NCBI GenBank assembly: GCA_030524035.1
Contig: JAUNHG010000004.1
Location: forward strand, 1 to 64,000
Reading direction: 5' to 3'
Length of the DNA: 64,000 bases
Source of the DNA: Kocuria sp.
GTDB lineage: Bacteria; Actinomycetota; Actinomycetes; Actinomycetales; Micrococcaceae
Part shown: one piece after another, positions 1 to 64,000 of the stretch
Numbering within the stretch: position 1 is the stretch's first letter
How the letters are laid out: each line of letters begins with the position of its first letter
Notes under the pieces: model-generated
Told to the model about the DNA's origin: nothing
Database searches by the model: none
What the model saw: the letters and a program-made list of their open reading frames with translations, nothing else
Position numbers and translations under genes: made by a program

Positions 1-18
1 AACTAGCCCACCAGTCCA

Positions 19-50
19 GCGCCCCTTCTCGACAACACAAGAAGGGGCGC
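19..50. terminator. Hairpin, probable terminator at left edge
   Basis: A perfect 11-bp inverted repeat (arms 19–29 and 40–50, GCGCCCCTTCT and its complement) encloses a 10-nt loop. There is no T-run on either side, as for the other terminator-like hairpins here. It probably ends a gene lying left of the window. Confidence 0.6.
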
Positions 51-113
51 ATCACTAACAAACCCACCACCACACAGCAGTCACTGGTGGTGTGGATAGG
101 AGAGATTGGAATC

Positions 114-704
114 ATGAAACTGAGACCCTCAGCGAAGCTGCCGAACACCACTGCTTGGGCCACGGAGATCATCGGCACCACCTTGGCCGATAAAGGCTGG
201 TGTGGGGCTTCTTTGAATCGTGGTTTGCTACGTGTCCACAATGCGGAAACCGGAGCCGAAGCCACGTTGCAGTTGCATGAGGCGTTTGGTGAAGGTTCCA
301 CCGATGTGGTGGTGTTTGCTACCGATTGGCAAGGTATCCATTACGCAGCTGGTGTCCTGGATGACGGTGCTGTGGTGGTGGTTGCTGGTGATATTGCTAG
401 TGCTCGCCTGGAGGTTATCGCCCCGTTAGAGGAGTTCTTGGTATTTGTGACCACTGATCGAAAAGCTGAAGAGTTCTTCGAACGTGACGTGTTCAAGCGA
501 TTTTGCACAAAGAATCGCCTCCTGGGTTTACAGTTCGACGAGTGCGTCAGCTACAAAACCCCACCGATGCTTGGTGGGGAAAACATACCCGAAAACCGTG
601 AACTCACAGACATGGAAGTGCATTGGGGTTTATTTGGGCAGATCTTCCACCAAGTCAAAGACAAACAAGACGGCACCCAAATCACCGAAGTCACCACAGA
701 ATAA
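114..704 (+). CDS. Unrecognised protein, 196 aa
   Basis: I do not recognise the family. The product is soluble-looking, with no signal peptide or membrane segment. Its middle is rich in Val/Ala beta-type sequence and it ends polar. I prefer the ATG at 114 (MKLRPSAKLP) over a GTG at 87 because a GGAGAG Shine-Dalgarno lies just upstream of 114. The next gene begins 15 nt after its stop, so the two are probably co-transcribed. Neither resembles phage structural or toxin families that I can name. Confidence 0.6.
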   Translation: MKLRPSAKLPNTTAWATEIIGTTLADKGWCGASLNRGLLRVHNAETGAEATLQLHEAFGEGSTDVVVFATDWQGIHYAAGVLDDGAVVVVAGDIASARLEVIAPLEEFLVFVTTDRKAEEFFERDVFKRFCTKNRLLGLQFDECVSYKTPPMLGGENIPENRELTDMEVHWGLFGQIFHQVKDKQDGTQITEVTTE

Positions 705-719
705 CCCCACGCAACACCC

Positions 720-1526
720 ATGATGTCTCAGCGGTCTATTATCCGGGAAGTTGACCGACTCCGCGTAGCAGCGATCGATGCTTTACCCCAAGAAATCCCG
801 CCTTACGTTCAAGCTTTCCTCACACGGAAAATCCGCAAAGAAATCACCGTTAAAGAAGCAGGATCACTAGCACATGACGTCCCTGTCCTCTTCGCTATCT
901 GCGGATACAAAGACGCCGTCAGATACTTCTGCGAATCCTTCGTCGTTCGATGCACAGACCCCGAATACCGAAACAGCGACACAGGAACACGAGGCTCTTG
1001 GCCCCACCTACAATGGTGCGCCCAACGCGTCGGTTTAACCGGCTACGCAGAACTCTTCAACATCACCAGAAATTTGAGTCCCGGCGCTATACCCCGAATC
1101 AAAAGATTTGCTCTTGAAGATTCCGTATTAAAATACGAAGGATACGGGCCACCCGAAAACCCCGGGATCATGTGGCAACGAACCCCTGATATCTCAATCC
1201 AAAACTACGCAAAGGAAATGGGCATGATCATGTTCCTGCGCCTATCCCCCGGCGAGAACGATCTAGGGTGGGACCGTGCTGATTGTGATCGCCAGTTAGA
1301 GGCTCTCTCCGCGAATCTGCGTCAGCACATCGGTTTACCAGCACAACTGGAAAACCTCGGAGAACCCGACCCCGTCGTCACCATCCCCGAAGGGTTCACC
1401 TCGATCTACGACCCCACCAACCCCGACTTCACCCCCGCCGGTGGCTACACACCCCCCACACCCACCGTCTACCACACACCCAACCAACCAACCACCCATA
1501 CCAAGATCACCGAAAACCATCTGTGA
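720..1526 (+). CDS. Unrecognised protein with Pro/Thr-rich tail, 268 aa
   Basis: This reading frame follows the previous gene by 15 nt with two consecutive ATG codons (720, 723) and no clear Shine-Dalgarno, which suggests translational coupling. The first 210 residues are mixed alpha/beta-like with several Trp and Cys residues. The last ~45 residues are a low-complexity Pro/Thr-rich tail. I cannot assign a family. It ends three bases before the stop of the convergent regulator gene at 1530, leaving no room for a terminator. Confidence 0.55.
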   Translation: MMSQRSIIREVDRLRVAAIDALPQEIPPYVQAFLTRKIRKEITVKEAGSLAHDVPVLFAICGYKDAVRYFCESFVVRCTDPEYRNSDTGTRGSWPHLQWCAQRVGLTGYAELFNITRNLSPGAIPRIKRFALEDSVLKYEGYGPPENPGIMWQRTPDISIQNYAKEMGMIMFLRLSPGENDLGWDRADCDRQLEALSANLRQHIGLPAQLENLGEPDPVVTIPEGFTSIYDPTNPDFTPAGGYTPPTPTVYHTPNQPTTHTKITENHL

Positions 1527-1529
1527 CAA

Positions 1530-2411
1530 TCAACCCTCAGTTTCACGGACCCCAACCAGCGTTGATAATGCGCCGTGGCTCACCAGGCCCAACAGCTTCA
1601 GCGCTTCCCGCGTGGCCGGATAATCTGGATCTGCGGTGTAACCAAGCAACCTGGCCCGCGGCATCCCCGTGATCTCCAACGCCTCATAGCGCAACCGCAA
1701 CTCCCCCACCGCAGCATGATGAAGGACCTTGAACCCACGCCGGTGGTCCACAACATCGTGTGCCGCCCACCGACGTCGAAATGCTTGACTGCCCACTGAC
1801 AACTCCGAGACCAGCATCTCCAGTGCCGAACTGGGGGAATGCGCAAGTTCGGCGCGCAGTATGGCTGCAACCTCGTCAGCGACGGCATCCCAGTCGTGGA
1901 AGAACCGTAGAGCATCATCGTCTAAGTACACATAGCGCGCCAGATTCGGGCATTCCCCCTGGGCATCGTACGCGCTGCTATAGAGAGCACGTCCCAAAGA
2001 ATTGGCAGCCACGATGTCCAGCCCACCGCTCTGGATCACGGCGGGTGCTTCTGTGATCGCGTCAAGCAATTGCCGCAGCGCCACAGGCACACGTAAGTCG
2101 GTTGGCTCTGGGGAGCGGGGAGGTCTGCGAGTGGTCGCCGCGCGAACCAACGCGAAGAGGTGAGCACGTTCGGCGTCATCAAGGTTCAGGGCATGTGAAA
2201 TCGCCGCCAGAACATCGTCAGATACTCCGTCCACCCCGCCGCGTTCCACCTGAATGTAGTAGTCAACGCTGACTCCGGCCAGCGTAGCCACTTCCTCCCG
2301 TCGAAGCCCCCGCACACGACGGCGGGGACCACGCGGTAACCCCACATCCTCGGGCTGAATTTTTTCGCGCCGAGACATCAGAAAGTCCCGGATTTCGGTG
2401 GAGACCAGCAT
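1530..2411 (-). CDS. XRE-family regulator with MmyB-like C-terminal domain
   Basis: The N-terminal ~80 residues form a Cro/CI-type helix-turn-helix (REEVATLAGVSVDYYIQVER). The rest, with PAVIQSGGLDIVAANSLGRA and a downstream Tyr/Asp-rich stretch, matches the MmyB-like ligand-binding domain common in actinobacterial regulators (PAS-like fold). Length, 293 aa, is usual. In this family the regulator commonly controls a divergently transcribed oxidoreductase or SDR gene. Here the divergent neighbour at 2551 is a broken SDR gene, so the regulator may now act mainly on the hydrolase at 3105. That target is inferred. Confidence 0.88.
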   Translation of the reverse strand: MLVSTEIRDFLMSRREKIQPEDVGLPRGPRRRVRGLRREEVATLAGVSVDYYIQVERGGVDGVSDDVLAAISHALNLDDAERAHLFALVRAATTRRPPRSPEPTDLRVPVALRQLLDAITEAPAVIQSGGLDIVAANSLGRALYSSAYDAQGECPNLARYVYLDDDALRFFHDWDAVADEVAAILRAELAHSPSSALEMLVSELSVGSQAFRRRWAAHDVVDHRRGFKVLHHAAVGELRLRYEALEITGMPRARLLGYTADPDYPATREALKLLGLVSHGALSTLVGVRETEG

Positions 2412-2550
2412 GTCAACGACGGTACAACGCGAACACTTACCGTATCCAGTGACAACCAGTGCCCCCGATAACTGTCCCTGTTGCGCCAGACTACGGTTGG
2501 TTATCGTCGTGGTGAAAATTCACGAAATAACGTCACACAAGGAGCATGCG

Positions 2551-3058
2551 ATGTCGAAGGTACTTGTTCTGGGAGCCGGCGGGCGAATCGCCCGCTATGC
2601 GATCCCCATGCTGGCTGCGGCCGGGCACGATCTCACCCTGTACGCCCGTCATGCCGCCGGCGTTGAGGCACCGGAAGGTGCGCGAACTGAGTGTATCGGG
2701 GGTTAAGTCCCTGATCTTCGTGCTTTCGTTGGGGATCTATCACGAACTACCCGAGCCATTTGAGACCTGGAACGATCAGATGATCGGTGACGCCCTCAAG
2801 GACTACCGCCGCGCGGCAGACATCATCGAGGCTTCCGATCTGGACTACACGATCCTGCGCCCGGCCTGGCTGACTGATGCCGACGAAATCGACTTCGAAA
2901 TCACACAACGCGACGAACAATTCAAGGGCACAGAGATTTCACGCAAGAGCGTGGGGGCGTTCGTAACCGACATTGTCGCCGACCCCAGCACACACGCCCG
3001 CACCAACGTCGGGCTTAACAAGCCCGACACCGACGGCGACAAACCATCTTTCTACTGA
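2551..3058 (+). pseudogene. NAD(P)-binding SDR-type oxidoreductase, internally deleted
   Basis: The gene starts at ATG 2551 behind AAGGAG (2539–2544). It encodes an N-terminal Rossmann segment (VLVLGAGGRIARYAIPML) that stops at TAA 2704. From about 2699 the next frame resumes a homologous C-terminal part (SLIFVLSLGIYHELPEPFE … LRPAWL) to 3058. Together the halves give ~169 residues against ~210 usual for atypical NAD(P)H-binding SDRs, so about 40 codons and the frame are lost at a GGGGG run (2698–2702). The remaining sequence is otherwise well preserved, which suggests a recent lesion. A sequencing error alone would not explain the missing residues. Confidence 0.8.
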
Positions 3059-3104
3059 CTCCATACCCCTATCCGAAAACCCATCAGAGCTAAGGAGCAC
3101 ACTC

Positions 3105-4118
3105 ATGATCGCATTTGATCGCAATGGCAACCAGATCGAGGTCGACAAGGATCTCGGCCAAAACGACCTTGACCTCACCACCCTACCCACGCCCACTGGC
3201 ACAGACGAAGAAAAACTGGCCGGCCTGGTGAATCAGTTCGGCCACATGTTCTGGCACGGCGCACGCACCCCGGTCATGAAGCGCCCGGATGATGTAGGTA
3301 TGGAGTTTGAAGAGGTGTTTTTCCCGTCGATGGACGGTGTGCCGCTTGAGGGTTGGTATATCCCAGCCAAAGGCTCCGACAAGCTGCTGGTGATCAACCA
3401 CCCCATGACCTGCAACCGTTACGGATTTCCGGGGCACCTGGAGCCATGGAATGAGATGTTCGGCGGTTTCGAGGTGGACTTCTTAACCGAGCTACGTCAC
3501 CTGCACAACGCCGGATATAACATCCTTACCTACGATCTACGCAATCACGGCCTGTCCTCCGACGCCAACGGTGTGACCAGCGGGTTGGGGCTGTTAGAGG
3601 CCCGCGACGTCGTGGGCTCCATGCGCTACGTACGCAGCCGCGCCGATCTGAGCGCCATGAAACTGGCGCTGTTCAGCCGCTGCATGGGCGCGAACTCCAC
3701 GATCATCGCAATGAACCGTTGGTCTGAAGAGTTTGAGGGTGTGCAGGCCTTGGGCATGGTCAACGCCGTTTCTGGTCACGCGTTCATCGAACAGGGCGCG
3801 CGCAACTTGGGCCTTGATCCCCACACCGCCCAAGAAGCTCTTGCGGAGCGCCTGTTGGCCACCGCCGGTCAACGTCTGGACGAGGAAACCCCCGAACCGT
3901 ATGGCGCGGCTGTCAAGGTCCCGGCATTTCTTGCGGTGTTGCGTCGTGATTTCCTGGTCGACGCCGTGAAAGATGGGCAGGAAATTTTTGACTCCCTGGG
4001 CTCCGAGGACAAGGAACTGCTGTGGATCGAGGACTCCAACCAGCGTTTCTACGCGTACAACTACTTTGGGCAACACCCTGAGAAGCTGATCGCGTTCTTC
4101 GACACCCACGTGGGCTGA
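3105..4118 (+). CDS. Alpha/beta-hydrolase fold protein with Cys in the nucleophile elbow
   Basis: The 337-residue product starts at ATG 3105 behind AAGGAG (3092–3097). Features of the alpha/beta-hydrolase fold are visible: the strand/oxyanion region LLVINHPMTCNRYGFPG, the DLRNHGLSS segment after strand beta-4, and a nucleophile elbow reading S-R-C-M-G. The expected nucleophile position is therefore Cys (codon TGC), not Ser, as in dienelactone hydrolases. A late Asp and the terminal His region (GQHPEKLIAFFDTHV) could complete a triad. It follows the broken SDR gene by 46 nt and is probably in the same transcript. The substrate is unknown. Confidence 0.85.
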   Translation: MIAFDRNGNQIEVDKDLGQNDLDLTTLPTPTGTDEEKLAGLVNQFGHMFWHGARTPVMKRPDDVGMEFEEVFFPSMDGVPLEGWYIPAKGSDKLLVINHPMTCNRYGFPGHLEPWNEMFGGFEVDFLTELRHLHNAGYNILTYDLRNHGLSSDANGVTSGLGLLEARDVVGSMRYVRSRADLSAMKLALFSRCMGANSTIIAMNRWSEEFEGVQALGMVNAVSGHAFIEQGARNLGLDPHTAQEALAERLLATAGQRLDEETPEPYGAAVKVPAFLAVLRRDFLVDAVKDGQEIFDSLGSEDKELLWIEDSNQRFYAYNYFGQHPEKLIAFFDTHVG

Positions 4119-4476
4119 TTCGAGGCCGCTGATCTTGTACTTGCCGGTGAGGGCCACAAGCGATGATTCATGGACCCCGTGACATCGCCCACTGTCCCTC
4201 ACCGGTAGTTCTTGCGCCAGGACGACGCACAGCAACACATGCAAGGGTTCCGAAAACTAGAAGTTGAGCAGATCTAGAGTGTAATTTTTACGTTTCTCTA
4301 GATACAGAGTTGTAAGGCTAGCGCAAACATAATAGCCAACCCAATGAATGTGAGCCATATACCCGAGGCAGTCGCGGAGGACGCCTGCTGACTGGGACCG
4401 AATTTTCCAGAAGCGACAAACCTGGAAATTAATGCACAATTGTTGAAATTTCCACACGTCCCGTGAGAAATATTTA
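4119..4476. other. Intergenic stretch, composition changes to AT-rich
   Basis: No convincing gene is seen. The left part holds a perfect 10-bp inverted repeat (CCGGTGAGGG at 4144–4153, its complement at 4196–4205) with a 42-nt spacer. From about 4255 the DNA becomes clearly AT-richer than the surroundings and leads into the ASCH gene. A 75-codon reading frame on the minus strand (4257–4484) lacks family features and coding character. Confidence 0.5.
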
Positions 4477-4929
4477 TTATACACTTGCGTACACTAGCTC
4501 AAACTTTTCATAAACAATCAACATACTTTCGTCCAGCTCATCTTTTGAATGTGACCAAAATTGTTGATGGGCAGCTCTCCAATAGCTTAATGACCTATCC
4601 CCCTCGCCTTCATGCCACGCATGAAGGTCTGCAACTTCAGAGAAAATTAGTACTTCAACAGCACTACTTCGAATAAGGGCCACTGGGTCACCCGAGCCGT
4701 CAAGAACGATGCTTAGCTGACCCGGTTCAGGAAGCGGATCGCCTTCGGCGTCATAATCTTCCATCCTGCTCGATGTGCCAGTTTTTACACCATCAACAAC
4801 TAACCTTGATAGCTCATCTGCCATTTCTTTCGTATTTCCAAAAGCCCAAGCCTGGGGCATTGGGGAAGCCGCCAACTCTGGGAGCGCATTTATCGCAGAA
4901 TTCCAAAACTTCTCAACCGCATCATTCAT
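4477..4929 (-). CDS. ASCH-domain (PUA-like) protein, 150 aa
   Basis: The product resembles ASCH-domain proteins, which have a beta-barrel PUA-like fold proposed to bind RNA or nucleotides. Supporting segments are the Gly/Asp turn PGQLSIVLDGSGDPVALI, then VADLHAWHEGEGDRSLSYWR and a terminal strand. The start at 4929 (MNDAVEKFW) is chosen for the GGAGGGG just upstream. Base composition is lower in GC than the neighbours, and the gene sits between an AT-rich spacer and a tRNA-Lys 3' end. It was probably acquired. The precise role cannot be read from the sequence. Confidence 0.78.
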   Translation of the reverse strand: MNDAVEKFWNSAINALPELAASPMPQAWAFGNTKEMADELSRLVVDGVKTGTSSRMEDYDAEGDPLPEPGQLSIVLDGSGDPVALIRSSAVEVLIFSEVADLHAWHEGEGDRSLSYWRAAHQQFWSHSKDELDESMLIVYEKFELVYASV

Positions 4930-5046
4930 TGGCACCCCTCCCCACAAAGAGGATAGTTATTGCTTCGCCCACAGACCACCACCAACACCAACCCACACAA
5001 AAGCCCCCACGGTAAGACAACTACCGCAGGGGCTCCGAACATGAAG

Positions 5047-5119
5047 TGGGCCCTGCGGGGCTCGAACCCGCGACCCATGGATTAAAAGTCCACTGCTCTA
5101 CCAACTGAGCTAAAGGCCC
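5047..5119 (-). tRNA. tRNA-Lys (anticodon TTT)
   Basis: The minus strand folds into a complete cloverleaf of 73 nt without encoded CCA. The acceptor stem pairs GGGCCTT with AGGGCCC, the D-arm carries TAGCTCAG…GGTAGAGC, the anticodon loop is CTTTTAA, and the T-arm is GCGGG-TTCGAGC-CCCGC. The discriminator base is A. Its 3' end points toward the AT-rich accessory stretch at 4.1–5.0 kb. Confidence 0.97.
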
Positions 5120-5256
5120 CAGTCACCAGCGCCCGGCACAGAGGGCGTCGGCAACATCCCACATCGTAACCTAGTCACGCCCCACCACACGAACCCGCAC
5201 TCCCCAAGCACAAAAGCTCGGAGTGAAACCCCTGCAACCATCAGCAGGGCACATCG

Positions 5257-5262
5257 TAAACT
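5257..5262 (+). promoter_or_regulatory. -10 box for leaderless gene at 5269
   Basis: TAAACT ends six bases before the GTG at 5269, and there is no Shine-Dalgarno. This places transcription start at or next to the start codon. The same arrangement recurs before about nine other genes in the window. Confidence 0.5.
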
Positions 5263-5268
5263 GCTGGG

Positions 5269-5880
5269 GTGCCACAGCCGCGAGAACACCACAAACCCGT
5301 GAAATTCTCCCCGAACACTTTTGATCAGAACGAAGGCGGCCTAGACCCTGCCTTCGTAGCAGAAGTCGCCCATGTCACAGCCGCTGCTGTAGTCCATCGC
5401 GGACGCTCCACCAACAACACCGACATACACCGGCGACTCGTGGAATTTACAGACACCGAAGGCCTAGACGGCTTAGCCGCCCTATGGGCAGACGCTCCCC
5501 CTGTCACTCTGCCCGGTGCGTTGTGGCGGCTCTACGCTCTACGCGCCGCCGTCCGCACGAACCCTCAACAGTTCAGCCGTTGGTTCAGCGCAGGCCGCAC
5601 AACAGCACAGGTCTCTGACGTCGTCGCGGGCGTGGCAGACCCCCCAGGCACCCAAGAAATCAGCACCATGGCAAACACCGTGCTCAACGGAGCTTGGACC
5701 GGCGATTTTGACGTCGCCCTGGAACGATTCGCCGCATTCTGCCGGGTCAGCGCACTCGGTAGAATCCGCCTAGAAGACCACCACGGACTCACCGCCATCA
5801 AAGCCGCCCGCAAACTCGAACGCACCGCCGAAGACCTAGAGGCAGCTGCCCGATCCTGGCGCGCCGGGACCTTAAGCTAA
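5269..5880 (+). CDS. Conserved actinobacterial protein of unknown function, 203 aa
   Basis: A 203-residue, Ala/Arg-rich, mainly helical soluble protein. It has no signal peptide or membrane segment. Conserved-looking stretches include LPGALWRLYALRAAVR and DHHGLTAIKAARKLERTAED. I believe similar proteins occur beside phosphate-transport genes in Corynebacteriales, but I cannot name a domain. The GTG start at 5269 fits a leaderless transcript. It lies upstream of the DUF47–PiT pair but is separated from it by its own promoter region. Confidence 0.7.
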   Translation: MPQPREHHKPVKFSPNTFDQNEGGLDPAFVAEVAHVTAAAVVHRGRSTNNTDIHRRLVEFTDTEGLDGLAALWADAPPVTLPGALWRLYALRAAVRTNPQQFSRWFSAGRTTAQVSDVVAGVADPPGTQEISTMANTVLNGAWTGDFDVALERFAAFCRVSALGRIRLEDHHGLTAIKAARKLERTAEDLEAAARSWRAGTLS

Positions 5881-5921
5881 ACACCGTCACGTTCACTCAG
5901 CGTGAGCATGACGCAACCACT

Positions 5922-5949
5922 TTGACCACTGCACGGTGAACCGTACGAT
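5922..5949 (+). promoter_or_regulatory. Promoter of the DUF47–PiT operon
   Basis: TTGACC (5922–5927) and TACGAT (5944–5949) are 16 bp apart and match a housekeeping promoter well. Transcription from about 5956 would give a leader of ~110 nt before the DUF47 start. The leader contains short GC-rich hairpins, e.g. CCGCT-ACG-AGCGG near 5997–6009. Confidence 0.6.
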
Positions 5950-6069
5950 GGGAGTAGGTGTCGGGCCGCAGGTAGCCCCGGGCTCCATCATTTAGCCGCT
6001 ACGAGCGGCCTTACGCCGAGAGGCGCTCCCGGTCCGGCACCCCCGAACACAACGAAGGTGTAGAAACCC

Positions 6070-6687
6070 ATGGCGTTGCGGATCTTCCCCGAGGACGATC
6101 GCATCCTTGACCTCCTGGCCAATATGGCCGGGCAAGTCAATGAAGCCGCGCGCTGCTGCTCCGAACTACTCGGCGCAGCAGACGACCACGTCGAAAAATC
6201 TCTGGAAGAAGCCCGCCGCGTGGACGCCCGCGCCGCAGACCTATACTTCTCCGCCATGACCACCTCCCGGTCCTCCTACGTCCTACCCATTCCACGCGAC
6301 GACGTATACATCCTCAGCGGATGGCTGGCACGCGCCTGCGAATCCCTGCTGTTAGCCGCAGAAACCATGGCCGAACCAGCCATGCGGCGGCAATCAAAAC
6401 ACGCCATGGAACAACTGAACACCATTGGACGGATGGCCAATTTAAGCGGGCCAGCCATGTACAACCTTTCCACCCTCGAAGGCCTAGACGACTACTGGTT
6501 TGACATGTACCGGCTGCGCAAACAAGCCGACCAAACTTTTGAAACACACCGCCTGGACCTACTGGACCAACACAAACCCGCCGTAGCACTCAAACGCACC
6601 ATCATGGTGGAACACCTGCACAACTCCACACGGGCGCTCAGCCAGCTGGCCACAGAAGTCGGGCGCATCGTGGTAGCGGAGACTTAA
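6070..6687 (+). CDS. DUF47 (PhoU-like) partner of PiT phosphate permease
   Basis: The 205-residue all-helical product matches the DUF47/PhoU-like family (PF01865), cytoplasmic accessory proteins encoded with PiT permeases and thought to modulate them. Typical features are the acidic helices with Asp/Glu/Arg spacing (VEKSLEEARRVDARAADLYF) and the IPRDDVYILSGWLARACESLL segment corresponding to the conserved PIDRED-type motif of the family. The permease follows after 3 nt, so the pair is an operon. The start at 6070 has only a distant GAAGGTG as ribosome site. Confidence 0.9.
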   Translation: MALRIFPEDDRILDLLANMAGQVNEAARCCSELLGAADDHVEKSLEEARRVDARAADLYFSAMTTSRSSYVLPIPRDDVYILSGWLARACESLLLAAETMAEPAMRRQSKHAMEQLNTIGRMANLSGPAMYNLSTLEGLDDYWFDMYRLRKQADQTFETHRLDLLDQHKPAVALKRTIMVEHLHNSTRALSQLATEVGRIVVAET

Positions 6688-6690
6688 GTC

Positions 6691-7725
6691 TTGACCACCA
6701 CGGTCCTGGCCCTAACAGCGCTAACACTCACCGTGGGCTACGCCCTGGCGAGTGCCTTTCACGACGCCCCTAACGCCACCGCAATCCCCGTTAAACACCG
6801 GGCATTAGCGCCCCACACGGCACTCATTCTGACCGCCATATTTAACGCCCTGGGGGTGGTCATCGCAGCCACCATGATGCCGCTCACCTGGCCATCCGCT
6901 CTTCCCCCCAGCATGGCCGACCCCAACCCCACCCTGGGAGTGATCATCTGCGCGCTACTGGCCACCGCCGGGTGGAACCTACTGACGTGGCGGTGGGGGT
7001 TGCCGTCATCATCCACTGCCGCATTCATGGGTGGCGCTCTAGGTGGTTCTGTCGCCCTGGGATGGCTGGGGCTCACAGTGCACAACGCTTTAGACGTGAA
7101 AATCTTGCGTGACCTTATAGTGCCCGTGGTGCTGATGCCCCTGCTAGCTTTTGGGATCGCCTGGTTATTCACGGCCCCCGTGGTGCGATGGCTACGTCAT
7201 GCAGAAACCAACCACATCCGTTTACTGGCCCACGTGGGTATGGTGGCAGGTTCCACAGGAACCGCCGTAGGACACGGGGTGCTCCACGGACAACGTGTCC
7301 TTTGGCTATTGATCACCATTCCTGCAATCAGCGGCCTAACCGACACACCCGTCGGAACCACCCCGATCACGTGGGCTGTTTTTGTCACTGCAACGGCTTT
7401 TATGATCGGTAGCCTGTTTGGCGCATGGCGGATCGCCCGCACAGTCTCCAGCCGCCTGGTCAGCACGGATGCTTTGCGCGGTGGGATCGCGCAAAGCACG
7501 TCCGGTCTGTTGCTCTTCCTGGGCGCGCTATCCAACGGGACTGCACTGTCCACCACACACACGATGGTCGGCGCTGTGCTCGGAGCAGGAACAAACCAGA
7601 AACACCGCTCCATCAACCACCGTCAACTGCGCAAAACCCTAGTGTGCTGGGCGCTCACGGTGCCGGTCAGCGGCGTCGCCGCCGGAACGTTAGCCCTGGC
7701 CATTTCTCCGCTGCTCGGTCAATAA
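6691..7725 (+). CDS. PiT-family inorganic phosphate permease
   Basis: The 344-residue membrane protein has about ten hydrophobic segments. It carries the PiT signature in both halves: an early segment with FHDAPNATAIPVKHRAL (the G-AND-xAN-x-ups equivalent) and a C-terminal repeat near GALSNGTALSTTHTMVGAVLGAG. It is expected to carry out low-affinity, cation-coupled Pi uptake. It starts at TTG 6691, three bases after the DUF47 stop. It converges on pstB, so a low-affinity and a high-affinity phosphate system sit end to end. Confidence 0.92.
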   Translation: MTTTVLALTALTLTVGYALASAFHDAPNATAIPVKHRALAPHTALILTAIFNALGVVIAATMMPLTWPSALPPSMADPNPTLGVIICALLATAGWNLLTWRWGLPSSSTAAFMGGALGGSVALGWLGLTVHNALDVKILRDLIVPVVLMPLLAFGIAWLFTAPVVRWLRHAETNHIRLLAHVGMVAGSTGTAVGHGVLHGQRVLWLLITIPAISGLTDTPVGTTPITWAVFVTATAFMIGSLFGAWRIARTVSSRLVSTDALRGGIAQSTSGLLLFLGALSNGTALSTTHTMVGAVLGAGTNQKHRSINHRQLRKTLVCWALTVPVSGVAAGTLALAISPLLGQ

Positions 7726-7768
7726 CCCAAACGCTGTGGAACACACCGTGCAGCTGCACGCAAGAACT

Positions 7769-8548
7769 TCAGCCGAACCGGCCCGACACGTAATCCTCCG
7801 TGGCCTTCTGCTGAGGATTCTGGAAGATCGTAGCGGTGTCGTCGTACTCCACCAGCTTGCCGGGCTTGCCGGTACCTTCGATATTGAAAAAAGCCGTTTT
7901 ATCCGCCACCCGCTGTGCCTGTTGCATATTGTGCGTCACGATCACTACGGTGACCTGCTCTTTGAGTTCGTGGATGAGGTCCTCAATAGCGATCGTGGAA
8001 ATCGGATCCAGCGCGGAACAAGGTTCATCCATCAACACCACATCCGGTTTCACGGCCATAGTCCGGGCGATACACAACCGCTGCTGCTGCCCCCCAGATA
8101 ACCCGGATCCCGGTTTATCCAAACGATCCTTCACTTCATTCCACAGGTTGGCTCCCCGAAGGGAAGATTCCACCAGCTCATCGGCATCAGCCTTAGAAAT
8201 CTTTTTGTTATTCAGCTTCACCCCAGCCAGCACGTTATCCCGAATGGACATGGTAGGGAACGGGTTGGGGCGCTGAAACACCATGCCCACCATAGAACGA
8301 ACCGTCACGGGGTCCACACCGCGCCCATAAAGGTCCTCACCATCCAGCATGACTTTGCCTTTGGCATAAGCCCCAGGGATTACCTCATGCATGCGGTTGA
8401 GGGTGCGCAGGAACGTGGATTTTCCACAGCCAGAAGGGCCAATAAACGCCGTGACGGAACGGGAGTCAATGGTGATACTGACGTCCTCCACAGCTAAAAA
8501 GTCGCCGTAGTAGACGTTTAGGTGTTCGACGTCGATTCGCTTGGACAT
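7769..8548 (-). CDS. pstB: Phosphate ABC transporter ATP-binding protein PstB
   Basis: The 259-residue ATPase powers the PstSCAB phosphate importer. It shows Walker [10 protein letters not shown], the phosphate-specific [19 protein letters not shown]-loop, the signature [20 protein letters not shown], Walker [14 protein letters not shown] and the switch His in [13 protein letters not shown]. It is last in the pstS-C-A-B operon, 38 bp after pstA. No phoU follows; the next gene is the convergent PiT permease. Confidence 0.98.
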
Positions 8549-8586
8549 CTGATATTCAGCTTCTTTCGTAGTCTATGGGTTATAGA

Positions 8587-9705
8587 TCAGCGGCCGGTCT
8601 TGGGCGCAAAAGCCTGCGCGATCAAGCGGGCAATCAAGTTCAGCAGCATCACAAACACAATCAGAATCAACGCCGCAGCCCACGCTCTGTCTGTGGAAGG
8701 GTCCGGGGCAACGGGGGCAACCGGCCTCATCAACTGCTGATAAATGAAGGTGGGTAAGGTGGCCATCCAGTCGTTGAACACATTCAGGTTCACCCGCTGG
8801 AAATATCCCACAGTGACCAACAAGGGCGCTGTTTCACCAATGACGCGCGCGATCGCCAAAGTCACCCCGGAGGCAATACCGGAAATGGACGTGGGAATAA
8901 CAACCTTCAAGATGGTCCGCCACTTACGCACACCCAACGCATAAGACGCTTCCCGGAGTTCATGCGGCACGATTTTAAGCATTTCTTCCGTGGATTTCAC
9001 CACCGTGGGAATCATCAACAGCGCCAAAGCCACGGCACCAATAATTCCCATTCGAGTATTTGGCCCCAAAAGCAGACCAAATAGCGCGGAAGCAAAGAGT
9101 CCCGCCACAATAGAAGGCACACCCGTCATCACATCCACAAGGAAGGTGATGACCTTGCCGAGCCAATTACCGTTGGAATACTCCACAAGGTAAATCGCGG
9201 TAAGCAGACCGATGGGTACGGAGAACAACGTGGTCCAGAAAGTCACGGCCACGGTACCGAGGATCGCGTGGAGAGCACCACCAAGAGCGGGGTCCCCCGC
9301 CCGGTCTGCGGCGCGGTCTCCGCTGCCGGTCACCCCGCCCATCGTGGTAGTCAGAAAATCAAGCGACATGGTGGGCACGCCACGCACTAACACCGTCCAG
9401 ATCACAGAAATCAACGGGATGAGTGCCACAATGAACGCCGCGTGAACCACATAGGTCAGGGCGGCATCGGCCCCTTTGCGCCTACCTTCAATGACACCAA
9501 CTGCCACCGGTGCGAACACCAGGAAAATCGCCGCAGAAAAAAGAGACCAGGTGGCCACACCAAATCCGATCAGCGCGGACACTGCTGCTCCCACAACCAC
9601 CGCACCCACCATGACCACAGGAACCAACCATGTAGGCCGTTGACCCGACGTCAATGAATTCTTGCGTGAAAGCGTTGACGACGTGGATTGCGTGTTAATT
9701 GACAT
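8587..9705 (-). CDS. pstA: Phosphate ABC transporter permease PstA
   Basis: The 372-residue inner-membrane permease forms the Pst channel with PstC. After an N-terminal extension it has ~7 hydrophobic segments and the EAA-type cytoplasmic loop ELREASYALGVRKWRTILKVVIP. ATG 9705 is used, overlapping the pstC stop as TGATG. That implies translational coupling. Confidence 0.96.
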   Translation of the reverse strand: MSINTQSTSSTLSRKNSLTSGQRPTWLVPVVMVGAVVVGAAVSALIGFGVATWSLFSAAIFLVFAPVAVGVIEGRRKGADAALTYVVHAAFIVALIPLISVIWTVLVRGVPTMSLDFLTTTMGGVTGSGDRAADRAGDPALGGALHAILGTVAVTFWTTLFSVPIGLLTAIYLVEYSNGNWLGKVITFLVDVMTGVPSIVAGLFASALFGLLLGPNTRMGIIGAVALALLMIPTVVKSTEEMLKIVPHELREASYALGVRKWRTILKVVIPTSISGIASGVTLAIARVIGETAPLLVTVGYFQRVNLNVFNDWMATLPTFIYQQLMRPVAPVAPDPSTDRAWAAALILIVFVMLLNLIARLIAQAFAPKTGR

Positions 9706-10691
9706 CAATTGGCCCCCGAGAATTCTTTGTACCGGGCAATAATGGCCCGGGCAATAAAGTTCACGATCAGGGTGATCACGAACAACATCAACCCTGCTGC
9801 GATCAGTTCCGCTAAGCGGTCGCCATAGGCCTCCGGGTAGTTCAGAGCGATTTCGGCAGCAATGGTGTTGTTGCCGGTACGCACCAAGGACCATTGCAAC
9901 CCGCCAGTGGACAGCACAAGGGCAACCGCCATGGTCTCCCCCAAGGCACGCCCCAAAGCCAACATGACCGCAGAAATAATGCCAGTCCTGGCAAAAGGCA
10001 GTACCGCTTGACGAATCATTTCTAACCGGGTGGCCCCTAATGCCAAAGAGGCTTCCTCATGCAGCTGCGGGGTCTGCACGAAAATCTCCCGACATAGGGA
10101 AGTGATGATCGGCAGAATCATAATGGCCAGCACAACCCCGGCGGTCATCACCGTGCGACCAGTGGTCGACGCTGGCCCCGCGAACAGCGGAATAAACCCA
10201 AGGTGATCCGCCAACCAGGTGTAGATCCCGGTTAACGCGGGGGCAAGCACGGTCATACCCCACGCCCCGTAGACCACGGAGGGGATGGCCGCTAGCAAAT
10301 CGATGACATAGCCCACAGGTTTGGCCACCGTGGCAGGGGCATAGTGGGAAATATATAAGGCCACCAAAATACCCACCGGTGTGGCGATCAGTAGCGCAAT
10401 CGCGGAAGCCATCAGCGTCCCGAGCACCAGGGGGTACACATAATTCAGGAACCCCTTGCCCCCAGAAACATCAGTTGCCGGGATTTCCAGCACCGGGGAA
10501 GCCTGCCACGCCAGAAAAACGGCGACGGCGGCCAACATCGCGAAAATCAAAATTCCAGCGGACAAGCTCAATCCGGAGAAAATTCGGTCCCCAGCACGTC
10601 CAGCTGTCGACGTAGTCTGAGCCAATGAACCGCCGGGGGTCTGGCCTGTCCCCTGTGACGGATTGCGCTCATCGGAAGTATTGGTTGACAT
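9705..10691 (-). CDS. pstC: Phosphate ABC transporter permease PstC
   Basis: The 328-residue permease has a ~40-residue polar N-terminus and about six transmembrane segments. Its EAA loop (HEEASLALGATRLEMIRQAVLP) contacts PstB, and the segment GRALGETMAVALVLS is typical of PstC. It starts three bases after the pstS stop, with the order pstS-C-A-B conserved. Confidence 0.97.
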   Translation of the reverse strand: MSTNTSDERNPSQGTGQTPGGSLAQTTSTAGRAGDRIFSGLSLSAGILIFAMLAAVAVFLAWQASPVLEIPATDVSGGKGFLNYVYPLVLGTLMASAIALLIATPVGILVALYISHYAPATVAKPVGYVIDLLAAIPSVVYGAWGMTVLAPALTGIYTWLADHLGFIPLFAGPASTTGRTVMTAGVVLAIMILPIITSLCREIFVQTPQLHEEASLALGATRLEMIRQAVLPFARTGIISAVMLALGRALGETMAVALVLSTGGLQWSLVRTGNNTIAAEIALNYPEAYGDRLAELIAAGLMLFVITLIVNFIARAIIARYKEFSGAN

Positions 10692-10694
10692 GCG

Positions 10695-11777
10695 TCACGA
10701 CCCTTCAGCAACCGTGATGCCGTTAATCGCTTCCTCGGCCTTGACCCGCAGGGAATCAGATAACGGCGCGGACCCTGCGGCCTCAGCAGCAACTTCCTGG
10801 CCCCGTTCAGAAACAACATATAGGCCGAAAGCTTTAGCAGCGTCCGCCGTTTCCTGGTCCTGGTACTGATTGCAGTAAATGTGATAGCTGACCAGCACAA
10901 TCGGGTAGGCCCCTGATTCCTGCGTGTCACGCTCTAGTTCCATGGCCATTTCTGCCTCAGAACGGCCTTCAATCACCGTGGACGCTTCCACAGCTGTAGC
11001 GGCTGCTTCTGAGGAAAGATCCACGTATTCACCCCCCACTCCCACGGAAACGGTGCCCAACCCGTCGCCATCAACGGCAGAGGCATCGGCGTACGTGATC
11101 GACCCTTCCGTGCCGGTCACTGTGGACACCACCCCGGATATGCCTTGGGCGTTTTCCTGGCCGGAAATGGGCCAGGATTCATCTGCTTCATCCACCCAAA
11201 CATTCGGAGCGGAAGCATTCAGGTATTCGGTGAAGTTCTCGGTAGTACCGGATTCATCCGAACGATGCACCACGGTGATTTCGGTTTCCGGCAGTTCAAT
11301 ATCCGGGTTTTGTTCCACAATCGCGGGGTCATCCCACCTGGTGATTTCCCCGGCGAAAACTTGGGCGATGGTGGTGGCGTCCATCTTCACGTGATCAATG
11401 CCTGGCAGGTTGAAGGCCAGAGCAATCGGGGAAATATAGGCAGGAACGTGAAACGCGCCATCAGGGCCGCAAATCTGTTGGGAAAGCTCGTATTCGTCGT
11501 CGCTCATAATTGCGTCCGAGCCTGCAAAATCCGCGCCACCTGCCAGGAAAGCTTCACGCCCGGCGCCGGAACCATCCGGGGAATAGCGGACTTCCTCGTC
11601 AATGTCACGAGACGCGGCATCCGTCCAAGCCGTCATCGCTGCTTCTTGGGAAGAAGCACCCGTACCAATCAAGGGAGCCCCTGTGCTGCACGCACTCAGC
11701 GTGAGTGCGCCCAGAACCACAGCGGCGGTACGACCAAGGAGAGAAATCTTCACCATGATCCCTTCGTGTCTTTTCAT
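10695..11777 (-). CDS. pstS: Phosphate-binding lipoprotein PstS
   Basis: The 360-residue substrate-binding lipoprotein has a positively charged N-terminus and a lipobox L-S-A-C about 30 residues in; the mature part is anchored on the outer face of the membrane. Phosphate-binding family features include GSDAIMSDDE, AQVFAGEITRWDDPAI and VHRSDESGTTENFTEYL. I choose ATG 11777 (MKRHEGIMVK) over 11756 because GGAG lies 8 nt upstream of it. Transcription should be phosphate-regulated through the PHO box at 11871–11888. Confidence 0.95.
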   Translation of the reverse strand: MKRHEGIMVKISLLGRTAAVVLGALTLSACSTGAPLIGTGASSQEAAMTAWTDAASRDIDEEVRYSPDGSGAGREAFLAGGADFAGSDAIMSDDEYELSQQICGPDGAFHVPAYISPIALAFNLPGIDHVKMDATTIAQVFAGEITRWDDPAIVEQNPDIELPETEITVVHRSDESGTTENFTEYLNASAPNVWVDEADESWPISGQENAQGISGVVSTVTGTEGSITYADASAVDGDGLGTVSVGVGGEYVDLSSEAAATAVEASTVIEGRSEAEMAMELERDTQESGAYPIVLVSYHIYCNQYQDQETADAAKAFGLYVVSERGQEVAAEAAGSAPLSDSLRVKAEEAINGITVAEGS

Positions 11778-11833
11778 CTCACGATCTCCGGTGCGGAAGG
11801 TCCGTGTCATGGGCGGCTTCCTCACCGTCACAA

Positions 11834-11839
11834 ACTGTA
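11834..11839 (-). promoter_or_regulatory. -10 box of the pstSCAB operon
   Basis: On the minus strand TACAGT (11839 down to 11834) lies about 32 bp downstream of the PHO box. The -35 position (TTCCGT, about 11862–11857) is poor, as expected for an activator-dependent promoter. Confidence 0.5.
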
Positions 11840-11870
11840 GGGGTGCCACGTGGACGACGGAACTGCGACA

Positions 11871-11888
11871 GGTGAACGCTAGGTGAAC
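11871..11888 (-). promoter_or_regulatory. PHO box: two GTTCACC repeats 11 bp apart
   Basis: Reading toward pstS, the sequence is GTTCACC-TAGC-GTTCACC. These are direct repeats with an 11-bp period and identical 7-bp cores. This is the layout and core of PHO boxes bound by the PhoR–PhoP response regulator in Streptomyces, and the 11-bp spacing is general for OmpR-class regulators. It is placed upstream of the -10 box of pstS. Confidence 0.78.
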
Positions 11889-11960
11889 AGCACCCGGACT
11901 TTTCGCAACCCCGATGGCCGCGCGGAATCACTGGCGTCCGGAAGATACACCCTCCTTACC

Positions 11961-11966
11961 TAAGAT
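11961..11966 (+). promoter_or_regulatory. -10 box for leaderless FUSC gene
   Basis: TAAGAT is followed by six bases and then ATG 11973, with no Shine-Dalgarno. This is consistent with a leaderless mRNA. Confidence 0.5.
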
Positions 11967-11972
11967 GTCCTC

Positions 11973-13130
11973 ATGACCAAAGACACCGCCGCCCTCCCCT
12001 TACGTGGCTTGGGTTCGGTGGTTCGCGGACGCGCTCAGGCGGGCCTGTTACGCGTCCGCGCTGGTTTCCTACAGGCCTTGCAACTGACGACGGCGGCGGT
12101 AGCCGCATTTGTTTTTTCGGAACGGGTCCTGGGACATCAAGGACCGATTTTCGCGGCCACTGCCGCCACGGTGGCATTGGGGTTCTCGAAAGATGGCATC
12201 CGTTACCGCAGAGTGCTGGAAGTAGGTATTGGGTGCACGCTGGGCATCTTGCTCGCCGAACTGATGACCCATTGGATTGGGCATGGTGTGTGGCAGGCGG
12301 CTGCGGTCATGCTGCTATCCGTGCTGTTAGCGCAGTTCCTAGATAGTGGCACGTTGTTCACCACTCAAATGGCTTTACAGTCCCTACTGGTGGTCATGCT
12401 CCCACCCCCTGTGGATGGAACTCTCACCAGGTCTGTGGACGCCATGGTGGGCGGGGCTTGCGCATTGTTACTGGCGTATTTGGTTCCCACGGACCCCAGA
12501 CGCCAACCGCGCACCCAGTTAGGCATTCTCACGGCTGAACTTTCAGAGGTATTGCGTGATGCTGCAGGAGCCGTGCGCCGTGACGATTCCCACGCTGCAT
12601 GGCGCTGCCTGGTGCGTGCGCGACGGACTCAACCACTCGTGGATGCAGTGAATTCTTCCCTCAAATCTTCCGACGAAATTGCACGGGCTGCTCCGTTGCA
12701 TCGGCGGCACCGTTCAGAGGTGAACGATATCGCTCGGGCTGCACGCTATGTGGACCTGGTGACCCGTAATACCCGCGTATTAGCCCGACGGGTGGCAAGC
12801 ATCATCAATCACGTGACGTTGGCGCCGGAAGCGATGGAGTCCATTGCAGATAGCCTGGAATCTATCGCGGATATCGTCTCCACTGTGGGGTCGGGGTTAG
12901 TTGTGGCACATTCCGGGGCACGGAAGTCGTATCTACGGCAGGCACATAACCAGCTGGAAACGTTGGGAGCTCAGATGCACCCAACCACTATGGGAATCCA
13001 GACCATGGAAGGACAAAGTCTGGTTCTTCTGTTGCGGCCCATGGTGGTTGATTTATTGGAAGCCACAGGCATGAATCACGAGGATGCCGTGGCCATACTG
13101 CCTCCGCTAGACGACTGGGACCGGGACTAA
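11973..13130 (+). CDS. FUSC/aromatic-acid-exporter-type membrane protein
   Basis: The 385-residue protein has a hydrophobic N-terminal half of about six closely spaced segments. The half ends with the basic LLLAYLVPTDPRRQPRTQ linker and is followed by a helical cytoplasmic domain. This matches the FUSC/ArAE superfamily (half-size form), putative exporters of aromatic acids or of unknown compounds. It starts at ATG 11973, apparently leaderless, and is divergent from pstS with the PHO box between them. Whether that box also influences this gene cannot be judged. Confidence 0.8.
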   Translation: MTKDTAALPLRGLGSVVRGRAQAGLLRVRAGFLQALQLTTAAVAAFVFSERVLGHQGPIFAATAATVALGFSKDGIRYRRVLEVGIGCTLGILLAELMTHWIGHGVWQAAAVMLLSVLLAQFLDSGTLFTTQMALQSLLVVMLPPPVDGTLTRSVDAMVGGACALLLAYLVPTDPRRQPRTQLGILTAELSEVLRDAAGAVRRDDSHAAWRCLVRARRTQPLVDAVNSSLKSSDEIARAAPLHRRHRSEVNDIARAARYVDLVTRNTRVLARRVASIINHVTLAPEAMESIADSLESIADIVSTVGSGLVVAHSGARKSYLRQAHNQLETLGAQMHPTTMGIQTMEGQSLVLLLRPMVVDLLEATGMNHEDAVAILPPLDDWDRD

Positions 13131-13177
13131 TATGCCCCCAAGCTTGTCGTGTCTGAGCCCCTTTGTACGTTGAGGTC

Positions 13178-14572
13178 ATGAGCACCAACACCAAACGCAA
13201 AACACCGGGGTACCGCTGCACCGAATGTGGGTGGAGCACTGTCAAATGGGTGGGGCGCTGTGGTGAGTGTCAAGCCTGGGGCACTGTGGATGAGGTCGGT
13301 GCAGTCAAAGTGCGCACCACACCTGCACGTGTGGTGGATTCCCCCGCCCAACCTATTGCTGACGTCGACGCATCCCACGCGGCGTTTGTGCCTACCGGAG
13401 TTCCTGAGCTGGACCGTGTGTTAGGGGGAGGTTTGGTCCCGGGCGCGGTCATCCTCCTGGCTGGTGAACCTGGCGTGGGTAAGTCCACACTGTTGGTGGA
13501 TGTCGCAGCACGTGTAGCCCGTGGGCACCCACCCGGAAAACCCCGCGGTGTGTTGTACGTGACCGGGGAAGAATCCGCAGCTCAGGTGAAAATGCGCGCG
13601 GACCGTGTGGGGGCAGTGGCTGACTCTCTGTACCTCACGGCGGAAACAGACCTTGCGACGGCCCTTGGCCACGTCGAGGCACTGAACCCAGAAGTACTAG
13701 TGGTGGATTCTGTCCAAACGCTCAGCAGTGCGGAAGTTGATGGCGCAGCAGGCGGAGTCACCCAGGTACGGGAAGTAGCGGGTTCTCTCATCGCAGCCGC
13801 TAAAGCCCGTAGCATGACCGTTCTGTTGGTAGGCCACGTCACCAAGGAAGGCACCATTGCCGGGCCACGCTTACTAGAACATTTAGTGGATGTGGTCTGT
13901 CAGTTTGATGGTGACAAACACTCCAGCATCCGATTGCTACGTGCGACTAAAAACCGTTACGGCCCCACGGATGACGTGGGGTGCTTTGAGCTGCAAGAAA
14001 CGGGTATCCGTTCAGTAGAAGACCCTTCCGGTTTGTTTGTTTCCCGCACGGCTCAGGCCGTCTCCGGTACCTGCCTGACCGTCACGATGGAAGGGCGGCG
14101 TCCCTTGCTGGCGGAGGTTCAAGCGTTACTGGACCGTTCCCAAACCGCTCAACCGCGTCGGGCTACCGCAGGGTTGGATTCCTCCCGCGTAGCTATGTTG
14201 TTAGCTGTTTTACAACGTCGCGCAGGACTGTCTTTAGGGGATATGGACGCTTATGTATCCACCGTCGGGGGTGTGCGTTTAGGGGAGCCCGCTGCGGACC
14301 TCGCCGTGGCCCTCGCCTTGGCCTCGGCGGCCCAGGACAAACCACTTCCCCAACGATTGGTGTGCTGTGGGGAAGTGGGATTAGCCGGGGAGGTCCGCCC
14401 CATCCCCGGGATTAGTCGACGTATTCACGAAGTGTCCCGGCTGGGGTTCACACACGCGGTGGTTCCTGCCAGCCCACAAGGGACCGGAACGATCCCGAAA
14501 GGTTTTAAAGTCAAGGAAGTCACCACGCTGGCTGATGCCCTGGAACTCTTTTTCCCAGCCTCAAACATCTAG
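13178..14572 (+). CDS. radA: DNA repair protein RadA
   Basis: The 464-residue RadA (Sms) is a RecA-like ATPase with helicase activity that processes recombination intermediates. Visible are the N-terminal C4 zinc finger (CTECG … CGEC), Walker A GEPGVGKST, the RadA motif KNRYG (normally KNRFG), and the Lon-type C-terminal domain ending near GLAGEVRPIPGISRRIHE. ATG 13178 follows TACGTT by six bases, so it is probably leaderless, although GAGG overlaps that spacer. In Mycobacterium and most corynebacteria disA is the next gene; here it is not. Confidence 0.97.
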   Translation: MSTNTKRKTPGYRCTECGWSTVKWVGRCGECQAWGTVDEVGAVKVRTTPARVVDSPAQPIADVDASHAAFVPTGVPELDRVLGGGLVPGAVILLAGEPGVGKSTLLVDVAARVARGHPPGKPRGVLYVTGEESAAQVKMRADRVGAVADSLYLTAETDLATALGHVEALNPEVLVVDSVQTLSSAEVDGAAGGVTQVREVAGSLIAAAKARSMTVLLVGHVTKEGTIAGPRLLEHLVDVVCQFDGDKHSSIRLLRATKNRYGPTDDVGCFELQETGIRSVEDPSGLFVSRTAQAVSGTCLTVTMEGRRPLLAEVQALLDRSQTAQPRRATAGLDSSRVAMLLAVLQRRAGLSLGDMDAYVSTVGGVRLGEPAADLAVALALASAAQDKPLPQRLVCCGEVGLAGEVRPIPGISRRIHEVSRLGFTHAVVPASPQGTGTIPKGFKVKEVTTLADALELFFPASNI

Positions 14573-14590
14573 CAAGCCACCTGTCGTGGA

Positions 14591-15454
14591 TTATTCCAGA
14601 GTGAATTCCACTCCTTCGCTGCGGGTTTCTCCCAACGTGACGGTCACACGGTAATTCCCGGGGTTCACTTTTTCCCCTTCCGTCGCGCAGTCGGGTACTG
14701 ACTGGCGTCTGGTCCACTCAAATCGCGCTGTTTCGGTGCTATCCGGTTCTAGTTCAATCGGGCGGTCTTGACCGTCAATCTGGCACGCCGCGGAGTCAAA
14801 AACAGTGTTAGCGCCGTCGGAAACCGTGAAGTTCATGCGCGCTGTACCCGCATTGACCATGCACGGCTGGTCCCCCGTGTTCTTCAAAGACATAATCAGG
14901 ATGGGCTTGTCTTTCTCACCATATTTTTCTTTATCGGTGGAAGCGCTCACTGTCAGTCTTTCGCCGCAAGCACGGGCGGCTGGACCGGTGGCACCATCAC
15001 TTGCCTGCGACTGCGCCCTCGGGGAAAACCCGGCAAAGGGGTCCGTGTTAGTTGGTTGCGCTGCCGCCGGTTGTGCGTCGTCCTGTGCTCGCCCGTTGAA
15101 CAGGTTCATCACACCAAAACCCACAGCCAGGATCACCACCAGTGCCAGAATTACCGCCACCACACGACGACGGCGGTATACCTCTGGCGCTAGAGCACGA
15201 TCACTGTCATCCACTGTGCCAGGCGCGGACGCGGTGGGGCGGGAGTCGTCTTGCCTGGTCAAGGCGGTTGGGGCTTCCCGGGATGAAGTACGTGAACGCG
15301 GGGGTTCTTCCGTGGAGCTGCGGGGAACACGCTGACGCGCCGGGGTGGTGGTTTCACCTAAGTCAGGCAGCTCAAAGTCCCAGGAGTCACGCCCTGACTG
15401 TGACCCCTGACCGGACCCGCCTTGTGAACGCCCACCTGCATCGTCTCGTGCCAT
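14591..15454 (-). CDS. Single-pass membrane protein of the radA–mutY locus (Rv3587c-like)
   Basis: The 287-residue product has a disordered, Ser/Arg-rich cytoplasmic N-terminus of ~110 residues and then a single membrane segment after RRRR (VVAVILALVVILAVGFGV). A C-terminal extracytoplasmic beta-sandwich-like domain (LTVSASTDKEKYGEKDKPIL … GNYRVTVTLGE) with paired cysteines follows. By position and architecture it corresponds to the conserved membrane protein between radA/disA and mutY in mycobacteria (Rv3587c). Function unknown. It starts at ATG 15454, divergent from mutY with only 24 bp between the start codons. Confidence 0.75.
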   Translation of the reverse strand: MARDDAGGRSQGGSGQGSQSGRDSWDFELPDLGETTTPARQRVPRSSTEEPPRSRTSSREAPTALTRQDDSRPTASAPGTVDDSDRALAPEVYRRRRVVAVILALVVILAVGFGVMNLFNGRAQDDAQPAAAQPTNTDPFAGFSPRAQSQASDGATGPAARACGERLTVSASTDKEKYGEKDKPILIMSLKNTGDQPCMVNAGTARMNFTVSDGANTVFDSAACQIDGQDRPIELEPDSTETARFEWTRRQSVPDCATEGEKVNPGNYRVTVTLGETRSEGVEFTLE

Positions 15455-15465
15455 GATCTCCAGGC

Positions 15466-15471
15466 TACAGT
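15466..15471 (+). promoter_or_regulatory. -10 box for leaderless mutY
   Basis: TACAGT, seven bases before ATG 15479, lies inside the 24-bp gap between the divergent starts. No Shine-Dalgarno precedes mutY. Confidence 0.5.
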
Positions 15472-15478
15472 GGTGTTG

Positions 15479-16459
15479 ATGACCCCCGCGCATATCTTCT
15501 CCCCCGCACCGGATCCGCAGGTGGTTCGTCGCCTGCACCACAGGATCACCCAGTGGTATGCCGCTGCGAGTCGGGACCTGCCGTGGCGTCACCCAGATTG
15601 TTCAGCGTGGGGTGTGTTGGTTTCCGAAATTATGCTGCAGCAAACCCCTGTCGTGCGCGTGTTACCCCGGTGGTCGGAATGGATGCGCCGGTGGCCGCAT
15701 CCTGTGGACCTTGCCCACGCTGATACCGCAGACGTACTGCGCGCCTGGGACCGTCTGGGATACCCGCGCAGGGCTTTACGGCTACAGGCTGCTGCCCGGG
15801 TGATCGTGGAACGGCACGGTGGTCAGGTGCCGCAAGATCACAGCGCTTTGTTGGCGCTACCGGGCATTGGCGCGTATACGGCTGCGGCTGTAGCGGTTTT
15901 TGCGTTCGGGGATCGGCAGACCGTCGTGGACACCAATATCCGTAGGGTTCAGGCACGGGTGGTCACGGGCACCGCGCTCCCAGCAACTTCCTTGAACGCA
16001 GCTGAAACACGCTTGGCGGATCAGCTGATGCCAGAAGACCGCGAGTTATCCGTGGCCTGGAATCAAGCCGTGATGGAACTGGGGGCTTTGGTGTGTACCG
16101 CTCGCTCCCCCAGCTGCACACAGTGCCCGGTGTCCTTCGATTGCGCATGGGTTGCTGCGGGCTCACCCCCACCTGTAGTGCCGCCCAAAGGGCAAAAGTG
16201 GCACGGCACAGACCGGCAAGTCCGTGGCGCGGTTATGGCGGTTCTGCGCGCAGCGGACGAACCCGTGCCGGAGGACTGGCTCACGACGGCCACACACATC
16301 AGTGTGGGCCCCGAGCACCAGGTGTCCACCGCGACTCAACAACAGCTCGACAAACTCCTCATCCTGGATGCTCCACCGCAACAACGACGACGCGCAGTCC
16401 GTGGGTTAATTCACGACGGCCTGGCTATCCGCCAGGCAGGGGGCATCAGTCTCCCATGA
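15479..16459 (+). CDS. mutY: A/G-specific adenine glycosylase MutY
   Basis: The 326-residue enzyme removes adenine mispaired with 8-oxoguanine. It has the MutY WVSEIMLQQTxV-type motif (VLVSEIMLQQTPVVRVLPRW), the helix-hairpin-helix LLALPGIGAYTAAAVAVFAF with the catalytic Asp in VVDTNIRR, and a [4Fe-4S] loop with cysteines spaced C-x6-C-x2-C-x5-C. The C-terminal NUDIX-like recognition domain is short, as in mycobacterial MutY. I prefer ATG 15479 to the in-frame GTG at 15470. Confidence 0.96.
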   Translation: MTPAHIFSPAPDPQVVRRLHHRITQWYAAASRDLPWRHPDCSAWGVLVSEIMLQQTPVVRVLPRWSEWMRRWPHPVDLAHADTADVLRAWDRLGYPRRALRLQAAARVIVERHGGQVPQDHSALLALPGIGAYTAAAVAVFAFGDRQTVVDTNIRRVQARVVTGTALPATSLNAAETRLADQLMPEDRELSVAWNQAVMELGALVCTARSPSCTQCPVSFDCAWVAAGSPPPVVPPKGQKWHGTDRQVRGAVMAVLRAADEPVPEDWLTTATHISVGPEHQVSTATQQQLDKLLILDAPPQQRRRAVRGLIHDGLAIRQAGGISLP

Positions 16460-16487
16460 ATCCAACACGGCATAAAGCCAACCCGAG

Positions 16488-17009
16488 TTAGAACTCCAGG
16501 AGCATGCGAGTGTTGCCCAATGTGTTCGGTTTGACCCTGGCAAGGTCCAGGTATTCCGCAACGCCTTCATCCTGAGAACGTAGCAGTTCGGCAAAAATTT
16601 CCGGGTCAATCTGGTCTTGGTTAGGCATCACGTTGAACCCGTGACCCTGGAAAAACGAGACCTCAAAGGTCAGGCAAAACACTCGTTCCACGAGCAGCCT
16701 CCGAGCCTTATGCAGCAGCTCATTGACCAGGCGGCTTCCGATGCCCTGCCCTCGCACTGTGGGGTCCGTGGCCAAAGTGCGGATCTCTGCTAGATCTGCC
16801 CACATCACATGTAATGCGCCGCACCCCACAAGACACGTGTTACCACGTTCATCCGTAATTTCCGCGACCACGAACTCCTGGATGCTTTCGTAATAGGCCA
16901 CCGTTTCCTTCACCACTAAAACCCCAGCTGAAGCCAGCGGGGTTACTAGCGCTTTAATGCCGGGGACATCACGCGTTGTGGCCTCACGGATACGGATTTC
17001 AGCACTCAT
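16488..17009 (-). CDS. argA: Amino-acid N-acetyltransferase (Rv2747/ArgA-type)
   Basis: The 173-residue single-domain GNAT enzyme closely follows the short mycobacterial N-acetylglutamate synthase pattern: CGALHVMWADLAEIRTLAT, acetyl-CoA loop RGQGIGSRLV, CLTFEVSFFQGHGF, and the diagnostic C-terminus LDLARVKPNTLGNTRMLL. It would make N-acetylglutamate, the first intermediate of arginine synthesis. No other arg genes are nearby. ATG 17009 is seven bases after TACACT on the minus strand, so the gene is probably leaderless. Confidence 0.88.
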   Translation of the reverse strand: MSAEIRIREATTRDVPGIKALVTPLASAGVLVVKETVAYYESIQEFVVAEITDERGNTCLVGCGALHVMWADLAEIRTLATDPTVRGQGIGSRLVNELLHKARRLLVERVFCLTFEVSFFQGHGFNVMPNQDQIDPEIFAELLRSQDEGVAEYLDLARVKPNTLGNTRMLLEF

Positions 17010-17016
17010 CGTGCCC

Positions 17017-17022
17017 AGTGTA
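17017..17022 (-). promoter_or_regulatory. -10 box for leaderless argA-type gene
   Basis: On the minus strand TACACT is followed by seven bases and ATG 17009. There is no Shine-Dalgarno in between. Confidence 0.45.
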
Positions 17023-17092
17023 GGCACGGGTATGGGGGCCGCACCCGTAAATGCGACCCCCATCACCATACACATGACGTGCCAGACGCCCG

Positions 17093-19741
17093 TCAGAATG
17101 TGGTTTGTCTGCTCCCGGAGATATCCGGACCAGAGCCCTCAGGCCCTGCGCCGTGTTCACTACTGTGCGGAACATCCGTACCGGACGGTTCTTCGCCAGG
17201 TACTAAATCCGCATCACTATTGGTTTCAGCGGAAGGTTCTGCGTCCGAAAAATCAGTGTCAGGAAGCTCCGACATCGGGGTGCCAACGAATGTAAAAGTT
17301 TGGTCTTCGCCTTCACCTTCTACATCCACCAAAACCTGCTCACCGGAGGTGATTTCCCCAAAAAGGATCTTTTCCGACAAGTGGTCTTCGATGTCACGTT
17401 GAATGGTTCTGCGCAACGGACGAGCCCCCATAGCGGGGTCATACCCACGAGCAGCCAAAGCTTTCTTGGCGGGGTCCGTCACCACGATGGACATGTCCTG
17501 TTCACGCAAACGTTCCTGCAGACGGGCCACAAACAAATCCACAATCTGGACGATCTCTGCTTCGGTCAGTTGCGGGAAGACTACGACCTCGTCCACACGG
17601 TTCAGGAATTCCGGCCGGAAGTGCTCTTTTAGTTCCTCCTGCACCTTGGCCTGCATGCGCTCGTAATTGGACCCTGCATCGGAACCAGCCTGGAAGCCCA
17701 CGGGAACCGACCGTGAAATATCTTTGGTACCCAGGTTAGTGGTCATGATGATCACCGTGTTCTTGAAGTCCACGACACGGCCCTGAGAGTCGGTGAGGCG
17801 GCCATCCTCCAAAATCTGCAACAGGGAGTTGAACAAATCCTGGTGGGCCTTTTCGACCTCGTCAAAAAGCACCACAGAGAATGGCTTACGGCGCACCTTT
17901 TCCGTCAGCTGTCCGCCTTCCTCAAACCCGACATAACCGGGAGGGGCACCGAACAAACGGGACACTGTGTGCTTTTCCTGGTATTCGGACATGTCCAAGG
18001 TGATCAGGGCGTCGTCATCGCCAAATAAGAATTCGGCCAGCGCCTTAGCCAACTCAGTTTTACCAACCCCGGTGGGGCCCGCAAAAATGAACGACCCACC
18101 CGGGCGGCGGGGATCCTTCAACCCCGCACGTGTTCGCCGAATTGACCGCGACAGCGCCTTGATAGCGTCGTTCTGGCCAACGACACGCTTATGCAGTTCG
18201 TCTTCCATGCGCAACAGGCGGCCGGATTCCTCATCCGAAAGCTTGTACACCGGAACACCCGTAGCTACTGACAGAACATCAGCGATCACATCAGGAGTAA
18301 CTTCAGCAACCTGATCGCCGCCTTCACGCCAAGCTTTGTCCTTCTCAGCACGCTGTGCAATCAGCTTTTGTTCACGGTCACGCAGGGAAGCCGCTTTCTC
18401 GTAATCCTGCGCCTCAATGGCGTCTTCCTTAGCTTTCCTGACCTCCGCAACCTGTTCGTCAAGTTCCTTGATCTCGGGGGGCGCAGTCATGCGCTTGATC
18501 CGCAAACGGGCACCGGCTTCGTCAATTAAGTCAATCGCCTTATCCGGCAGGAAGCGATCCGAGATGTAACGAGCTGACTGACTGACGGCGGACTCCAAAG
18601 CTTCGTCAGAGATCGACACCCGGTGGTGTGCTTCGTACTTATCCCGTAAACCCTTCAGGATTTCCACTGCGTGCGCTTCAGACGGTTCATCTACCTGAAT
18701 AGGTTGGAAACGCCGTTCCAGGGCAGCGTCTTTCTCAATGTGTTTGCGGTACTCATCCAGGGTGGTTGCCCCAATGGTTTGCAGCTCCCCCCGAGCCAAC
18801 ATGGGCTTCAGGATGGAGGCAGCGTCAATTGCCCCTTCCGCAGCGCCCGCGCCCACCAACGTATGGATTTCGTCGATGAAGAGAATGATGTCCCCACGAG
18901 AACGGATTTCTTTCAGCACCTTCTTGAGGCGTTCTTCAAAGTCACCCCGATACCGCGAACCCGCCACCAAAGACCCCAAGTCCAGGGTGTAGAGATGCTT
19001 GTCCTTCAGAGTTTCCGGCACGTCTTCCCGCACAATGGCCTGCGCCAAACCCTCAACCACAGCGGTTTTACCCACACCGGGCTCACCAATCAACACGGGG
19101 TTGTTTTTGGTCCGACGGGAAAGCACCTGCATGACCCGTTCCATCTCCCGAGCGCGGCCAATCACCGGGTCCAGTTGACCTTCACGCGCCGCCGCAGTCA
19201 GATTGCGCCCGAATTGGTCCAACACCGCAGAACCGGCGGGAGTGCCTTCTCCCGAAGAACGAGCACCAGCACCAGCGGTTTCTTTCTCTTCTCCGGAGCC
19301 CCCCTGGTATCCGGAGATCAAATCCAGCACAGTGGAGCGCACTTTCTGGGGGTCCGTACCTAGTTTGGTCAATACCTGCGCGGCAACACCTTCCCCGGCA
19401 CGAATGATGCCCAACAGAATGTGCTCTGTTCCGATGTAGTTGTGGCCAAGCTGCAGAGCTTCCCGCAGAGAAAGCTCCAGCACTTTTTTGGCGCGCGGGG
19501 TGAAAGGAATGTGCCCAGACGGAGCTTGTTGCCCAGGGCCAATAATGTCTTGAACCTGCTCACGGGCGGCGTTCAAGGTGATACCCAGGGAGTCAAGAGC
19601 CTTGGCCGCGACACCCTCGTTTTCGTGGATAAGGCCCAACAGCAAGTGTTCCGTGCCGATGTAGTTGTGGTTGAGCATCCTGGCCTCTTCTTGGGCCAGC
19701 ACCACGACCCGTCGGGCCCTGTCGGTGAAGCGTTCAAACAT
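17093..19741 (-). CDS. clpC: ATP-dependent Clp protease ATPase subunit ClpC
   Basis: The 882-residue AAA+ unfoldase feeds proteins to ClpP. In order it has two N-terminal Clp-N repeats (each with [18 protein letters not shown]), AAA-1 with Walker [10 protein letters not shown], a UVR/coiled-coil middle region, and AAA-2 with Walker [10 protein letters not shown] and [11 protein letters not shown]. The C-terminus has a long acidic extension typical of ClpC1. ATG 19741 has GAGGAG five bases upstream. A ClgR-like palindrome lies ~65 bp upstream (19804–19821). Confidence 0.98.
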
Positions 19742-19803
19742 TGATACTCCTCAGATTGATCGTTATGACGATGCTACGCAGACGATCCGTTCTTTCCGGG
19801 GGG

Positions 19804-19821
19804 TGTTCGCCACCGGCGAGA
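19804..19821 (-). promoter_or_regulatory. Putative ClgR operator upstream of clpC
   Basis: TTCGCC-ACC-GGCGAG gives a CGC-N5-GCG dyad in the clpC upstream region. ClgR activates clp genes in corynebacteria and mycobacteria through a CGC-N5-GCG core, so this is a plausible site. The outer positions match imperfectly. Confidence 0.45.
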
Positions 19822-19942
19822 AGGTTTCTGAAGCAGATCGCAAGACATTCCGAGGCTCAATCTCACGACTTCACTGCGCACAAAAAGACGGTGATTCATG
19901 GTGAGTACTGATCAGTATTTTTATAGAAAGTCCCATGGCAAA

Positions 19943-19975
19943 GGGCTGGAAGAACTTACCTAGTTCTTCCAGCCC
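19943..19975 (-). terminator. Strong hairpin downstream of lsr2
   Basis: A perfect 14-bp stem (19943–19956 with 19962–19975) with a 5-nt loop lies in the lsr2–clpC intergenic region. On the minus strand it is followed by TTTGCC, so it probably terminates lsr2. A second, weaker inverted repeat (CTTAACTGA, 19984–19992 with 20007–20015) sits between it and the gene. The rest of the 319-bp gap holds only the clpC promoter region. Confidence 0.75.
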
Positions 19976-20060
19976 TAGCGCGACTTAACTGATCATACTG
20001 AGTAGTTCAGTTAAGTTGTTCAGTCGAAAATTCGACGTCACGTACTTCAGAACACATCAA

Positions 20061-20396
20061 TCACTTGTGTGCTGCATAGTAGGCGTCCTGAATCTCCTGA
20101 TGAATACGGCCACGATCAGAAACGTTGTAGCCATTAGACTTGGCCCATTCACGAATCTTGGGGGTATCCGGGTTACCGCGCGTCACTACCGTAGCGCGCC
20201 CACCGCTACGTCCCTTACCGATAGTGGCCCGGCGGGCTTTAGAAACGAAGGGACGTATTGCCCCACGCAGCTTGTCGGCATTCGCACTGGAGAGGTCAAT
20301 CTCATAGGAGTTGCCATCCAAACCAAAGCGAACGGTTTCGTCAGCAGGGCCGCCGTCGAGGTCGTCTTCAAGGATGATCTTTACTGTCTGTGCCAT
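20061..20396 (-). CDS. lsr2: Nucleoid-associated protein Lsr2
   Basis: The 111-residue Lsr2 is the actinobacterial H-NS analogue that coats and silences AT-rich DNA. The N-terminal half (QTVKIILEDDLDGGPADETV … SYEIDLS) is the oligomerisation domain. The C-terminal half has the AT-hook-like minor-groove motif K-G-R-S-G-G-R and the Lsr2-domain ending IREWAKSNGYNVSDRGRIHQ. The family's usual DNA motif is RGR; the RGR here occurs within SDRGRIHQ. The lysS–lsr2–clpC order is conserved in mycobacteria. Confidence 0.97.
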   Translation of the reverse strand: MAQTVKIILEDDLDGGPADETVRFGLDGNSYEIDLSSANADKLRGAIRPFVSKARRATIGKGRSGGRATVVTRGNPDTPKIREWAKSNGYNVSDRGRIHQEIQDAYYAAHK

Positions 20397-20660
20397 TGTG
20401 TGGGTGTCTCCCGTTTTTGCTTGCGTTGCAGAGGCGAGCGGGACCAGAGGGAGCTTATTTGCTAAAAAGCGCCGCCACCAACCTGCTCGATGAACACAAC
20501 ATTAAACCTATAGACAACGTTATGCAATTAACGGGTTGGCAACTTTGGTCTAGATTTCACACTTTCCTCATGTTTACTGACGCATATCATGCGCAGTCAC
20601 CAAAGTTGAACTCTTCATATACCTACTTCTGTCTACTGTCACAGTGTCTGCAAAATAATA

Positions 20661-20906
20661 TTATTCCTCATCTTTCAATGAAGATTCGTTCTGTTCATCA
20701 TTACGAGTAGTCACGCGGTGTTCTTCCCGAGCTTTTACCGCGTGATACCAGCGTTCCGCATCCTCTTGAGCCGTCTTCTGAGCTTCCCGCTCTCCCCGAT
20801 CTGCACGCACCACAGAACGCAAGACAAACCAGAAAATCAGTCCAACACCAATGGATGGCAGCAACACCGCTGCATACTCACCCATAACCGCTACATACTC
20901 ACCCAT
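20661..20906 (-). CDS. Small single-pass membrane protein
   Basis: The 81-residue product has one membrane segment (VLLPSIGVGLIFWFVLRSVV) and then a highly charged, probably coiled cytoplasmic tail. It starts 4 bp after the lysS stop, so it is probably the second gene of that operon. The N-terminus is a near-perfect tandem repeat, MGEYVAVMGEYAAV, from a 21-bp DNA duplication that provides two in-frame ATG codons (20906, 20885). Small proteins of this kind are found next to lysS in Corynebacterium; their function is unknown. Confidence 0.7.
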   Translation of the reverse strand: MGEYVAVMGEYAAVLLPSIGVGLIFWFVLRSVVRADRGEREAQKTAQEDAERWYHAVKAREEHRVTTRNDEQNESSLKDEE

Positions 20907-20910
20907 ATCC

Positions 20911-22431
20911 TCAGTCCTTCTCTGGCTTCATCAAAGGAAACAAAATAGTTTCCCGAATACCAAGGTCTGTGAAAAGCATGATCAGACGATCTAGACCCAA
21001 CCCAAGTCCTCCCATAGGTGGGGCGCCGTGCTCCAGTGCGCGGAGAAAGTCGTAATCCAGCTGCATCGCTTCTTCATCGCCTGCTGCGGCCATACGCGAC
21101 TGTTCCGTCAAACGCTCACATTGAATGACTGGATCAACCAGTTCAGAGAATGCGGTCCCGCGTTCCATTCCACCGATGATTAAGTCCCATGCCTCAATCA
21201 CACCTTCTTGACTACGGTGCTCCCTGGCCAAAGGTTGAGCCGCAGGTGGGTAATCGTAGACAAAAGTTGGTTGAATCAGAGTTGGTTCTACGATTTCACC
21301 AAACAGTTCAATCACAAGTTTTTGTGCATCCCACTCATCTTTGATGGCGATGTCCTGCTCAACGGCAATCGCTCGTAACTCATCCACGGAAGTCTGTGGC
21401 GTGACCTCCCGCCCAATTTTCTCAGACAAGCCGGGATAAACTCCCACCCACACCCATTCCCCACGAAGGTCAATATCCCCTTGGGCGGTGCGCAAGGGGC
21501 CATCAACCCCCAAGGCATCCGCGCAAGCCACGATGATTTTCTGGATCAACGCGGCCATGGTGAATTGATCCCCCCAGGCCTGATAAGCCTCCAAGGTGGT
21601 GAATTCCGGGCTGTGCGTGGAATCCACACCCTCGTTACGGAACACGCGCCCGATCTCAAACACCTGTTCAACGCCTCCGACCACGGCACGTTTGAGAAAC
21701 AGTTCCGTGGCAATGCGTAAAGTCATAGGTTGATCAAACGCATGAAGATGAGTTTCAAAAGGCCTGGCAGTAGCACCGCCGTGCACTAACTGCAGGACAG
21801 GGGTTTCAATTTCCAAATACCCTTCGTCTTCCAAAGTGCGCCGCACAGTCTTAACGATAGTGGCGCGAGTTCGTACTACCTCACGCGCAGGCTGACGTAC
21901 CAGAAGATCTAAATATCGCTGCCGAACCCGGGTTTCTTCATTCAATTCACTACCCTCATAAAGATTGGGTAAGGGGCGCAGCGCCTTGGAAGCCATCTGC
22001 CAGTGATCCACCATGACGGACAATTCCCCCCGACGGGAACTGATCACCTGACCGGTGGCGGACACAAAATCCCCTAAGTCCACCAGGTTTTTCCACTCCC
22101 CTAATGCTTCTTCACCCACAACCGCCAGTGAAAGCATGAGCTGAAGTTGCCTGCCATCTCCGTCCTGAATGGCCGCAAAACACAATTTGCCCGTATTGCG
22201 CACAAAAATTACCCGGCCGGTCACCGATACCACCTGGCCGCTTTCGGCCCCAGCCTCAAGATGTCCCCACGTTTCGCGGATTTGCTGGACCGTATGGGTC
22301 CGGGGCACACTCACCGGATACGCCTGACGTCCGGAATCCAGGAGTGCTTGCCGTTTGGCAAGCCGGAACTCCATTTGTTCATCCGAAAGTGTGTTGGGCT
22401 GACGATTCTGGGGATTCTCAGGGGTGGTCAC
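20911..22431 (-). CDS. lysS: Lysyl-tRNA synthetase, class II
   Basis: The 506-residue enzyme charges tRNA-Lys. It has an N-terminal OB-fold anticodon domain (VSVTGRVIFVRNTGKLCFAAIQDG) and class II catalytic motifs: motif 2 around FEIGRVFRNEGVDSTHSPEFT and motif 3 GLGLGLDRLIMLFTDL. I take GTG 22431 as start because TATTCT lies eight bases before it and the length fits the family. A longer in-frame extension upstream looks non-coding. Confidence 0.97.
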   Translation of the reverse strand: MTTPENPQNRQPNTLSDEQMEFRLAKRQALLDSGRQAYPVSVPRTHTVQQIRETWGHLEAGAESGQVVSVTGRVIFVRNTGKLCFAAIQDGDGRQLQLMLSLAVVGEEALGEWKNLVDLGDFVSATGQVISSRRGELSVMVDHWQMASKALRPLPNLYEGSELNEETRVRQRYLDLLVRQPAREVVRTRATIVKTVRRTLEDEGYLEIETPVLQLVHGGATARPFETHLHAFDQPMTLRIATELFLKRAVVGGVEQVFEIGRVFRNEGVDSTHSPEFTTLEAYQAWGDQFTMAALIQKIIVACADALGVDGPLRTAQGDIDLRGEWVWVGVYPGLSEKIGREVTPQTSVDELRAIAVEQDIAIKDEWDAQKLVIELFGEIVEPTLIQPTFVYDYPPAAQPLAREHRSQEGVIEAWDLIIGGMERGTAFSELVDPVIQCERLTEQSRMAAAGDEEAMQLDYDFLRALEHGAPPMGGLGLGLDRLIMLFTDLGIRETILFPLMKPEKD

Positions 22432-22439
22432 GGTGACCC

Positions 22440-22445
22440 AGAATA
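22440..22445 (-). promoter_or_regulatory. -10 box for leaderless lysS
   Basis: On the minus strand TATTCT is followed by eight bases and then GTG 22431, with no Shine-Dalgarno. Confidence 0.4.
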
Positions 22446-22517
22446 ACGGGCTACAGCCCCGTACCTCTATCCGACGGCACCGGAGAACACGCGACGTGTC
22501 CCCCACCCACGCAACGC

Positions 22518-24305
22518 CTACAAACGCCAGTTATCAATCAACCGGGTGTTGCCTACCCACGCTGCCACCAGTGCTAATGCGCCGGGTGCAGGCTCTATGG
22601 GGTTCAGGGTGTCTGGGTCTACTACATCCAGGTAATCCAACCGCACCGTTTGTGGGCCCTGCCCAATCAGTTCAGAGTTAATGCGCTGCCTGGCTTGGTC
22701 CAGATCCATCGAGCGTTCACTCAACGCCGCCAACGTCCGGGAGAGCACCAGGGCCGCCGCGCGTTCGTCATCAGTGAGGTAGGTGTTACGAGATGACAGC
22801 GCCAAGCCGTCGTCCGCACGGACGATGGGCACAGATCGGATGTCCACCTCCAGATTCAGGTCCCGCACCATGCGTTGAATGATCAGCAACTGCTGGGCGT
22901 CTTTCTGCCCAAAGTACGCCCGCAGCGGGCAGCCCACCTGTGTCAGCGCAAAAAGTTTGGCCACCACGGTCACCACACCGTCAAAATGCCCCGGGCGTGA
23001 TGCCCCTTCCCAGCGATCACCCAATTCCCCAGCAGACACCCTCACCAGCGGAAACCCCCCGGGATACATCTGTTCCACGGAAGGTGCAAAAATCAGGTCC
23101 ACCCCCAATGCTCGCAGCCGTTCCACATCCGCTGGTAGGTCGGACGGGTACCGGGAAAGATCCTCATTCGCCCCGAACTGGAGCGGATTAACGAATATGG
23201 ACACCGCCACAATGTCGTTATCCCGCCGCGCTTGTTGGACCACACGCCCGTGCCCGTCGTGTAAAGCGCCCATGGTAGGCACAAAACCAATAGTTGCCGT
23301 GGGACCAAGAGCCGCTACACGCTGCCGCAGCAGAGCACGAAACTCCTGAGGCTCCGTGATCACCTTTGGTTCTGCAGAGTGCGTGGCCTCCGGCACTAGG
23401 GCCTGTATGACTCGTTCATAATCGGCAGGGTTCAGAGCCGCACGACGCCGTGCACGTCCTGCGGTGACACCGGCCAGGGTCACGTAGGTATCCAGTGTGT
23501 CCGTCTGCCCGGTGGCGAGCGCAGCTTCCGCGAGCGCTACACGGTGTTCGGCGACGGTACCGGCGTCGCCACGGACCACGGGCCCAGTGAGGGTGGATTC
23601 GCCGGAGCGCAAAGCGTTGTCCACACTGGCGCGGCTGAGGGGGCCTAAGAGACGTGAGGGGTTGTCCACACCGATGCGTTCTAATACTTCCGTGGCTTGC
23701 CCGATGAGTGTGGTCAGGTAGTTGGCTCCGTGGGTGAGGGCAGTGTGATACAGCACCCGGTCAGCATCCGGAATGATCACGGGTTCTCCGCCCATTTCCA
23801 CCACAAGGGCTTGGGCTATGGGCACGATGGCGGCGGGGGCGCTCACCCCGAAGGGGCAATCCACTAGGCGGTCTAGATCCATGGACATTCCGGTGAAGGT
23901 CATGGCGGGGTGGATAGCCAGCGGCATCACACCCATGGCGCGCGCTGGTTCGAGGACGGAGGTGCCCCATCGTCCTGCGGTATGAACTACAAGCTGACCT
24001 GTTTGCCAATGCCCGGCTTGGGCTAACCCACTCACGAGGTCTTCGAGCTGGTCATCGGGGACGGCAAGCAAAACTAGCTCTGCTCGTTCCACGATGTCAG
24101 GAACGGGCAGGATAGGGGCACCCGGCAACAGGAGTTCCGCGCGTTCCATGGATTCTTGGGATACTGCGCTGACCCCCACCACGCTATGCCCTGCAGCGCG
24201 GAGCGCAGCCCCTAGGACGGCACCGACTTTACCCGCCCCGACCACCCCTACTCCTAGACGTCCGGGGCGGTTCGACGGCGTGTTGGCTGCTGTGCTTTTA
24301 TCCAC
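22518..24305 (-). CDS. panC: Fusion: Rossmann/DUF2520 oxidoreductase-like protein + pantothenate synthetase
   Basis: One uninterrupted 595-codon frame joins two proteins that are separate in mycobacteria (Rv3603c and panC). Residues ~1–305 are a Rossmann NAD(P)-binding domain ([20 protein letters not shown]) followed by a DUF2520 helical domain ([23 protein letters not shown]). Residues ~310–595 are complete PanC, which condenses pantoate with beta-alanine: [54 protein letters not shown] and [15 protein letters not shown] 24305 follows TACCAT by six bases. No stop codon, Shine-Dalgarno or frameshift separates the parts. panD and coaX are not adjacent. Confidence 0.95.
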
Positions 24306-24311
24306 GCCTGA

Positions 24312-24317
24312 ATGGTA
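24312..24317 (-). promoter_or_regulatory. -10 box for the leaderless DUF2520–panC gene
   Basis: On the minus strand TACCAT is followed by six bases and then GTG 24305. This supports the chosen start of the fusion gene. Confidence 0.5.
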
Positions 24318-24445
24318 TCCGAGGTGAATACCGCACCTATATGCTGCCGGCGGCAGAGAACACTCAAGACGCAACAACAGATATTCCAGAATTGAGAACG
24401 CCTATATAAAACTTCTCTTATTGCGCGGCAGGAAATGGTCATCGA

Positions 24446-26026
24446 TCACAGCGGCGCAGGGGGTTTCGATATATGGCTTTGCGGCAGCTCACCGCCATCG
24501 CTGGCGGGCTCAGCCACCAAAACCACTGCGGACTGCAGGCGCTGCAACTGCTGAACCACCAACCCCTCGGCATCGCGCTGATCCATCCGTGCCGCCACCG
24601 CACGCACCGCACCAGCGGTCGAATGCAACTGCACATCCGACAGCTTCAGCAGCCGCAATAACGGCCCACGTTTGATCCCCACAGACTGCACCTTGCCGTG
24701 ATTCATCACGGCACACTGACGGTACAACCGCCCCCGGCGCGTAATGACCGCGTGATCAGTGACCGCGTACCCATAACGACGCCGCACCAGCGGAGCCACC
24801 CAACGAGCCCGGGACGGGGCGTGATGAAACCTGGAGTGTTGATCAGCCTCGCCCGTTAACCCATCAAGCACCACATCCGTGAGCTCATCGCCGCCCGGAA
24901 CGGCCAGGCCACCCGTAAAAAGCTGTCGAAGTTCGTCGTCCGTGGCCACCGGCAACAACACTGACCGAGACACGGTTGACGACAAAGAATCGCCGGATCC
25001 CCCATAGCCTGCAACATTCGCCCGCGCCATAGACCAACCAGCCCAACGCCATAGCAACGGTCGATACACGCCCACTGCCTGCACACGATGTGTAGGCACC
25101 GTCTGCGACACCTTATTTAACAGCCCATAACGTAACCGCAGCCCGTGATCGTTACGCGCCATGGTGAATCCCCAGCTCTCGTCCAAAGCTTTGAATCCCA
25201 TACCCACAAAGGTCAACAGCATCGGACCAAAAAATGCCACCAAAAACCCAATCAGCTGGGGGAACAGAATGGCCAGCACCACACCACTAACCACCAACAC
25301 ACAGGACAACAGAAAAGACACGGTTAACAGCCGTGCACAAATCACACGGCGCACCGGCAAACGCAACAACATCTGCTCCCGCGCGCCTGCTCCCTCTTCA
25401 CCAACACCTTGCCAGTCCGTTTCAGACCCTTGTTGTTCGCCAGTGTCGGAGGCCGCTGCATGGCTCACAGCCCCCGCAGCCCCCAACAATTCCTGACGTA
25501 GCTGCCGGGCGTGCTGGTATTTCAGGTAACGCAGCACCACGGAAGTTTCCCCAGCGTCAGCGACCTCAAAACGCAACTCCGCTAGCCCCAATAACCGGGT
25601 GACCACAGGGCGTTGCAAGTCCAAAGCGTGCACACGGTCCAACCTGGTTTGACGGTCCCGCCGGAAAACCAAACCGGTGCGCAATCGCACATGGGTGTGG
25701 GTGATCTGGTACCGCTCAAACCACCATACATACGCTGACCATGCCGTGACCACGAGGGCACCAACCAGCACAATGAACATATAAAACACCACGGGAGAAC
25801 CCATGGATATAAATTCAATCCACGCGGGAATTTCTTGCTGCGATTCCTCCGCTGAGGAACTCTCTGAATCAGTAAAACCATCAAAAAACCCGTTAATCGA
25901 GCTGTTCAACCAGATACCCACGCACACCGCCAAAGTCATCCAGCCCCGGGCCAAAGGGCTGATGGGATGTAGCCGATGCCAGGTGTGGGAATCATCCGCT
26001 CCCCGTAATTCAGGCAATGTACTCAC
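24446..26026 (-). CDS. Large PH-domain (bPH2/DUF304, YdbT-like) membrane protein
   Basis: The 526-residue membrane protein has two pairs of transmembrane helices and repeated bacterial PH-like domains. The first, after ~110 residues, contains ITHTHVRLRTGLVFRRDRQTRLDRVHALDLQRP. Further copies lie around residues 320 and 430 (VTDHAVITRRGRLYRQCAVMNHGKVQSV). This is the YdbT type, encoded beside a small YdbS type as here. In Bacillus the pair relates to antimicrobial-compound resistance; here the role is unknown. It overlaps the upstream PH gene by 4 bp (ATGA). Confidence 0.88.
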   Translation of the reverse strand: MSTLPELRGADDSHTWHRLHPISPLARGWMTLAVCVGIWLNSSINGFFDGFTDSESSSAEESQQEIPAWIEFISMGSPVVFYMFIVLVGALVVTAWSAYVWWFERYQITHTHVRLRTGLVFRRDRQTRLDRVHALDLQRPVVTRLLGLAELRFEVADAGETSVVLRYLKYQHARQLRQELLGAAGAVSHAAASDTGEQQGSETDWQGVGEEGAGAREQMLLRLPVRRVICARLLTVSFLLSCVLVVSGVVLAILFPQLIGFLVAFFGPMLLTFVGMGFKALDESWGFTMARNDHGLRLRYGLLNKVSQTVPTHRVQAVGVYRPLLWRWAGWSMARANVAGYGGSGDSLSSTVSRSVLLPVATDDELRQLFTGGLAVPGGDELTDVVLDGLTGEADQHSRFHHAPSRARWVAPLVRRRYGYAVTDHAVITRRGRLYRQCAVMNHGKVQSVGIKRGPLLRLLKLSDVQLHSTAGAVRAVAARMDQRDAEGLVVQQLQRLQSAVVLVAEPASDGGELPQSHISKPPAPL

Positions 26027-26583
26027 AGCGCCATCAAGCGGCCTTCGCCGCGTTCCGTTAAACGTTCGCGCAAGCGATCCGCCTCAGCAGCGGTAATTCC
26101 GGGCAAGGTGGTATCAGTTTCTGGGGATGCGGTATGTAACGTGATTTCCGCCATTCCGAAGGCGCGCAGCAGAGGTCCCGAATTAATATCCACGTACTGC
26201 ATACGACCATACGGGACCACCACCAACCGCCGAATAATCAACCCTTTACGTACCAAGAAATACTCGGGGTCTTCCCGATAGCAATACGCGCGGGCACGCC
26301 GTGGCACCAAGAGAATGTGGAACACATAAAACACCAGCACCATAGCGGGCCAGGGAATCACCCACCACCATGACACCGTAGAATCCCAGACCCATAGTTT
26401 GAGCGCCACAGGCCAGCCGGTGATTGCCAGAAGAATCACCGCCGACATCACCTCAGAAATCCACAAGATCCAGACATAACGCGAACTGATGCCCTGCCAC
26501 TGACCATCAGCGTCACCAGACCCAGGGCGTGTAGCAGGGTCATCTGCACGCAACGGGGTGAGTGTTGCGGGGGTTTCAGTCAT
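26023..26583 (-). CDS. Small PH-domain (bPH2, YdbS-like) membrane protein
   Basis: The 186-residue product has two membrane segments followed by one bacterial PH-like domain (YFLVRKGLIIRRLVVVPYGR, MQYVDINSGPLLRAFGMAEI). It pairs with the large PH protein that follows with a 4-bp overlap, and it overlaps the DUF3180 gene upstream by 8 bp. The run folK–DUF3180–PH–PH is tightly packed, which argues for one transcript with the folate genes. Confidence 0.88.
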   Translation of the reverse strand: MTETPATLTPLRADDPATRPGSGDADGQWQGISSRYVWILWISEVMSAVILLAITGWPVALKLWVWDSTVSWWWVIPWPAMVLVFYVFHILLVPRRARAYCYREDPEYFLVRKGLIIRRLVVVPYGRMQYVDINSGPLLRAFGMAEITLHTASPETDTTLPGITAAEADRLRERLTERGEGRLMAL

Positions 26584-27142
26584 CTGCGGCGCCTTTCACG
26601 CTATGAGGATTCGGAGGTTTTCTGTTACCCCGGACCCGGGCCATACCGCCTTCCTGGGCGGGATAGTTGCGGGGGCTGGGCTGAGAACCGGAATCTTCCG
26701 GTTCGTCCGGGGGTAGACGACAGAAACCCTCCACCAACCACCCCACAACGCACAACACCACACCAATAACGGTCATCGCACCAACCAGCCATAACGCCGA
26801 ATGATCGGAACGAACCGATAACAACATAACCTGAGTAACGGTTAAAAGCCCATGCCAGCCTGCAATCAAGGCTCCCGCCAACGCGTTAGCCTGCGCCATG
26901 GCTACCGCAACTACCGCCCACGTCCGGTCCATCCGTACGTCACGGTCACCATCACGTATCCGACGGACCCGCAGCCCCACCAACAAAAGCGCTGCGGCTT
27001 GGAACAACAAAGCGATTCCGGCGGCCCATGGCAACGACAATAAGGACGCCCCCGCCCCAGTCGTGAGCAGATCGACCACCCAACTCCCGGCAAAAGCACA
27101 CGCCGTTATCAACAGCAGCACGCGGAGGGTGAGGTGACGCAC
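26576..27142 (-). CDS. DUF3180 membrane protein (Rv3605c-like)
   Basis: The 188-residue product has four predicted membrane helices, including a paired helix with the MAQANALAGALIAGWHGLL stretch typical of DUF3180, and a polar C-terminal tail. It follows folK directly in mycobacteria too (Rv3605c). The GTG at 27142 is two bases after the folK stop. Function is unknown, despite its conserved place behind the folate genes. Confidence 0.85.
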   Translation of the reverse strand: MRHLTLRVLLLITACAFAGSWVVDLLTTGAGASLLSLPWAAGIALLFQAAALLLVGLRVRRIRDGDRDVRMDRTWAVVAVAMAQANALAGALIAGWHGLLTVTQVMLLSVRSDHSALWLVGAMTVIGVVLCVVGWLVEGFCRLPPDEPEDSGSQPSPRNYPAQEGGMARVRGNRKPPNPHSVKGAADD

Positions 27143-27144
27143 CG

Positions 27145-27669
27145 CTACCTCGCAGGCCTTTGAGCGGGAACATCTGCGAGTAAGAGATCACTACGGGCGG
27201 CAACACCCGTGAAATCCTCGGCCCGTTCCGCCAACAGGCGTACCGACGTGCCATGTAGTTGGGCATCCGCGTCCATCATGGACCACGGCACTAACACAAA
27301 AGCACGTTCTGCAGCGCGAGGGTGCGGCAGTGTCAGCGCTGGTTCATCCATGGTCAGCCCGGCATAGTCCACGATATCCACGTCCAAGGTGCGAGGACCC
27401 CACCGAACATCACGAACCCGATCATGCGAGGTTTCTATTGCTTGACACACCGCCAATAATTCGAATGGCCCCAGCGTGGTCGAAAGACGCACCACCGCGT
27501 TGAGGTAATCGGGTTGGCCTTCCGGCCCTCCCACAGGGCGAGTAGTCACCACGGGCGAAACTGCCGCAACCTCCACACCATCGGTTGCTGCGAGGTCCGC
27601 AACGGCTGCACGTAACAACTGCGCCCGGTCGCCCACGTTAGACCCCAACGCAACAATCACCTGTCTCAT
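27145..27669 (-). CDS. folK: HPPK, dihydropterin pyrophosphokinase FolK
   Basis: The 174-residue enzyme transfers pyrophosphate from ATP to 6-hydroxymethyl-7,8-dihydropterin. It shows VALGSNVGDR at the N-terminus, NAVVRLSTTLGPFELL, and the signature RDVRWGPRTLDVDIVDY followed by LPHPRAAERAFVLVPW. It starts two bases after folB in the order ftsH–folE–folP–folB–folK. Confidence 0.97.
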   Translation of the reverse strand: MRQVIVALGSNVGDRAQLLRAAVADLAATDGVEVAAVSPVVTTRPVGGPEGQPDYLNAVVRLSTTLGPFELLAVCQAIETSHDRVRDVRWGPRTLDVDIVDYAGLTMDEPALTLPHPRAAERAFVLVPWSMMDADAQLHGTSVRLLAERAEDFTGVAARSDLLLADVPAQRPAR

Positions 27670-27671
27670 GA

Positions 27672-28037
27672 CTAACGCTCCCTGACCACCGTAACGGCTA
27701 CGTTGGTGAACGGCACCGTGATCGGCGCGTGTGGTTTATTCACGGTCAACTCCACCCGCTGCACCAGCGGGTAATTCTGCAGAATGAGCCGTGCTGTGCG
27801 TTCCGCCAAGGTTTCAATGAGATCCACGGGGTCAGACACAATCTGCCCGTGAATCAGTTCCGCCACCTGGCCATAATCAATCGTATGCCGGAGGTCATCA
27901 GAGGTGCCCGCCGAACTCACATCCAATTCCAACGCGGCATCGACCACAAATTCCTGCCCTTCACGCTTTTCAGCAGCAAGAACGCCGTGGTATCCGTAAC
28001 CGGTCACACCGGTCACGGTGATTTTGTCCCGCGTCAT
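27672..28037 (-). CDS. folB: Dihydroneopterin aldolase FolB
   Basis: The 121-residue enzyme splits 7,8-dihydroneopterin into 6-hydroxymethyl-dihydropterin and glycolaldehyde. Characteristic are GYHGVLAAEKREGQEFVVDA, DDLRHTIDYGQVAELI, LIETLAERTARLIL and the terminal VNKPHAPI. The ATG at 28037 overlaps the folP stop as ATGA, indicating coupling. Confidence 0.96.
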   Translation of the reverse strand: MTRDKITVTGVTGYGYHGVLAAEKREGQEFVVDAALELDVSSAGTSDDLRHTIDYGQVAELIHGQIVSDPVDLIETLAERTARLILQNYPLVQRVELTVNKPHAPITVPFTNVAVTVVRER

Positions 28038-28942
28038 GAGGCACCACCTGCCCAAGCACGGGAGACCGCAAGAGCATCCCGTGTGGTCGGCACATCATGT
28101 ACACGCACAGCCCAAGCGCCACGGTCAGCGGCCAACGCACAAACCGCTGCGGTAGCCACGTCCCTTCCCAGCGCTGGCCGGGGATCGCCATCAACGGATA
28201 GCACATTGCCGATAAACCGTTTTCGGGAAGCCCCCACCAACACAGGATGGCCCGTGCGCACAAACTCAGGTAGGGCACGCAGCAGATCCCAATCCTGCAC
28301 TCCAGCCTTCGCGAAACCCAGACCGGGGTCCAGAATCACATCGGCTGGTTCCACACCGGCGTGCAGAAAACGTTGCACCACATTCAGCAGTTCCTGAAGA
28401 ACCTCCTCAACGACATCCCGGTAAACAGCTAAAGAATCCATAGTCCCGGGAGTACCACGGGAATGCATCAGCACGTACGGAACCTGACGTTCAGCAATCA
28501 ACGCCACCATCTCCGCCGTCGTGGACACCCCTGAGACATCATTGATGCAATGCGCACCGGCATCCAGCGCAGCCTCAGCCGTTGACGCGTTGATGGTATC
28601 CACTGTGACCACCACGCCGGCGTCTGTAAGCTCACGAACCACCGGGAGAATACGGCGGCGCTCCTCCACAGGATCCACACGGGCAGCACCGGGGCGGGTG
28701 GATTCACCGCCCACATCCACCATGTCCGCCCCCTGCCGGGCCAGTAACAAGCCGTGCTCCACGGCCTCCCGGTGGGTGTGGTGCAGTCCCCCATCGGAAA
28801 ACGAATCCGGGGTGACGTTGAGGATTCCCATGATCACCGTGCGCTCACGGGGTAAATTTTCCCACGTGCCCCACCCCATAGCACCGTCCGGCAACGAGAG
28901 ACTCTGGGATATTTTCGTACTCAGAGGCGCTGTCATGCTCAT
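28034..28942 (-). CDS. folP: Dihydropteroate synthase FolP
   Basis: The 302-residue TIM-barrel enzyme condenses dihydropterin pyrophosphate with p-aminobenzoate; it is the sulfonamide target. Motifs are MGILNVTPDSFSDGG, DVGGESTRPGA, DTINASTAEAAL, CINDVSGV, LMHSRGTPGTM and DPGLGFAK. An N-terminal extension of ~35 residues precedes the barrel. Two start ATGs (28942 and 28936) are possible. Confidence 0.97.
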   Translation of the reverse strand: MSMTAPLSTKISQSLSLPDGAMGWGTWENLPRERTVIMGILNVTPDSFSDGGLHHTHREAVEHGLLLARQGADMVDVGGESTRPGAARVDPVEERRRILPVVRELTDAGVVVTVDTINASTAEAALDAGAHCINDVSGVSTTAEMVALIAERQVPYVLMHSRGTPGTMDSLAVYRDVVEEVLQELLNVVQRFLHAGVEPADVILDPGLGFAKAGVQDWDLLRALPEFVRTGHPVLVGASRKRFIGNVLSVDGDPRPALGRDVATAAVCALAADRGAWAVRVHDVPTTRDALAVSRAWAGGAS

Positions 28943-28947
28943 ATCCG

Positions 28948-29511
28948 TCAGCGTCCCAAAATCAAGCTCATAGCTTCCGTGCGTGTGGCAGGATCCCGCA
29001 ATTGGCCACGTACCGCAGAGGTCACGGTCCTAGCCCCGGGTTTGCGCACACCGCGCATAGACATACAAAGGTGTTCAGCTTCCACCACAACAATTGCGCC
29101 CGCCGTCTGTAAATGCTCTACCAGTGATTCCACAATCTGGGTGGTTAATCGTTCCTGCACCTGGGGACGATTGGCAAAAACACCTACCAACCGCGCTAAT
29201 TTGGATAATCCAGTGACCCGTCCTCCGTCACCGGGTATGTAACCGATATGAGCCTGCCCGTAGAAAGGCACCAAATGGTGTTCACACACGGAGTGGAAAA
29301 CAATGTCTTTTACCAGCACCATCTCCGAATGGCCGATGTCGAACGTCGTGGATAAAACATCCTCCGGCGTCATGGTCAAACCGGCGAACATTTCGTCGTA
29401 AGCGCGGGCCACACGTTGCGGGGTTTCACGCAACCCTTCACGATCCGGATCCTCACCAATTGCTTCCAGGATTTCGCGCACCGCAGCCGCAATTCGTGGC
29501 TGGTCTACCAC
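28948..29511 (-). CDS. folE: GTP cyclohydrolase I FolE
   Basis: The 187-residue enzyme makes dihydroneopterin triphosphate from GTP, the first folate step. The Zn/active-site block [22 protein letters not shown] and the later [19 protein letters not shown] carry the zinc-binding Cys and His residues. The GTG start at 29511 overlaps the ftsH stop by 7 bp. Confidence 0.97.
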
Positions 29512-31553
29512 GGTGTTCCCCCCTGCTGATGGTCATCCGGATCCTGTGGGTTTTGTTCCGGTTCTCCTTCACCCGGTAACCGCTCGAATTGCTCACGTTC
29601 TTCTGGTGAAGCCTGAGCCAGCTCTTCCTTTTCCCTGCTGGTGGTCACAGGCGGCAGGGTTGATACTTCACGACCCTCATGGGAAATCCATTGCTCACGC
29701 TCTGGCTGTTTAACGACGTCACGGAAGATTTCCGCGATTTCGGCTTCGTTCAGTGTTTCTTTTTCCAGTAATTCCAGCGCCAAACGGTCCAAAATCTGCC
29801 GGTTCTGCAGCAGGACCCGGTGTGCTTCATCTTGAGCGTTTTCCAGCAAGGCGCGTACTTCTTGGTCCACCACTGCCGCTGTAGATTCGGAGTACCCTCG
29901 TTCTTCGGCCCCACCTCTGCCCATAAAGGGTTCGGAATTATTACCACCGAGTTTGACGGACCCCAGTCGAGAGGACATCCCAAATTGGGTGACCATGTTG
30001 CGTGCCGTATCAGTGGCTTTCTGGATGTCATTGGAGGCGCCAGAGGAAGGATCCTTAAACACGATTTCCTCCGCCGCGCGCCCACCCATGGCGTAAGCCA
30101 TCTGGTCCAACAGCTCGTTACGGGTGGTCGAATATTTGTCATCTGCGGGCATCACCATGGTGTACCCCAGAGCGCGACCTCGCGGCAGAATCGTGATTTT
30201 GGTGACCGGGTCTGTGTGATGTAACGCTGCCGCCACCAGCGCGTGTCCGCCTTCGTGGTAAGCCGTGACTTTGCGCTCGTGCTCTTTCATCAACCGTGAG
30301 CGCTTCTGCGGCCCGGCGATCACACGGTCAATGGCCTCGTCCACAGCCCGGTGGTCAATGAGGTGCGAGTGGGAACGAGCAGTCAGCAAAGCGGCCTCGT
30401 TCATCACATTCGCCAGTTCAGCACCCGTGAATCCAGGCGTGCGTTTGGCCACGGAGGCAAGGTCTACGGAATCGTCCAAAGGCTTGCCTTCCGCGTGGAC
30501 ACGCAAAATCTGCTCACGGCCCTTCATATCCGGGGCTTCCACACCAATTTGACGATCAAACCTGCCCGGGCGCAGCAATGCCGGATCCAGAACATCCGGC
30601 CGGTTTGTAGCAGCGATCATGATGATATTGGTGGTGGCATCAAAACCGTCCATCTCCACCAACAACTGGTTAAGGGTTTGTTCGCGTTCATCGTTACCGC
30701 CCCCCATTCCAGCGCCACGCTGACGCCCCACGGCGTCAATTTCGTCCACGAAGATGATTGCGGGTGCGTTTTCCTTGGCGGTTTGGAATAGGTCGCGCAC
30801 ACGCGAAGCGCCCACACCCACAAACATTTCCACGAAGTCGGACCCGGAAATGGAGAAAAACGGAACAGAAGCTTCCCCGGCGACGGCCTTGGCCAGCAAA
30901 GTTTTCCCCGTACCCGGGGGGCCATACAGCAGAACACCCTTGGGAACCGATGCCCCCAGGGCTGTAAAACGGTCACGTTCCACCAGAAACTGTTTGATTT
31001 CATCCAGCTCCTGAACGGCTTCGTCAGCCCCGGCGACGTCGGCAAAAGTCACTTTCGGGTTGTCTTGATCAAATTGTTTGGCCTTAGATCGGCCAAATTT
31101 CATCAGCTGTGATCCGCCGCCCTGCAGCCGAGAGAAGAGGAACCAGAAAATCGCCAAGATGATCAGGAACGGCAGGAGGAACTGGATCAGCGACAACAAC
31201 CAGTTGCTTTGCACTGGCTGATCTGTGTAGCTGTCCAGCTCCGAATTGGCGATGGCTTCCACGACTTCTGGCCCACGTGGCTGTACGTAGTAAAACTCAA
31301 CGTTCTTGCCATAGTCGCGGCCATTGGCTGAATAGTCCTCAGCCAGGGTGAGATCCACCCGCTGTTCGCCATCGTGGATCTTGGCTTCTGTGGCCTTGTT
31401 GTCCTTGAGTAGTTCTAGGCCGACGTTGGTATCCACACGGTTTCCGTCGTTGGATGTCAACGTGTTAATGACAGGAATCAACACCAACAGCGCGAGAAGA
31501 ATCCAGAAAAATGGTCCTCCAAAGAAGCCCTGTTTCTTTTGAGCGGTGGCCAA
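29505..31553 (-). CDS. ftsH: ATP-dependent zinc metalloprotease FtsH
   Basis: The membrane protease degrades misfolded and regulatory proteins. It has two transmembrane helices flanking a periplasmic domain (first ~130 residues). The AAA+ module follows, with Walker [19 protein letters not shown], Walker [12 protein letters not shown] and [24 protein letters not shown]. The M41 protease has the zinc site HEGGH. I prefer TTG 31553 (682 aa) to a GTG at 31577 because AGAGGA lies between them at ribosome-binding distance. It heads the folate gene cluster. Confidence 0.97.
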
Positions 31554-31732
31554 AGCCGGTGGTCCTCTCTCACACAATGCCGATCAGGAACACAGCGCAT
31601 GCCACAACGGCAGCGCCATGGGAAGTCAAAGTGACAATGTAGCGCGCCAGGGGTCATCCGTCAGGGCCATGACGTCCGGTTCACCCCACGGCGGACACTT
31701 TCTGAGGCAATCACCAGGTGACAAACCCCGGA

Positions 31733-32284
31733 TCAGGAGTACACATGCGGTGAAAGCACTGCAATGCAGTCCAAGTTGCGGTACTGCTCTGCCCAGTCCA
31801 ACCCGTACCCCACAACAAATTCGTTCGGGATATCCCACCCCACGTACTTAACCTCAATGTCCACCTTCAACGCCTCTGGCTTACGCAGCAGCGTGCAGAT
31901 TTCTACGGTGCGGGCACCACGGGACTTCAAGTTGGTTAATAACCACGACAATGTCAGACCTGAATCAATGATGTCTTCCACGATCAGGACGTCCTTACCC
32001 GTGAGATCAGTATCCAGATCTTTCAAAATCCGTACCACCCCGGAGGATTTGGTTCCTGAGCCATAGGAGGATACAGCCATCCAATCCATGGGGTACTGGC
32101 CGGATAATGCACGGGAAAGATCCGCCATGACCATCAGGGCACCTTTCAACACACCGACGAGCAAAACATCTTTGCCGTGATAGTCAGCGTCAATATCGGC
32201 AGCCAGTTCGCTCACGCGCTGGTCAATCTCTTCTTTGGTGTGCAGGACTTGCTTGAGGTCTTCTGCCACGTCCTGAGACTTCAC
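31733..32284 (-). CDS. hpt: Hypoxanthine phosphoribosyltransferase
   Basis: The 183-residue purine-salvage enzyme makes IMP/GMP from hypoxanthine or guanine and PRPP. Motifs include LLVGVLKGALMVMADLSR, SSYGSGTKSSG, and the PRPP loop VLIVEDIIDSGLTLSWLL. GTG 32284 is chosen because AGGAG lies just upstream; an in-frame extension to 32503 would run into tilS. In mycobacteria and corynebacteria hpt likewise follows tilS. Confidence 0.97.
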   Translation of the reverse strand: MKSQDVAEDLKQVLHTKEEIDQRVSELAADIDADYHGKDVLLVGVLKGALMVMADLSRALSGQYPMDWMAVSSYGSGTKSSGVVRILKDLDTDLTGKDVLIVEDIIDSGLTLSWLLTNLKSRGARTVEICTLLRKPEALKVDIEVKYVGWDIPNEFVVGYGLDWAEQYRNLDCIAVLSPHVYS

Positions 32285-32396
32285 GGTGCTCCTAAATTCT
32301 GACTCGAACGCCCGTCCCAGATGTCTGCTCCACAGTGGAAACGGGCCTGCTGAGGTTGCGATTGAGGGGTTCGTACAGTGTTCAACAGCCAGGTGT

Positions 32397-33482
32397 TCAG
32401 GTGGTGGGCCGGAACTCCAGAGTCCCTGAAGCATCTGAGGAAGTCGGCCTACGCCTGTACACGGACACCTTACCCGCCATTTGCACTGGGCCTGACTCCC
32501 CACGGCCTCGTGCCAGTTCCGCCAAAGCCCCTAAGCGTTCAGAGGAAACCGCCTGCCCACCGGCCAAAATACAGGCACGCGCCAAAGTTCGGTGTAATAG
32601 CGCGGGAGCGGCCTGATGCAAAACCTTCAGCGACAGCACCACACGATCACCGTCGGCAGCAGTCCGGTCCACGTTCTGTTCAAGGGCCACCTGATCTTGA
32701 GCGTAGTGCAACAGCTGTTCCGCTTGCCGGTCCAGTTCATCCGCATCTGGTCCCACAATCGCGGCGGTTCTAGCCAGCGACGCCGCCACGCCCGGCCCCA
32801 GTTCACGCTCCAGCATCGGAAGAACGGTGTGGCGTACGCGGGCACGAAGAAAAGATTCGTCGGTATTGGTGGGGTCCCACCAGGGCTGCAGTTGTTCGGC
32901 GGCACATATCTGAGTGGTGTCATCGCGCGTAAGCCCTAGGAAAGGCCGGACCACACGGAGGCCGTCACGAACCGAGACCATGGACATACCCGCCAAGGAT
33001 CGGGTGCCCGACCCCCGGGCCAGGCGCAACAACACTGTTTCTGCCTGATCATCACGGGTGTGGCCCAACAGCACTGCATGCGCCCCATACTGCGAACAGA
33101 CGTCGATCAGCGCCGCATACCGTGCATGACGAGCTGCTGCTTCTAGGCCTTCTCCGTCACGCCGCACCGCCACGGTCCGCAACTCCACCGGATCTAAGCC
33201 CAGATCACATGCTTGCTGCACGGTTCTGCGAGCCACCAGGTCGGACCCTTCTTGTAGCTGGTGATCCACCACCACCGCCCCAACCCGCAGACGGTGACGT
33301 CGGTGAAAGTGCGCTGCTGCTGCCGCCAACGCCAAAGAATCTGGGCCACCGGATAAAGCGACGAACACACGATCTGTGGGCTGTGGAGCACGACCCAAGG
33401 ACTGCTTTACAGCATGTTCCACAGCCCGACGACCCGCAGAAACCTGGGGCGACAAACGACCACGCCTGCCAAACTGCGTCAC
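32397..33482 (-). CDS. tilS: tRNA(Ile)-lysidine synthetase TilS
   Basis: The 361-residue enzyme modifies the wobble C of tRNA-Ile(CAU) to lysidine. The N-type ATP pyrophosphatase motif is VFVALSGGPDSLALAAAAAH at residues ~40–60, followed by HTRDDQAETVLLRLARGSGTRSLAGM, typical of TilS. The C-terminal domain is short, as usual in actinobacteria. The GTG start at 33482 has a GGGGG stretch at ribosome-binding distance. Confidence 0.95.
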   Translation of the reverse strand: MTQFGRRGRLSPQVSAGRRAVEHAVKQSLGRAPQPTDRVFVALSGGPDSLALAAAAAHFHRRHRLRVGAVVVDHQLQEGSDLVARRTVQQACDLGLDPVELRTVAVRRDGEGLEAAARHARYAALIDVCSQYGAHAVLLGHTRDDQAETVLLRLARGSGTRSLAGMSMVSVRDGLRVVRPFLGLTRDDTTQICAAEQLQPWWDPTNTDESFLRARVRHTVLPMLERELGPGVAASLARTAAIVGPDADELDRQAEQLLHYAQDQVALEQNVDRTAADGDRVVLSLKVLHQAAPALLHRTLARACILAGGQAVSSERLGALAELARGRGESGPVQMAGKVSVYRRRPTSSDASGTLEFRPTT

Positions 33483-33522
33483 AATACCCCCGGAATACGG
33501 TCCGCCAGCAGCAGTAATGCGC

Positions 33523-33969
33523 TTAAGCGGCGCCAGCTTCCCGCTGAGCCATCTCCAGCACTTTGCTCAATGTGGGGATTGAGTCTCCCATCACCCGCAG
33601 AGCCTGCGCCAGTTCCGACGGCGGAATCAGCTCAGCTAATGCGGAAGCCACCCCAGATTCATCGTGCTTAACTCCACGAATCTGCGTGGTGGTTAACACC
33701 GGCTGGGACTGCTCGATTTCCTGCAGTGTGGCGTCAACCTGGTCTGTGCCTAAATTCTGTTCCAACATCACGAGTCGTTCGTAAACTGCAGGATTTCCGA
33801 TCTTGATGCGCCGACCAGAGTTGAGCTGCGAAAGCATCGGTGCTGACAGTCCAAGAACTTCAGCAAGACGCCGTTGCGTGATGTTGTATCCGTTAACCAC
33901 CGCACCGAAACGTTCGGAAAGGGGCTGGCCATAAAGTTTGATCTGTTGCTGAATATTCTCGGAAGTCAC
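33523..33969 (-). CDS. XRE-type DNA-binding protein, 148 aa
   Basis: The product has a helix-turn-helix (NITQRRLAEVLGLSAPMLSQLNSGRRIKIG) at residues ~28–60. A helical C-terminal region follows, with PPSELAQALRVMGDSIPTLSKVLEMA. It is a corynebacterial regulator of unknown targets, lying between the metalloprotease and tilS on the same strand. Genes of this type are not in the mycobacterial version of the locus. Confidence 0.82.
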   Translation of the reverse strand: MTSENIQQQIKLYGQPLSERFGAVVNGYNITQRRLAEVLGLSAPMLSQLNSGRRIKIGNPAVYERLVMLEQNLGTDQVDATLQEIEQSQPVLTTTQIRGVKHDESGVASALAELIPPSELAQALRVMGDSIPTLSKVLEMAQREAGAA

Positions 33970-34071
33970 GTTTGCAATTGTGTCATGAGAAAGGATGTAT
34001 TTGGGAACGAAACGGACTCTCTTACCTGGGAGGATGCCAAGAGCTCAACGGTAAATCATGGAGTTGTCGCC

Positions 34072-35232
34072 TTAGAGGACGCGCGCCACCCACTGGTCAG
34101 GGTGACGAATCTCACGCATCGTCGGGAGGTTTTCTGGTGTGTCCCACACCCTGTTAAAGCTTTCACGCCCCGCTATCCGCACGACTTCTGTCACAAAACG
34201 CTGCCCCTGGACGTACTGCTCCGCCTTAGCGTCCAACCCCAAAATCTTGCGCACCACCCGCTGCACTGGGGTTTGGAGGTCCCGCCGACGGTCGAAACGC
34301 CGACGGATAGTCTTCACGGAAGACACCACGGAGGAATCAACGTTATCCATCACCCAATTGGCGTGGCCTTCCAATAGCGACATCGTGGCCACAGCCTGGG
34401 ACATGAGGTCACGTTCCCGAGCACCCAGCACAGCTGACATCGGGCCTAACAGGGAGTGGTCATCTTCCCCCGCTGCAACCGCTGAACGCCCCGGCAATTG
34501 TTGTTTAACTGCTACCACTACCGCACTGAGGCGGTCCTTCATGTGGCCCATGTCTTGCACCATAGAGCCAGAAAGCTCCTGAATGATCGAGACCATGTGC
34601 TCCCGCAACCACGGGGCAGCAGCAAACTGCACCCGGTGGGTCTGCTCGTGCAAGCACACCCACAGCCGGAAATCGTCAGGATCAACGTTGAGTTCCCGCT
34701 CAACTTCCAGCACGTTGGGGGCCACAATCATCAAACGTCCACCCGGGTGACGTCGCGCAGCCTCCTGTGAAGCTAAACCCGCGTAGGGGTCATATTGGCC
34801 CAACACTTTGGTCGATAAAAACCCGAGGATGGCCCCAGTTTCCACTGCGGTAGCGCGACTGCCGATCCACTGCGTGAGTTCCCGTGAACCCTGTGAGCGC
34901 CTCTGGTACTTGGCCACCAAGCCGTTCATCGCCGGTTCTAAGAGCACTCGGAAGGTGGAGGCGTTGGCAGCGGACCATCCCGCCCGATCAACCACCACCA
35001 CGGGAGCATCCCGTAAATCACGGGCGGCTTCCAGACCCGAAATCCGGTACACGTGATCCACCGAGGCTTCCGCATGATGCCGCATAGACGCCACGGCCTC
35101 CTGCACCATACGAGCCGGTGGGGTGGGACCTGCTGGAACAGCCTTGGCAGCTATTGTGGCGGCAAGATCCCATGCAATAAGGCCGGAGTCCTGGCGGGCG
35201 GATGTGGTCTCAGAGGTTGACATACCCTCCAT
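34072..35232 (-). CDS. Zinc-dependent metalloprotease family (DUF2342, Rv3626c-like)
   Basis: The ~386-residue product belongs to the actinobacterial family typified by Rv3626c (PF10103). It has the zinc-binding HExxH motif in LWVCLHEQTHRVQFAAAPWL, followed by long helices and the C-terminal GQRFVTEVVRIAGRESFNRV … LPTMREIRHPDQWVARV. It is probably cytoplasmic; the substrate is unknown. ATG 35232 and 35223 are both possible starts. Its position between tilS and dacB is the conserved one. Confidence 0.88.
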   Translation of the reverse strand: MEGMSTSETTSARQDSGLIAWDLAATIAAKAVPAGPTPPARMVQEAVASMRHHAEASVDHVYRISGLEAARDLRDAPVVVVDRAGWSAANASTFRVLLEPAMNGLVAKYQRRSQGSRELTQWIGSRATAVETGAILGFLSTKVLGQYDPYAGLASQEAARRHPGGRLMIVAPNVLEVERELNVDPDDFRLWVCLHEQTHRVQFAAAPWLREHMVSIIQELSGSMVQDMGHMKDRLSAVVVAVKQQLPGRSAVAAGEDDHSLLGPMSAVLGARERDLMSQAVATMSLLEGHANWVMDNVDSSVVSSVKTIRRRFDRRRDLQTPVQRVVRKILGLDAKAEQYVQGQRFVTEVVRIAGRESFNRVWDTPENLPTMREIRHPDQWVARVL

Positions 35233-35287
35233 GCAACCACAGGCGCACCTGCGTGCCGTGGTGTTGCACTCTTTCGAAACCTGTTAT

Positions 35288-36769
35288 CTATGCCGCTTTG
35301 CTCTGGGCCAATGCCGCAAAAAACCGGTCACTGCTATCTCGTGCGGCTTGTCGATCAGCGGTGTCGTTGAGGATGACCACTGCGATGAAGCGGTCGTCAT
35401 CTTCAGTGATCACCTCTCCAGAAAGCGCAGTGACGCCGTGCAAGGTACCCGTTTTTGCCCGTACCCGCTCACGCCCAGCGGTAGCTTCTGGTGCATGGAA
35501 ACGATCGCTCAGTGTGCCTTCACCCGGTGTTGGAAACGTGTCCCCCATAACACGGTGGGCACCATCCGATTCCCGAGCCGCTGCAGCCAGCACTTCCCCC
35601 AGCAGCGCCGCAGTCATCCTGTTATCCGGTGAAACTCCCGCGCAGTCGCTGAGCACCGCACCATCTTGCGGCACAAGGTCCTGCCCCAATACCTCCTTCA
35701 TAGCTTGGGTTATAGCGGACCGTGCACCCTCAGAATCACCAGGCTGGCCAGCGGAGACGGCAGCCACTCGGCATAAAGATTCGGCGAGCCGATTATCGGA
35801 TTCCCGCATCATGATCGTGGACTGTTCTTGAATGGTCGCAGATTCCACGCGCGCTAACTCCGTGACCGAGTCTTGCTGGTCGGCTGGGACCAACGGATCG
35901 GCCGGAGTGTCCACGCTTTCCCCCACCTCAACCGCAATGGAACGCCCTGTACGTTCTGTGAGCTTTTGACTCAAAGTGGAAGCAAAAACGTCAGCCACAC
36001 TGGATGCTGCATCAGAGTCATAGGAACCCGTGGGCTGGTTGTTGTCGCTCAGCACCGCGTGTGACCCAAAAGCCATGGGGGACACAGGGCCTACTTCCCC
36101 ACCGGCGATATCACCAGGCAACCAGGAATCGTTGAGCCCCGAGCCCGTAAACAGGCTGGTGTCCACCTGCACCGTGACGGTGGAGGAGCCCTCCGAAAGA
36201 TCCATCGTCTGGGCAGCCTGGTGAGCCAGGTCCGCTATCCCCGCGCGGCCCTGAACCGCATGAGGGTCCCCCTGGCCGGGAGCCAACAAAGTGTCCCCAC
36301 CGGCGACTAAAACCACGGTGTCATCATCCTGCCCATCCACCACGGTGGTGGCTAGGCGTCGGTCAGCGCCCAAAAAATGCAGAACGGATAATTCGGTCAC
36401 GATTTTCTGATTCGAGGCTGGCAGGAGCAGATCATCCGGTGATGCGGCGTATAGCTGCTGCCCTGATTCTGGGTCAATCACCACCGCCGCAGCGGATTGT
36501 GCGGTGGAACCCGCTAATGCGTCATCCAACCGCGCGATAGTCGACTCACTCAGCTTGGCCTGCTGTGTGGGCGACTCGGCTGGCGCCGGGGTGTGTGTTT
36601 CCGATTCAGCCCCAGGCGTGCGCTCGGAATCACCAACGTTCGGCCACAATAGCAACACCACTAATAATAGGATCACCACCAACACCACAGCAGATACACC
36701 CTGCGCTCCCCGTAATGACGGGGTTGTGGGAGGTGTTTGTGCTGGTTTTTGGCTGCTCACTCGGCCCAT
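35288..36769 (-). CDS. dacB: D-alanyl-D-alanine carboxypeptidase/endopeptidase DacB (PBP4)
   Basis: The 493-residue product is a membrane-anchored class C penicillin-binding protein that trims peptidoglycan. It has an N-terminal membrane helix (VVLVVILLLVVLLLW), a Pro/Thr-rich linker, the S-x-x-K motif in PASNQKIVTELSVL (~residue 118), S-D-N in MRESDNRLAESLC, and K-T-G in VRAKTGTLHGVTALSGEV. The ATG at 36769 follows TACTTT by nine bases. It is divergent from ppa, as in mycobacteria. Confidence 0.95.
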   Translation of the reverse strand: MGRVSSQKPAQTPPTTPSLRGAQGVSAVVLVVILLLVVLLLWPNVGDSERTPGAESETHTPAPAESPTQQAKLSESTIARLDDALAGSTAQSAAAVVIDPESGQQLYAASPDDLLLPASNQKIVTELSVLHFLGADRRLATTVVDGQDDDTVVLVAGGDTLLAPGQGDPHAVQGRAGIADLAHQAAQTMDLSEGSSTVTVQVDTSLFTGSGLNDSWLPGDIAGGEVGPVSPMAFGSHAVLSDNNQPTGSYDSDAASSVADVFASTLSQKLTERTGRSIAVEVGESVDTPADPLVPADQQDSVTELARVESATIQEQSTIMMRESDNRLAESLCRVAAVSAGQPGDSEGARSAITQAMKEVLGQDLVPQDGAVLSDCAGVSPDNRMTAALLGEVLAAAARESDGAHRVMGDTFPTPGEGTLSDRFHAPEATAGRERVRAKTGTLHGVTALSGEVITEDDDRFIAVVILNDTADRQAARDSSDRFFAALAQSKAA

Positions 36770-36898
36770 TGTGCCGGGAAAGTACACAAAATGAGCTCAC
36801 ACGACCGGTAACGTCGCGCCCGCGCCGCTAGGCTTGCGTGTAGGACTACGGCGTGCTGTCGTAGGTATGAGAATCTCTGAGCCATTCAAGGAGTAACT

Positions 36899-37420
36899 AT
36901 GGAGATGGACGTCACAATCGAGATCCCCCAGGGCTCGCGCGTCAAATACGAAATCGACCACGAAACCGGGCGGATCCGTTTGGACCGTGTGCTGTTCACT
37001 TCAATGGGTTACCCCACCCACTACGGATATTTTGAAGACACTTTGGGTGAAGACGGGGACCCCTTGGATGCCATGGTGCTCATTGATGTTGACGTCATGC
37101 CCGGGGTCATTGTGGAGTCACGACCAATCGCCGTGTTCAACATGACGGATGAAGCCGGCGGGGACGCCAAAGTGTTGTGCGTCTCCGCTGATAAGCGTTA
37201 TGACCACATCCAAGGCTTGGAAGACATTGACGAATACAAGCAAAAGGAAATTCAGCACTTCTTTGAGCGTTATAAGGACCTGGAGCCCAATAAGTGGGTG
37301 AAGGGTGAAGGCTGGGCTGGCAAAGAAGAAGCAGAGCGTTTGGTCCGTGAGGCACAGGAACGTTTTGAAGCTTCCCACTACAGCTCAGCGGCGGAAGCCG
37401 AGCAGGACAATCAAGACTGA
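36899..37420 (+). CDS. ppa: Inorganic pyrophosphatase
   Basis: The 173-residue family I pyrophosphatase hydrolyses PPi. It has VTIEIPQGSRVKYEIDHETG, GYPTHYGYFEDTLGEDGDPLDAMVL with the metal-binding Asp residues, DKRYDHIQGLEDI, and HFFERYKDLEPNKWVKGEGW. ATG 36899 has AAGGAG five bases upstream. A hairpin follows at 37450–37484. Confidence 0.98.
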   Translation: MEMDVTIEIPQGSRVKYEIDHETGRIRLDRVLFTSMGYPTHYGYFEDTLGEDGDPLDAMVLIDVDVMPGVIVESRPIAVFNMTDEAGGDAKVLCVSADKRYDHIQGLEDIDEYKQKEIQHFFERYKDLEPNKWVKGEGWAGKEEAERLVREAQERFEASHYSSAAEAEQDNQD

Positions 37421-37449
37421 TTTTGCACTCTGTCGCTACGCAGCGACCA

Positions 37450-37484
37450 CCGGGGTCCGCACCTTTGTGGGGTGTGGGCCCCGG
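37450..37484 (+). terminator. Terminator-like hairpin after ppa
   Basis: A 14-bp stem with two G·T pairs (CCGGGGTCCGCACC, 37450–37463, with 37471–37484) has a 7-nt loop. A small hairpin GTCGCT-ACGC-AGCGAC immediately precedes it. No T-run follows. Confidence 0.6.
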
Positions 37485-37587
37485 ACTCCTGTTGTGATGT
37501 CTGTTGGCTGTGGTTGAGTTAGGGCAAGATCAAACGATTAGCTCTGTTAAGCACAACCACTTCACGACGGTTTTTTGGGGGGCCATC

Positions 37588-38286
37588 ATGACGCACCATC
37601 AGGCCGCCCAGCGCGTGCCCTACATGCTGGAATACCAAGGCAGAACCGTGATCTTGGGGGAACCCGAACATTTGGCCTACCTGGATCACATGCTGAAACG
37701 CCGTGATGTTCCCACTTCCACAACTGTGTCTTCTACCGGCGGCTTGCGCCCTGATGGGGTGCTGCTCACCAGCCTGGCGGTGGATCTGAACATGGATACT
37801 TTGTGGGACACCGTCTATACCTCCGCCTTTGACGACGCCGTGTGGCCCCATGACGATTCCCCACTCACCGTGCCGCAACCCCCTGACTGGCTGGTTGCGG
37901 CACGCTGCTGGGAATACGAACCCGCAGCACCGGTTCTTCCCGTGGTGCAGACCTCTCAAATTCCGGAGCCCGGCGGGTGGGTACATCGTCCGTCCTTTAA
38001 TGGGGCGGATACGGCGCTCACAGGCGGTTCCGTTGGTCTGTTCCAACTCACGGATCACGCCACTCTGTGGGTTTTTGCTTCTGCGGAAGTTCTGGGGGAA
38101 ATCCATCAATTGGGCACGGACATGGCTCGGTACCGGATCGGTTTCACACAGATGTGCCTCTGTTTTGACGAATTCGAGCGCCCGGGTTCCCTTCGGCTCC
38201 CCGCACTGTGTCGTGACGTTTTGGAGGACGAACTGATCGCTCATTCTATGGATATTGAATCCCGCTTTTGGCCCGGGTCTCAGTGA
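37588..38286 (+). CDS. Unrecognised protein, 232 aa
   Basis: A soluble, Trp/Pro-rich protein without signal peptide or membrane segments. I do not recognise a domain. ATG 37588 (MTHHQAAQRV) is preferred to a GTG at 37504 since the upstream codons look non-coding and GGGGGG lies before 37588. The C-terminal half contains a Cys pair in FTQMCLCFDEFERPGS. It stands alone between the ppa terminator and the convergent HAD hydrolase. Confidence 0.65.
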   Translation: MTHHQAAQRVPYMLEYQGRTVILGEPEHLAYLDHMLKRRDVPTSTTVSSTGGLRPDGVLLTSLAVDLNMDTLWDTVYTSAFDDAVWPHDDSPLTVPQPPDWLVAARCWEYEPAAPVLPVVQTSQIPEPGGWVHRPSFNGADTALTGGSVGLFQLTDHATLWVFASAEVLGEIHQLGTDMARYRIGFTQMCLCFDEFERPGSLRLPALCRDVLEDELIAHSMDIESRFWPGSQ

Positions 38287-38322
38287 CGACGGGGTCCTTG
38301 TGGCTCCGTCATCACTGAGGTG

Positions 38323-39267
38323 TTAGACCAGACTGCGGAGGATGCGTGCGGCACCGTCCTGGTACACGTTGTTGGTGATTTCCCGGGCCGCTGCCACGAC
38401 GTCGTCGGGGGCTTGGCCCATGGCAACCCCGCGGGCGGCCCATTCCAGCATCTCAATGTCGTTGCGGCCATCGCCAATGGCTACTGTGTGGGCGGGGTCA
38501 ACATGCAGCTGGCGACGCACCTGTTCCAGGGCGCTGGCTTTGGACACCCCGGACGCGGCAACATCCAACCATGCAGTCCACCCCACGGAGTAAGCCACTC
38601 CGTGCAGCCCGGCGGCTTCGATACCCCGGGCAAAGTTCTCCGGGGTGTCTTCGGCGCTGTAAACCACCACACGCACGGCTTCCAACTGCGTCAGATGATG
38701 GATATCCGTACCGGTGGCTTGGATACCAAAGGAACGATCCTGAAAACGTTCCGTGGAGTAGAACTCACCGTCAGCGGTTTCGAGGGCAAATTTGGCGGTG
38801 GGTAAGGCTTCTTGAAGGGCTTTGAGTGCTGGCCCGGGGCTGAATGTCACCGCATCAATGACCCGATAGTGGTCTGCGGCTTCTGGGTCCAGTTGCAGGG
38901 TGATTCCGCCGTTGGAGGCCACCACGAATCCTTGTTCCAACCCCAACTGTTGACACACGGGCAGCGCGGCTCCACGGGAACGACCGGTGGAAATCACTAA
39001 ATGATGCCCGGCATCACTGGCTGCCAGGGCGGCTTCGTGAACTGCGGGGGACATGACGCCGTCGTGGTCCACCAGGGTGCCATCCACGTCCAGGGCCACC
39101 AGGTATTGGATCCCTGGTTCTAGGGCCCAATCACTGCCCACGGGGTCACGGTGGGGTTCAGGGAACGGTGAAACCCCTGATGGGGTGTGCCGCTGCGCGG
39201 GTGAAGGTGATGAGTCAGTCAGCCGGTCATCGGTGCCGATTTTATGATGTTCTGCCATATTCGTCAT
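38323..39267 (-). CDS. HAD-superfamily (Cof-type) hydrolase
   Basis: The ~314-residue product has the HAD motif I ALDVDGTLVDHDG at residue ~55, motif II VISTGRSRG, a type IIB cap, and motifs III/IV in SKASALEQVRRQL … VAIGDGRNDIEMLEWA. This is the Cof phosphatase subfamily, acting on sugar phosphates or cofactors. A Cof-type hydrolase beside serS appears to be the usual corynebacterial arrangement. Here the bacteriocin locus separates the two. Confidence 0.9.
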   Translation of the reverse strand: MTNMAEHHKIGTDDRLTDSSPSPAQRHTPSGVSPFPEPHRDPVGSDWALEPGIQYLVALDVDGTLVDHDGVMSPAVHEAALAASDAGHHLVISTGRSRGAALPVCQQLGLEQGFVVASNGGITLQLDPEAADHYRVIDAVTFSPGPALKALQEALPTAKFALETADGEFYSTERFQDRSFGIQATGTDIHHLTQLEAVRVVVYSAEDTPENFARGIEAAGLHGVAYSVGWTAWLDVAASGVSKASALEQVRRQLHVDPAHTVAIGDGRNDIEMLEWAARGVAMGQAPDDVVAAAREITNNVYQDGAARILRSLV

Positions 39268-39332
39268 GCTGCCACACCGTCGCACCGGGTTGATCACCTG
39301 GACGTGGCCCTGATGAAGCATCACGAAAAAAT

Positions 39333-39375
39333 TTACATGTAACTGCTTTCACATTTGGGCCGTTTGCGATAACTT
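39333..39375 (+). promoter_or_regulatory. Probable bacteriocin promoter region with TTACATGTAA palindrome
   Basis: TAACTT (39370–39375) can serve as a -10 box, with a weak TTTCAC 17 bp upstream. A perfect 10-bp palindrome TTACATGTAA (39333–39342) lies just before it in an AT-rich patch and could be an operator. The transcript would have a ~100-nt leader containing a GTGAAGGCT…AGGCTTCAC hairpin. Confidence 0.4.
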
Positions 39376-39481
39376 GCCTTGTGAAGGCTCTTCTCACCCA
39401 CGGCCGGGGTGCGTAAGGCTTCACGCAGTTTCGCCATCGAAGCGAGCCTGCGAATCGCGATCGGAGATTGGAGTAGTCATC

Positions 39482-39826
39482 ATGCGGAACAACAAGATCA
39501 CCAAAGGAGTTGCCACCGTTACCGCCGCTGCACTGCTTGCCCTCGGCGGTCCGGCAGTCACAGCAAATGCTTGGGAATCAGTCGGGTTGAAAACCCAGCA
39601 CCCCAGAGAGGGTGGAACTTGGACGTCCGGGTTCCAAAATTTCCACCTGAGGTCGTACTACACAGTCAATAGATGTCACGGTAGCAGTGTGCAAAAACTG
39701 ATGAGTGGCAGGGTCATAAATAGCTCCCGCAGCATTAATACCGCAGCAGGCAGAAGGTCAGTAGCTGAGGTCTGGACAGTTAATGCTGCTGCTCTGGATG
39801 GGAGATACTACTATCGCGTCTGCTGA
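39482..39826 (+). CDS. Lactococcin 972-family bacteriocin precursor
   Basis: The 114-residue precursor has a Sec signal peptide ending A-N-A after residue 30 and an 84-residue mature peptide starting WESVGLKTQ. The mature part follows the lactococcin 972 pattern: GGTWTSGF near the start, a Tyr/His-rich strand, then Ser/Arg-rich repeats with A-x-VWTVNAAA, and an aromatic end YYYRVC. Lactococcin 972 itself blocks septum formation by binding lipid II. Unusually, there are two cysteines (NRC and the terminal C) that could form a disulfide. GGAG lies 8 nt before ATG 39482. The next three genes fit immunity/export roles. Confidence 0.85.
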   Translation: MRNNKITKGVATVTAAALLALGGPAVTANAWESVGLKTQHPREGGTWTSGFQNFHLRSYYTVNRCHGSSVQKLMSGRVINSSRSINTAAGRRSVAEVWTVNAAALDGRYYYRVC

Positions 39827-39832
39827 ACTTTG

Positions 39833-39871
39833 GGTGGGTCGGGTCCCGGGATAATGGGGACCCGACCCACC
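39833..39871 (+). terminator. 15-bp hairpin between bacteriocin and immunity genes
   Basis: A perfect 15-bp GC-rich stem (39833–39847 with 39857–39871) with a 9-nt loop begins 7 bp after the bacteriocin stop. No promoter is evident before the next gene, so it may act as a partial terminator or mRNA stabiliser, making more peptide than membrane protein. Confidence 0.75.
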
Positions 39872-39920
39872 TCCCAAGGAGTAATGTGGGTAGTCAGCCA
39901 GGGAACCCCGGAGGGGACGC

Positions 39921-41891
39921 GTGTACAAAAAAATAGTTGCACTAACAGCAGTGGCTCTGTACGCATTATTGGCTTTTTTGGCAGCGGTGGTCACGGATTT
40001 TCATGACCGTGAATTCCCCCAAGAGCTCGGCGTTGAAAGCCAGATCGGAATTGAATTCACCGAATCCGCTATTTCCGAAGATGCCGCCCTGGCAGAAACA
40101 CAGCGCCTGAACCAAGAACACCAGTTAGGTCTATACCGACTCCTGCCTGACCTAGATGACACCGGCGCTCAGGTTTTTGTTGATCTCAGCGCCGAGAAAA
40201 CCAACGAATCAACCGGCTGGTTTGGCAGGTACGAACCAGCCAAAATCGTCGGCACAGAACGACTAGAAAACTCACCATCTAGTGGGACGTACCTTGTCAC
40301 TGACAAAACTTACCTTGATGAAGCAGTAAAGGAGCTGAAGGATCAAGGTGTCACGGTCAACCGCACAGACTCAGCCCCGCTAGAAAGCGTTAAAAATCTT
40401 GTTCAAGCATCGGGGTTCGCGGCACCAGTTCTTGCGGGGTGTGCACTAATTGCGGCGATGACCATCTTCTGGCTCGCTATCAGGGCACGCTCCCGAGCAC
40501 TTCGTGTGCTTGCTGGCGGCGTGCCGTGGCGCATTCAGCTGCAGGACCTCGGGGGATTCGCGCTGATCCTGACCGGCTCTGCGTTCTGTGTCGCAGCGCT
40601 AGGAACCCTGGTGGTCGGTGTGACTCGTGGATGGGCTTATGCCCCGTCCTTCGCTGTTGTCCTGACAGTATTCGAATGCTTCACGCTGGCTGCATCATTG
40701 GCAGTGGCGGTAGCAATGTCACTCACCGCATGGCCCAGCGTTGACCTCATCGCACGGCGATTGCCCGCAGTAAAAAGTCTGCGGTGGGCTGCGCACGGTG
40801 TACAAATCGTCACGCTCGTCATCCTGGTCGCGTACACAGGACCAGCATGGGGCGCAACCCAGAACGCACAACAAAATGCTGCACAGCTTCAGGCGTGGAA
40901 CGAGCTGTCAGACCAAGTGCAGGTCGCGTTTGGTTTTGAGGATCAGTATTTCGACGCCGTTACCCCACAATTCAGCCAGCTGGTCAAAAACGCTGAGAAA
41001 AATGAGGAAGCTGCACTGTCGTACACAATCACAGAAGAACTGTGGGAAGGGGACTTTCAAGGGTATTCCGCAATCACCTTAGTCAACAACGAGTGGATCA
41101 AACTCATGGAGCACTCAGTTGGCAAAGACGCGCTGAAACCAGTAGCAACTTCAGACGTGGAGAACATGCTCACCCGTGAACTCGGGGAATCGTTTGAATT
41201 ATGGGGCGGTAACACCCAAACAGCGCCACAAATCCTCACGGAGCTTACCGTGTATGAGCCATCCAACGGCACGGCCTACCCGGTTGCGGACGGTGGTGCC
41301 CTGGGTCAGCTCAGTTTCCTCAACGACGTGTTAGTCCTGGAGGTCCCAGAGATCCACGCGGTCTTCGATGATCAGAACATTGCCAGCCTGGCCTCCACTG
41401 GCAACATCATTTTCACAGGAGCAGACCGGACCCAGCAGCGGCTGAGCGAAGCGGGACTGGATCACGCCGGTCTTGACGACATCGGTGTGCCCGGAACAAT
41501 GCGCACAGTGTATGTTGCGGAGCAGGGCATCCTGGAAGCACAATTCGCCACCTACCTGGCCAGTATTCTCCTTGTTTCGCTCATGGCTTTGGCCTTAGCT
41601 TTCCTGGTTGCAGCCGCTGTACATGCCATGATTTCTGGGCTTTTAAATGCGCACCGAGACTTCCCCATCCGGTTGACCGGGGTTGGGTGGGAACGGGTTG
41701 TGCGTTCACGCGCTCTCCGCGACGCAATCATCGGCGCTGTTATAGGGGCTGTTTTTGTTATCACTCAACCGACTGTGTCCGCTTCCGCTATTACCGCCGC
41801 GGTATCAATTGCAGGAATTGCTGCAATCTATATCAGCCACACCATCGCGGCGTCATTGATTTTCACACGCGTCACGCACCGAAAACTCTAG
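39921..41891 (+). CDS. Bacteriocin-associated integral membrane protein (DUF1430-like)
   Basis: The 656-residue product has an N-terminal membrane helix, a ~140-residue extracytoplasmic domain, four central helices (e.g. VLAGCALIAAMTIFWLAIRA), a second large extracytoplasmic domain (~310–540) and three or four C-terminal helices. This FtsX/MacB-like layout and its place after a lactococcin 972-type gene match the DUF1430 membrane proteins of such operons, assigned to immunity. With the ATPase downstream it would form an ABC transporter that expels or detaches the peptide. GTG 39921 has GGAGGGG upstream. Confidence 0.85.
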   Translation: MYKKIVALTAVALYALLAFLAAVVTDFHDREFPQELGVESQIGIEFTESAISEDAALAETQRLNQEHQLGLYRLLPDLDDTGAQVFVDLSAEKTNESTGWFGRYEPAKIVGTERLENSPSSGTYLVTDKTYLDEAVKELKDQGVTVNRTDSAPLESVKNLVQASGFAAPVLAGCALIAAMTIFWLAIRARSRALRVLAGGVPWRIQLQDLGGFALILTGSAFCVAALGTLVVGVTRGWAYAPSFAVVLTVFECFTLAASLAVAVAMSLTAWPSVDLIARRLPAVKSLRWAAHGVQIVTLVILVAYTGPAWGATQNAQQNAAQLQAWNELSDQVQVAFGFEDQYFDAVTPQFSQLVKNAEKNEEAALSYTITEELWEGDFQGYSAITLVNNEWIKLMEHSVGKDALKPVATSDVENMLTRELGESFELWGGNTQTAPQILTELTVYEPSNGTAYPVADGGALGQLSFLNDVLVLEVPEIHAVFDDQNIASLASTGNIIFTGADRTQQRLSEAGLDHAGLDDIGVPGTMRTVYVAEQGILEAQFATYLASILLVSLMALALAFLVAAAVHAMISGLLNAHRDFPIRLTGVGWERVVRSRALRDAIIGAVIGAVFVITQPTVSASAITAAVSIAGIAAIYISHTIAASLIFTRVTHRKL

Positions 41892-41903
41892 AAAGGGAAA
41901 ATC

Positions 41904-42554
41904 GTGCTGATCGAAGGAGAAGACCTGACCGTAACGATCGACAACCGCACCATCATCAGCGGGGAGTCTGTTCGTTGCGAACCAGGAAAGATGACAGCGC
42001 TGGTAGGCCCCAGCGGGTCCGGAAAAACCACTTTGCTGCATAGCCTTGGCCTGCTCCTGCCCATCACACATGGACGAATCACTATTGCGGGGCGTGATGC
42101 CACCGGTTGGAATAGCCGCAAATGTCGAAAATTCTGGCGCGACCATGCCGCATTTGTTCTCCAGGATTACGGCATCATCGATGACGAAAGTGCGGCATTC
42201 AACGTCGCACTCCGTTCTCGAAAAACTGATGACGCACAGGTCGCTGACGCACTGAAACGTACTGGCCTGGCACACCGGGGGCCGGAACTAGCCAGTCATT
42301 TCAGTGGTGGCGAAAAACAGCGCCTGGCGCTTGCACGCGCAATCTATCGGAAAGCAGCGGTCCTTCTTGTTGACGAACCCACTGCTTCTCTTGATCAGAA
42401 CAATAGGCACGCTGTGATTAACCTGTTCACGGACTTCGCGCGCTCGGGTGCAACGGTGATCATCTCAACTCATGATGAGGAAATGATCGCTGCGTGCGAT
42501 ACCCAACACACGATGACAACGCGGCACTCCGAAAACCTGGCAACACTGGACTGA
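41904..42554 (+). CDS. ABC transporter ATP-binding protein of the bacteriocin operon
   Basis: The 216-residue ATPase is of the MacB/LolD class: Walker A GPSGSGKTTLLHSLG, Q-loop FVLQDYGIIDDESAAFNV, signature HFSGGEKQRLALARAI, Walker B VLLVDEPTASLD and the switch His in VIISTHDEE. It starts at GTG 41904, twelve bases after the membrane protein. It is expected to drive that protein; peptide export itself should use Sec. Confidence 0.93.
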   Translation: MLIEGEDLTVTIDNRTIISGESVRCEPGKMTALVGPSGSGKTTLLHSLGLLLPITHGRITIAGRDATGWNSRKCRKFWRDHAAFVLQDYGIIDDESAAFNVALRSRKTDDAQVADALKRTGLAHRGPELASHFSGGEKQRLALARAIYRKAAVLLVDEPTASLDQNNRHAVINLFTDFARSGATVIISTHDEEMIAACDTQHTMTTRHSENLATLD

Positions 42555-42566
42555 ACGAGGTACATC

Positions 42567-42956
42567 ATGACCGCAACCACTGGTCTAAAGACAAAAAGGA
42601 CCAAGACTATCATCGGAATCGCTGCCGCTCTGGCAGTAGTAATAGGCACTCTTGCGATAGCGTTATTCACTGGATTCTTTCCTGGAATTAATAATTCCAG
42701 TACTCATCCCCCGTGCAGTGAACTTCCGGCCAAGAAGGAAGTTCGCGACGCTTTAACCTCACATGAGGCACTTGCAAACAATCTAAAGTCCCAGGGCTCA
42801 GATATCCAAGTCTCAGTCGGAACTCCATGCGCAGACGACCTAGACGCCGCCCTCGTGCAAGTTACTTACACCGAGAACGCTTCACGTGACGCAATCGAAA
42901 CAGTGCTCACTGAATCCGACGGATTTGGTGTTCCGGTATACGTCACCCACCGTTAA
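42567..42956 (+). CDS. Small membrane-anchored protein, last gene of the bacteriocin operon
   Basis: The 129-residue product has a basic N-terminus, one membrane helix (TIIGIAAALAVVIGTLAIALF) and a ~90-residue outside domain with two cysteines (PPC and TPC). No family is recognised. It starts 12 bp after the ATPase gene, behind GAGG, so it is co-transcribed. A role in immunity or peptide handling is plausible but inferred. Its stop codon and last three codons lie inside the 104-bp repeat shared with the serS 3' end, so its natural C-terminus may have been altered by that event. Confidence 0.75.
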   Translation: MTATTGLKTKRTKTIIGIAAALAVVIGTLAIALFTGFFPGINNSSTHPPCSELPAKKEVRDALTSHEALANNLKSQGSDIQVSVGTPCADDLDAALVQVTYTENASRDAIETVLTESDGFGVPVYVTHR

Positions 42957-43049
42957 GAAACATTTTCGATATAACAACACCCGCAAGAGGTTGTGACGCA
43001 CCCGCTGGCTATGGATTAACCACCTGGATACGCTCCTGGTGACGCACGT
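42946..43049 (+). repeat. Direct repeat, left copy (serS 3'-end duplicate)
   Basis: These 104 bp match 44794–44897 at an offset of 1848 bp with four mismatches. The right 41 bp correspond to the last codons of serS on the minus strand. Translated, the left copy gives VRHQERIQVVNP where the intact gene gives [12 protein letters not shown], so the differences look like those between two related serS genes. Confidence 0.95.
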
Positions 43050-43343
43050 CGAGTGGACGCTCCACCCCAGAGGACTTGAGCACTTAGGCTTTGGGACCGA
43101 CCGGGGCTGCGGTTGGTCTGAAGCCGACGCCTCACCTCACCCCCAAGAAGTCAAAGTTACCTGCGTTTTAATTGAAGCACAGTCACTCTGACGGCTCTTG
43201 GACGACGAGGGAAACGACACCTGCGGAAGCCAGCGCGAAACCCTGCAAAGGGCACAAATCAAGCTGCAGAGATTTTTCAATGCTTCGATCAGTCACGGAG
43301 GCAGGGAAAATCTCGACTCCGCAATCAACAACCCAACCAACAT
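43050..43343. other. Non-coding stretch inside the repeat-bounded segment
   Basis: No supported gene. Short reading frames on the plus strand (43172–43383) lack start signals and protein-like composition. Small inverted repeats occur, such as GTGGA-CGC-TCCAC just after the repeat and an imperfect GACCGACC/GGTTGGTC hairpin near 43093–43118. Confidence 0.5.
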
Positions 43344-43676
43344 TCACGACAAAGCAGAACGCTTGATTTTTCTCTCGTGTTGATGTTCATGCCAGACGAT
43401 GGAGAAAACCAAAAGCATCGACGCCACCGTGAACAAATTCCATGAATCGATGAGGTATGACCAACAAACCACCAAGAAAGCAATCAGCGGCAGCACAGGG
43501 ACCGTTCTCCATTTCAGAGCCAGGCCCATCAAAACGACAACCGCCAAGCACACCAGCAAGCTCACCAGGGTCACGCCCCCACCAACCGTCGCCATAAAGC
43601 TGCGGACAAGCACTACCAGAACTGTGACACCGAACATGGCGCCCACCCACATAGCTTTCAGCTTCATCGCACACAC
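43344..43676 (-). CDS. Small polytopic membrane protein, 110 aa
   Basis: The product has about four hydrophobic segments (VGAMFGVTVLVVLVRSFM, LVSLLVCLAVVVLMGLAL, VLPLIAFLVVCWSYLI, FTVASMLLVFSIVW) and a short charged C-terminus. ATG 43676 or 43667 overlaps the end of the upstream frameshifted gene, so it was translationally coupled to it. No family is recognised. A small membrane protein behind a secreted protein is the arrangement of many toxin/immunity pairs, but nothing else supports that. Confidence 0.55.
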   Translation of the reverse strand: MCAMKLKAMWVGAMFGVTVLVVLVRSFMATVGGGVTLVSLLVCLAVVVLMGLALKWRTVPVLPLIAFLVVCWSYLIDSWNLFTVASMLLVFSIVWHEHQHERKIKRSALS

Positions 43677-44336
43677 CGCTCAAGTCTCGCTCGGACTACG
43701 CCCGGCGCCGGAGTCACAGCCAGACACATGGACGGGTGCCATCGTCCGCGATCATTGATCCACTGGCGAGCTAATTGCACAACTAAGCCGCAAGCCACGG
43801 CACACCACGCCAGTGTAATGAAGGAACACGCCGCAGTTCCGAAAATGCTCCCGTAATTGATGGCGCGCATCCATTCGTCGTAGCTGCCGCGAATCCAAGG
43901 CTTCCCCCCTGACCAATACGTGGCCCACGCAGTGGTCGCCTCGCCCAATGAAACAGGCGATTCCTTGTTGATCTCGAAACCAATATCCAAGCCATCCACT
44001 GACTTGGCATACAGCAAGGTTTCCGCCCTGGAATCCCGCAACGTGAACCCATAACCCTCAGTAGCGCAACCGCTTGCTCCATGGAAGTAGCATGCTGGAC
44101 CTCGTAAGCGATTGACCCTTCTGGCGCGACCCAGTCGTCGCTTAACACCTGCTCACCAGCGCGAGGAGCCTTCGCGCCGACCCCACGTTCCGGCGCGTTG
44201 TGAGCTCTCGTCTGCGCCTGCTCTGGTGCCGCAGCATGCGGTGGCGGCGCCGCCACCGCACCACTGGTTAGACCAACTGAGCCGACAACCACAAGCGCAA
44301 TCCACTAATCACATATCGAACATTCTGCGTTTTCAC
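43664..44336 (-). pseudogene. Secreted/anchored protein gene with two frameshifts
   Basis: Reading from GTG 44336 (behind GAGGGG), three frames join into one coherent protein. The signal-peptide start is VKTQNVRYVISG. After a one-base shift near 44300 the hydrophobic core and AVAAPPPHAAA cleavage region follow, and then SIAYEVQHATSMEQAVALL. After a second shift near 44048 the frame continues YGFTLRDSRAETLLYAKSVD … IRGSYDEWMRAINYG and a membrane segment. One added base at each place would restore an open frame of ~220 residues. No family is recognised. The gene shares its end with the next membrane-protein gene. Confidence 0.6.
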
Positions 44337-44346
44337 AACTGCCCCT

Positions 44347-44381
44347 CTGACTAGTGTTCACATGATGATTACACTAGTCAG
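44347..44381. promoter_or_regulatory. 35-bp operator-like palindrome
   Basis: Perfect 11-bp arms CTGACTAGTGT (44347–44357) and ACACTAGTCAG (44371–44381) flank a 13-bp spacer directly upstream of the broken gene's start. Size and position suit a TetR-class repressor operator. No such regulator gene lies nearby. Confidence 0.55.
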
Positions 44382-44544
44382 TGTAAGTTTACTACGCTAC
44401 CTGTGAACTGTCTCACTTTAAACGTTATCTAGTTGTTATGGGTCATGACGTCGTGGTCGCGGAGCGGGGATGAAGGATTGGGCCCCTGACCGGCAGGATG
44501 GGTGATGTCTAGGTGTACTGATCGGGGACGTTGGTCAAGGCATC

Positions 44545-44790
44545 TCAGCGTTCGATCGTGATGCCGCAGGCGGCAAACCAGTCGCTGGCCCAAACCAGAA
44601 CGACGGTGGCCGTGAGGGCGGTCTCGTCGTCGTGGACCTCGGAGTAGACGACCCGGGAGTGGTCATCGATCACCGAGTGCACGAACGTGTGCCCCATCAA
44701 CTCACCGTGCCACTTGCTGCGGGGTCTTGTTCGGGCTGTGGTGGGGTCGCGAGGATCGGTCCTGCATCGACTCGCCGGCCCGGTAACGGT
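44545..44790 (-). pseudogene. IS481-family transposase fragment
   Basis: The minus strand encodes SKWHGELMGHTFVHSVIDDHSRVVYSEV followed by ALTATVVLVWASDWFAACGITIER and a stop. This is the first part of the DDE integrase-core domain (IDDHSR motif) of IS481/IS3-like transposases. The helix-turn-helix N-terminus and the rest of the catalytic domain are missing. The fragment abuts the right-hand serS repeat. No terminal inverted repeats are recognised. Confidence 0.7.
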
Positions 44791-44793
44791 CGG

Positions 44794-44897
44794 CCCACCG
44801 TTAAGAAACATTTTCGATATAACAGCACCCGCAAGAGATTGTGACGCACCCGCTGGCTATGGATTAACCACCTGGATACGGTCCTGGTGACGCATGT
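44794..44897 (+). repeat. Direct repeat, right copy (authentic serS 3' end)
   Basis: This copy is continuous with intact serS (its stop codon is at 44857–44859) and extends 63 bp beyond it. It is 96% identical to 42946–43049 in the same orientation. Confidence 0.95.
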
Positions 44898-46161
44898 AGG
44901 GCCGTAAAGCCTCTGGAATCACCACGGAACCATCGGCCTGCTGGTGAGTTTCCAGGATCGCTACCAACCAACGAGTGGTAGCCAAAGTGCCGTTGAGCGT
45001 AGCCACGGCACGAGTCCCACCCTTTTTGACCTTGCCATCCACCGTGGTGTCCGCCAGGCGCTCCCGAATATTGAGCCGACGCGCCTGGTAGGTGGTGCAG
45101 TTGGATGTAGAGGTCAGCTCCCGGTAGCGGCGCTGCGTGGGAATCCACGCCTCGCAGTCGAATTTCCGGGCGGCGGAGGTACCCAAGTCCCCGGCGGCAG
45201 TATCAATCACGCGGTAGGCAAGCCCACATGCCTGCAACATCTGTTCTTCCCACTCCAACAGCCGTGCGTGCTCCTGCTCAGCCTCGTCCGGGCTGCAGTA
45301 GATGAACATCTCCAACTTATTGAACTGGTGCACCCGAATGATGCCCCGAGTGTCCTTACCCGCCGAGCCAGCCTCACGCCGGTAGCAGGAGGACCACCCG
45401 GCGTACCGGAGGGGACCATCAGATAAATCCAGGATTTCATCCGCGTGGTACCCAGCAATCGCCACCTCGGAGGTACCCACTAAATACAGGTCGTCCTTTT
45501 CCAGGCGGTAAATCTCGGCATCGTGCTCCACATCAAACCCGGTGCCAGCCATGATTTCCGGACGCACCAGGGTCGGTGTGGTCAGGCTGATGAAATTGTT
45601 ATCCACCGCAAGGTCCTGCCCCATGCGCAGCAAAGCGGTTTCCAACCGGGCAATATCACGCTTCAAGAAATAAAAACGGGAGCCCCCCACTTTCGCGCCA
45701 CGTTCCATGTCAATGCCGTCCACCAGCTCACCGATGGCTAAGTGATCCCGGGGCTCAAAACCTTCTGCCTCAAAATCACGCACTGTGCCCACGTGCTTGA
45801 TCACGGTGTAATCATCTTCACCACCGGTGGGCACACCGTCGACCACCAGGTTGGGCATGGCCTTCAGAAGCTGATCGATAGCTTCCTGAGCCTCCGTTGA
45901 TCGAGTTTCAGCATCCTTGACCCGCGCAGCAAGGTCTTTCACCTCAGCCAGCAAAGCCTGTTTCTGCTCGCCCTGAGCCTGCGCAACTTGCTTACCAAAC
46001 ACTTTCTGTTCAGCACGCAGGTTTTCGTAATCAGTGATCGCCGCACGCCGCGCGGCATCAGCCTCCAAAACTTGATCCACGGTGTCAGTGGGCAAGCCAC
46101 GGGCTGCCTGGGATGCACGGAACTGGTCGGGATGTTCGCGAAGAAGATTGATGTCGATCAC
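44857..46161 (-). CDS. serS: Seryl-tRNA synthetase
   Basis: The 434-residue class II enzyme has an N-terminal coiled-coil arm (residues ~35–105) and the catalytic core with [15 protein letters not shown], motif 2 [42 protein letters not shown], and motif 3 [18 protein letters not shown] 46161 follows TACCCT by seven bases, so it is probably leaderless. The 3' end is duplicated upstream at 42.9 kb and the diacylglycerol kinase gene is divergent. Confidence 0.97.
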
Positions 46162-46168
46162 GTGTGCC

Positions 46169-46174
46169 AGGGTA
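46169..46174 (-). promoter_or_regulatory. -10 box for leaderless serS
   Basis: On the minus strand TACCCT is followed by seven bases and GTG 46161, with no Shine-Dalgarno. Confidence 0.5.
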
Positions 46175-46316
46175 TCCGAGTATTCTCGAAAATACGGCCC
46201 CGCCCAAGGGCGGCAGAGTCCCTGTTGCGCTGTTTCTTTCCAGCCCACCTGTAGCGTGGAGGAAGCCCAGCAGCAGGATTAATTGTGGTTCATTGCCCTT
46301 GACAAGGAGTACCTCT

Positions 46317-47276
46317 GTGACATCCTCGACGTCGCCGCAGCGCGTGGCAGTCGTGATCAATCCCTCGAAATATGGCGCCGACTCCGCCCGGGACACCATT
46401 GTGGTGACGTGCCGTAAAGCCGGATGGCCGGACCCCATATTCCATGAAACCACCGTGGACGATCCCGGAACTTCTATGGCTCAAGCAGCCCTGGCTGATG
46501 GTGCGGATGTGGTCTTGGCCGCCGGTGGTGACGGCACCGTACGCACGGTGGCAGAGGTCATGGCACACTCCGGGACCCCCCTGGGATTGATTCCCTTGGG
46601 GACCGGTAACCTGCTGGCCCGCAATCTCGGAGCACATCTGGGCGATATCCACCACTCCGTGGATGTTGCCCTGTTCGGCGATCAACGACACCTGGATATG
46701 GTGTCTTTCACCACTGAAAATATGCGGGGTGAGTCCTTTACCCATGCTTTGTGCGTGATGGGTGGGGCGGGGTTCGACGCCGAAATTATGTCCAACACCC
46801 GGGACGAATTGAAACGTCAAATCGGATGGATGGCTTACACCGAAGCCGGGATGCGGCGGTTGGCCGTAGACCCCGTATGGACGCGGTACAGCATCGACGA
46901 CGGCCCGTGGCAAACTAAGCGCCTACGTTCCATCATGGCAGCCAACTGTGGTGTGCTGACCGGGGGGCTGGTTCTGGTGCCAGACGCAAAGCTCAATGAC
47001 GGTCTGATGGATGTGGTGGTTATTGCCCCCCGCGGCCCCCTGGGTTGGGTGAGCTTAACCAGCAAGATTATTTTTAAACAACGCCACGATTTGCCGTCCA
47101 TGGAGCACTACGCGTGCAAGAAATTACGGGTGGAATTCCATAAACCCACCGAATCTCAAATCGATGGTGACGGCTTGGGTCGAGTGACTTTCTTTGAAGC
47201 GAAGATCATGCCCGAGGCGCTGGCCCTCCAAGTTCCGCCCTCGCAAGGGGACAGCGAAAATGACGTAATTCGGTAG
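46317..47276 (+). CDS. Diacylglycerol kinase-family lipid kinase
   Basis: The 319-residue product has the DAGK catalytic domain: VAVVINPSKYGADSARDTI, then VLAAGGDGTVRTVAEVMAHS and LGLIPLGTGNLLARNLG. A C-terminal beta domain (LVLVPDAKLNDGLMDVVVIAPRG … IDGDGLGRV) follows. It probably phosphorylates diacylglycerol or a related lipid in phosphatidylinositol-mannoside/phospholipid metabolism. GTG 46317 has AAGGAG seven bases upstream. The serS–DAGK pairing is typical of Corynebacterium. Confidence 0.92.
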   Translation: MTSSTSPQRVAVVINPSKYGADSARDTIVVTCRKAGWPDPIFHETTVDDPGTSMAQAALADGADVVLAAGGDGTVRTVAEVMAHSGTPLGLIPLGTGNLLARNLGAHLGDIHHSVDVALFGDQRHLDMVSFTTENMRGESFTHALCVMGGAGFDAEIMSNTRDELKRQIGWMAYTEAGMRRLAVDPVWTRYSIDDGPWQTKRLRSIMAANCGVLTGGLVLVPDAKLNDGLMDVVVIAPRGPLGWVSLTSKIIFKQRHDLPSMEHYACKKLRVEFHKPTESQIDGDGLGRVTFFEAKIMPEALALQVPPSQGDSENDVIR

Positions 47277-47302
47277 CAAACGCGCTGTGTGGGCACGAAT
47301 TG

Positions 47303-48703
47303 TCACGCAGCGGCCGCCACACCGAAAATCGCTACCGAGAGCACAAACCCCACCACACCAATGATGGTCTCCAGCACTGTCCAGGTTTTGAACGTAGTTT
47401 TCACATCCATGTCCAGAAGCCTGCTAACCAACCAAAACCCGGAATCGTTGACATGCGAAAGCGCCACAGAGCCCGCAGCGACAGCCAACACCAAAGCAGC
47501 CACCTGCACCTGGTTGTAGTCACCTGCCAGAATCGCCGGAGCCACCAAACCGGAAGCAGTGGTCAACGCCACCGTGGCCGAACCTTGCGCCACCCGCAAG
47601 AGCAGCGAAATCAGGAACCCAGCAACGATCACCGGCACGCCCAGGTCGGACAGCACGTCAGCTAGAGCGTCACCAATCCCGGACGTGCGCAGCACACCAC
47701 CAAACATGCCACCCGCGCCGGTAATCAGGATGACCGAGCACACTGGAGCAAGGGCCGATTCAAACGTCTTCTCCAGCGCAGAACCACTCACACCACGCGC
47801 AGTACCAATCACTAACGCCGCCACCACCACCGTGATGGTCAGCGCAATGGGGGTCTGACCGATAGCCACGAGGGCTTGATACCACAAAGCCTCCCCCACC
47901 GATTCATGCAAGGCACCCGACCCAAGAAGGGTGGACAGCCCCGTGTTGAGGAAAATCAGCACCACGGGGAGCAGCAGGATTAACACCACCGTGGTGGTCT
48001 TAGGTGGATTCTGAACATCTTCAGCTTTGCCCAAAATCTCAGGTACAGGCAGGGGAATGCGTTGTCCCGCAAACAACCCAAAAAGGTAAGAGCTCAGGTA
48101 CCAGGCGGGCAACGCAACTAACAAGCCCAGCAACAACACCACACCCACGTTGGCTTCAAAGAACGACGCTGCCGCCACCGGTCCGGGGTGCGGTGGCAAG
48201 AAGATATGCATGGCAGAGAACGCACCCACCGCGGGCAGCGCGTAACGCAGCACCGAACCACCCAACCTCCGCGCCACGGAAAAGACCACCGGCAGCATGA
48301 CCACCAGACCGGCGTCAAAGAAAATGGGAAGACCAAACAACAGGGACGCCACACCCAACGCTAAAGGGGCGCGCTTTTCCCCCAGGAGCCCTACGAGCTT
48401 GTCCGCCAACACCTGTGCGCCGCCGGAGGTTTCCAGAAGGCGGCCAAGCATTGCCCCCAAGCCCACGAGCAGGGCCACACCAGCCAGGGTGTTCCCAAAG
48501 CCGGAAGTGAGCACCGGGACCACGGCGTTCAAGGGAATTCCAGCAACCACTGCGGTGAGTGCACTGACCACAATCAAGGCCAGGAAAGCATGCACCCTAC
48601 ATTTGATGATCAACACTAAGAGCACCGCGATGGCTGTTACGGCGATCGCCAGGAGCGGCCCGGCGGTTAGGCCCTGTTCCCAGCCTTCAAGTTCTTCAAT
48701 CAT
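47303..48703 (-). CDS. gntP: Gluconate:H+ symporter, GntP family
   Basis: The 466-residue permease has 12 or more hydrophobic segments and GntP-family features: GLGAMLGRLLETSGGAQVLA, LFGLPIFFDAGLVVMLPVVF, the conserved LPPHPGPVAAA, and VALTTASGLVAP with SHVNDSGFWLVSR. It should take up gluconate or a related aldonate. It is convergent with the lipid kinase, 26 bp apart, and follows pheA on the same strand. Confidence 0.94.
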   Translation of the reverse strand: MIEELEGWEQGLTAGPLLAIAVTAIAVLLVLIIKCRVHAFLALIVVSALTAVVAGIPLNAVVPVLTSGFGNTLAGVALLVGLGAMLGRLLETSGGAQVLADKLVGLLGEKRAPLALGVASLLFGLPIFFDAGLVVMLPVVFSVARRLGGSVLRYALPAVGAFSAMHIFLPPHPGPVAAASFFEANVGVVLLLGLLVALPAWYLSSYLFGLFAGQRIPLPVPEILGKAEDVQNPPKTTTVVLILLLPVVLIFLNTGLSTLLGSGALHESVGEALWYQALVAIGQTPIALTITVVVAALVIGTARGVSGSALEKTFESALAPVCSVILITGAGGMFGGVLRTSGIGDALADVLSDLGVPVIVAGFLISLLLRVAQGSATVALTTASGLVAPAILAGDYNQVQVAALVLAVAAGSVALSHVNDSGFWLVSRLLDMDVKTTFKTWTVLETIIGVVGFVLSVAIFGVAAAA

Positions 48704-48750
48704 GGCAACTCCCGTGTCCGGCGTCAGTGGTGTGGATGCCCGGCTGTTGA

Positions 48751-49674
48751 TCAGGTAACACGCAGGGAAGCCACCCAGTCACGTGCCTGCGTAAAAGCGC
48801 TGTCCGTGTGGTGGGAAGCCACCGTGGCGGCCTTACCATCCGCCCTGGGGTAGGACCCCAAAAAACGGGTGCTGGGGCATATCCTGCGCAACCCCACAAG
48901 TGCTTCCGCCACGCGTTCGTCCTGAACATGGCCGTCCACATCCACACTGAAGAAATACTCCCCCAGGTAATTACCCGTGGGCCGGGACTCCAAACGACTC
49001 AGGTTAACCCCACGTGTGGAGAACTGCTCCAGGATCTCCATTAACGCACCAGCACGGTCCTCCCACAAAGGAATCACCAATGTGGTGCGATCCGCCCCGG
49101 TGCGCGGCGGAAGGGGAGCGTCAACCGTCCCCAAATGCACAAAACGAGTCACGGCATCAGGGTTATCGCCAATATTTTCCGCCAAGACCACTAATTCGGG
49201 GTGGGCTTCGCTCACATTGGGGCCACAAATCGCGGCGTCGTACGTGACCGTGGAATCCCCCAGGAGCCCCACCGCTGCAGCCGCCGTTGAAGCCGCCGGA
49301 AGGTACTCAGAATCCGGAATATGACCCTGTGCCCATTGCCGCACCTGAGCCCACGCGTGGGAGTGAGTGGATACCGCACGAACATCACCCAACGGCATGA
49401 TCTGACGAGCCACCAGATTAAAGCGGATGGGCACCAGCATTTCCGCCAGTATTCGGACTTCTGCCCCTACCGCAACCGCATCCAAAGTGGCGGAGACCCC
49501 ACCTTCCACGGAATTCTCAATCGGGACAACCACAGAATCCACGTGCCCTTCCCGCAAAGCCGTTAAAGCAGCGGGAACGGAGTTGAGGGGCACGTGATCC
49601 GTTCCGTGGGGATCAATATGCCGCAAGGCCACCTGTGTGAACGTTCCGGGAGGGCCAAGGTAGGCGATAGTCAT
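48751..49674 (-). CDS. pheA: Prephenate dehydratase
   Basis: The 307-residue monofunctional enzyme converts prephenate to phenylpyruvate. The PDT domain has AYLGPPGTFTQVALRH, VPIENSVEGGVSATLDA, and the catalytic Thr-Arg-Phe in DAVTRFVHLG. A regulatory ACT domain follows (ALMEILEQFSTRGVNLSRLE with SRPTGNYLGEYFF), normally the phenylalanine-feedback site. It begins 14 bp after the rhodanese gene, with which it is probably co-transcribed. Confidence 0.97.
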   Translation of the reverse strand: MTIAYLGPPGTFTQVALRHIDPHGTDHVPLNSVPAALTALREGHVDSVVVPIENSVEGGVSATLDAVAVGAEVRILAEMLVPIRFNLVARQIMPLGDVRAVSTHSHAWAQVRQWAQGHIPDSEYLPAASTAAAAVGLLGDSTVTYDAAICGPNVSEAHPELVVLAENIGDNPDAVTRFVHLGTVDAPLPPRTGADRTTLVIPLWEDRAGALMEILEQFSTRGVNLSRLESRPTGNYLGEYFFSVDVDGHVQDERVAEALVGLRRICPSTRFLGSYPRADGKAATVASHHTDSAFTQARDWVASLRVT

Positions 49675-49688
49675 GGGCGCGGGCTACG

Positions 49689-50024
49689 TCACTTAACGGT
49701 GGGGTCCGCACCATTTTCGGACACCATGGGCTTCTGCGCATCTGCCCACGCACCCATACCACCCAACACATTGATGGGGTCAAAACCCGATTCTGCTAAG
49801 AACGACGTCGCCCGCAAGGACCGCCCGCCGGAACGGCAAATCACATAAACATCCTGATCCACAGGCACTTCCCCGTAGCGTTCAGATAACTCACCCAACG
49901 GAATATGCTGCGCACCGGGAATATGCCCGGCTTCCCACTCAAAGTCCTCCCGGACATCCAGGATCTTGGCATCCTGCGGAACTTCCTCCACAGAGGCGCT
50001 GGGGAGATTATTGACGTTATCCAC
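49689..50024 (-). CDS. Rhodanese-like domain protein
   Basis: The 111-residue single-domain product carries LDVREDFEWEAGHIPGAQHIP, and the active-site loop VICRSGGRS contains the catalytic Cys. It could transfer sulfane sulfur; the acceptor is unknown. GTG 50024 has AAAGG upstream. Confidence 0.92.
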   Translation of the reverse strand: MDNVNNLPSASVEEVPQDAKILDVREDFEWEAGHIPGAQHIPLGELSERYGEVPVDQDVYVICRSGGRSLRATSFLAESGFDPINVLGGMGAWADAQKPMVSENGADPTVK

Positions 50025-50193
50025 GGGGAACTACCTTTCCGAACACAGGGACAGACAGGGAGTGCCTGACCGTACCCTGAAATATCAGTGTTGTTGTACT
50101 AACTCCCCAGGGTACGCACACTCGGGGACGTCGTGGGCATTTGTGCATTGATCTGCCCTAGCCTGGGATAGATCCACGCGTTAGGAACCTGCC

Positions 50194-50502
50194 ATGACCG
50201 AGCCCAACCAACACCTTGCACCCTACACGGGGGTGTCCTTGATCTTCTCAGCCTTATCTAACCCCGCACGGTCAGCCATTGTGCACCGGCTCACGCAATC
50301 TCCGTGCTTTGTGGGGGAAATCGTGGAACACCTGGGAATGCCACAACCTTTGGTTTCCCAACACCTTAAAGTGCTGCGGGAAGCACACTTAGTGCGTGCG
50401 GTGCGGCAAGGCCGCCAACACCGCTACGAACTCGCGGACGAGCACGTCACACACCTTTTTTTGGATGCTTTCCACCACACTCACGAACAGCCAGCCACAT
50501 AA
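50194..50502 (+). CDS. ArsR/SmtB-family regulator
   Basis: The 102-residue winged-helix protein has LSNPARSAIVHRLTQSPCFVGEIVEHLGM, recognition helix PLVSQHLKVLREAHLVRAVRQG, and a His-rich C-terminus (HVTHLFLDAFHHTHE). The terminal histidines suggest metal sensing (zinc-type alpha-5 site). It converges with the UvrA-like gene and overlaps its 3' end by 22 bp. No metal transporter is adjacent. Confidence 0.88.
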   Translation: MTEPNQHLAPYTGVSLIFSALSNPARSAIVHRLTQSPCFVGEIVEHLGMPQPLVSQHLKVLREAHLVRAVRQGRQHRYELADEHVTHLFLDAFHHTHEQPAT

Positions 50503-52892
50503 TCGGCCAGGTGTTGACCAGTGATGGTCGCAGCCTGTCCCACCAGGCCCTCAGGCGTTCCCTCAAAAACCACCTGACCGCCATCGCTGCCAGCGCCCGG
50601 CCCAAGGTCGATCACCCAATCCGCATGCGCCATAACCGCTTGATGATGCTCAATCACCACCACGGTTTTGCCTGAGTCAACCAGAGCATCCAACATGTTC
50701 AGCAGGTGATCCACATCCGCCATATGCAAGCCCGTAGTGGGTTCATCCAGAACATAAATCTCACCCTTGTTCCCCAGGTTGGCGGCCAGTTTAAGTCGCT
50801 GCCGCTCCCCACCAGAAAGTGTGGTTAACGGCTGACCAAGCGTGATGTAGCCCAGGCCGACGTCATCCAACCGCGTCAAAATCTTATGTGCGGCGGGAAC
50901 ACGGGCCTCCTGAGCCTCCGGGGTTGCGCCGCCGAAGAATTCGCGCGCCTGCGCTACGGATAGCGAAAGCACCTGGCTAATGTTTTTGCCGCCTAGCGTG
51001 TGTTCAAGCACCGCGGGGTGGAACCTCTTGCCTTCGCAGTCCTCACAATCGGTAGCCACCCCGGCCATCGTCGCCAAGTCCGTGTACATCACCCCCGCGC
51101 CTTTGCAGGTGGGGCAGGCGCCTTCCGAATTCGCGCTGAACAAGGCAGGCTTCACCCCATTGGCTTTGGCAAAGGCCTTCCGAATGGGATCCAGCAACCC
51201 TGTATACGTCGCAGGATTAGACCGCCGCGAACCGGTGATAGCACCTTGATCAATCGCGATCACAGGCTCAGTCGTAGCGTCAGCCAGGAAGCCGTGTATC
51301 AAGGTGCTTTTACCGGAACCAGCCACACCAGTCACCACCGTGAGCACGCCAAGAGGAATATCGACATCAACGTGGCGCAGGTTGTGCCTGGTGGCGTTGC
51401 GAATTTCGATGGCCCCGGAGGCGGTGCGCACAGAATCCTTCAGCGCAGCTCGATCCCCCAAATGGCGGCCTGTCAGGGTGTCACTTTGTCGTAAGCCCTC
51501 CACTGTGCCCTCAAAGACTATTTCGCCACCTGCGCTCCCCGCGCCAGGACCCAGATCCACCACATGATCAGCAATCACAACGGTCTCCGGCTTGTGTTCA
51601 ACCACCAGGACGGTGTTTCCCTTATCCCGCAGCCGCAATAACAAAGCGTTCATCCGCTGAATATCATGCGGATGCAATCCCACAGTAGGCTCATCAAACA
51701 CATAGGTGATATCCGTTAGCGGTGACCCCAAATGACGAATCATTTTGATGCGTTGCGCTTCACCACCGGATAACGACGACGCCGATCGCTCTAACGTCAC
51801 ATACCCCAATCCGATCTGAACAAAGGAATCCAGCAGTTCAGTCAAAGATTTCAATAACGGCACCACGGAGTCGTCGTCAATGCCTTGCACCCACTGTGCA
51901 AGATCGCCAATCTGCATAGCGCACGCATCCGCGATAGAAATTCCCGCAATTGTGCAGGAACGTGCCGCCTCGTTCAGTCTGGTGCCACCGCAATCCGGGC
52001 AGGCCGCAAACGTAACCGCCCGGTCCACAAAGGCCCGAATGTGCGGCTGCAGAGATTCCCGCTCCTTAGATAGCATAGATTTCTGAATACGAGAAATGAC
52101 ACCCTCGTACGTCAGGTTAATTCCATCTACTACGATTTTAGTGGGCTCTCGGTATAACAGATCATGGAGCTCTTTCTGCGAGAACTTGCCGATCGGTTTA
52201 TCCATGTCAAAGTAACCAGATCCCCCATAGATGCGCCCATGCCAGCCATCCATAGAGTACCCGGGAACAATCAAACCCCCATCATTCAATGATTTTTTAG
52301 CATCAAAAATGGCGGTTAAATCAATATCAGACACACGACCCAAGCCCTCACACGCCGGGCACATACCGCCGGTAATATTAAATTCGCGACGCTCCTTCAC
52401 CTCCTTACCACCTTTGGAAAAGGTCACCGCACCCTTACCGCTCATGGAGGCCACATTAAAGGAAAACGCCTTCGGCGAACCGACATGCGGCGTCCCCAGG
52501 CGACTGAACAGAATCCGCAGCATGGCATTGGCGTCGGTCACAGTACCCACCGTGGAACGCGCATTAGCACCCAAGCGTTCCTGATCCACAACAATCGCAG
52601 TTGTTAACCCCTCCAAAACGTCAACGTCGGGGCGCGCCATGGATGGCATAAATCCTTGAATAAAGCTGCTATATGTTTCATTCATTAACCTTTGGGACTC
52701 GGCAGCAATCGTGCCAAACACCAGCGAACTTTTCCCAGACCCAGACACCCCAGTGAACACAGTGAGTTGGCGTTTAGGAATCAGAACATCCACACCTGTG
52801 AGGTTGTTTTCCCGCGCACCCTGCACGCGAATATATTCATGAGCGCTCGCGACACCGGAAGTTAAAGTTTGTGCTTGTGGGGCTGATTTCAT
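50481..52892 (-). CDS. UvrA-like ABC ATPase (UvrA2/drug-resistance type)
   Basis: The ~803-residue product has two ABC ATPase halves. The first has Walker A GVSGSGKSSL and SLSGGEAQRIKMIRHLGSPLTDI; the second has GVAGSGKST and TLSGGERQRLKLAANLG. UvrA-type zinc clusters are present (CPACEGLG, CPDCGGT, CPTCKGAG). It is ~150 residues shorter than true UvrA, lacking most of the UvrB-binding/insertion region, as in UvrA paralogues linked to resistance against DNA-binding drugs. ATG 52892 has GGAG six bases upstream; earlier ATGs at 52904–52913 are possible. Confidence 0.88.
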   Translation of the reverse strand: MKSAPQAQTLTSGVASAHEYIRVQGARENNLTGVDVLIPKRQLTVFTGVSGSGKSSLVFGTIAAESQRLMNETYSSFIQGFMPSMARPDVDVLEGLTTAIVVDQERLGANARSTVGTVTDANAMLRILFSRLGTPHVGSPKAFSFNVASMSGKGAVTFSKGGKEVKERREFNITGGMCPACEGLGRVSDIDLTAIFDAKKSLNDGGLIVPGYSMDGWHGRIYGGSGYFDMDKPIGKFSQKELHDLLYREPTKIVVDGINLTYEGVISRIQKSMLSKERESLQPHIRAFVDRAVTFAACPDCGGTRLNEAARSCTIAGISIADACAMQIGDLAQWVQGIDDDSVVPLLKSLTELLDSFVQIGLGYVTLERSASSLSGGEAQRIKMIRHLGSPLTDITYVFDEPTVGLHPHDIQRMNALLLRLRDKGNTVLVVEHKPETVVIADHVVDLGPGAGSAGGEIVFEGTVEGLRQSDTLTGRHLGDRAALKDSVRTASGAIEIRNATRHNLRHVDVDIPLGVLTVVTGVAGSGKSTLIHGFLADATTEPVIAIDQGAITGSRRSNPATYTGLLDPIRKAFAKANGVKPALFSANSEGACPTCKGAGVMYTDLATMAGVATDCEDCEGKRFHPAVLEHTLGGKNISQVLSLSVAQAREFFGGATPEAQEARVPAAHKILTRLDDVGLGYITLGQPLTTLSGGERQRLKLAANLGNKGEIYVLDEPTTGLHMADVDHLLNMLDALVDSGKTVVVIEHHQAVMAHADWVIDLGPGAGSDGGQVVFEGTPEGLVGQAATITGQHLADYVAGCS

Positions 52893-53146
52893 CGTATTCT
52901 CCATCACCATCATCCCGATTTCAGGATCAGTTGCAGGCTTTTGCCATCCTGACGCCACAAAACCGGCTGTTTGAAACCCAACGTACGGCATCACCGCACC
53001 GTTTATTGTGCGCGAGGGATCACTCATCAGTTTCTGCGCACATAGCCTCACGCTAGCCGGGGTGCCTACTATGAACGAAAACCTGCCGGGCACAAGCCCG
53101 AATTCACCAAGGTGTCGATGCTGACACCCGCGTCAAGGAGTTTGTG

Positions 53147-54658
53147 ATGGCCAAACACACCGCCATAGCTTCCGGTAGCCCCTGCGTATCCGTCGACAGG
53201 ATTCAGGAGGTCCTCAAACGCACTCCCCGCGCTCTGTTGATTAACGGACAGTGGCGCGACGCTTCCGACGGCGGAACGTTCGACGTCGAAAACCCCGCCA
53301 CTGGCGAGGTTTTAGCCACCCTGGCCTCCGCCACACCGAGTGACGCACAAGCCGCTATAGATGCAGCCGCTCAAGCCCAAGAAAAATGGGGGCGAACCAC
53401 CCCCCGCGAGCGCTCCGAGATTCTGCGGAGGGCTTTTGATCTGGTGCAACAGCGTCGTGATGACCTTGCACTCCTGATGACCCTGGAAATGGGCAAACCA
53501 TTAGCTGAAGCCGATGGTGAAGTGACCTACGGTGGCGAGTTCCTCCGGTGGTTCGCAGAGGAAGCTGTGCGCCACTACGGACGTAGTGCCCCCGCCCCGG
53601 AAGGCAACCTGAACATCATGGTGCGCCCTAAACCGGTGGGGCCGTGTTACCTGATCACACCGTGGAACTTTCCCCTGGCCATGGCCACCCGCAAAGTGGC
53701 CCCTGCGGTAGCCGCCGGGTGCACTATGGTGTTGAAATCCGCCAAGCTCACACCGTTAACCTCCCAGTACTTTGCTCAAATCATGCTGGATGCCGGGCTG
53801 CCGGATGGTGTGCTGAATGTGGTGGCTTCCAGTTCCGCGTCCGCTGTGTCCGCACCGATCATGGCGGATTCCCGGCTGCGCAAGATCTCATTCACCGGCT
53901 CCACCCCCGTGGGTAAACAACTCATGAAAGATGCTGCAGACAACGTCCTGCGCACCTCCATGGAACTGGGCGGCAATGGTCCGCTGCTGGTGTTTAATGA
54001 CGCCGATCTGGACAAAGCGGTGGCAGGTACAGTGGCCGCCAAAATGCGCAACATGGGAGAAGCCTGCACCGCAGCCAACCGCATCTTGGTTCAGGAATCG
54101 ATTGCTGATGAATTCACTCAAAAGCTAGCGAGCAAACTGGCGGAATTGCCCGTGGGGGACGGCACCGTGGAAGACACCAAAGTCGGTCCACTGGTAGACG
54201 CCAAGGCGCTGGAGTCAGTCTCCGCTTTTGTGGATGATGCCGTCGCCAAGGGGGCACGTGTGGTCACCGGTGGACACCGTGTGGGGAATCAGGGGTATTT
54301 TTACGCCCCCACGGTGCTGACGAACGTCCCTGAAGACGCCCGGGTGTCGTGTGAAGAAATCTTTGGGCCTGTGGCCCCTGTTATAACGTTCACGGATGAG
54401 GACGACGCTGTCCGGATTGCCAACACCACCGAATATGGGCTGGCTTCCTACGTATTCACGGAGGATTACCGACGCGCCTACCGGGTGGCGGATCGCCTTG
54501 AGTTTGGGCTCATGGGGTTGAACGTGGGCGTGATTTCCAATGCTGCCGCACCGTTTGGCGGCGTGAAACAGTCCGGCGTTGGCCGTGAAGGCGGGGCAGA
54601 AGGCATTGGGGAGTACAGCACAGTCCAGTACATCGGTGTGGAAAACCCCTGGGAGTGA
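53147..54658 (+). CDS. NAD(P)-dependent succinate-semialdehyde dehydrogenase-type enzyme
   Basis: The 503-residue aldehyde dehydrogenase has FTGSTPVGKQLM in the cofactor-binding region, catalytic Glu in SMELGGNGPLLVFNDADLD and catalytic Cys in NMGEACTAANRIL. The EIFGPVAPVITF and GVKQSGVGREGG segments are typical of GabD-type enzymes. ATG 53147 has AAGGAG six bases upstream. The amidase begins two bases after its stop, so an aldehyde or semialdehyde from amide catabolism is a plausible substrate (inference). Confidence 0.9.
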   Translation: MAKHTAIASGSPCVSVDRIQEVLKRTPRALLINGQWRDASDGGTFDVENPATGEVLATLASATPSDAQAAIDAAAQAQEKWGRTTPRERSEILRRAFDLVQQRRDDLALLMTLEMGKPLAEADGEVTYGGEFLRWFAEEAVRHYGRSAPAPEGNLNIMVRPKPVGPCYLITPWNFPLAMATRKVAPAVAAGCTMVLKSAKLTPLTSQYFAQIMLDAGLPDGVLNVVASSSASAVSAPIMADSRLRKISFTGSTPVGKQLMKDAADNVLRTSMELGGNGPLLVFNDADLDKAVAGTVAAKMRNMGEACTAANRILVQESIADEFTQKLASKLAELPVGDGTVEDTKVGPLVDAKALESVSAFVDDAVAKGARVVTGGHRVGNQGYFYAPTVLTNVPEDARVSCEEIFGPVAPVITFTDEDDAVRIANTTEYGLASYVFTEDYRRAYRVADRLEFGLMGLNVGVISNAAAPFGGVKQSGVGREGGAEGIGEYSTVQYIGVENPWE

Positions 54659-54660
54659 CC

Positions 54661-56247
54661 ATGGACCGCTGCCGCACAGATCAGTCCATCACGCCCAGGG
54701 CTCAGGAGATTTTTACGGATGCTGTGGCGCTGCGTGATGCCCTACAGCGTGGTCAGATTTCCGCTGTAGAGGTGGCGGCGATAGCGCGGAAACGGTCGTT
54801 AGCGCTGGAGCGCCCTGAGTCGGGGCCGCCGCTGGGGGCTTTTGTGACCGTAGCATCTGCTGAGCACACACACCGGATGGCCAGCGCTGCAGATGAATGC
54901 GCGCAGCAGAACCGCAGGAATTGGCATGGGTTACCGATGGGGTTGAAGGATTTCCAGGAGGTCGCGGGGCTACCGATCACTTGGGGTTCGCGGGTGAATG
55001 CCCCGGACGGTCCGGAATCAGCCCCCCTGTGTTCAGAAGACGATGACCTCGCGGCCCTTCACCGGGCCCACGGTGCTGTGCTTTTCGCCAAAACCCAGGT
55101 GCCCGAATTTGGGCTGAATTGTTATTCCGAAAATCTGGTAGGCCCACCATCACGTAATCCGCATGAGATGGAATGCGGCTCGGGTGGTTCATCGGGTGGG
55201 CAAGCAGCCGCCGTTGCTGCCGGGGCGCTGCCGGTGGCGGTAGGTTCCGACGGCGGTGGTTCTATCCGCATTCCTGCCGCAGCATGCGGTTTGATTGGCA
55301 TGAAACCGTCACGGGGCGTGGTTGCCGTAGGTGATGCGTGCAGCGACCATGCCCAGTTGGCTGTGCAAGGTCCGATTGCCCGAAACCCAGCAGATGCAGC
55401 GCTGGTGTTTGATGGACTCACTCAGTGCGTTCTTGATGTGCCTGGCCAGAACCGTTTGTTCCGCCCCACGGCAGCACCCGGGACGCAGGCCGTCAGGCGG
55501 CCCTGGGCAGAGGAACCAGAACACGCTGGCTCTGCCTTGGATGCGGTTATAGGGGCACGTTCTGGGCAGTACCCGTGGGGTCACCGCCCCTTAAATATTG
55601 GGGTGTCCACGGCATCCGCTTTTGCGTCAGCGTTCCCAACCCCGCTTTCTGCGCAAGCGCGTTCGGCCCTGGCTCATGGCGTGGAAGCTTTACGGGACGT
55701 CGGGCACCGGGTGGAGGAGACGGACCTGCGGTATGACCCCCGATACCCGGAGGCGTTTTTCGCCCTGTGGACCACGTCGTTGGGAATGCTTCCCCTGGGT
55801 TTAGAGGAGGAGCAACGGCTCACGGGCTTGGCACAGCATTACCGGGCGGCGGCCCTGGAACGTTCCGCTGCGGAGCTGGCGTTAGCTATTCGCACGTTAC
55901 GGGAAATCGAAAAGGCAACAGTGCGTGCCTGGGATACCTACGATGTCGTGCTGACTCCCGCGCTCGCACAAACCCCCAGGCCGTTGGGGTGGTGGTGGGA
56001 AGGCTACGATCCGGCCGACCCGGCGTCTGCGGACCAGGATTACCGGAGACAGTGCCAGTACACGCCCTTTACGTCCCTGGTGAACGTGGTAGGTTTACCT
56101 GCCGTGGTACTGCCTACCACATGGGAACGTTCGGACTTTAGTGAAGCTCGCGTGCCGATGGGTATCCAGTTGATTGGTCGCCCAGGATCTGACGTGGGAC
56201 TATTGGTGTTAGCTGAACAAATAGTCCGCCACCTCAAGGAGCAGTAG
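54661..56247 (+). CDS. Amidase signature-family hydrolase
   Basis: The 528-residue enzyme has the Ser-cisSer-Lys triad: Lys in GLPMGLKDFQEVAG, the Gly/Ser core ECGSGGSSGGQAAAVA, and GSDGGGSIRIPAAACGLIGMKPSRG. It hydrolyses an unknown amide; the aldehyde dehydrogenase upstream and the small monooxygenase downstream suggest a three-gene catabolic operon. ATG 54661 has GGGAG in the end of the preceding gene. Confidence 0.92.
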   Translation: MDRCRTDQSITPRAQEIFTDAVALRDALQRGQISAVEVAAIARKRSLALERPESGPPLGAFVTVASAEHTHRMASAADECAQQNRRNWHGLPMGLKDFQEVAGLPITWGSRVNAPDGPESAPLCSEDDDLAALHRAHGAVLFAKTQVPEFGLNCYSENLVGPPSRNPHEMECGSGGSSGGQAAAVAAGALPVAVGSDGGGSIRIPAAACGLIGMKPSRGVVAVGDACSDHAQLAVQGPIARNPADAALVFDGLTQCVLDVPGQNRLFRPTAAPGTQAVRRPWAEEPEHAGSALDAVIGARSGQYPWGHRPLNIGVSTASAFASAFPTPLSAQARSALAHGVEALRDVGHRVEETDLRYDPRYPEAFFALWTTSLGMLPLGLEEEQRLTGLAQHYRAAALERSAAELALAIRTLREIEKATVRAWDTYDVVLTPALAQTPRPLGWWWEGYDPADPASADQDYRRQCQYTPFTSLVNVVGLPAVVLPTTWERSDFSEARVPMGIQLIGRPGSDVGLLVLAEQIVRHLKEQ

Positions 56248-56253
56248 TAACCC

Positions 56254-56574
56254 GTGATCTTCATCGTCGTGAAATTTCCTGTCAAGCCTGAGTACGCCGA
56301 CCAGTGGCCTGAGTTAGTCCGCGAGTTCACGGAAGCCACCCGCGCTGAACCGGGGAACAAATGGTTTGAGTGGTCACGTTCTGTGGATGACCCCCATGAG
56401 TTTGTGGTGGTCGAAGCCTTTGAGAACGACGCCGCTGCCGATCACGTCAACGCACCACACTTCCAGAAGATGCAGCGTGAATTCCCCCAGTACCTGCGGG
56501 CCACACCTAAGATCATCTCCCGTCAGATCGAAGGCAATGGCTGGGAAGAAATGGGCGAACTCCAGGTGGGGTGA
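56254..56574 (+). CDS. Antibiotic biosynthesis monooxygenase-domain (ABM) protein
   Basis: The 106-residue dimeric ferredoxin-like fold protein has IFIVVKFPVKPEYADQWPELV, GNKWFEWSRSVDDPHEFVVV and a His pair around HVNAPHFQKM, as in YgiN-type quinol monooxygenases. It starts at GTG 56254, six bases after the amidase stop, probably co-transcribed. The ~200 bp that follow hold no gene. Confidence 0.88.
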   Translation: MIFIVVKFPVKPEYADQWPELVREFTEATRAEPGNKWFEWSRSVDDPHEFVVVEAFENDAAADHVNAPHFQKMQREFPQYLRATPKIISRQIEGNGWEEMGELQVG

Positions 56575-56767
56575 TGGGTTCACCCGGGATAGTGCGCTAG
56601 GCGCTGCAAAGCTTCTTGCACTTTCACAGCGAAAGGCTTAATGACCCTATAAGATCCACCATCTGCCGTGATATCGGACCACCGCGAGACACACTGAGGG
56701 TGATTTCACTGATAAGTGAAACCTAGAGCGATGAGGGTTACGCAGCCTGTCGTCGCCACCAAACCGA

Positions 56768-56773
56768 TACTTT
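56768..56773 (+). promoter_or_regulatory. -10 box for leaderless nucleoside hydrolase gene
   Basis: TACTTT is followed by six bases and then ATG 56780, with no Shine-Dalgarno. Confidence 0.5.
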
Positions 56774-56779
56774 GGACCC

Positions 56780-57736
56780 ATGACGCGCGCAATACTCTTC
56801 GACTGCGACCCCGGAGTGGACGACGCACTCGCCCTCATGCTTGCCCACGGACATCCAGAGCTGGATATCCTGGCCGTCACCACCTGCGGAGGTAATCAAA
56901 CAGTAGACAAGGTCACCCGCAATGCGCTGGCACTGGCTGATCTGCTCGGCATGGACGACGTACCGGTAGCCGCCGGAGCCCATCGCCCACTGGTGCGGGA
57001 ACCCCTCACCGCTGAGAACATCCACGGAGATACCGGGCTAGGTGTGGTCAAGCTCCCGGAGCCACAGCACGCGTTGGATACCCGACATGCCGTGGACGTC
57101 ATCATTCAGACTGTGCTGTCCAGGCCACCCCAAGAAATCACCGTCATCGCCACAGGGCCTCTTACTAACCTGGCTTTAGCCATCCGTCAGGCCCCAGAAA
57201 TTGTGGCCCGAGTCCACGACGTTGTGCTTATGGGTGGCGCCATCCATACCGGCAACGTGACCCCAGTGGCCGAGTTCAACATTGCAGTTGACCCCGAAGC
57301 CGCACAGGCAGTGTTCAACGCCGGGTGGCCCGTCACCATGGTGGGCCTCGACGTCACCCATCAAGCCCTGGCAACCCCAGATGTCGAAGCGCAGTTCGCC
57401 GCTTTAGGAACCCCATTCGGTGACGTCGCCGTTGAACTCATCCACAGCTACCGACATGCCTACGCAAACGATCAGGCTTTTGTCGACCCTCCATGTCACG
57501 ATCCTGTTGCGGTGGCTCGCGTGATCGCCCCAGAGCTCGTCACCGTGCGCCAAGCCCCCGTCAACGTAGAGCTACACGGGGAACTCACCACCGGCCAAAC
57601 CATCGTGGACCTCAGGAGGCCAGCGCCCACGGAATGCATCACCTCCGTGGCAACGGAGCTGGACCACACAGGGTTCTGGCAACTTGTGGTGAACACCGTT
57701 GACTGCCTGGGCCACCCCAAGACTCAGGAGGGATGA
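56780..57736 (+). CDS. Inosine/uridine-preferring nucleoside hydrolase
   Basis: The 318-residue N-ribohydrolase has the calcium/ribose-binding motif FDCDPGVDDALAL at the N-terminus, VTTCGGNQTVDKVTRNAL, TGPLTNLALAIRQAP and VLMGGA. It splits nucleosides to base and ribose. The ribokinase gene follows with 1 bp between stop and start, matching the nucleoside-salvage clusters of Corynebacterium. The usual permease and LacI-type regulator are not here. Confidence 0.93.
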   Translation: MTRAILFDCDPGVDDALALMLAHGHPELDILAVTTCGGNQTVDKVTRNALALADLLGMDDVPVAAGAHRPLVREPLTAENIHGDTGLGVVKLPEPQHALDTRHAVDVIIQTVLSRPPQEITVIATGPLTNLALAIRQAPEIVARVHDVVLMGGAIHTGNVTPVAEFNIAVDPEAAQAVFNAGWPVTMVGLDVTHQALATPDVEAQFAALGTPFGDVAVELIHSYRHAYANDQAFVDPPCHDPVAVARVIAPELVTVRQAPVNVELHGELTTGQTIVDLRRPAPTECITSVATELDHTGFWQLVVNTVDCLGHPKTQEG

Positions 57737-57737
57737 G

Positions 57738-58706
57738 ATGCATCTGAGAACCGGTACCGTGTGCGTGGTTGGCTCCCTCAACGCTGACCTGGTGGTGCAT
57801 ACTGAACGCCACCCCGCCCCCGGTGAAACCGTCACGGGTGGACCATTGAGCGTTATCCCCGGCGGTAAATCAGCTAATCAGGCAGTAGCGGCCGCCCGCT
57901 TAGGTGCCACCGTGAGCCTCGTAGGGGCGGTGGGCGACGACCCCCACGGGCACCTCCTGCGCGATTGCTTAGTGCGCGATGGGGTGAATACCGAACACGT
58001 GCACACCCTGACCGGCACACCCACTGGAACCGCCATGGTTACCGTGTCCTCACAAGGGGAAAACACCATCGTCGTTTCCCCCGGAGCCAACGGCGAGTTA
58101 CACCCAGAGCACGTGCCAGACACCGCACTCCAGTCCGCAGGTGCCGTGGGATTAACCTTTGAAATCCCGGAACGCACTGTACTCACCACCGCCCAACGAG
58201 CGCGCGCCCATGGGGTCCCTGTTTTCCTCAACCCCTCCCCATTCCATCCACCAGAACCGGAGCTTCTGGCCTGCACAGATGTGCTGGTCATGAACGAGCA
58301 CGAATTTGAGCAGGTCCTCGGCAAATTCGGCATTCCACCCACCGGAACATGGCAACAAAAGGCAACCCCGCTGCATGCTGCAACCGGAGTGGGGGCCTTC
58401 GTCATCACCCTTGGCTCACAAGGGGCGTTAGTCATCGAATCCATCGTTGAACACAGAAGTGACCACAGTTGCATGGTCACGGAAGTTCCGGGTTATGCCA
58501 TCCAGGCCGTAGACACCACAGGGTGCGGGGACGCAGTGCTTGGCTGCCTACTAGCCGCAGTATCTGGCGGAATGACCCTGATTGAAGCCACCGCTGCCGC
58601 CATGAAAGTTGCCGCCTACGCAGCCACACGCCCTGGTGCTCAGCCTTCCTACCCAACACCACAGCAACTCGTCAGTAACATCCCTGACCAGATAAACGTT
58701 GTGTAA
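57738..58706 (+). CDS. rbsK: Ribokinase-family sugar kinase
   Basis: The 322-residue PfkB-family kinase should phosphorylate ribose released by the upstream hydrolase. It has GSLNADLVVHTERHPAPGET, IPGGKSANQAVAAARLGA, VGDDPHG, and the C-terminal signature DTTGCGDAVLGCLLAAVSGG with the catalytic Asp. Most ribokinases read GAGD here; this one has GCGD. AGGAGGG (57726–57732) is the ribosome site. Confidence 0.92.
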   Translation: MHLRTGTVCVVGSLNADLVVHTERHPAPGETVTGGPLSVIPGGKSANQAVAAARLGATVSLVGAVGDDPHGHLLRDCLVRDGVNTEHVHTLTGTPTGTAMVTVSSQGENTIVVSPGANGELHPEHVPDTALQSAGAVGLTFEIPERTVLTTAQRARAHGVPVFLNPSPFHPPEPELLACTDVLVMNEHEFEQVLGKFGIPPTGTWQQKATPLHAATGVGAFVITLGSQGALVIESIVEHRSDHSCMVTEVPGYAIQAVDTTGCGDAVLGCLLAAVSGGMTLIEATAAAMKVAAYAATRPGAQPSYPTPQQLVSNIPDQINVV

Positions 58707-58754
58707 CGTGCTGCCCTGACAAGGGGCAGACGAGGTACTCAACTAATCCGACAG

Positions 58755-58789
58755 GAGGCCCTGAACATCCTCGCCCCGTTCAGGGCCTC
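58755..58789 (+). terminator. Terminator-like hairpin after ribokinase
   Basis: A perfect 12-bp stem GAGGCCCTGAAC (58755–58766 with 58778–58789) has an 11-nt loop. It lies between rbsK and the YceI gene. No T-run follows. Confidence 0.7.
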
Positions 58790-58807
58790 TACGCGAACGA
58801 GGAAGTC

Positions 58808-59434
58808 ATGAATCTCGAATCCCAGTTTTCTGGCCGGTGGACCATTGATCCTGCACACAGCCGCATCGGCTTTTCCACACGTCACGCCATGGTCACGAAA
58901 GTCCGTGGTGCCTTCAACGATATCGAAGGGTTCGCGGATATCGACTTAGAGGACCTGACCCGCTCAACCGTGGAAGTCAAACTGCGGGTGGAAAGCATTG
59001 ACACTCGTGACAAGGACCGGGACACCCATTTGATGTCCGAAGATTTTTTCCACGCCCAGCGCTATCCGTTCATCATCTTCCAGTCATCCTCCATTGATGA
59101 GGTGGATGACGGCCAATTCATTGTCTCGGGTGACCTCACCATCCGGGATGTCACCCGTCCGATCACCATCCCCTTGGAGTTGACGGGGATCGACACAGAT
59201 ATGTTCGGCACGGTGCGGGCAGGTCTGGAAGGTAACCGGCGGATTGACCGCAAAGACTGGGGAGTGCGGTGGAACTCAGTGTTAGATTCCGGTGGCGTTA
59301 TGGTCAGCGACAAGGTCACGTTAGAGTTCGAGCTGTCTCTCACTCAAACGGAAGAAACCGCAGAAGACACCCCGCAAGACTCCATCGATCAGGAAGCCCC
59401 AACATCCCAGTACCGGCCCTGGCTTCGGCAGTAA
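58808..59434 (+). CDS. YceI-family protein
   Basis: The 208-residue lipocalin-like barrel has [60 protein letters not shown] and [18 protein letters not shown] [15 protein letters not shown]. YceI proteins bind isoprenoid-type lipids. There is no signal peptide, so it is cytoplasmic here, with a polar ~25-residue tail. GAGGAAG precedes ATG 58808. Confidence 0.93.
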
Positions 59435-59518
59435 CCCGCTGCACGCCCGCCCCTGGCTGGCAACGCGCAACACGGCCCGACGCACTGTCACACCAGTGAC
59501 TCAAACACCATGTGGCCC

Positions 59519-59524
59519 TACCCT
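59519..59524 (+). promoter_or_regulatory. -10 box for leaderless pgm
   Basis: TACCCT is followed by seven bases and then ATG 59532, supporting this start over an in-frame ATG at 59496. Confidence 0.5.
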
Positions 59525-59531
59525 GGTGAGC

Positions 59532-61166
59532 ATGTCGAATCGTGCGGGCACCGTGGCCCTTCCAGAAGATCTTGTTGATATTGCCGAACTCCTAGCCGCT
59601 TACTCCACTCAGGAACCGGACCTGAATAACCCGGATCAGCGGGTGGTCTTCGGCACGTCAGGGCATCGGGGCTCTTCGCTGAAGTCGTCCTTCAACGATG
59701 CCCACATCGCAGCGATCACCCAGGCCATTGTGGAGTACCGTGCTTCGCAAAACATCACCGGCCCTCTGTTCATGGGCAAGGACACTCACGCGTTGTCCGG
59801 CGTCGCCCAGGACACCGCTTTGGAGGTATTGGCAGCTCACGGGGTGAACGTGCTGCTGGACTCGCGGGATGGCTACACGCCCACCCCTGCTCTGTCGCAT
59901 GCAATTTTGAAATACAACAAAGACCGTTCCAAGGATTTGGCGGACGGTATCGTGATCACACCATCCCACAACCCCCCAGCGGATGGTGGTTTTAAGTACA
60001 ACCCCACTCACGGTGGGCCGGCAGATTCCGATGCCACGGGGTGGATTGCTGACCGCGCCAATGAATTACTTGAAGCAGGTAACGTTGACGTTCAACGCAT
60101 TCCTTTGCAAGACGCACGTGTGGCGGAAACCACGGGCACGTTTGATTACTTGGATTCTTATGTTTCCGAATTGCCAGAGATCATTGACCTCGATGCCATT
60201 CGAGATTCCCAGTTACGCATTGGGGCCGACCCTATGGGGTCGGCATCAGTGGAATATTGGAAAGAAATTGCTTCCCGGTACGGGTTAAACATGGAAATCA
60301 TCAACCCGGATGTGGACCCCCAGTGGGCGTTCATGACCTTGGACTGGGATGAAAAAATCCGCATGGACTGCTCCTCGCCCAATGCGATGGCTTCTCTGAT
60401 CAGTAATCGGGACAAGTACGATATTGCCACCGGTAACGATGCCGATACCGACCGTCATGGCATCGTCACCCCAGACGCTGGCCTCATGAACCCCAACCAT
60501 TACTTGGCCGTGGCCATTGACTACCTCTACACGCACCGTGACGGCTGGAATCCACACGCAGGAATTGGAAAAACGTTGGTGTCCTCGTCAATTATCGACC
60601 GTGTAGCGGAATCACTGGGCCGAACATTGGTGGAAGTTCCCGTAGGGTTTAAGTATTTTGTGCCGGGTCTGTTAGATGGCTCAATCGGTTTTGGCGGAGA
60701 AGAATCTGCGGGTGCTTCTTTCCTACGTCGTGATGGTTCCGTGTGGTCCACCGATAAGGACGGCATTATTCTGGCGTTGTTGGCTGCTGAAATCACTGCC
60801 GTCACAGGCAAAACGCCTTCGCAGCGCTATGCGGAATTAACGCAACAGTTTGGTGCTCCGGTGTACCAGCGCGTTGACGCTCCAGCGAACCGGGAACAAA
60901 AAGCTGCGCTCAAGAAACTTTCACCCGAACAAGTCGCAGCGGAAACATTAGCTGGTGACCCAATCACCGCCAAACTGACTGAAGCCCCCGGCAATGGTGA
61001 GGCCGTTGGAGGCCTCAAGGTCACCACTGACAATGCGTGGTTTGCGGCCCGTCCATCTGGAACAGAGGACGTCTACAAGATCTACGCCGAATCCTTCATC
61101 GACGAAGATCACTTGAAACAGGTTCAAAAAGAGGCCAAGGCACTTGTGGACTCAGTAATCTCCTGA
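59532..61166 (+). CDS. pgm: Phosphoglucomutase (alpha-D-glucose-phosphate specific)
   Basis: The 544-residue enzyme interconverts glucose-1- and glucose-6-phosphate. It has [19 protein letters not shown], the phosphoserine loop [17 protein letters not shown], metal-binding [17 protein letters not shown], sugar-binding [17 protein letters not shown], and the phosphate loop [19 protein letters not shown]. It converges with the HAAS-domain gene, ten bases apart. Confidence 0.97.
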
Positions 61167-61176
61167 CGGATGGAGG

Positions 61177-62202
61177 TTAGGAGTGGGCTCTGGACGTACC
61201 ATCACCTGCGCCACGGTTAGCAGCAATGGCATTGCTCAGAGCCCGCATGCCACCATAGAGAGCAGCCGCAATTGGCCAGATTAACCAAGACCTCGCCCAG
61301 CCATCTCCTATAAAACTCCACAGAAGGAAAACAATCAGGACCACAGGCCAATACACGGAGGCGATTATTCGAATAACGGGATGCACTGATTCGTCATCGT
61401 CACCATCCTGCAGGAGGTCGTTGGCTGCCGACTCACTCCACCGAGTAAACAACATCACCATCACACCCAGTGCTGCCATACAAAGTGTGATGATAAAACC
61501 AACGATCACTAAGGAATAGTTTTCCTGATCGAGGATAGCCAATAAAATTACGGGGACTGGGCACAGTACTAGTAAACCAATTGCTACCATTCGACCTTTG
61601 ATGGCTTGCGACCGATTCCCATCCCAGGTTTCGTATGCTACGTCGTCAGTGTGGGTAGACCTTTCAAAATCACCCGATGTAATGTTTTCAAAATCTTCTA
61701 ATATCGCATTACGACGCACTTGGAACATGATTCCCATAGCCACCATCACGAAAAGCGCAAAAACTCCTGCCCCGATGATGGGAGCTGGAACACTACCCCC
61801 AACATTTCCAGAATCTATGAACGTCGCAACCAAAATCAACAGGGGCACAGGGCTCAGTATGAATAACCCTATGGAGATCCCCAGGACCACAGTTGAAATG
61901 CGCGTGGCGTCCACATAACGACGAGCCTGCTCAGGATCCAGCTGGGTCTGCATATCTTGTTTGCCATTATTCACAGATCCCTGAATCTCGGCTTCAATTC
62001 CCAACACCGGGGCCAACTCATCCAAAGACCCAAATTCGGCAATAACCTGCCCCACAGCCTGAGCTTCTGGAAGACCTTTTTCTTGAAGGTCCTGGAATTT
62101 ATCCTCCATCATATCCCGCAGTTCCTGACGAGCGCGCCACATACTATTGGAACTGGGGTAGGGGGCAAAAAGGGTGTCTAGATAAGAGTCCACAACATTC
62201 AC
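61177..62202 (-). CDS. HAAS-domain membrane protein (DUF1700-like)
   Basis: The 341-residue product has an N-terminal HAAS/permease-prefix helical domain (YLDTLFAPYPSSNSMWRARQ, LRDMMEDKFQDLQEKGL) followed by six or more hydrophobic segments in two blocks. Such proteins are co-encoded with PadR regulators, as here with a 4-bp overlap, and are thought to be their membrane partner or output. Function unknown. Confidence 0.87.
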   Translation of the reverse strand: MNVVDSYLDTLFAPYPSSNSMWRARQELRDMMEDKFQDLQEKGLPEAQAVGQVIAEFGSLDELAPVLGIEAEIQGSVNNGKQDMQTQLDPEQARRYVDATRISTVVLGISIGLFILSPVPLLILVATFIDSGNVGGSVPAPIIGAGVFALFVMVAMGIMFQVRRNAILEDFENITSGDFERSTHTDDVAYETWDGNRSQAIKGRMVAIGLLVLCPVPVILLAILDQENYSLVIVGFIITLCMAALGVMVMLFTRWSESAANDLLQDGDDDESVHPVIRIIASVYWPVVLIVFLLWSFIGDGWARSWLIWPIAAALYGGMRALSNAIAANRGAGDGTSRAHS

Positions 62203-62537
62203 GGAAAAACATCCCCTTCCACAAAACGATTGACCAACTCACGAGTCAGCACCCATTCAGCACGCTTCTGATCAAGGTGCATATGCCCCGCTTGAGTGAG
62301 CTGGTAATACGTGCGAGTCTTACCGGATTCGGAAATACCCTGATATGATTCCAAGAAACCCATCGATTCCAAACGCTTAACCGCCGTATAAAGAGTGGCT
62401 TGCTTCATCGTGTATTTTCCATCCGAAATTTGGGTGATAATCCTGGAAATCTCGTAAGCATAAGAATCCTGATACTCCAAAATTGCCAGCACCATCAAGG
62501 CAATATGTCCACGAATGGCATCTGCCCCAATCATCAC
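62199..62537 (-). CDS. PadR-family transcriptional regulator
   Basis: The 112-residue winged-helix protein has IRGHIALMVLAILEYQDSYAYEISR, MKQATLYTAVKRLESMGFLESYQ and TYYQLTQAGHMHLDQKRAEW, all typical of PadR. It is expected to repress its own operon with the HAAS gene. Two adjacent palindromes just upstream are candidate operators. Confidence 0.93.
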   Translation of the reverse strand: MMIGADAIRGHIALMVLAILEYQDSYAYEISRIITQISDGKYTMKQATLYTAVKRLESMGFLESYQGISESGKTRTYYQLTQAGHMHLDQKRAEWVLTRELVNRFVEGDVFP

Positions 62538-62565
62538 CCCTCCTTACCCAGCCATCCACGGCGTA

Positions 62566-62597
62566 TACGTTCACGTAACGTACTACGTCACACGTAG
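62566..62597 (-). promoter_or_regulatory. Two abutting palindromes upstream of padR gene
   Basis: TACGTT-CACGT-AACGTA (62566–62582) is immediately followed by CTACGT-CAC-ACGTAG (62583–62597). Both are built from TACGT half-sites and lie ~30–60 bp upstream of the PadR start. They are candidate autoregulatory operators. Confidence 0.6.
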
Positions 62598-62771
62598 TTA
62601 GCTCATCGATTCCCCATGTCAAAAGGCAAAAAATCCGCTATGTGACGAAATGTGACGATCTGGGAAGATTTATGGCCACACATTGTTACGGTCAGCGGAC
62701 CGCATTGACGGTTCCCGAACGCCAACCCGGCGGATCGGACACCCTGATCGAAAGATTGTTTGAGGATCACC

Positions 62772-63299
62772 ATGCCCCTGTTCCTTGTTGAACTCGCTCC
62801 GTCCACCACGGACAAGTCCGCTGTTGCGCAACTACTGGAAACAGTTTCCACCGCGCTGTCCTCCACCGGTGCTGAACTGATCGAATCCCAAGTGACGGCA
62901 GGGCACGAACGCGTCTTCGTGATCCTGGAAGCTACTTCACCGGACGGTGTCTTTAATTCCGTCAAAGAAGCCGTGGGCAATATCGACGTCGATGGCCCGC
63001 ATGAAGTCCGATTGGTAGGCGCTGAACTGGACGACATCAAGAAGCTCAAGAAGTCTGCTGAATACCTGGTGGAGTGGGATATCCCAGCGGAAATCACCAT
63101 GGATCAGTACCTGACCCGCAAAAAAGCCAACGCCCCGAAGTACGCCGAGGTTCCTGAAGTCCAGTTCCTGCGCACCTACGTGCGTGAGGACACTGCCAAG
63201 TGCTTGTGCTTCTACGACGCCCCGGACGAGGACGCCGTCGTGCGCGCCCGCGAGGCCGTATCGACACCGATTGATCGCATGCACAAGCTGGAAGCCTGA
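62772..63299 (+). CDS. DUF4242 protein
   Basis: The 175-residue product has two ferredoxin-like halves. The second matches DUF4242 (nickel-binding SCO4226-type): EYLVEWDIPAEITMDQYLTRK, QFLRTYVREDTAKCLCFYDAPDEDAVVRAREAV. The first half may be a divergent copy. ATG 62772 has GAGG six bases upstream. Upstream, a 10-bp direct repeat (ATGTGACGA at 62640 and 62650) lies in the promoter region. Role unknown. Confidence 0.78.
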   Translation: MPLFLVELAPSTTDKSAVAQLLETVSTALSSTGAELIESQVTAGHERVFVILEATSPDGVFNSVKEAVGNIDVDGPHEVRLVGAELDDIKKLKKSAEYLVEWDIPAEITMDQYLTRKKANAPKYAEVPEVQFLRTYVREDTAKCLCFYDAPDEDAVVRAREAVSTPIDRMHKLEA

Positions 63300-63361
63300 G
63301 CCCAGCCCTGGCTGTCAGCACGCGCACCCACCCTCGGCGCGCGCTGACCGAATCACGCGCT

Positions 63362-63402
63362 GATCAGGCGTCCCGCTTAACTCAGCAACGGAACGCCTGA
63401 TC
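63362..63402 (+). promoter_or_regulatory. Inverted repeat upstream of the acyl-CoA-dehydrogenase-like gene
   Basis: Fourteen-base arms starting GATCAGGCGT (63362–63375 with 63389–63402, one mismatch) enclose 13 nt, 26 bp before the next start codon. This may be a terminator of the DUF4242 gene or an operator/leader element of the next gene. Confidence 0.5.
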
Positions 63403-63427
63403 CGTCGCAGCGTTTCAGGAGATTCTC

Positions 63428-64000
63428 ATGACCACGCCCACCGCACCTCACCATGCCCCCATGGCAACCGCAACGGAAGGCCTACACATCAACGAACCGT
63501 TCACCATCCGCCCTCTGGCTGAATACCCACAGCGTGATCGACTGATCGCCGCAGCCGCTGATCACGCCCAGGCAGTAGACCAGAATGCAGAATCCCCGTT
63601 CGCCCTACTTCGCACCATAGGACAGGATGGGTTACTGGCTTTGGGGTTGGATGGTTCCTTGGTGGAACAAGCCGCTGTGATCCACGATCTGGCAACCGAG
63701 TGCACCGCTACAGCGTTCTCTCTGTGGGCGCACCGTTCTAGCATCGAGTATTTGCACGCCACCGGACACAAAATCCCCCAGGGCCTCCGGGATGGATCAG
63801 AGCCAGGATCCAGTGCCATGGCCCCCGCTTTCAAGGCAGCTGCCGGTATCAGTGACATTCCCGTGACGCTCACCCGTTCGGCCAGCAGTAATTCCTGGGT
63901 GCTCAACGGTGTGATCCCCTGGGCTTCTAATCTTTACCCCCAGGGTTGGGTGGTGCTACCCGCTATCCGGGTCGATGACGCCGGAGAGCACCGCGCCGTC
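63428..64000 (+). CDS. Acyl-CoA dehydrogenase/flavin monooxygenase-like protein (cut by window edge)
   Basis: The open frame runs off the right edge; 191 codons are present. It starts at ATG 63428 behind AGGAG. The sequence fits the N-terminal and middle domains of the acyl-CoA dehydrogenase superfamily (SfnB/DszC-like branch): ADHAQAVDQNAESPFALLRTIGQDGLLAL, then SLWAHRSSIEYL, and the beta-domain with SWVLNGVIPWASN. The substrate and exact subfamily cannot be decided without the C-terminal part. Confidence 0.72.
   Translation, partial: MTTPTAPHHAPMATATEGLHINEPFTIRPLAEYPQRDRLIAAAADHAQAVDQNAESPFALLRTIGQDGLLALGLDGSLVEQAAVIHDLATECTATAFSLWAHRSSIEYLHATGHKIPQGLRDGSEPGSSAMAPAFKAAAGISDIPVTLTRSASSNSWVLNGVIPWASNLYPQGWVVLPAIRVDDAGEHRAV

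Follow-up and report, generated by a model that had tools for sequence, protein, structure and literature searches.

What does it mean that a single open reading frame of a Kocuria genome carries both a Rossmann-type protein of the DUF2520 family and a pantothenate synthetase (PanC), and could the former half supply the pantoate which the latter consumes? The frame lies within a window of 64,000 nucleotides (contig JAUNHG010000004.1, positions 1 to 64,000), the whole stretch of DNA analysed here. The first-pass annotation had correctly placed it at 22518-24305, leaving its strand, which is minus, unstated. Its reading of the frame as a full Rossmann/DUF2520 protein joined to a full PanC is borne out by matches to PF10727, PF10728 and PF02569 (Table 1), and its statement that the 2 are neighboring, separate genes in mycobacteria agrees with the Rv3603c-panC pair (PMC3317503). 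The Kocuria genome (2.3 Mb, 99.75% complete) contains a single copy of the fused gene, which is separated from the last upstream bPH_2 gene by a gap of 140 bases; a search of the region for promoter-like sites gave none. The neighboring lysS gene marks a conserved end of the locus and is also present at 3 other loci (L125, L126, and L158).

Table 1. The fused gene, its domains and its neighbors in the window.
Feature	Coordinates	Strand	Details
Fused DUF2520 (PanG-like) reductase and PanC gene	22518..24305	minus	595 residues, GTG start at 24305, stop at 22518
Rossmann-like NAD(P)-binding domain PF10727	23907..24275	minus	residues 11-133, 1.6e-37; GAGKVG loop 23-28
DUF2520 helical domain PF10728	23475..23858	minus	residues 150-277, 6.4e-31
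Linker between domains	23370..23405	minus	residues 301-312
PanC domain Pantoate_ligase PF02569	22527..23366	minus	residues 314-593, 4e-96
Lysyl-tRNA synthetase (lysS)	20911..22506	minus	11 bases downstream of fused gene
ftsH, folE, folP, folB, folK, DUF3180, bPH_2, bPH_2 (transcription order)	24446..31577	minus	upstream of fused gene

The C-terminal half is unambiguously assigned to PanC by its family and motifs: the fused protein scores 287.5 bits against the TIGR00018 panC model (cut-off 212.75), and the active-site motifs of PanC are intact (a motif at residue 343, FVNPLQF at 371, FGQKDAQQ at 465, and SSRN at 504). Pantothenate synthetase activity can be predicted for this half from its family membership. 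The model for the bifunctional PanC/(d)CMP kinase (NF010004) gives 272 bits, below its cut-off of 524; the protein ends with PanC, and a C-terminal CMP kinase domain is absent.

Because open frames often arise by chance in GC-rich DNA, and because an internal GTG start for PanC is possible, the frame could in principle be an assembly or chance artefact, the 2 proteins being made separately. We regard this as barely credible. The 22518-24305 frame contains no stop or frameshift between the DUF2520 and PanC domains, and the same single-frame architecture recurs in 5 other assemblies of the genus; the 6 independent assemblies, none with a stop between the domains, fall into one clade. The fusion is thus genuine and conserved rather than an assembly error. 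Several long frames around panC in other genomes (490-648 residues) turned out to be chance extensions missing the second domain, and since GC-rich frames open by chance, each claim of a fusion rests on finding both domains. In the Kocuria frame, the 2 domains are each complete and conserved.

The fusion is present in 6 of the 25 Kocuria genomes (the studied one, G017, G006, G024, G001, and G020), with linkers ranging from 12 to 53 residues and the shortest length, 12 residues, in the studied protein. The remaining 19 genomes encode DUF2520 and panC as separate genes, and all of them, as well as a family-level relative (G046), have a possible start codon for panC at position -4 relative to the DUF2520 stop, the start and stop overlapping by 4 bases (GTGA or ATGA). 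In the tree of both domains, the 6 fused proteins form one clade with support of 100/99, showing that the fusion arose once, in a single Kocuria clade. As judged from the unfused relatives, its ancestor would have been a translationally coupled gene pair in which a linker of variable length replaced the 4-base stop/start overlap. Both halves are under purifying selection, with dN/dS of 0.09-0.28 for the N-terminal half and 0.09-0.36 for PanC, synonymous sites being near saturation. Two more DUF2520-PanC fusions were found in distant actinobacteria, namely Serinibacter arcticus (L095) and a member of a different family of the same phylum (G373).

The function of the N-terminal half was approached through its predicted structure, residues and family membership. 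The AlphaFold model, which covers this half only, has a mean pLDDT of 94, and its best structure matches are the DUF2520-type proteins 3d1l (Z 21.8) and 2i76 (Z 20.2), followed by 3-hydroxyisobutyrate dehydrogenases, imine reductases and ketol-acid reductoisomerases. The predicted fold is that of a 6PGDH-superfamily reductase; the best structure matches listed include no PanE/KPR chains, an absence from which no difference in fold should be read. At the family level, PF10727 and PF10728 both exceed their cut-offs, placing the protein in the DUF2520/PanG family, PF02558 (PanE/ApbA) stays below its own (19.3 versus 22.2 bits), and TIGR00745 is not among the models matched by the fused protein. 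The N-terminal half has the conserved residues Y186, H187, and N195 and an LTGPVxRGD motif at 239-247; the residues shared without exception by actinobacterial homologues and those of Bacteroidota, Bacillota, and Pseudomonadota are D84, H108, G111, H187, N195, G241, P242, R245, D247, and Y274. H187 and N195 are located on the long helix 180-210 following the Rossmann fold, and the helix in this position is the usual site of catalytic residues in the superfamily. Lysine does not form the majority in any column of the DUF2520 alignment; it peaks at residue 26, within the glycine loop, with 41%. The catalytic lysine of Escherichia coli PanE is Lys176, and the lack of a conserved lysine in DUF2520 implies that its chemistry would differ from that of PanE. 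In place of that lysine, the reductase may use H187, Y186, and N195, which are carried by the first long helix that comes after the Rossmann domain.

These residues also bear on the proposal that the DUF2520 half is a non-catalytic, regulatory or structural partner of PanC, either a sensor of NADPH or CoA or the link between vitamins B5 and B9 that was put forward for Rv3603c in 2012. The locus does unite folate and pantothenate genes (PMC3317503), but the conservation of H108, H187, N195, R245, and D247 across phyla in an active-site-like pattern, together with the reductase fold, makes such a role very unlikely. A natural control is provided by Corynebacterium glutamicum, in which ketopantoate reductase activity derives from ilvC only, according to Merkamm 2003 as cited in PMC4353338. 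The homologue in this species, 3dfu (Cgl2689), is shortened, is not matched by the DUF2520 model and carries L, A, and G at the positions of Y186, H187, and N195, a loss that fits lost catalysis there and that also argues against a purely regulatory partner. C. glutamicum exceeds the TIGR00745 cut-off and yet is reported to rely on ilvC, so a match to the PanE model cannot be equated with activity. Thermotoga maritima, the second natural control, has matches to DUF2520, PanB, PanC, and PanD and no match to PanE at E<=1e-15, and the structure of its DUF2520 protein (2i76) retains the HP, YH, N, and LTGPVxRGD motifs.

Whether a genome with the fusion lacks a canonical ketopantoate reductase, a point raised in the first-pass annotation, has a divided answer. 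The studied genome encodes no PanE, the best TIGR00745 match reaching 23.5 bits against a cut-off of 141, but it does encode IlvC (contig C2), along with PanD (contig C2) and PanB (contig C4). IlvC is able to reduce ketopantoate, so its presence means that the absence of PanE is no proof of a role for DUF2520; IlvC was found in every genome checked. In a survey of 148 genomes of the class, DUF2520 was detected in 134, PanB in 145 and a PanE above the cut-off in 59. DUF2520 occurs without an above-cut-off PanE in 76 of the 148 genomes, or in 56 when PanE is called at the looser E<=1e-15 (counted from the tables). Statistics of presence and absence were dropped, since DUF2520 and PanB are near-universal and PanE occurs in many genomes, so that no enrichment can be demonstrated. 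DUF2520 is not indispensable, given that 13 genomes of family f108, mostly 1.2-1.5 Mb in size (G447, G458, G467, G476, G484, G490, G496, G502, G508, G514, G520, G526, and G532), have PanB and PanC with neither DUF2520 nor an above-cut-off PanE; their pantoate must come from IlvC or from another, unfamiliar reductase.

Gene neighborhoods were examined at 80 named actinobacterial loci gathered with the DUF2520 half alone as the query. panC is adjacent to DUF2520 in 75 of these and fused to it in 1 (76 of 80 together); DUF2520 has no panC neighbor in A. naeslundii (L059) and Brevibacterium (L072). Several loci are extended pan operons, with the orders DUF2520-panC-panD-panB (G267, gene ends adjoining or overlapping), DUF2520-panC-panB (G317) and DUF2520-panB-panC (G170), and none of these 3 genomes has a PanE match at E<=1e-15. 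The Tsukamurella locus reads DUF2520-panC-panD-coaX and that of Thermomicrobium roseum, from another phylum, DUF2520-panB-panC. The step missing from each of these operons is ketopantoate reduction, and DUF2520 thus occupies the place of PanE in pan operons.

It is nevertheless conceivable that the DUF2520 half reduces a different 2-keto acid or some metabolite related to one, with IlvC supplying the pantoate and the link to panC reflecting a coupling to nearby CoA or amino acid metabolism. Apart from the presence of IlvC, this is favored by 2 genomes, G025 (L125) and G449 (L126), which keep DUF2520 at the lysS locus while PanB and PanC are missing from the genome, so that the gene may have another role there or be a relic. 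Likewise, Sphingobium, Novosphingobium, Legionella, Ruegeria, and Caballeronia have plasmid homologues at a distance from pan genes, that of Caballeronia between genes for an aldehyde dehydrogenase and an alpha-hydroxy-acid oxidase, and a Bacteroidota-type homologue was found in a non-pantothenate locus. The plasmid homologues in unrelated contexts and the DUF2520 genes without panB and panC make a second activity possible, and the family may be functionally mixed. The repeated clustering with panC and the 3 or more fusions specifically to it, as well as the operons combining panB, panC, and panD with DUF2520 in PanE-less genomes, speak against such a substrate, and we consider this alternative unlikely. 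As a separate observation, H187, N195, and RGD are conserved in the plasmid homologues of Legionella antarctica and L. fallonii (L155 and L156), Sphingobium (L159) and in L153, L154, and L151, and some plasmid-borne homologues adjoin conjugation genes.

Collectively, the fusion is probably a bifunctional protein combining a PanG-type ketopantoate reductase with PanC, of single origin in Kocuria from a coupled gene pair. The N-terminal Rossmann/DUF2520 half would reduce ketopantoate with NAD(P)H, and the C-terminal PanC would use ATP to condense the pantoate so formed with beta-alanine, the 2 halves together catalyzing the final 2 reactions that lead to pantothenate (vitamin B5). The genes for PanB and PanD lie at other sites of the genome, and their products would provide ketopantoate and beta-alanine; the fusion would fix the 2 activities at a 1:1 ratio. 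The earlier hypothesis that the DUF2520 domain supplies pantoate is therefore probably right as a prediction of activity, and it is not new (PMC4572677). To a component function already proposed in print, the present analysis adds support, the fusion with its one-time origin in Kocuria, and the correlation with catalytic residues. A further-reaching reading, in which the active sites cooperate by channelling or shared regulation, the reductase has a lysine-free His/Asn site and the unfused Rv3603c type is a major pantoate maker of many actinobacteria, is more speculative and rather unlikely. The matter is of consequence for mycobacteria, since panE of Mycobacterium tuberculosis (Rv2573) is non-essential and the activity of its product unverified (PMC7770189); the fusion and the panE-less operons point to the Rv3603c type as the candidate pantoate-making enzyme there. 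With the Kocuria fusion, the 2 reactions could be followed jointly on a single protein.

The closest known system is PanG (FTT1388), the protein of Francisella reported as a ketopantoate reductase (Miller 2013, as cited in PMC4572677, PMC5449765, and PMC4207893). A DUF2520 protein of Corynebacterium ulceribovis was identified as a PanG-type ketopantoate reductase in 2015, with EF1861 and FTT1388 named as its homologues (PMC4572677). The Kocuria domain shares with PanG the proposed reaction and the place in the pathway, and it belongs to the DUF2520 family, a member of which is homologous to PanG according to the same source, but it differs in being fused to PanC; our literature search found neither a PanG-PanC fusion nor any description of a DUF2520-PanC fusion. 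The name PanG covers 2 families, the "PanG" of Bacillus subtilis (YkpB) being assigned to the PanE family in PMC11487621, which may confuse annotation. In comparison with PanE/ApbA, the reaction is presumably the same and the fold superfamily is shared, whereas the DUF2520 half falls below the ApbA-family cut-off and has no conserved lysine. The Rv3603c-panC pair of mycobacteria (COG5495) differs in that the genes are separate and the suggested function, based on a link to panC by genomic context in 2012, is regulatory (PMC3317503). The tag Rv3603c is itself used in 2 ways, for coaX in PMC7770189 and for the DUF2520 protein in PMC3317503. The PanC/(d)CMP kinase (NF010004) likewise has PanC inside a fused protein, with another partner on the opposite side of PanC. 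Finally, the KPHMT-KPR (PanB-PanE) fusion of Toxoplasma (PMC8764084) is also a natural fusion within the pantothenate pathway, but it is eukaryotic and joins PanB to the reductase, whereas the Kocuria protein joins the reductase to PanC.
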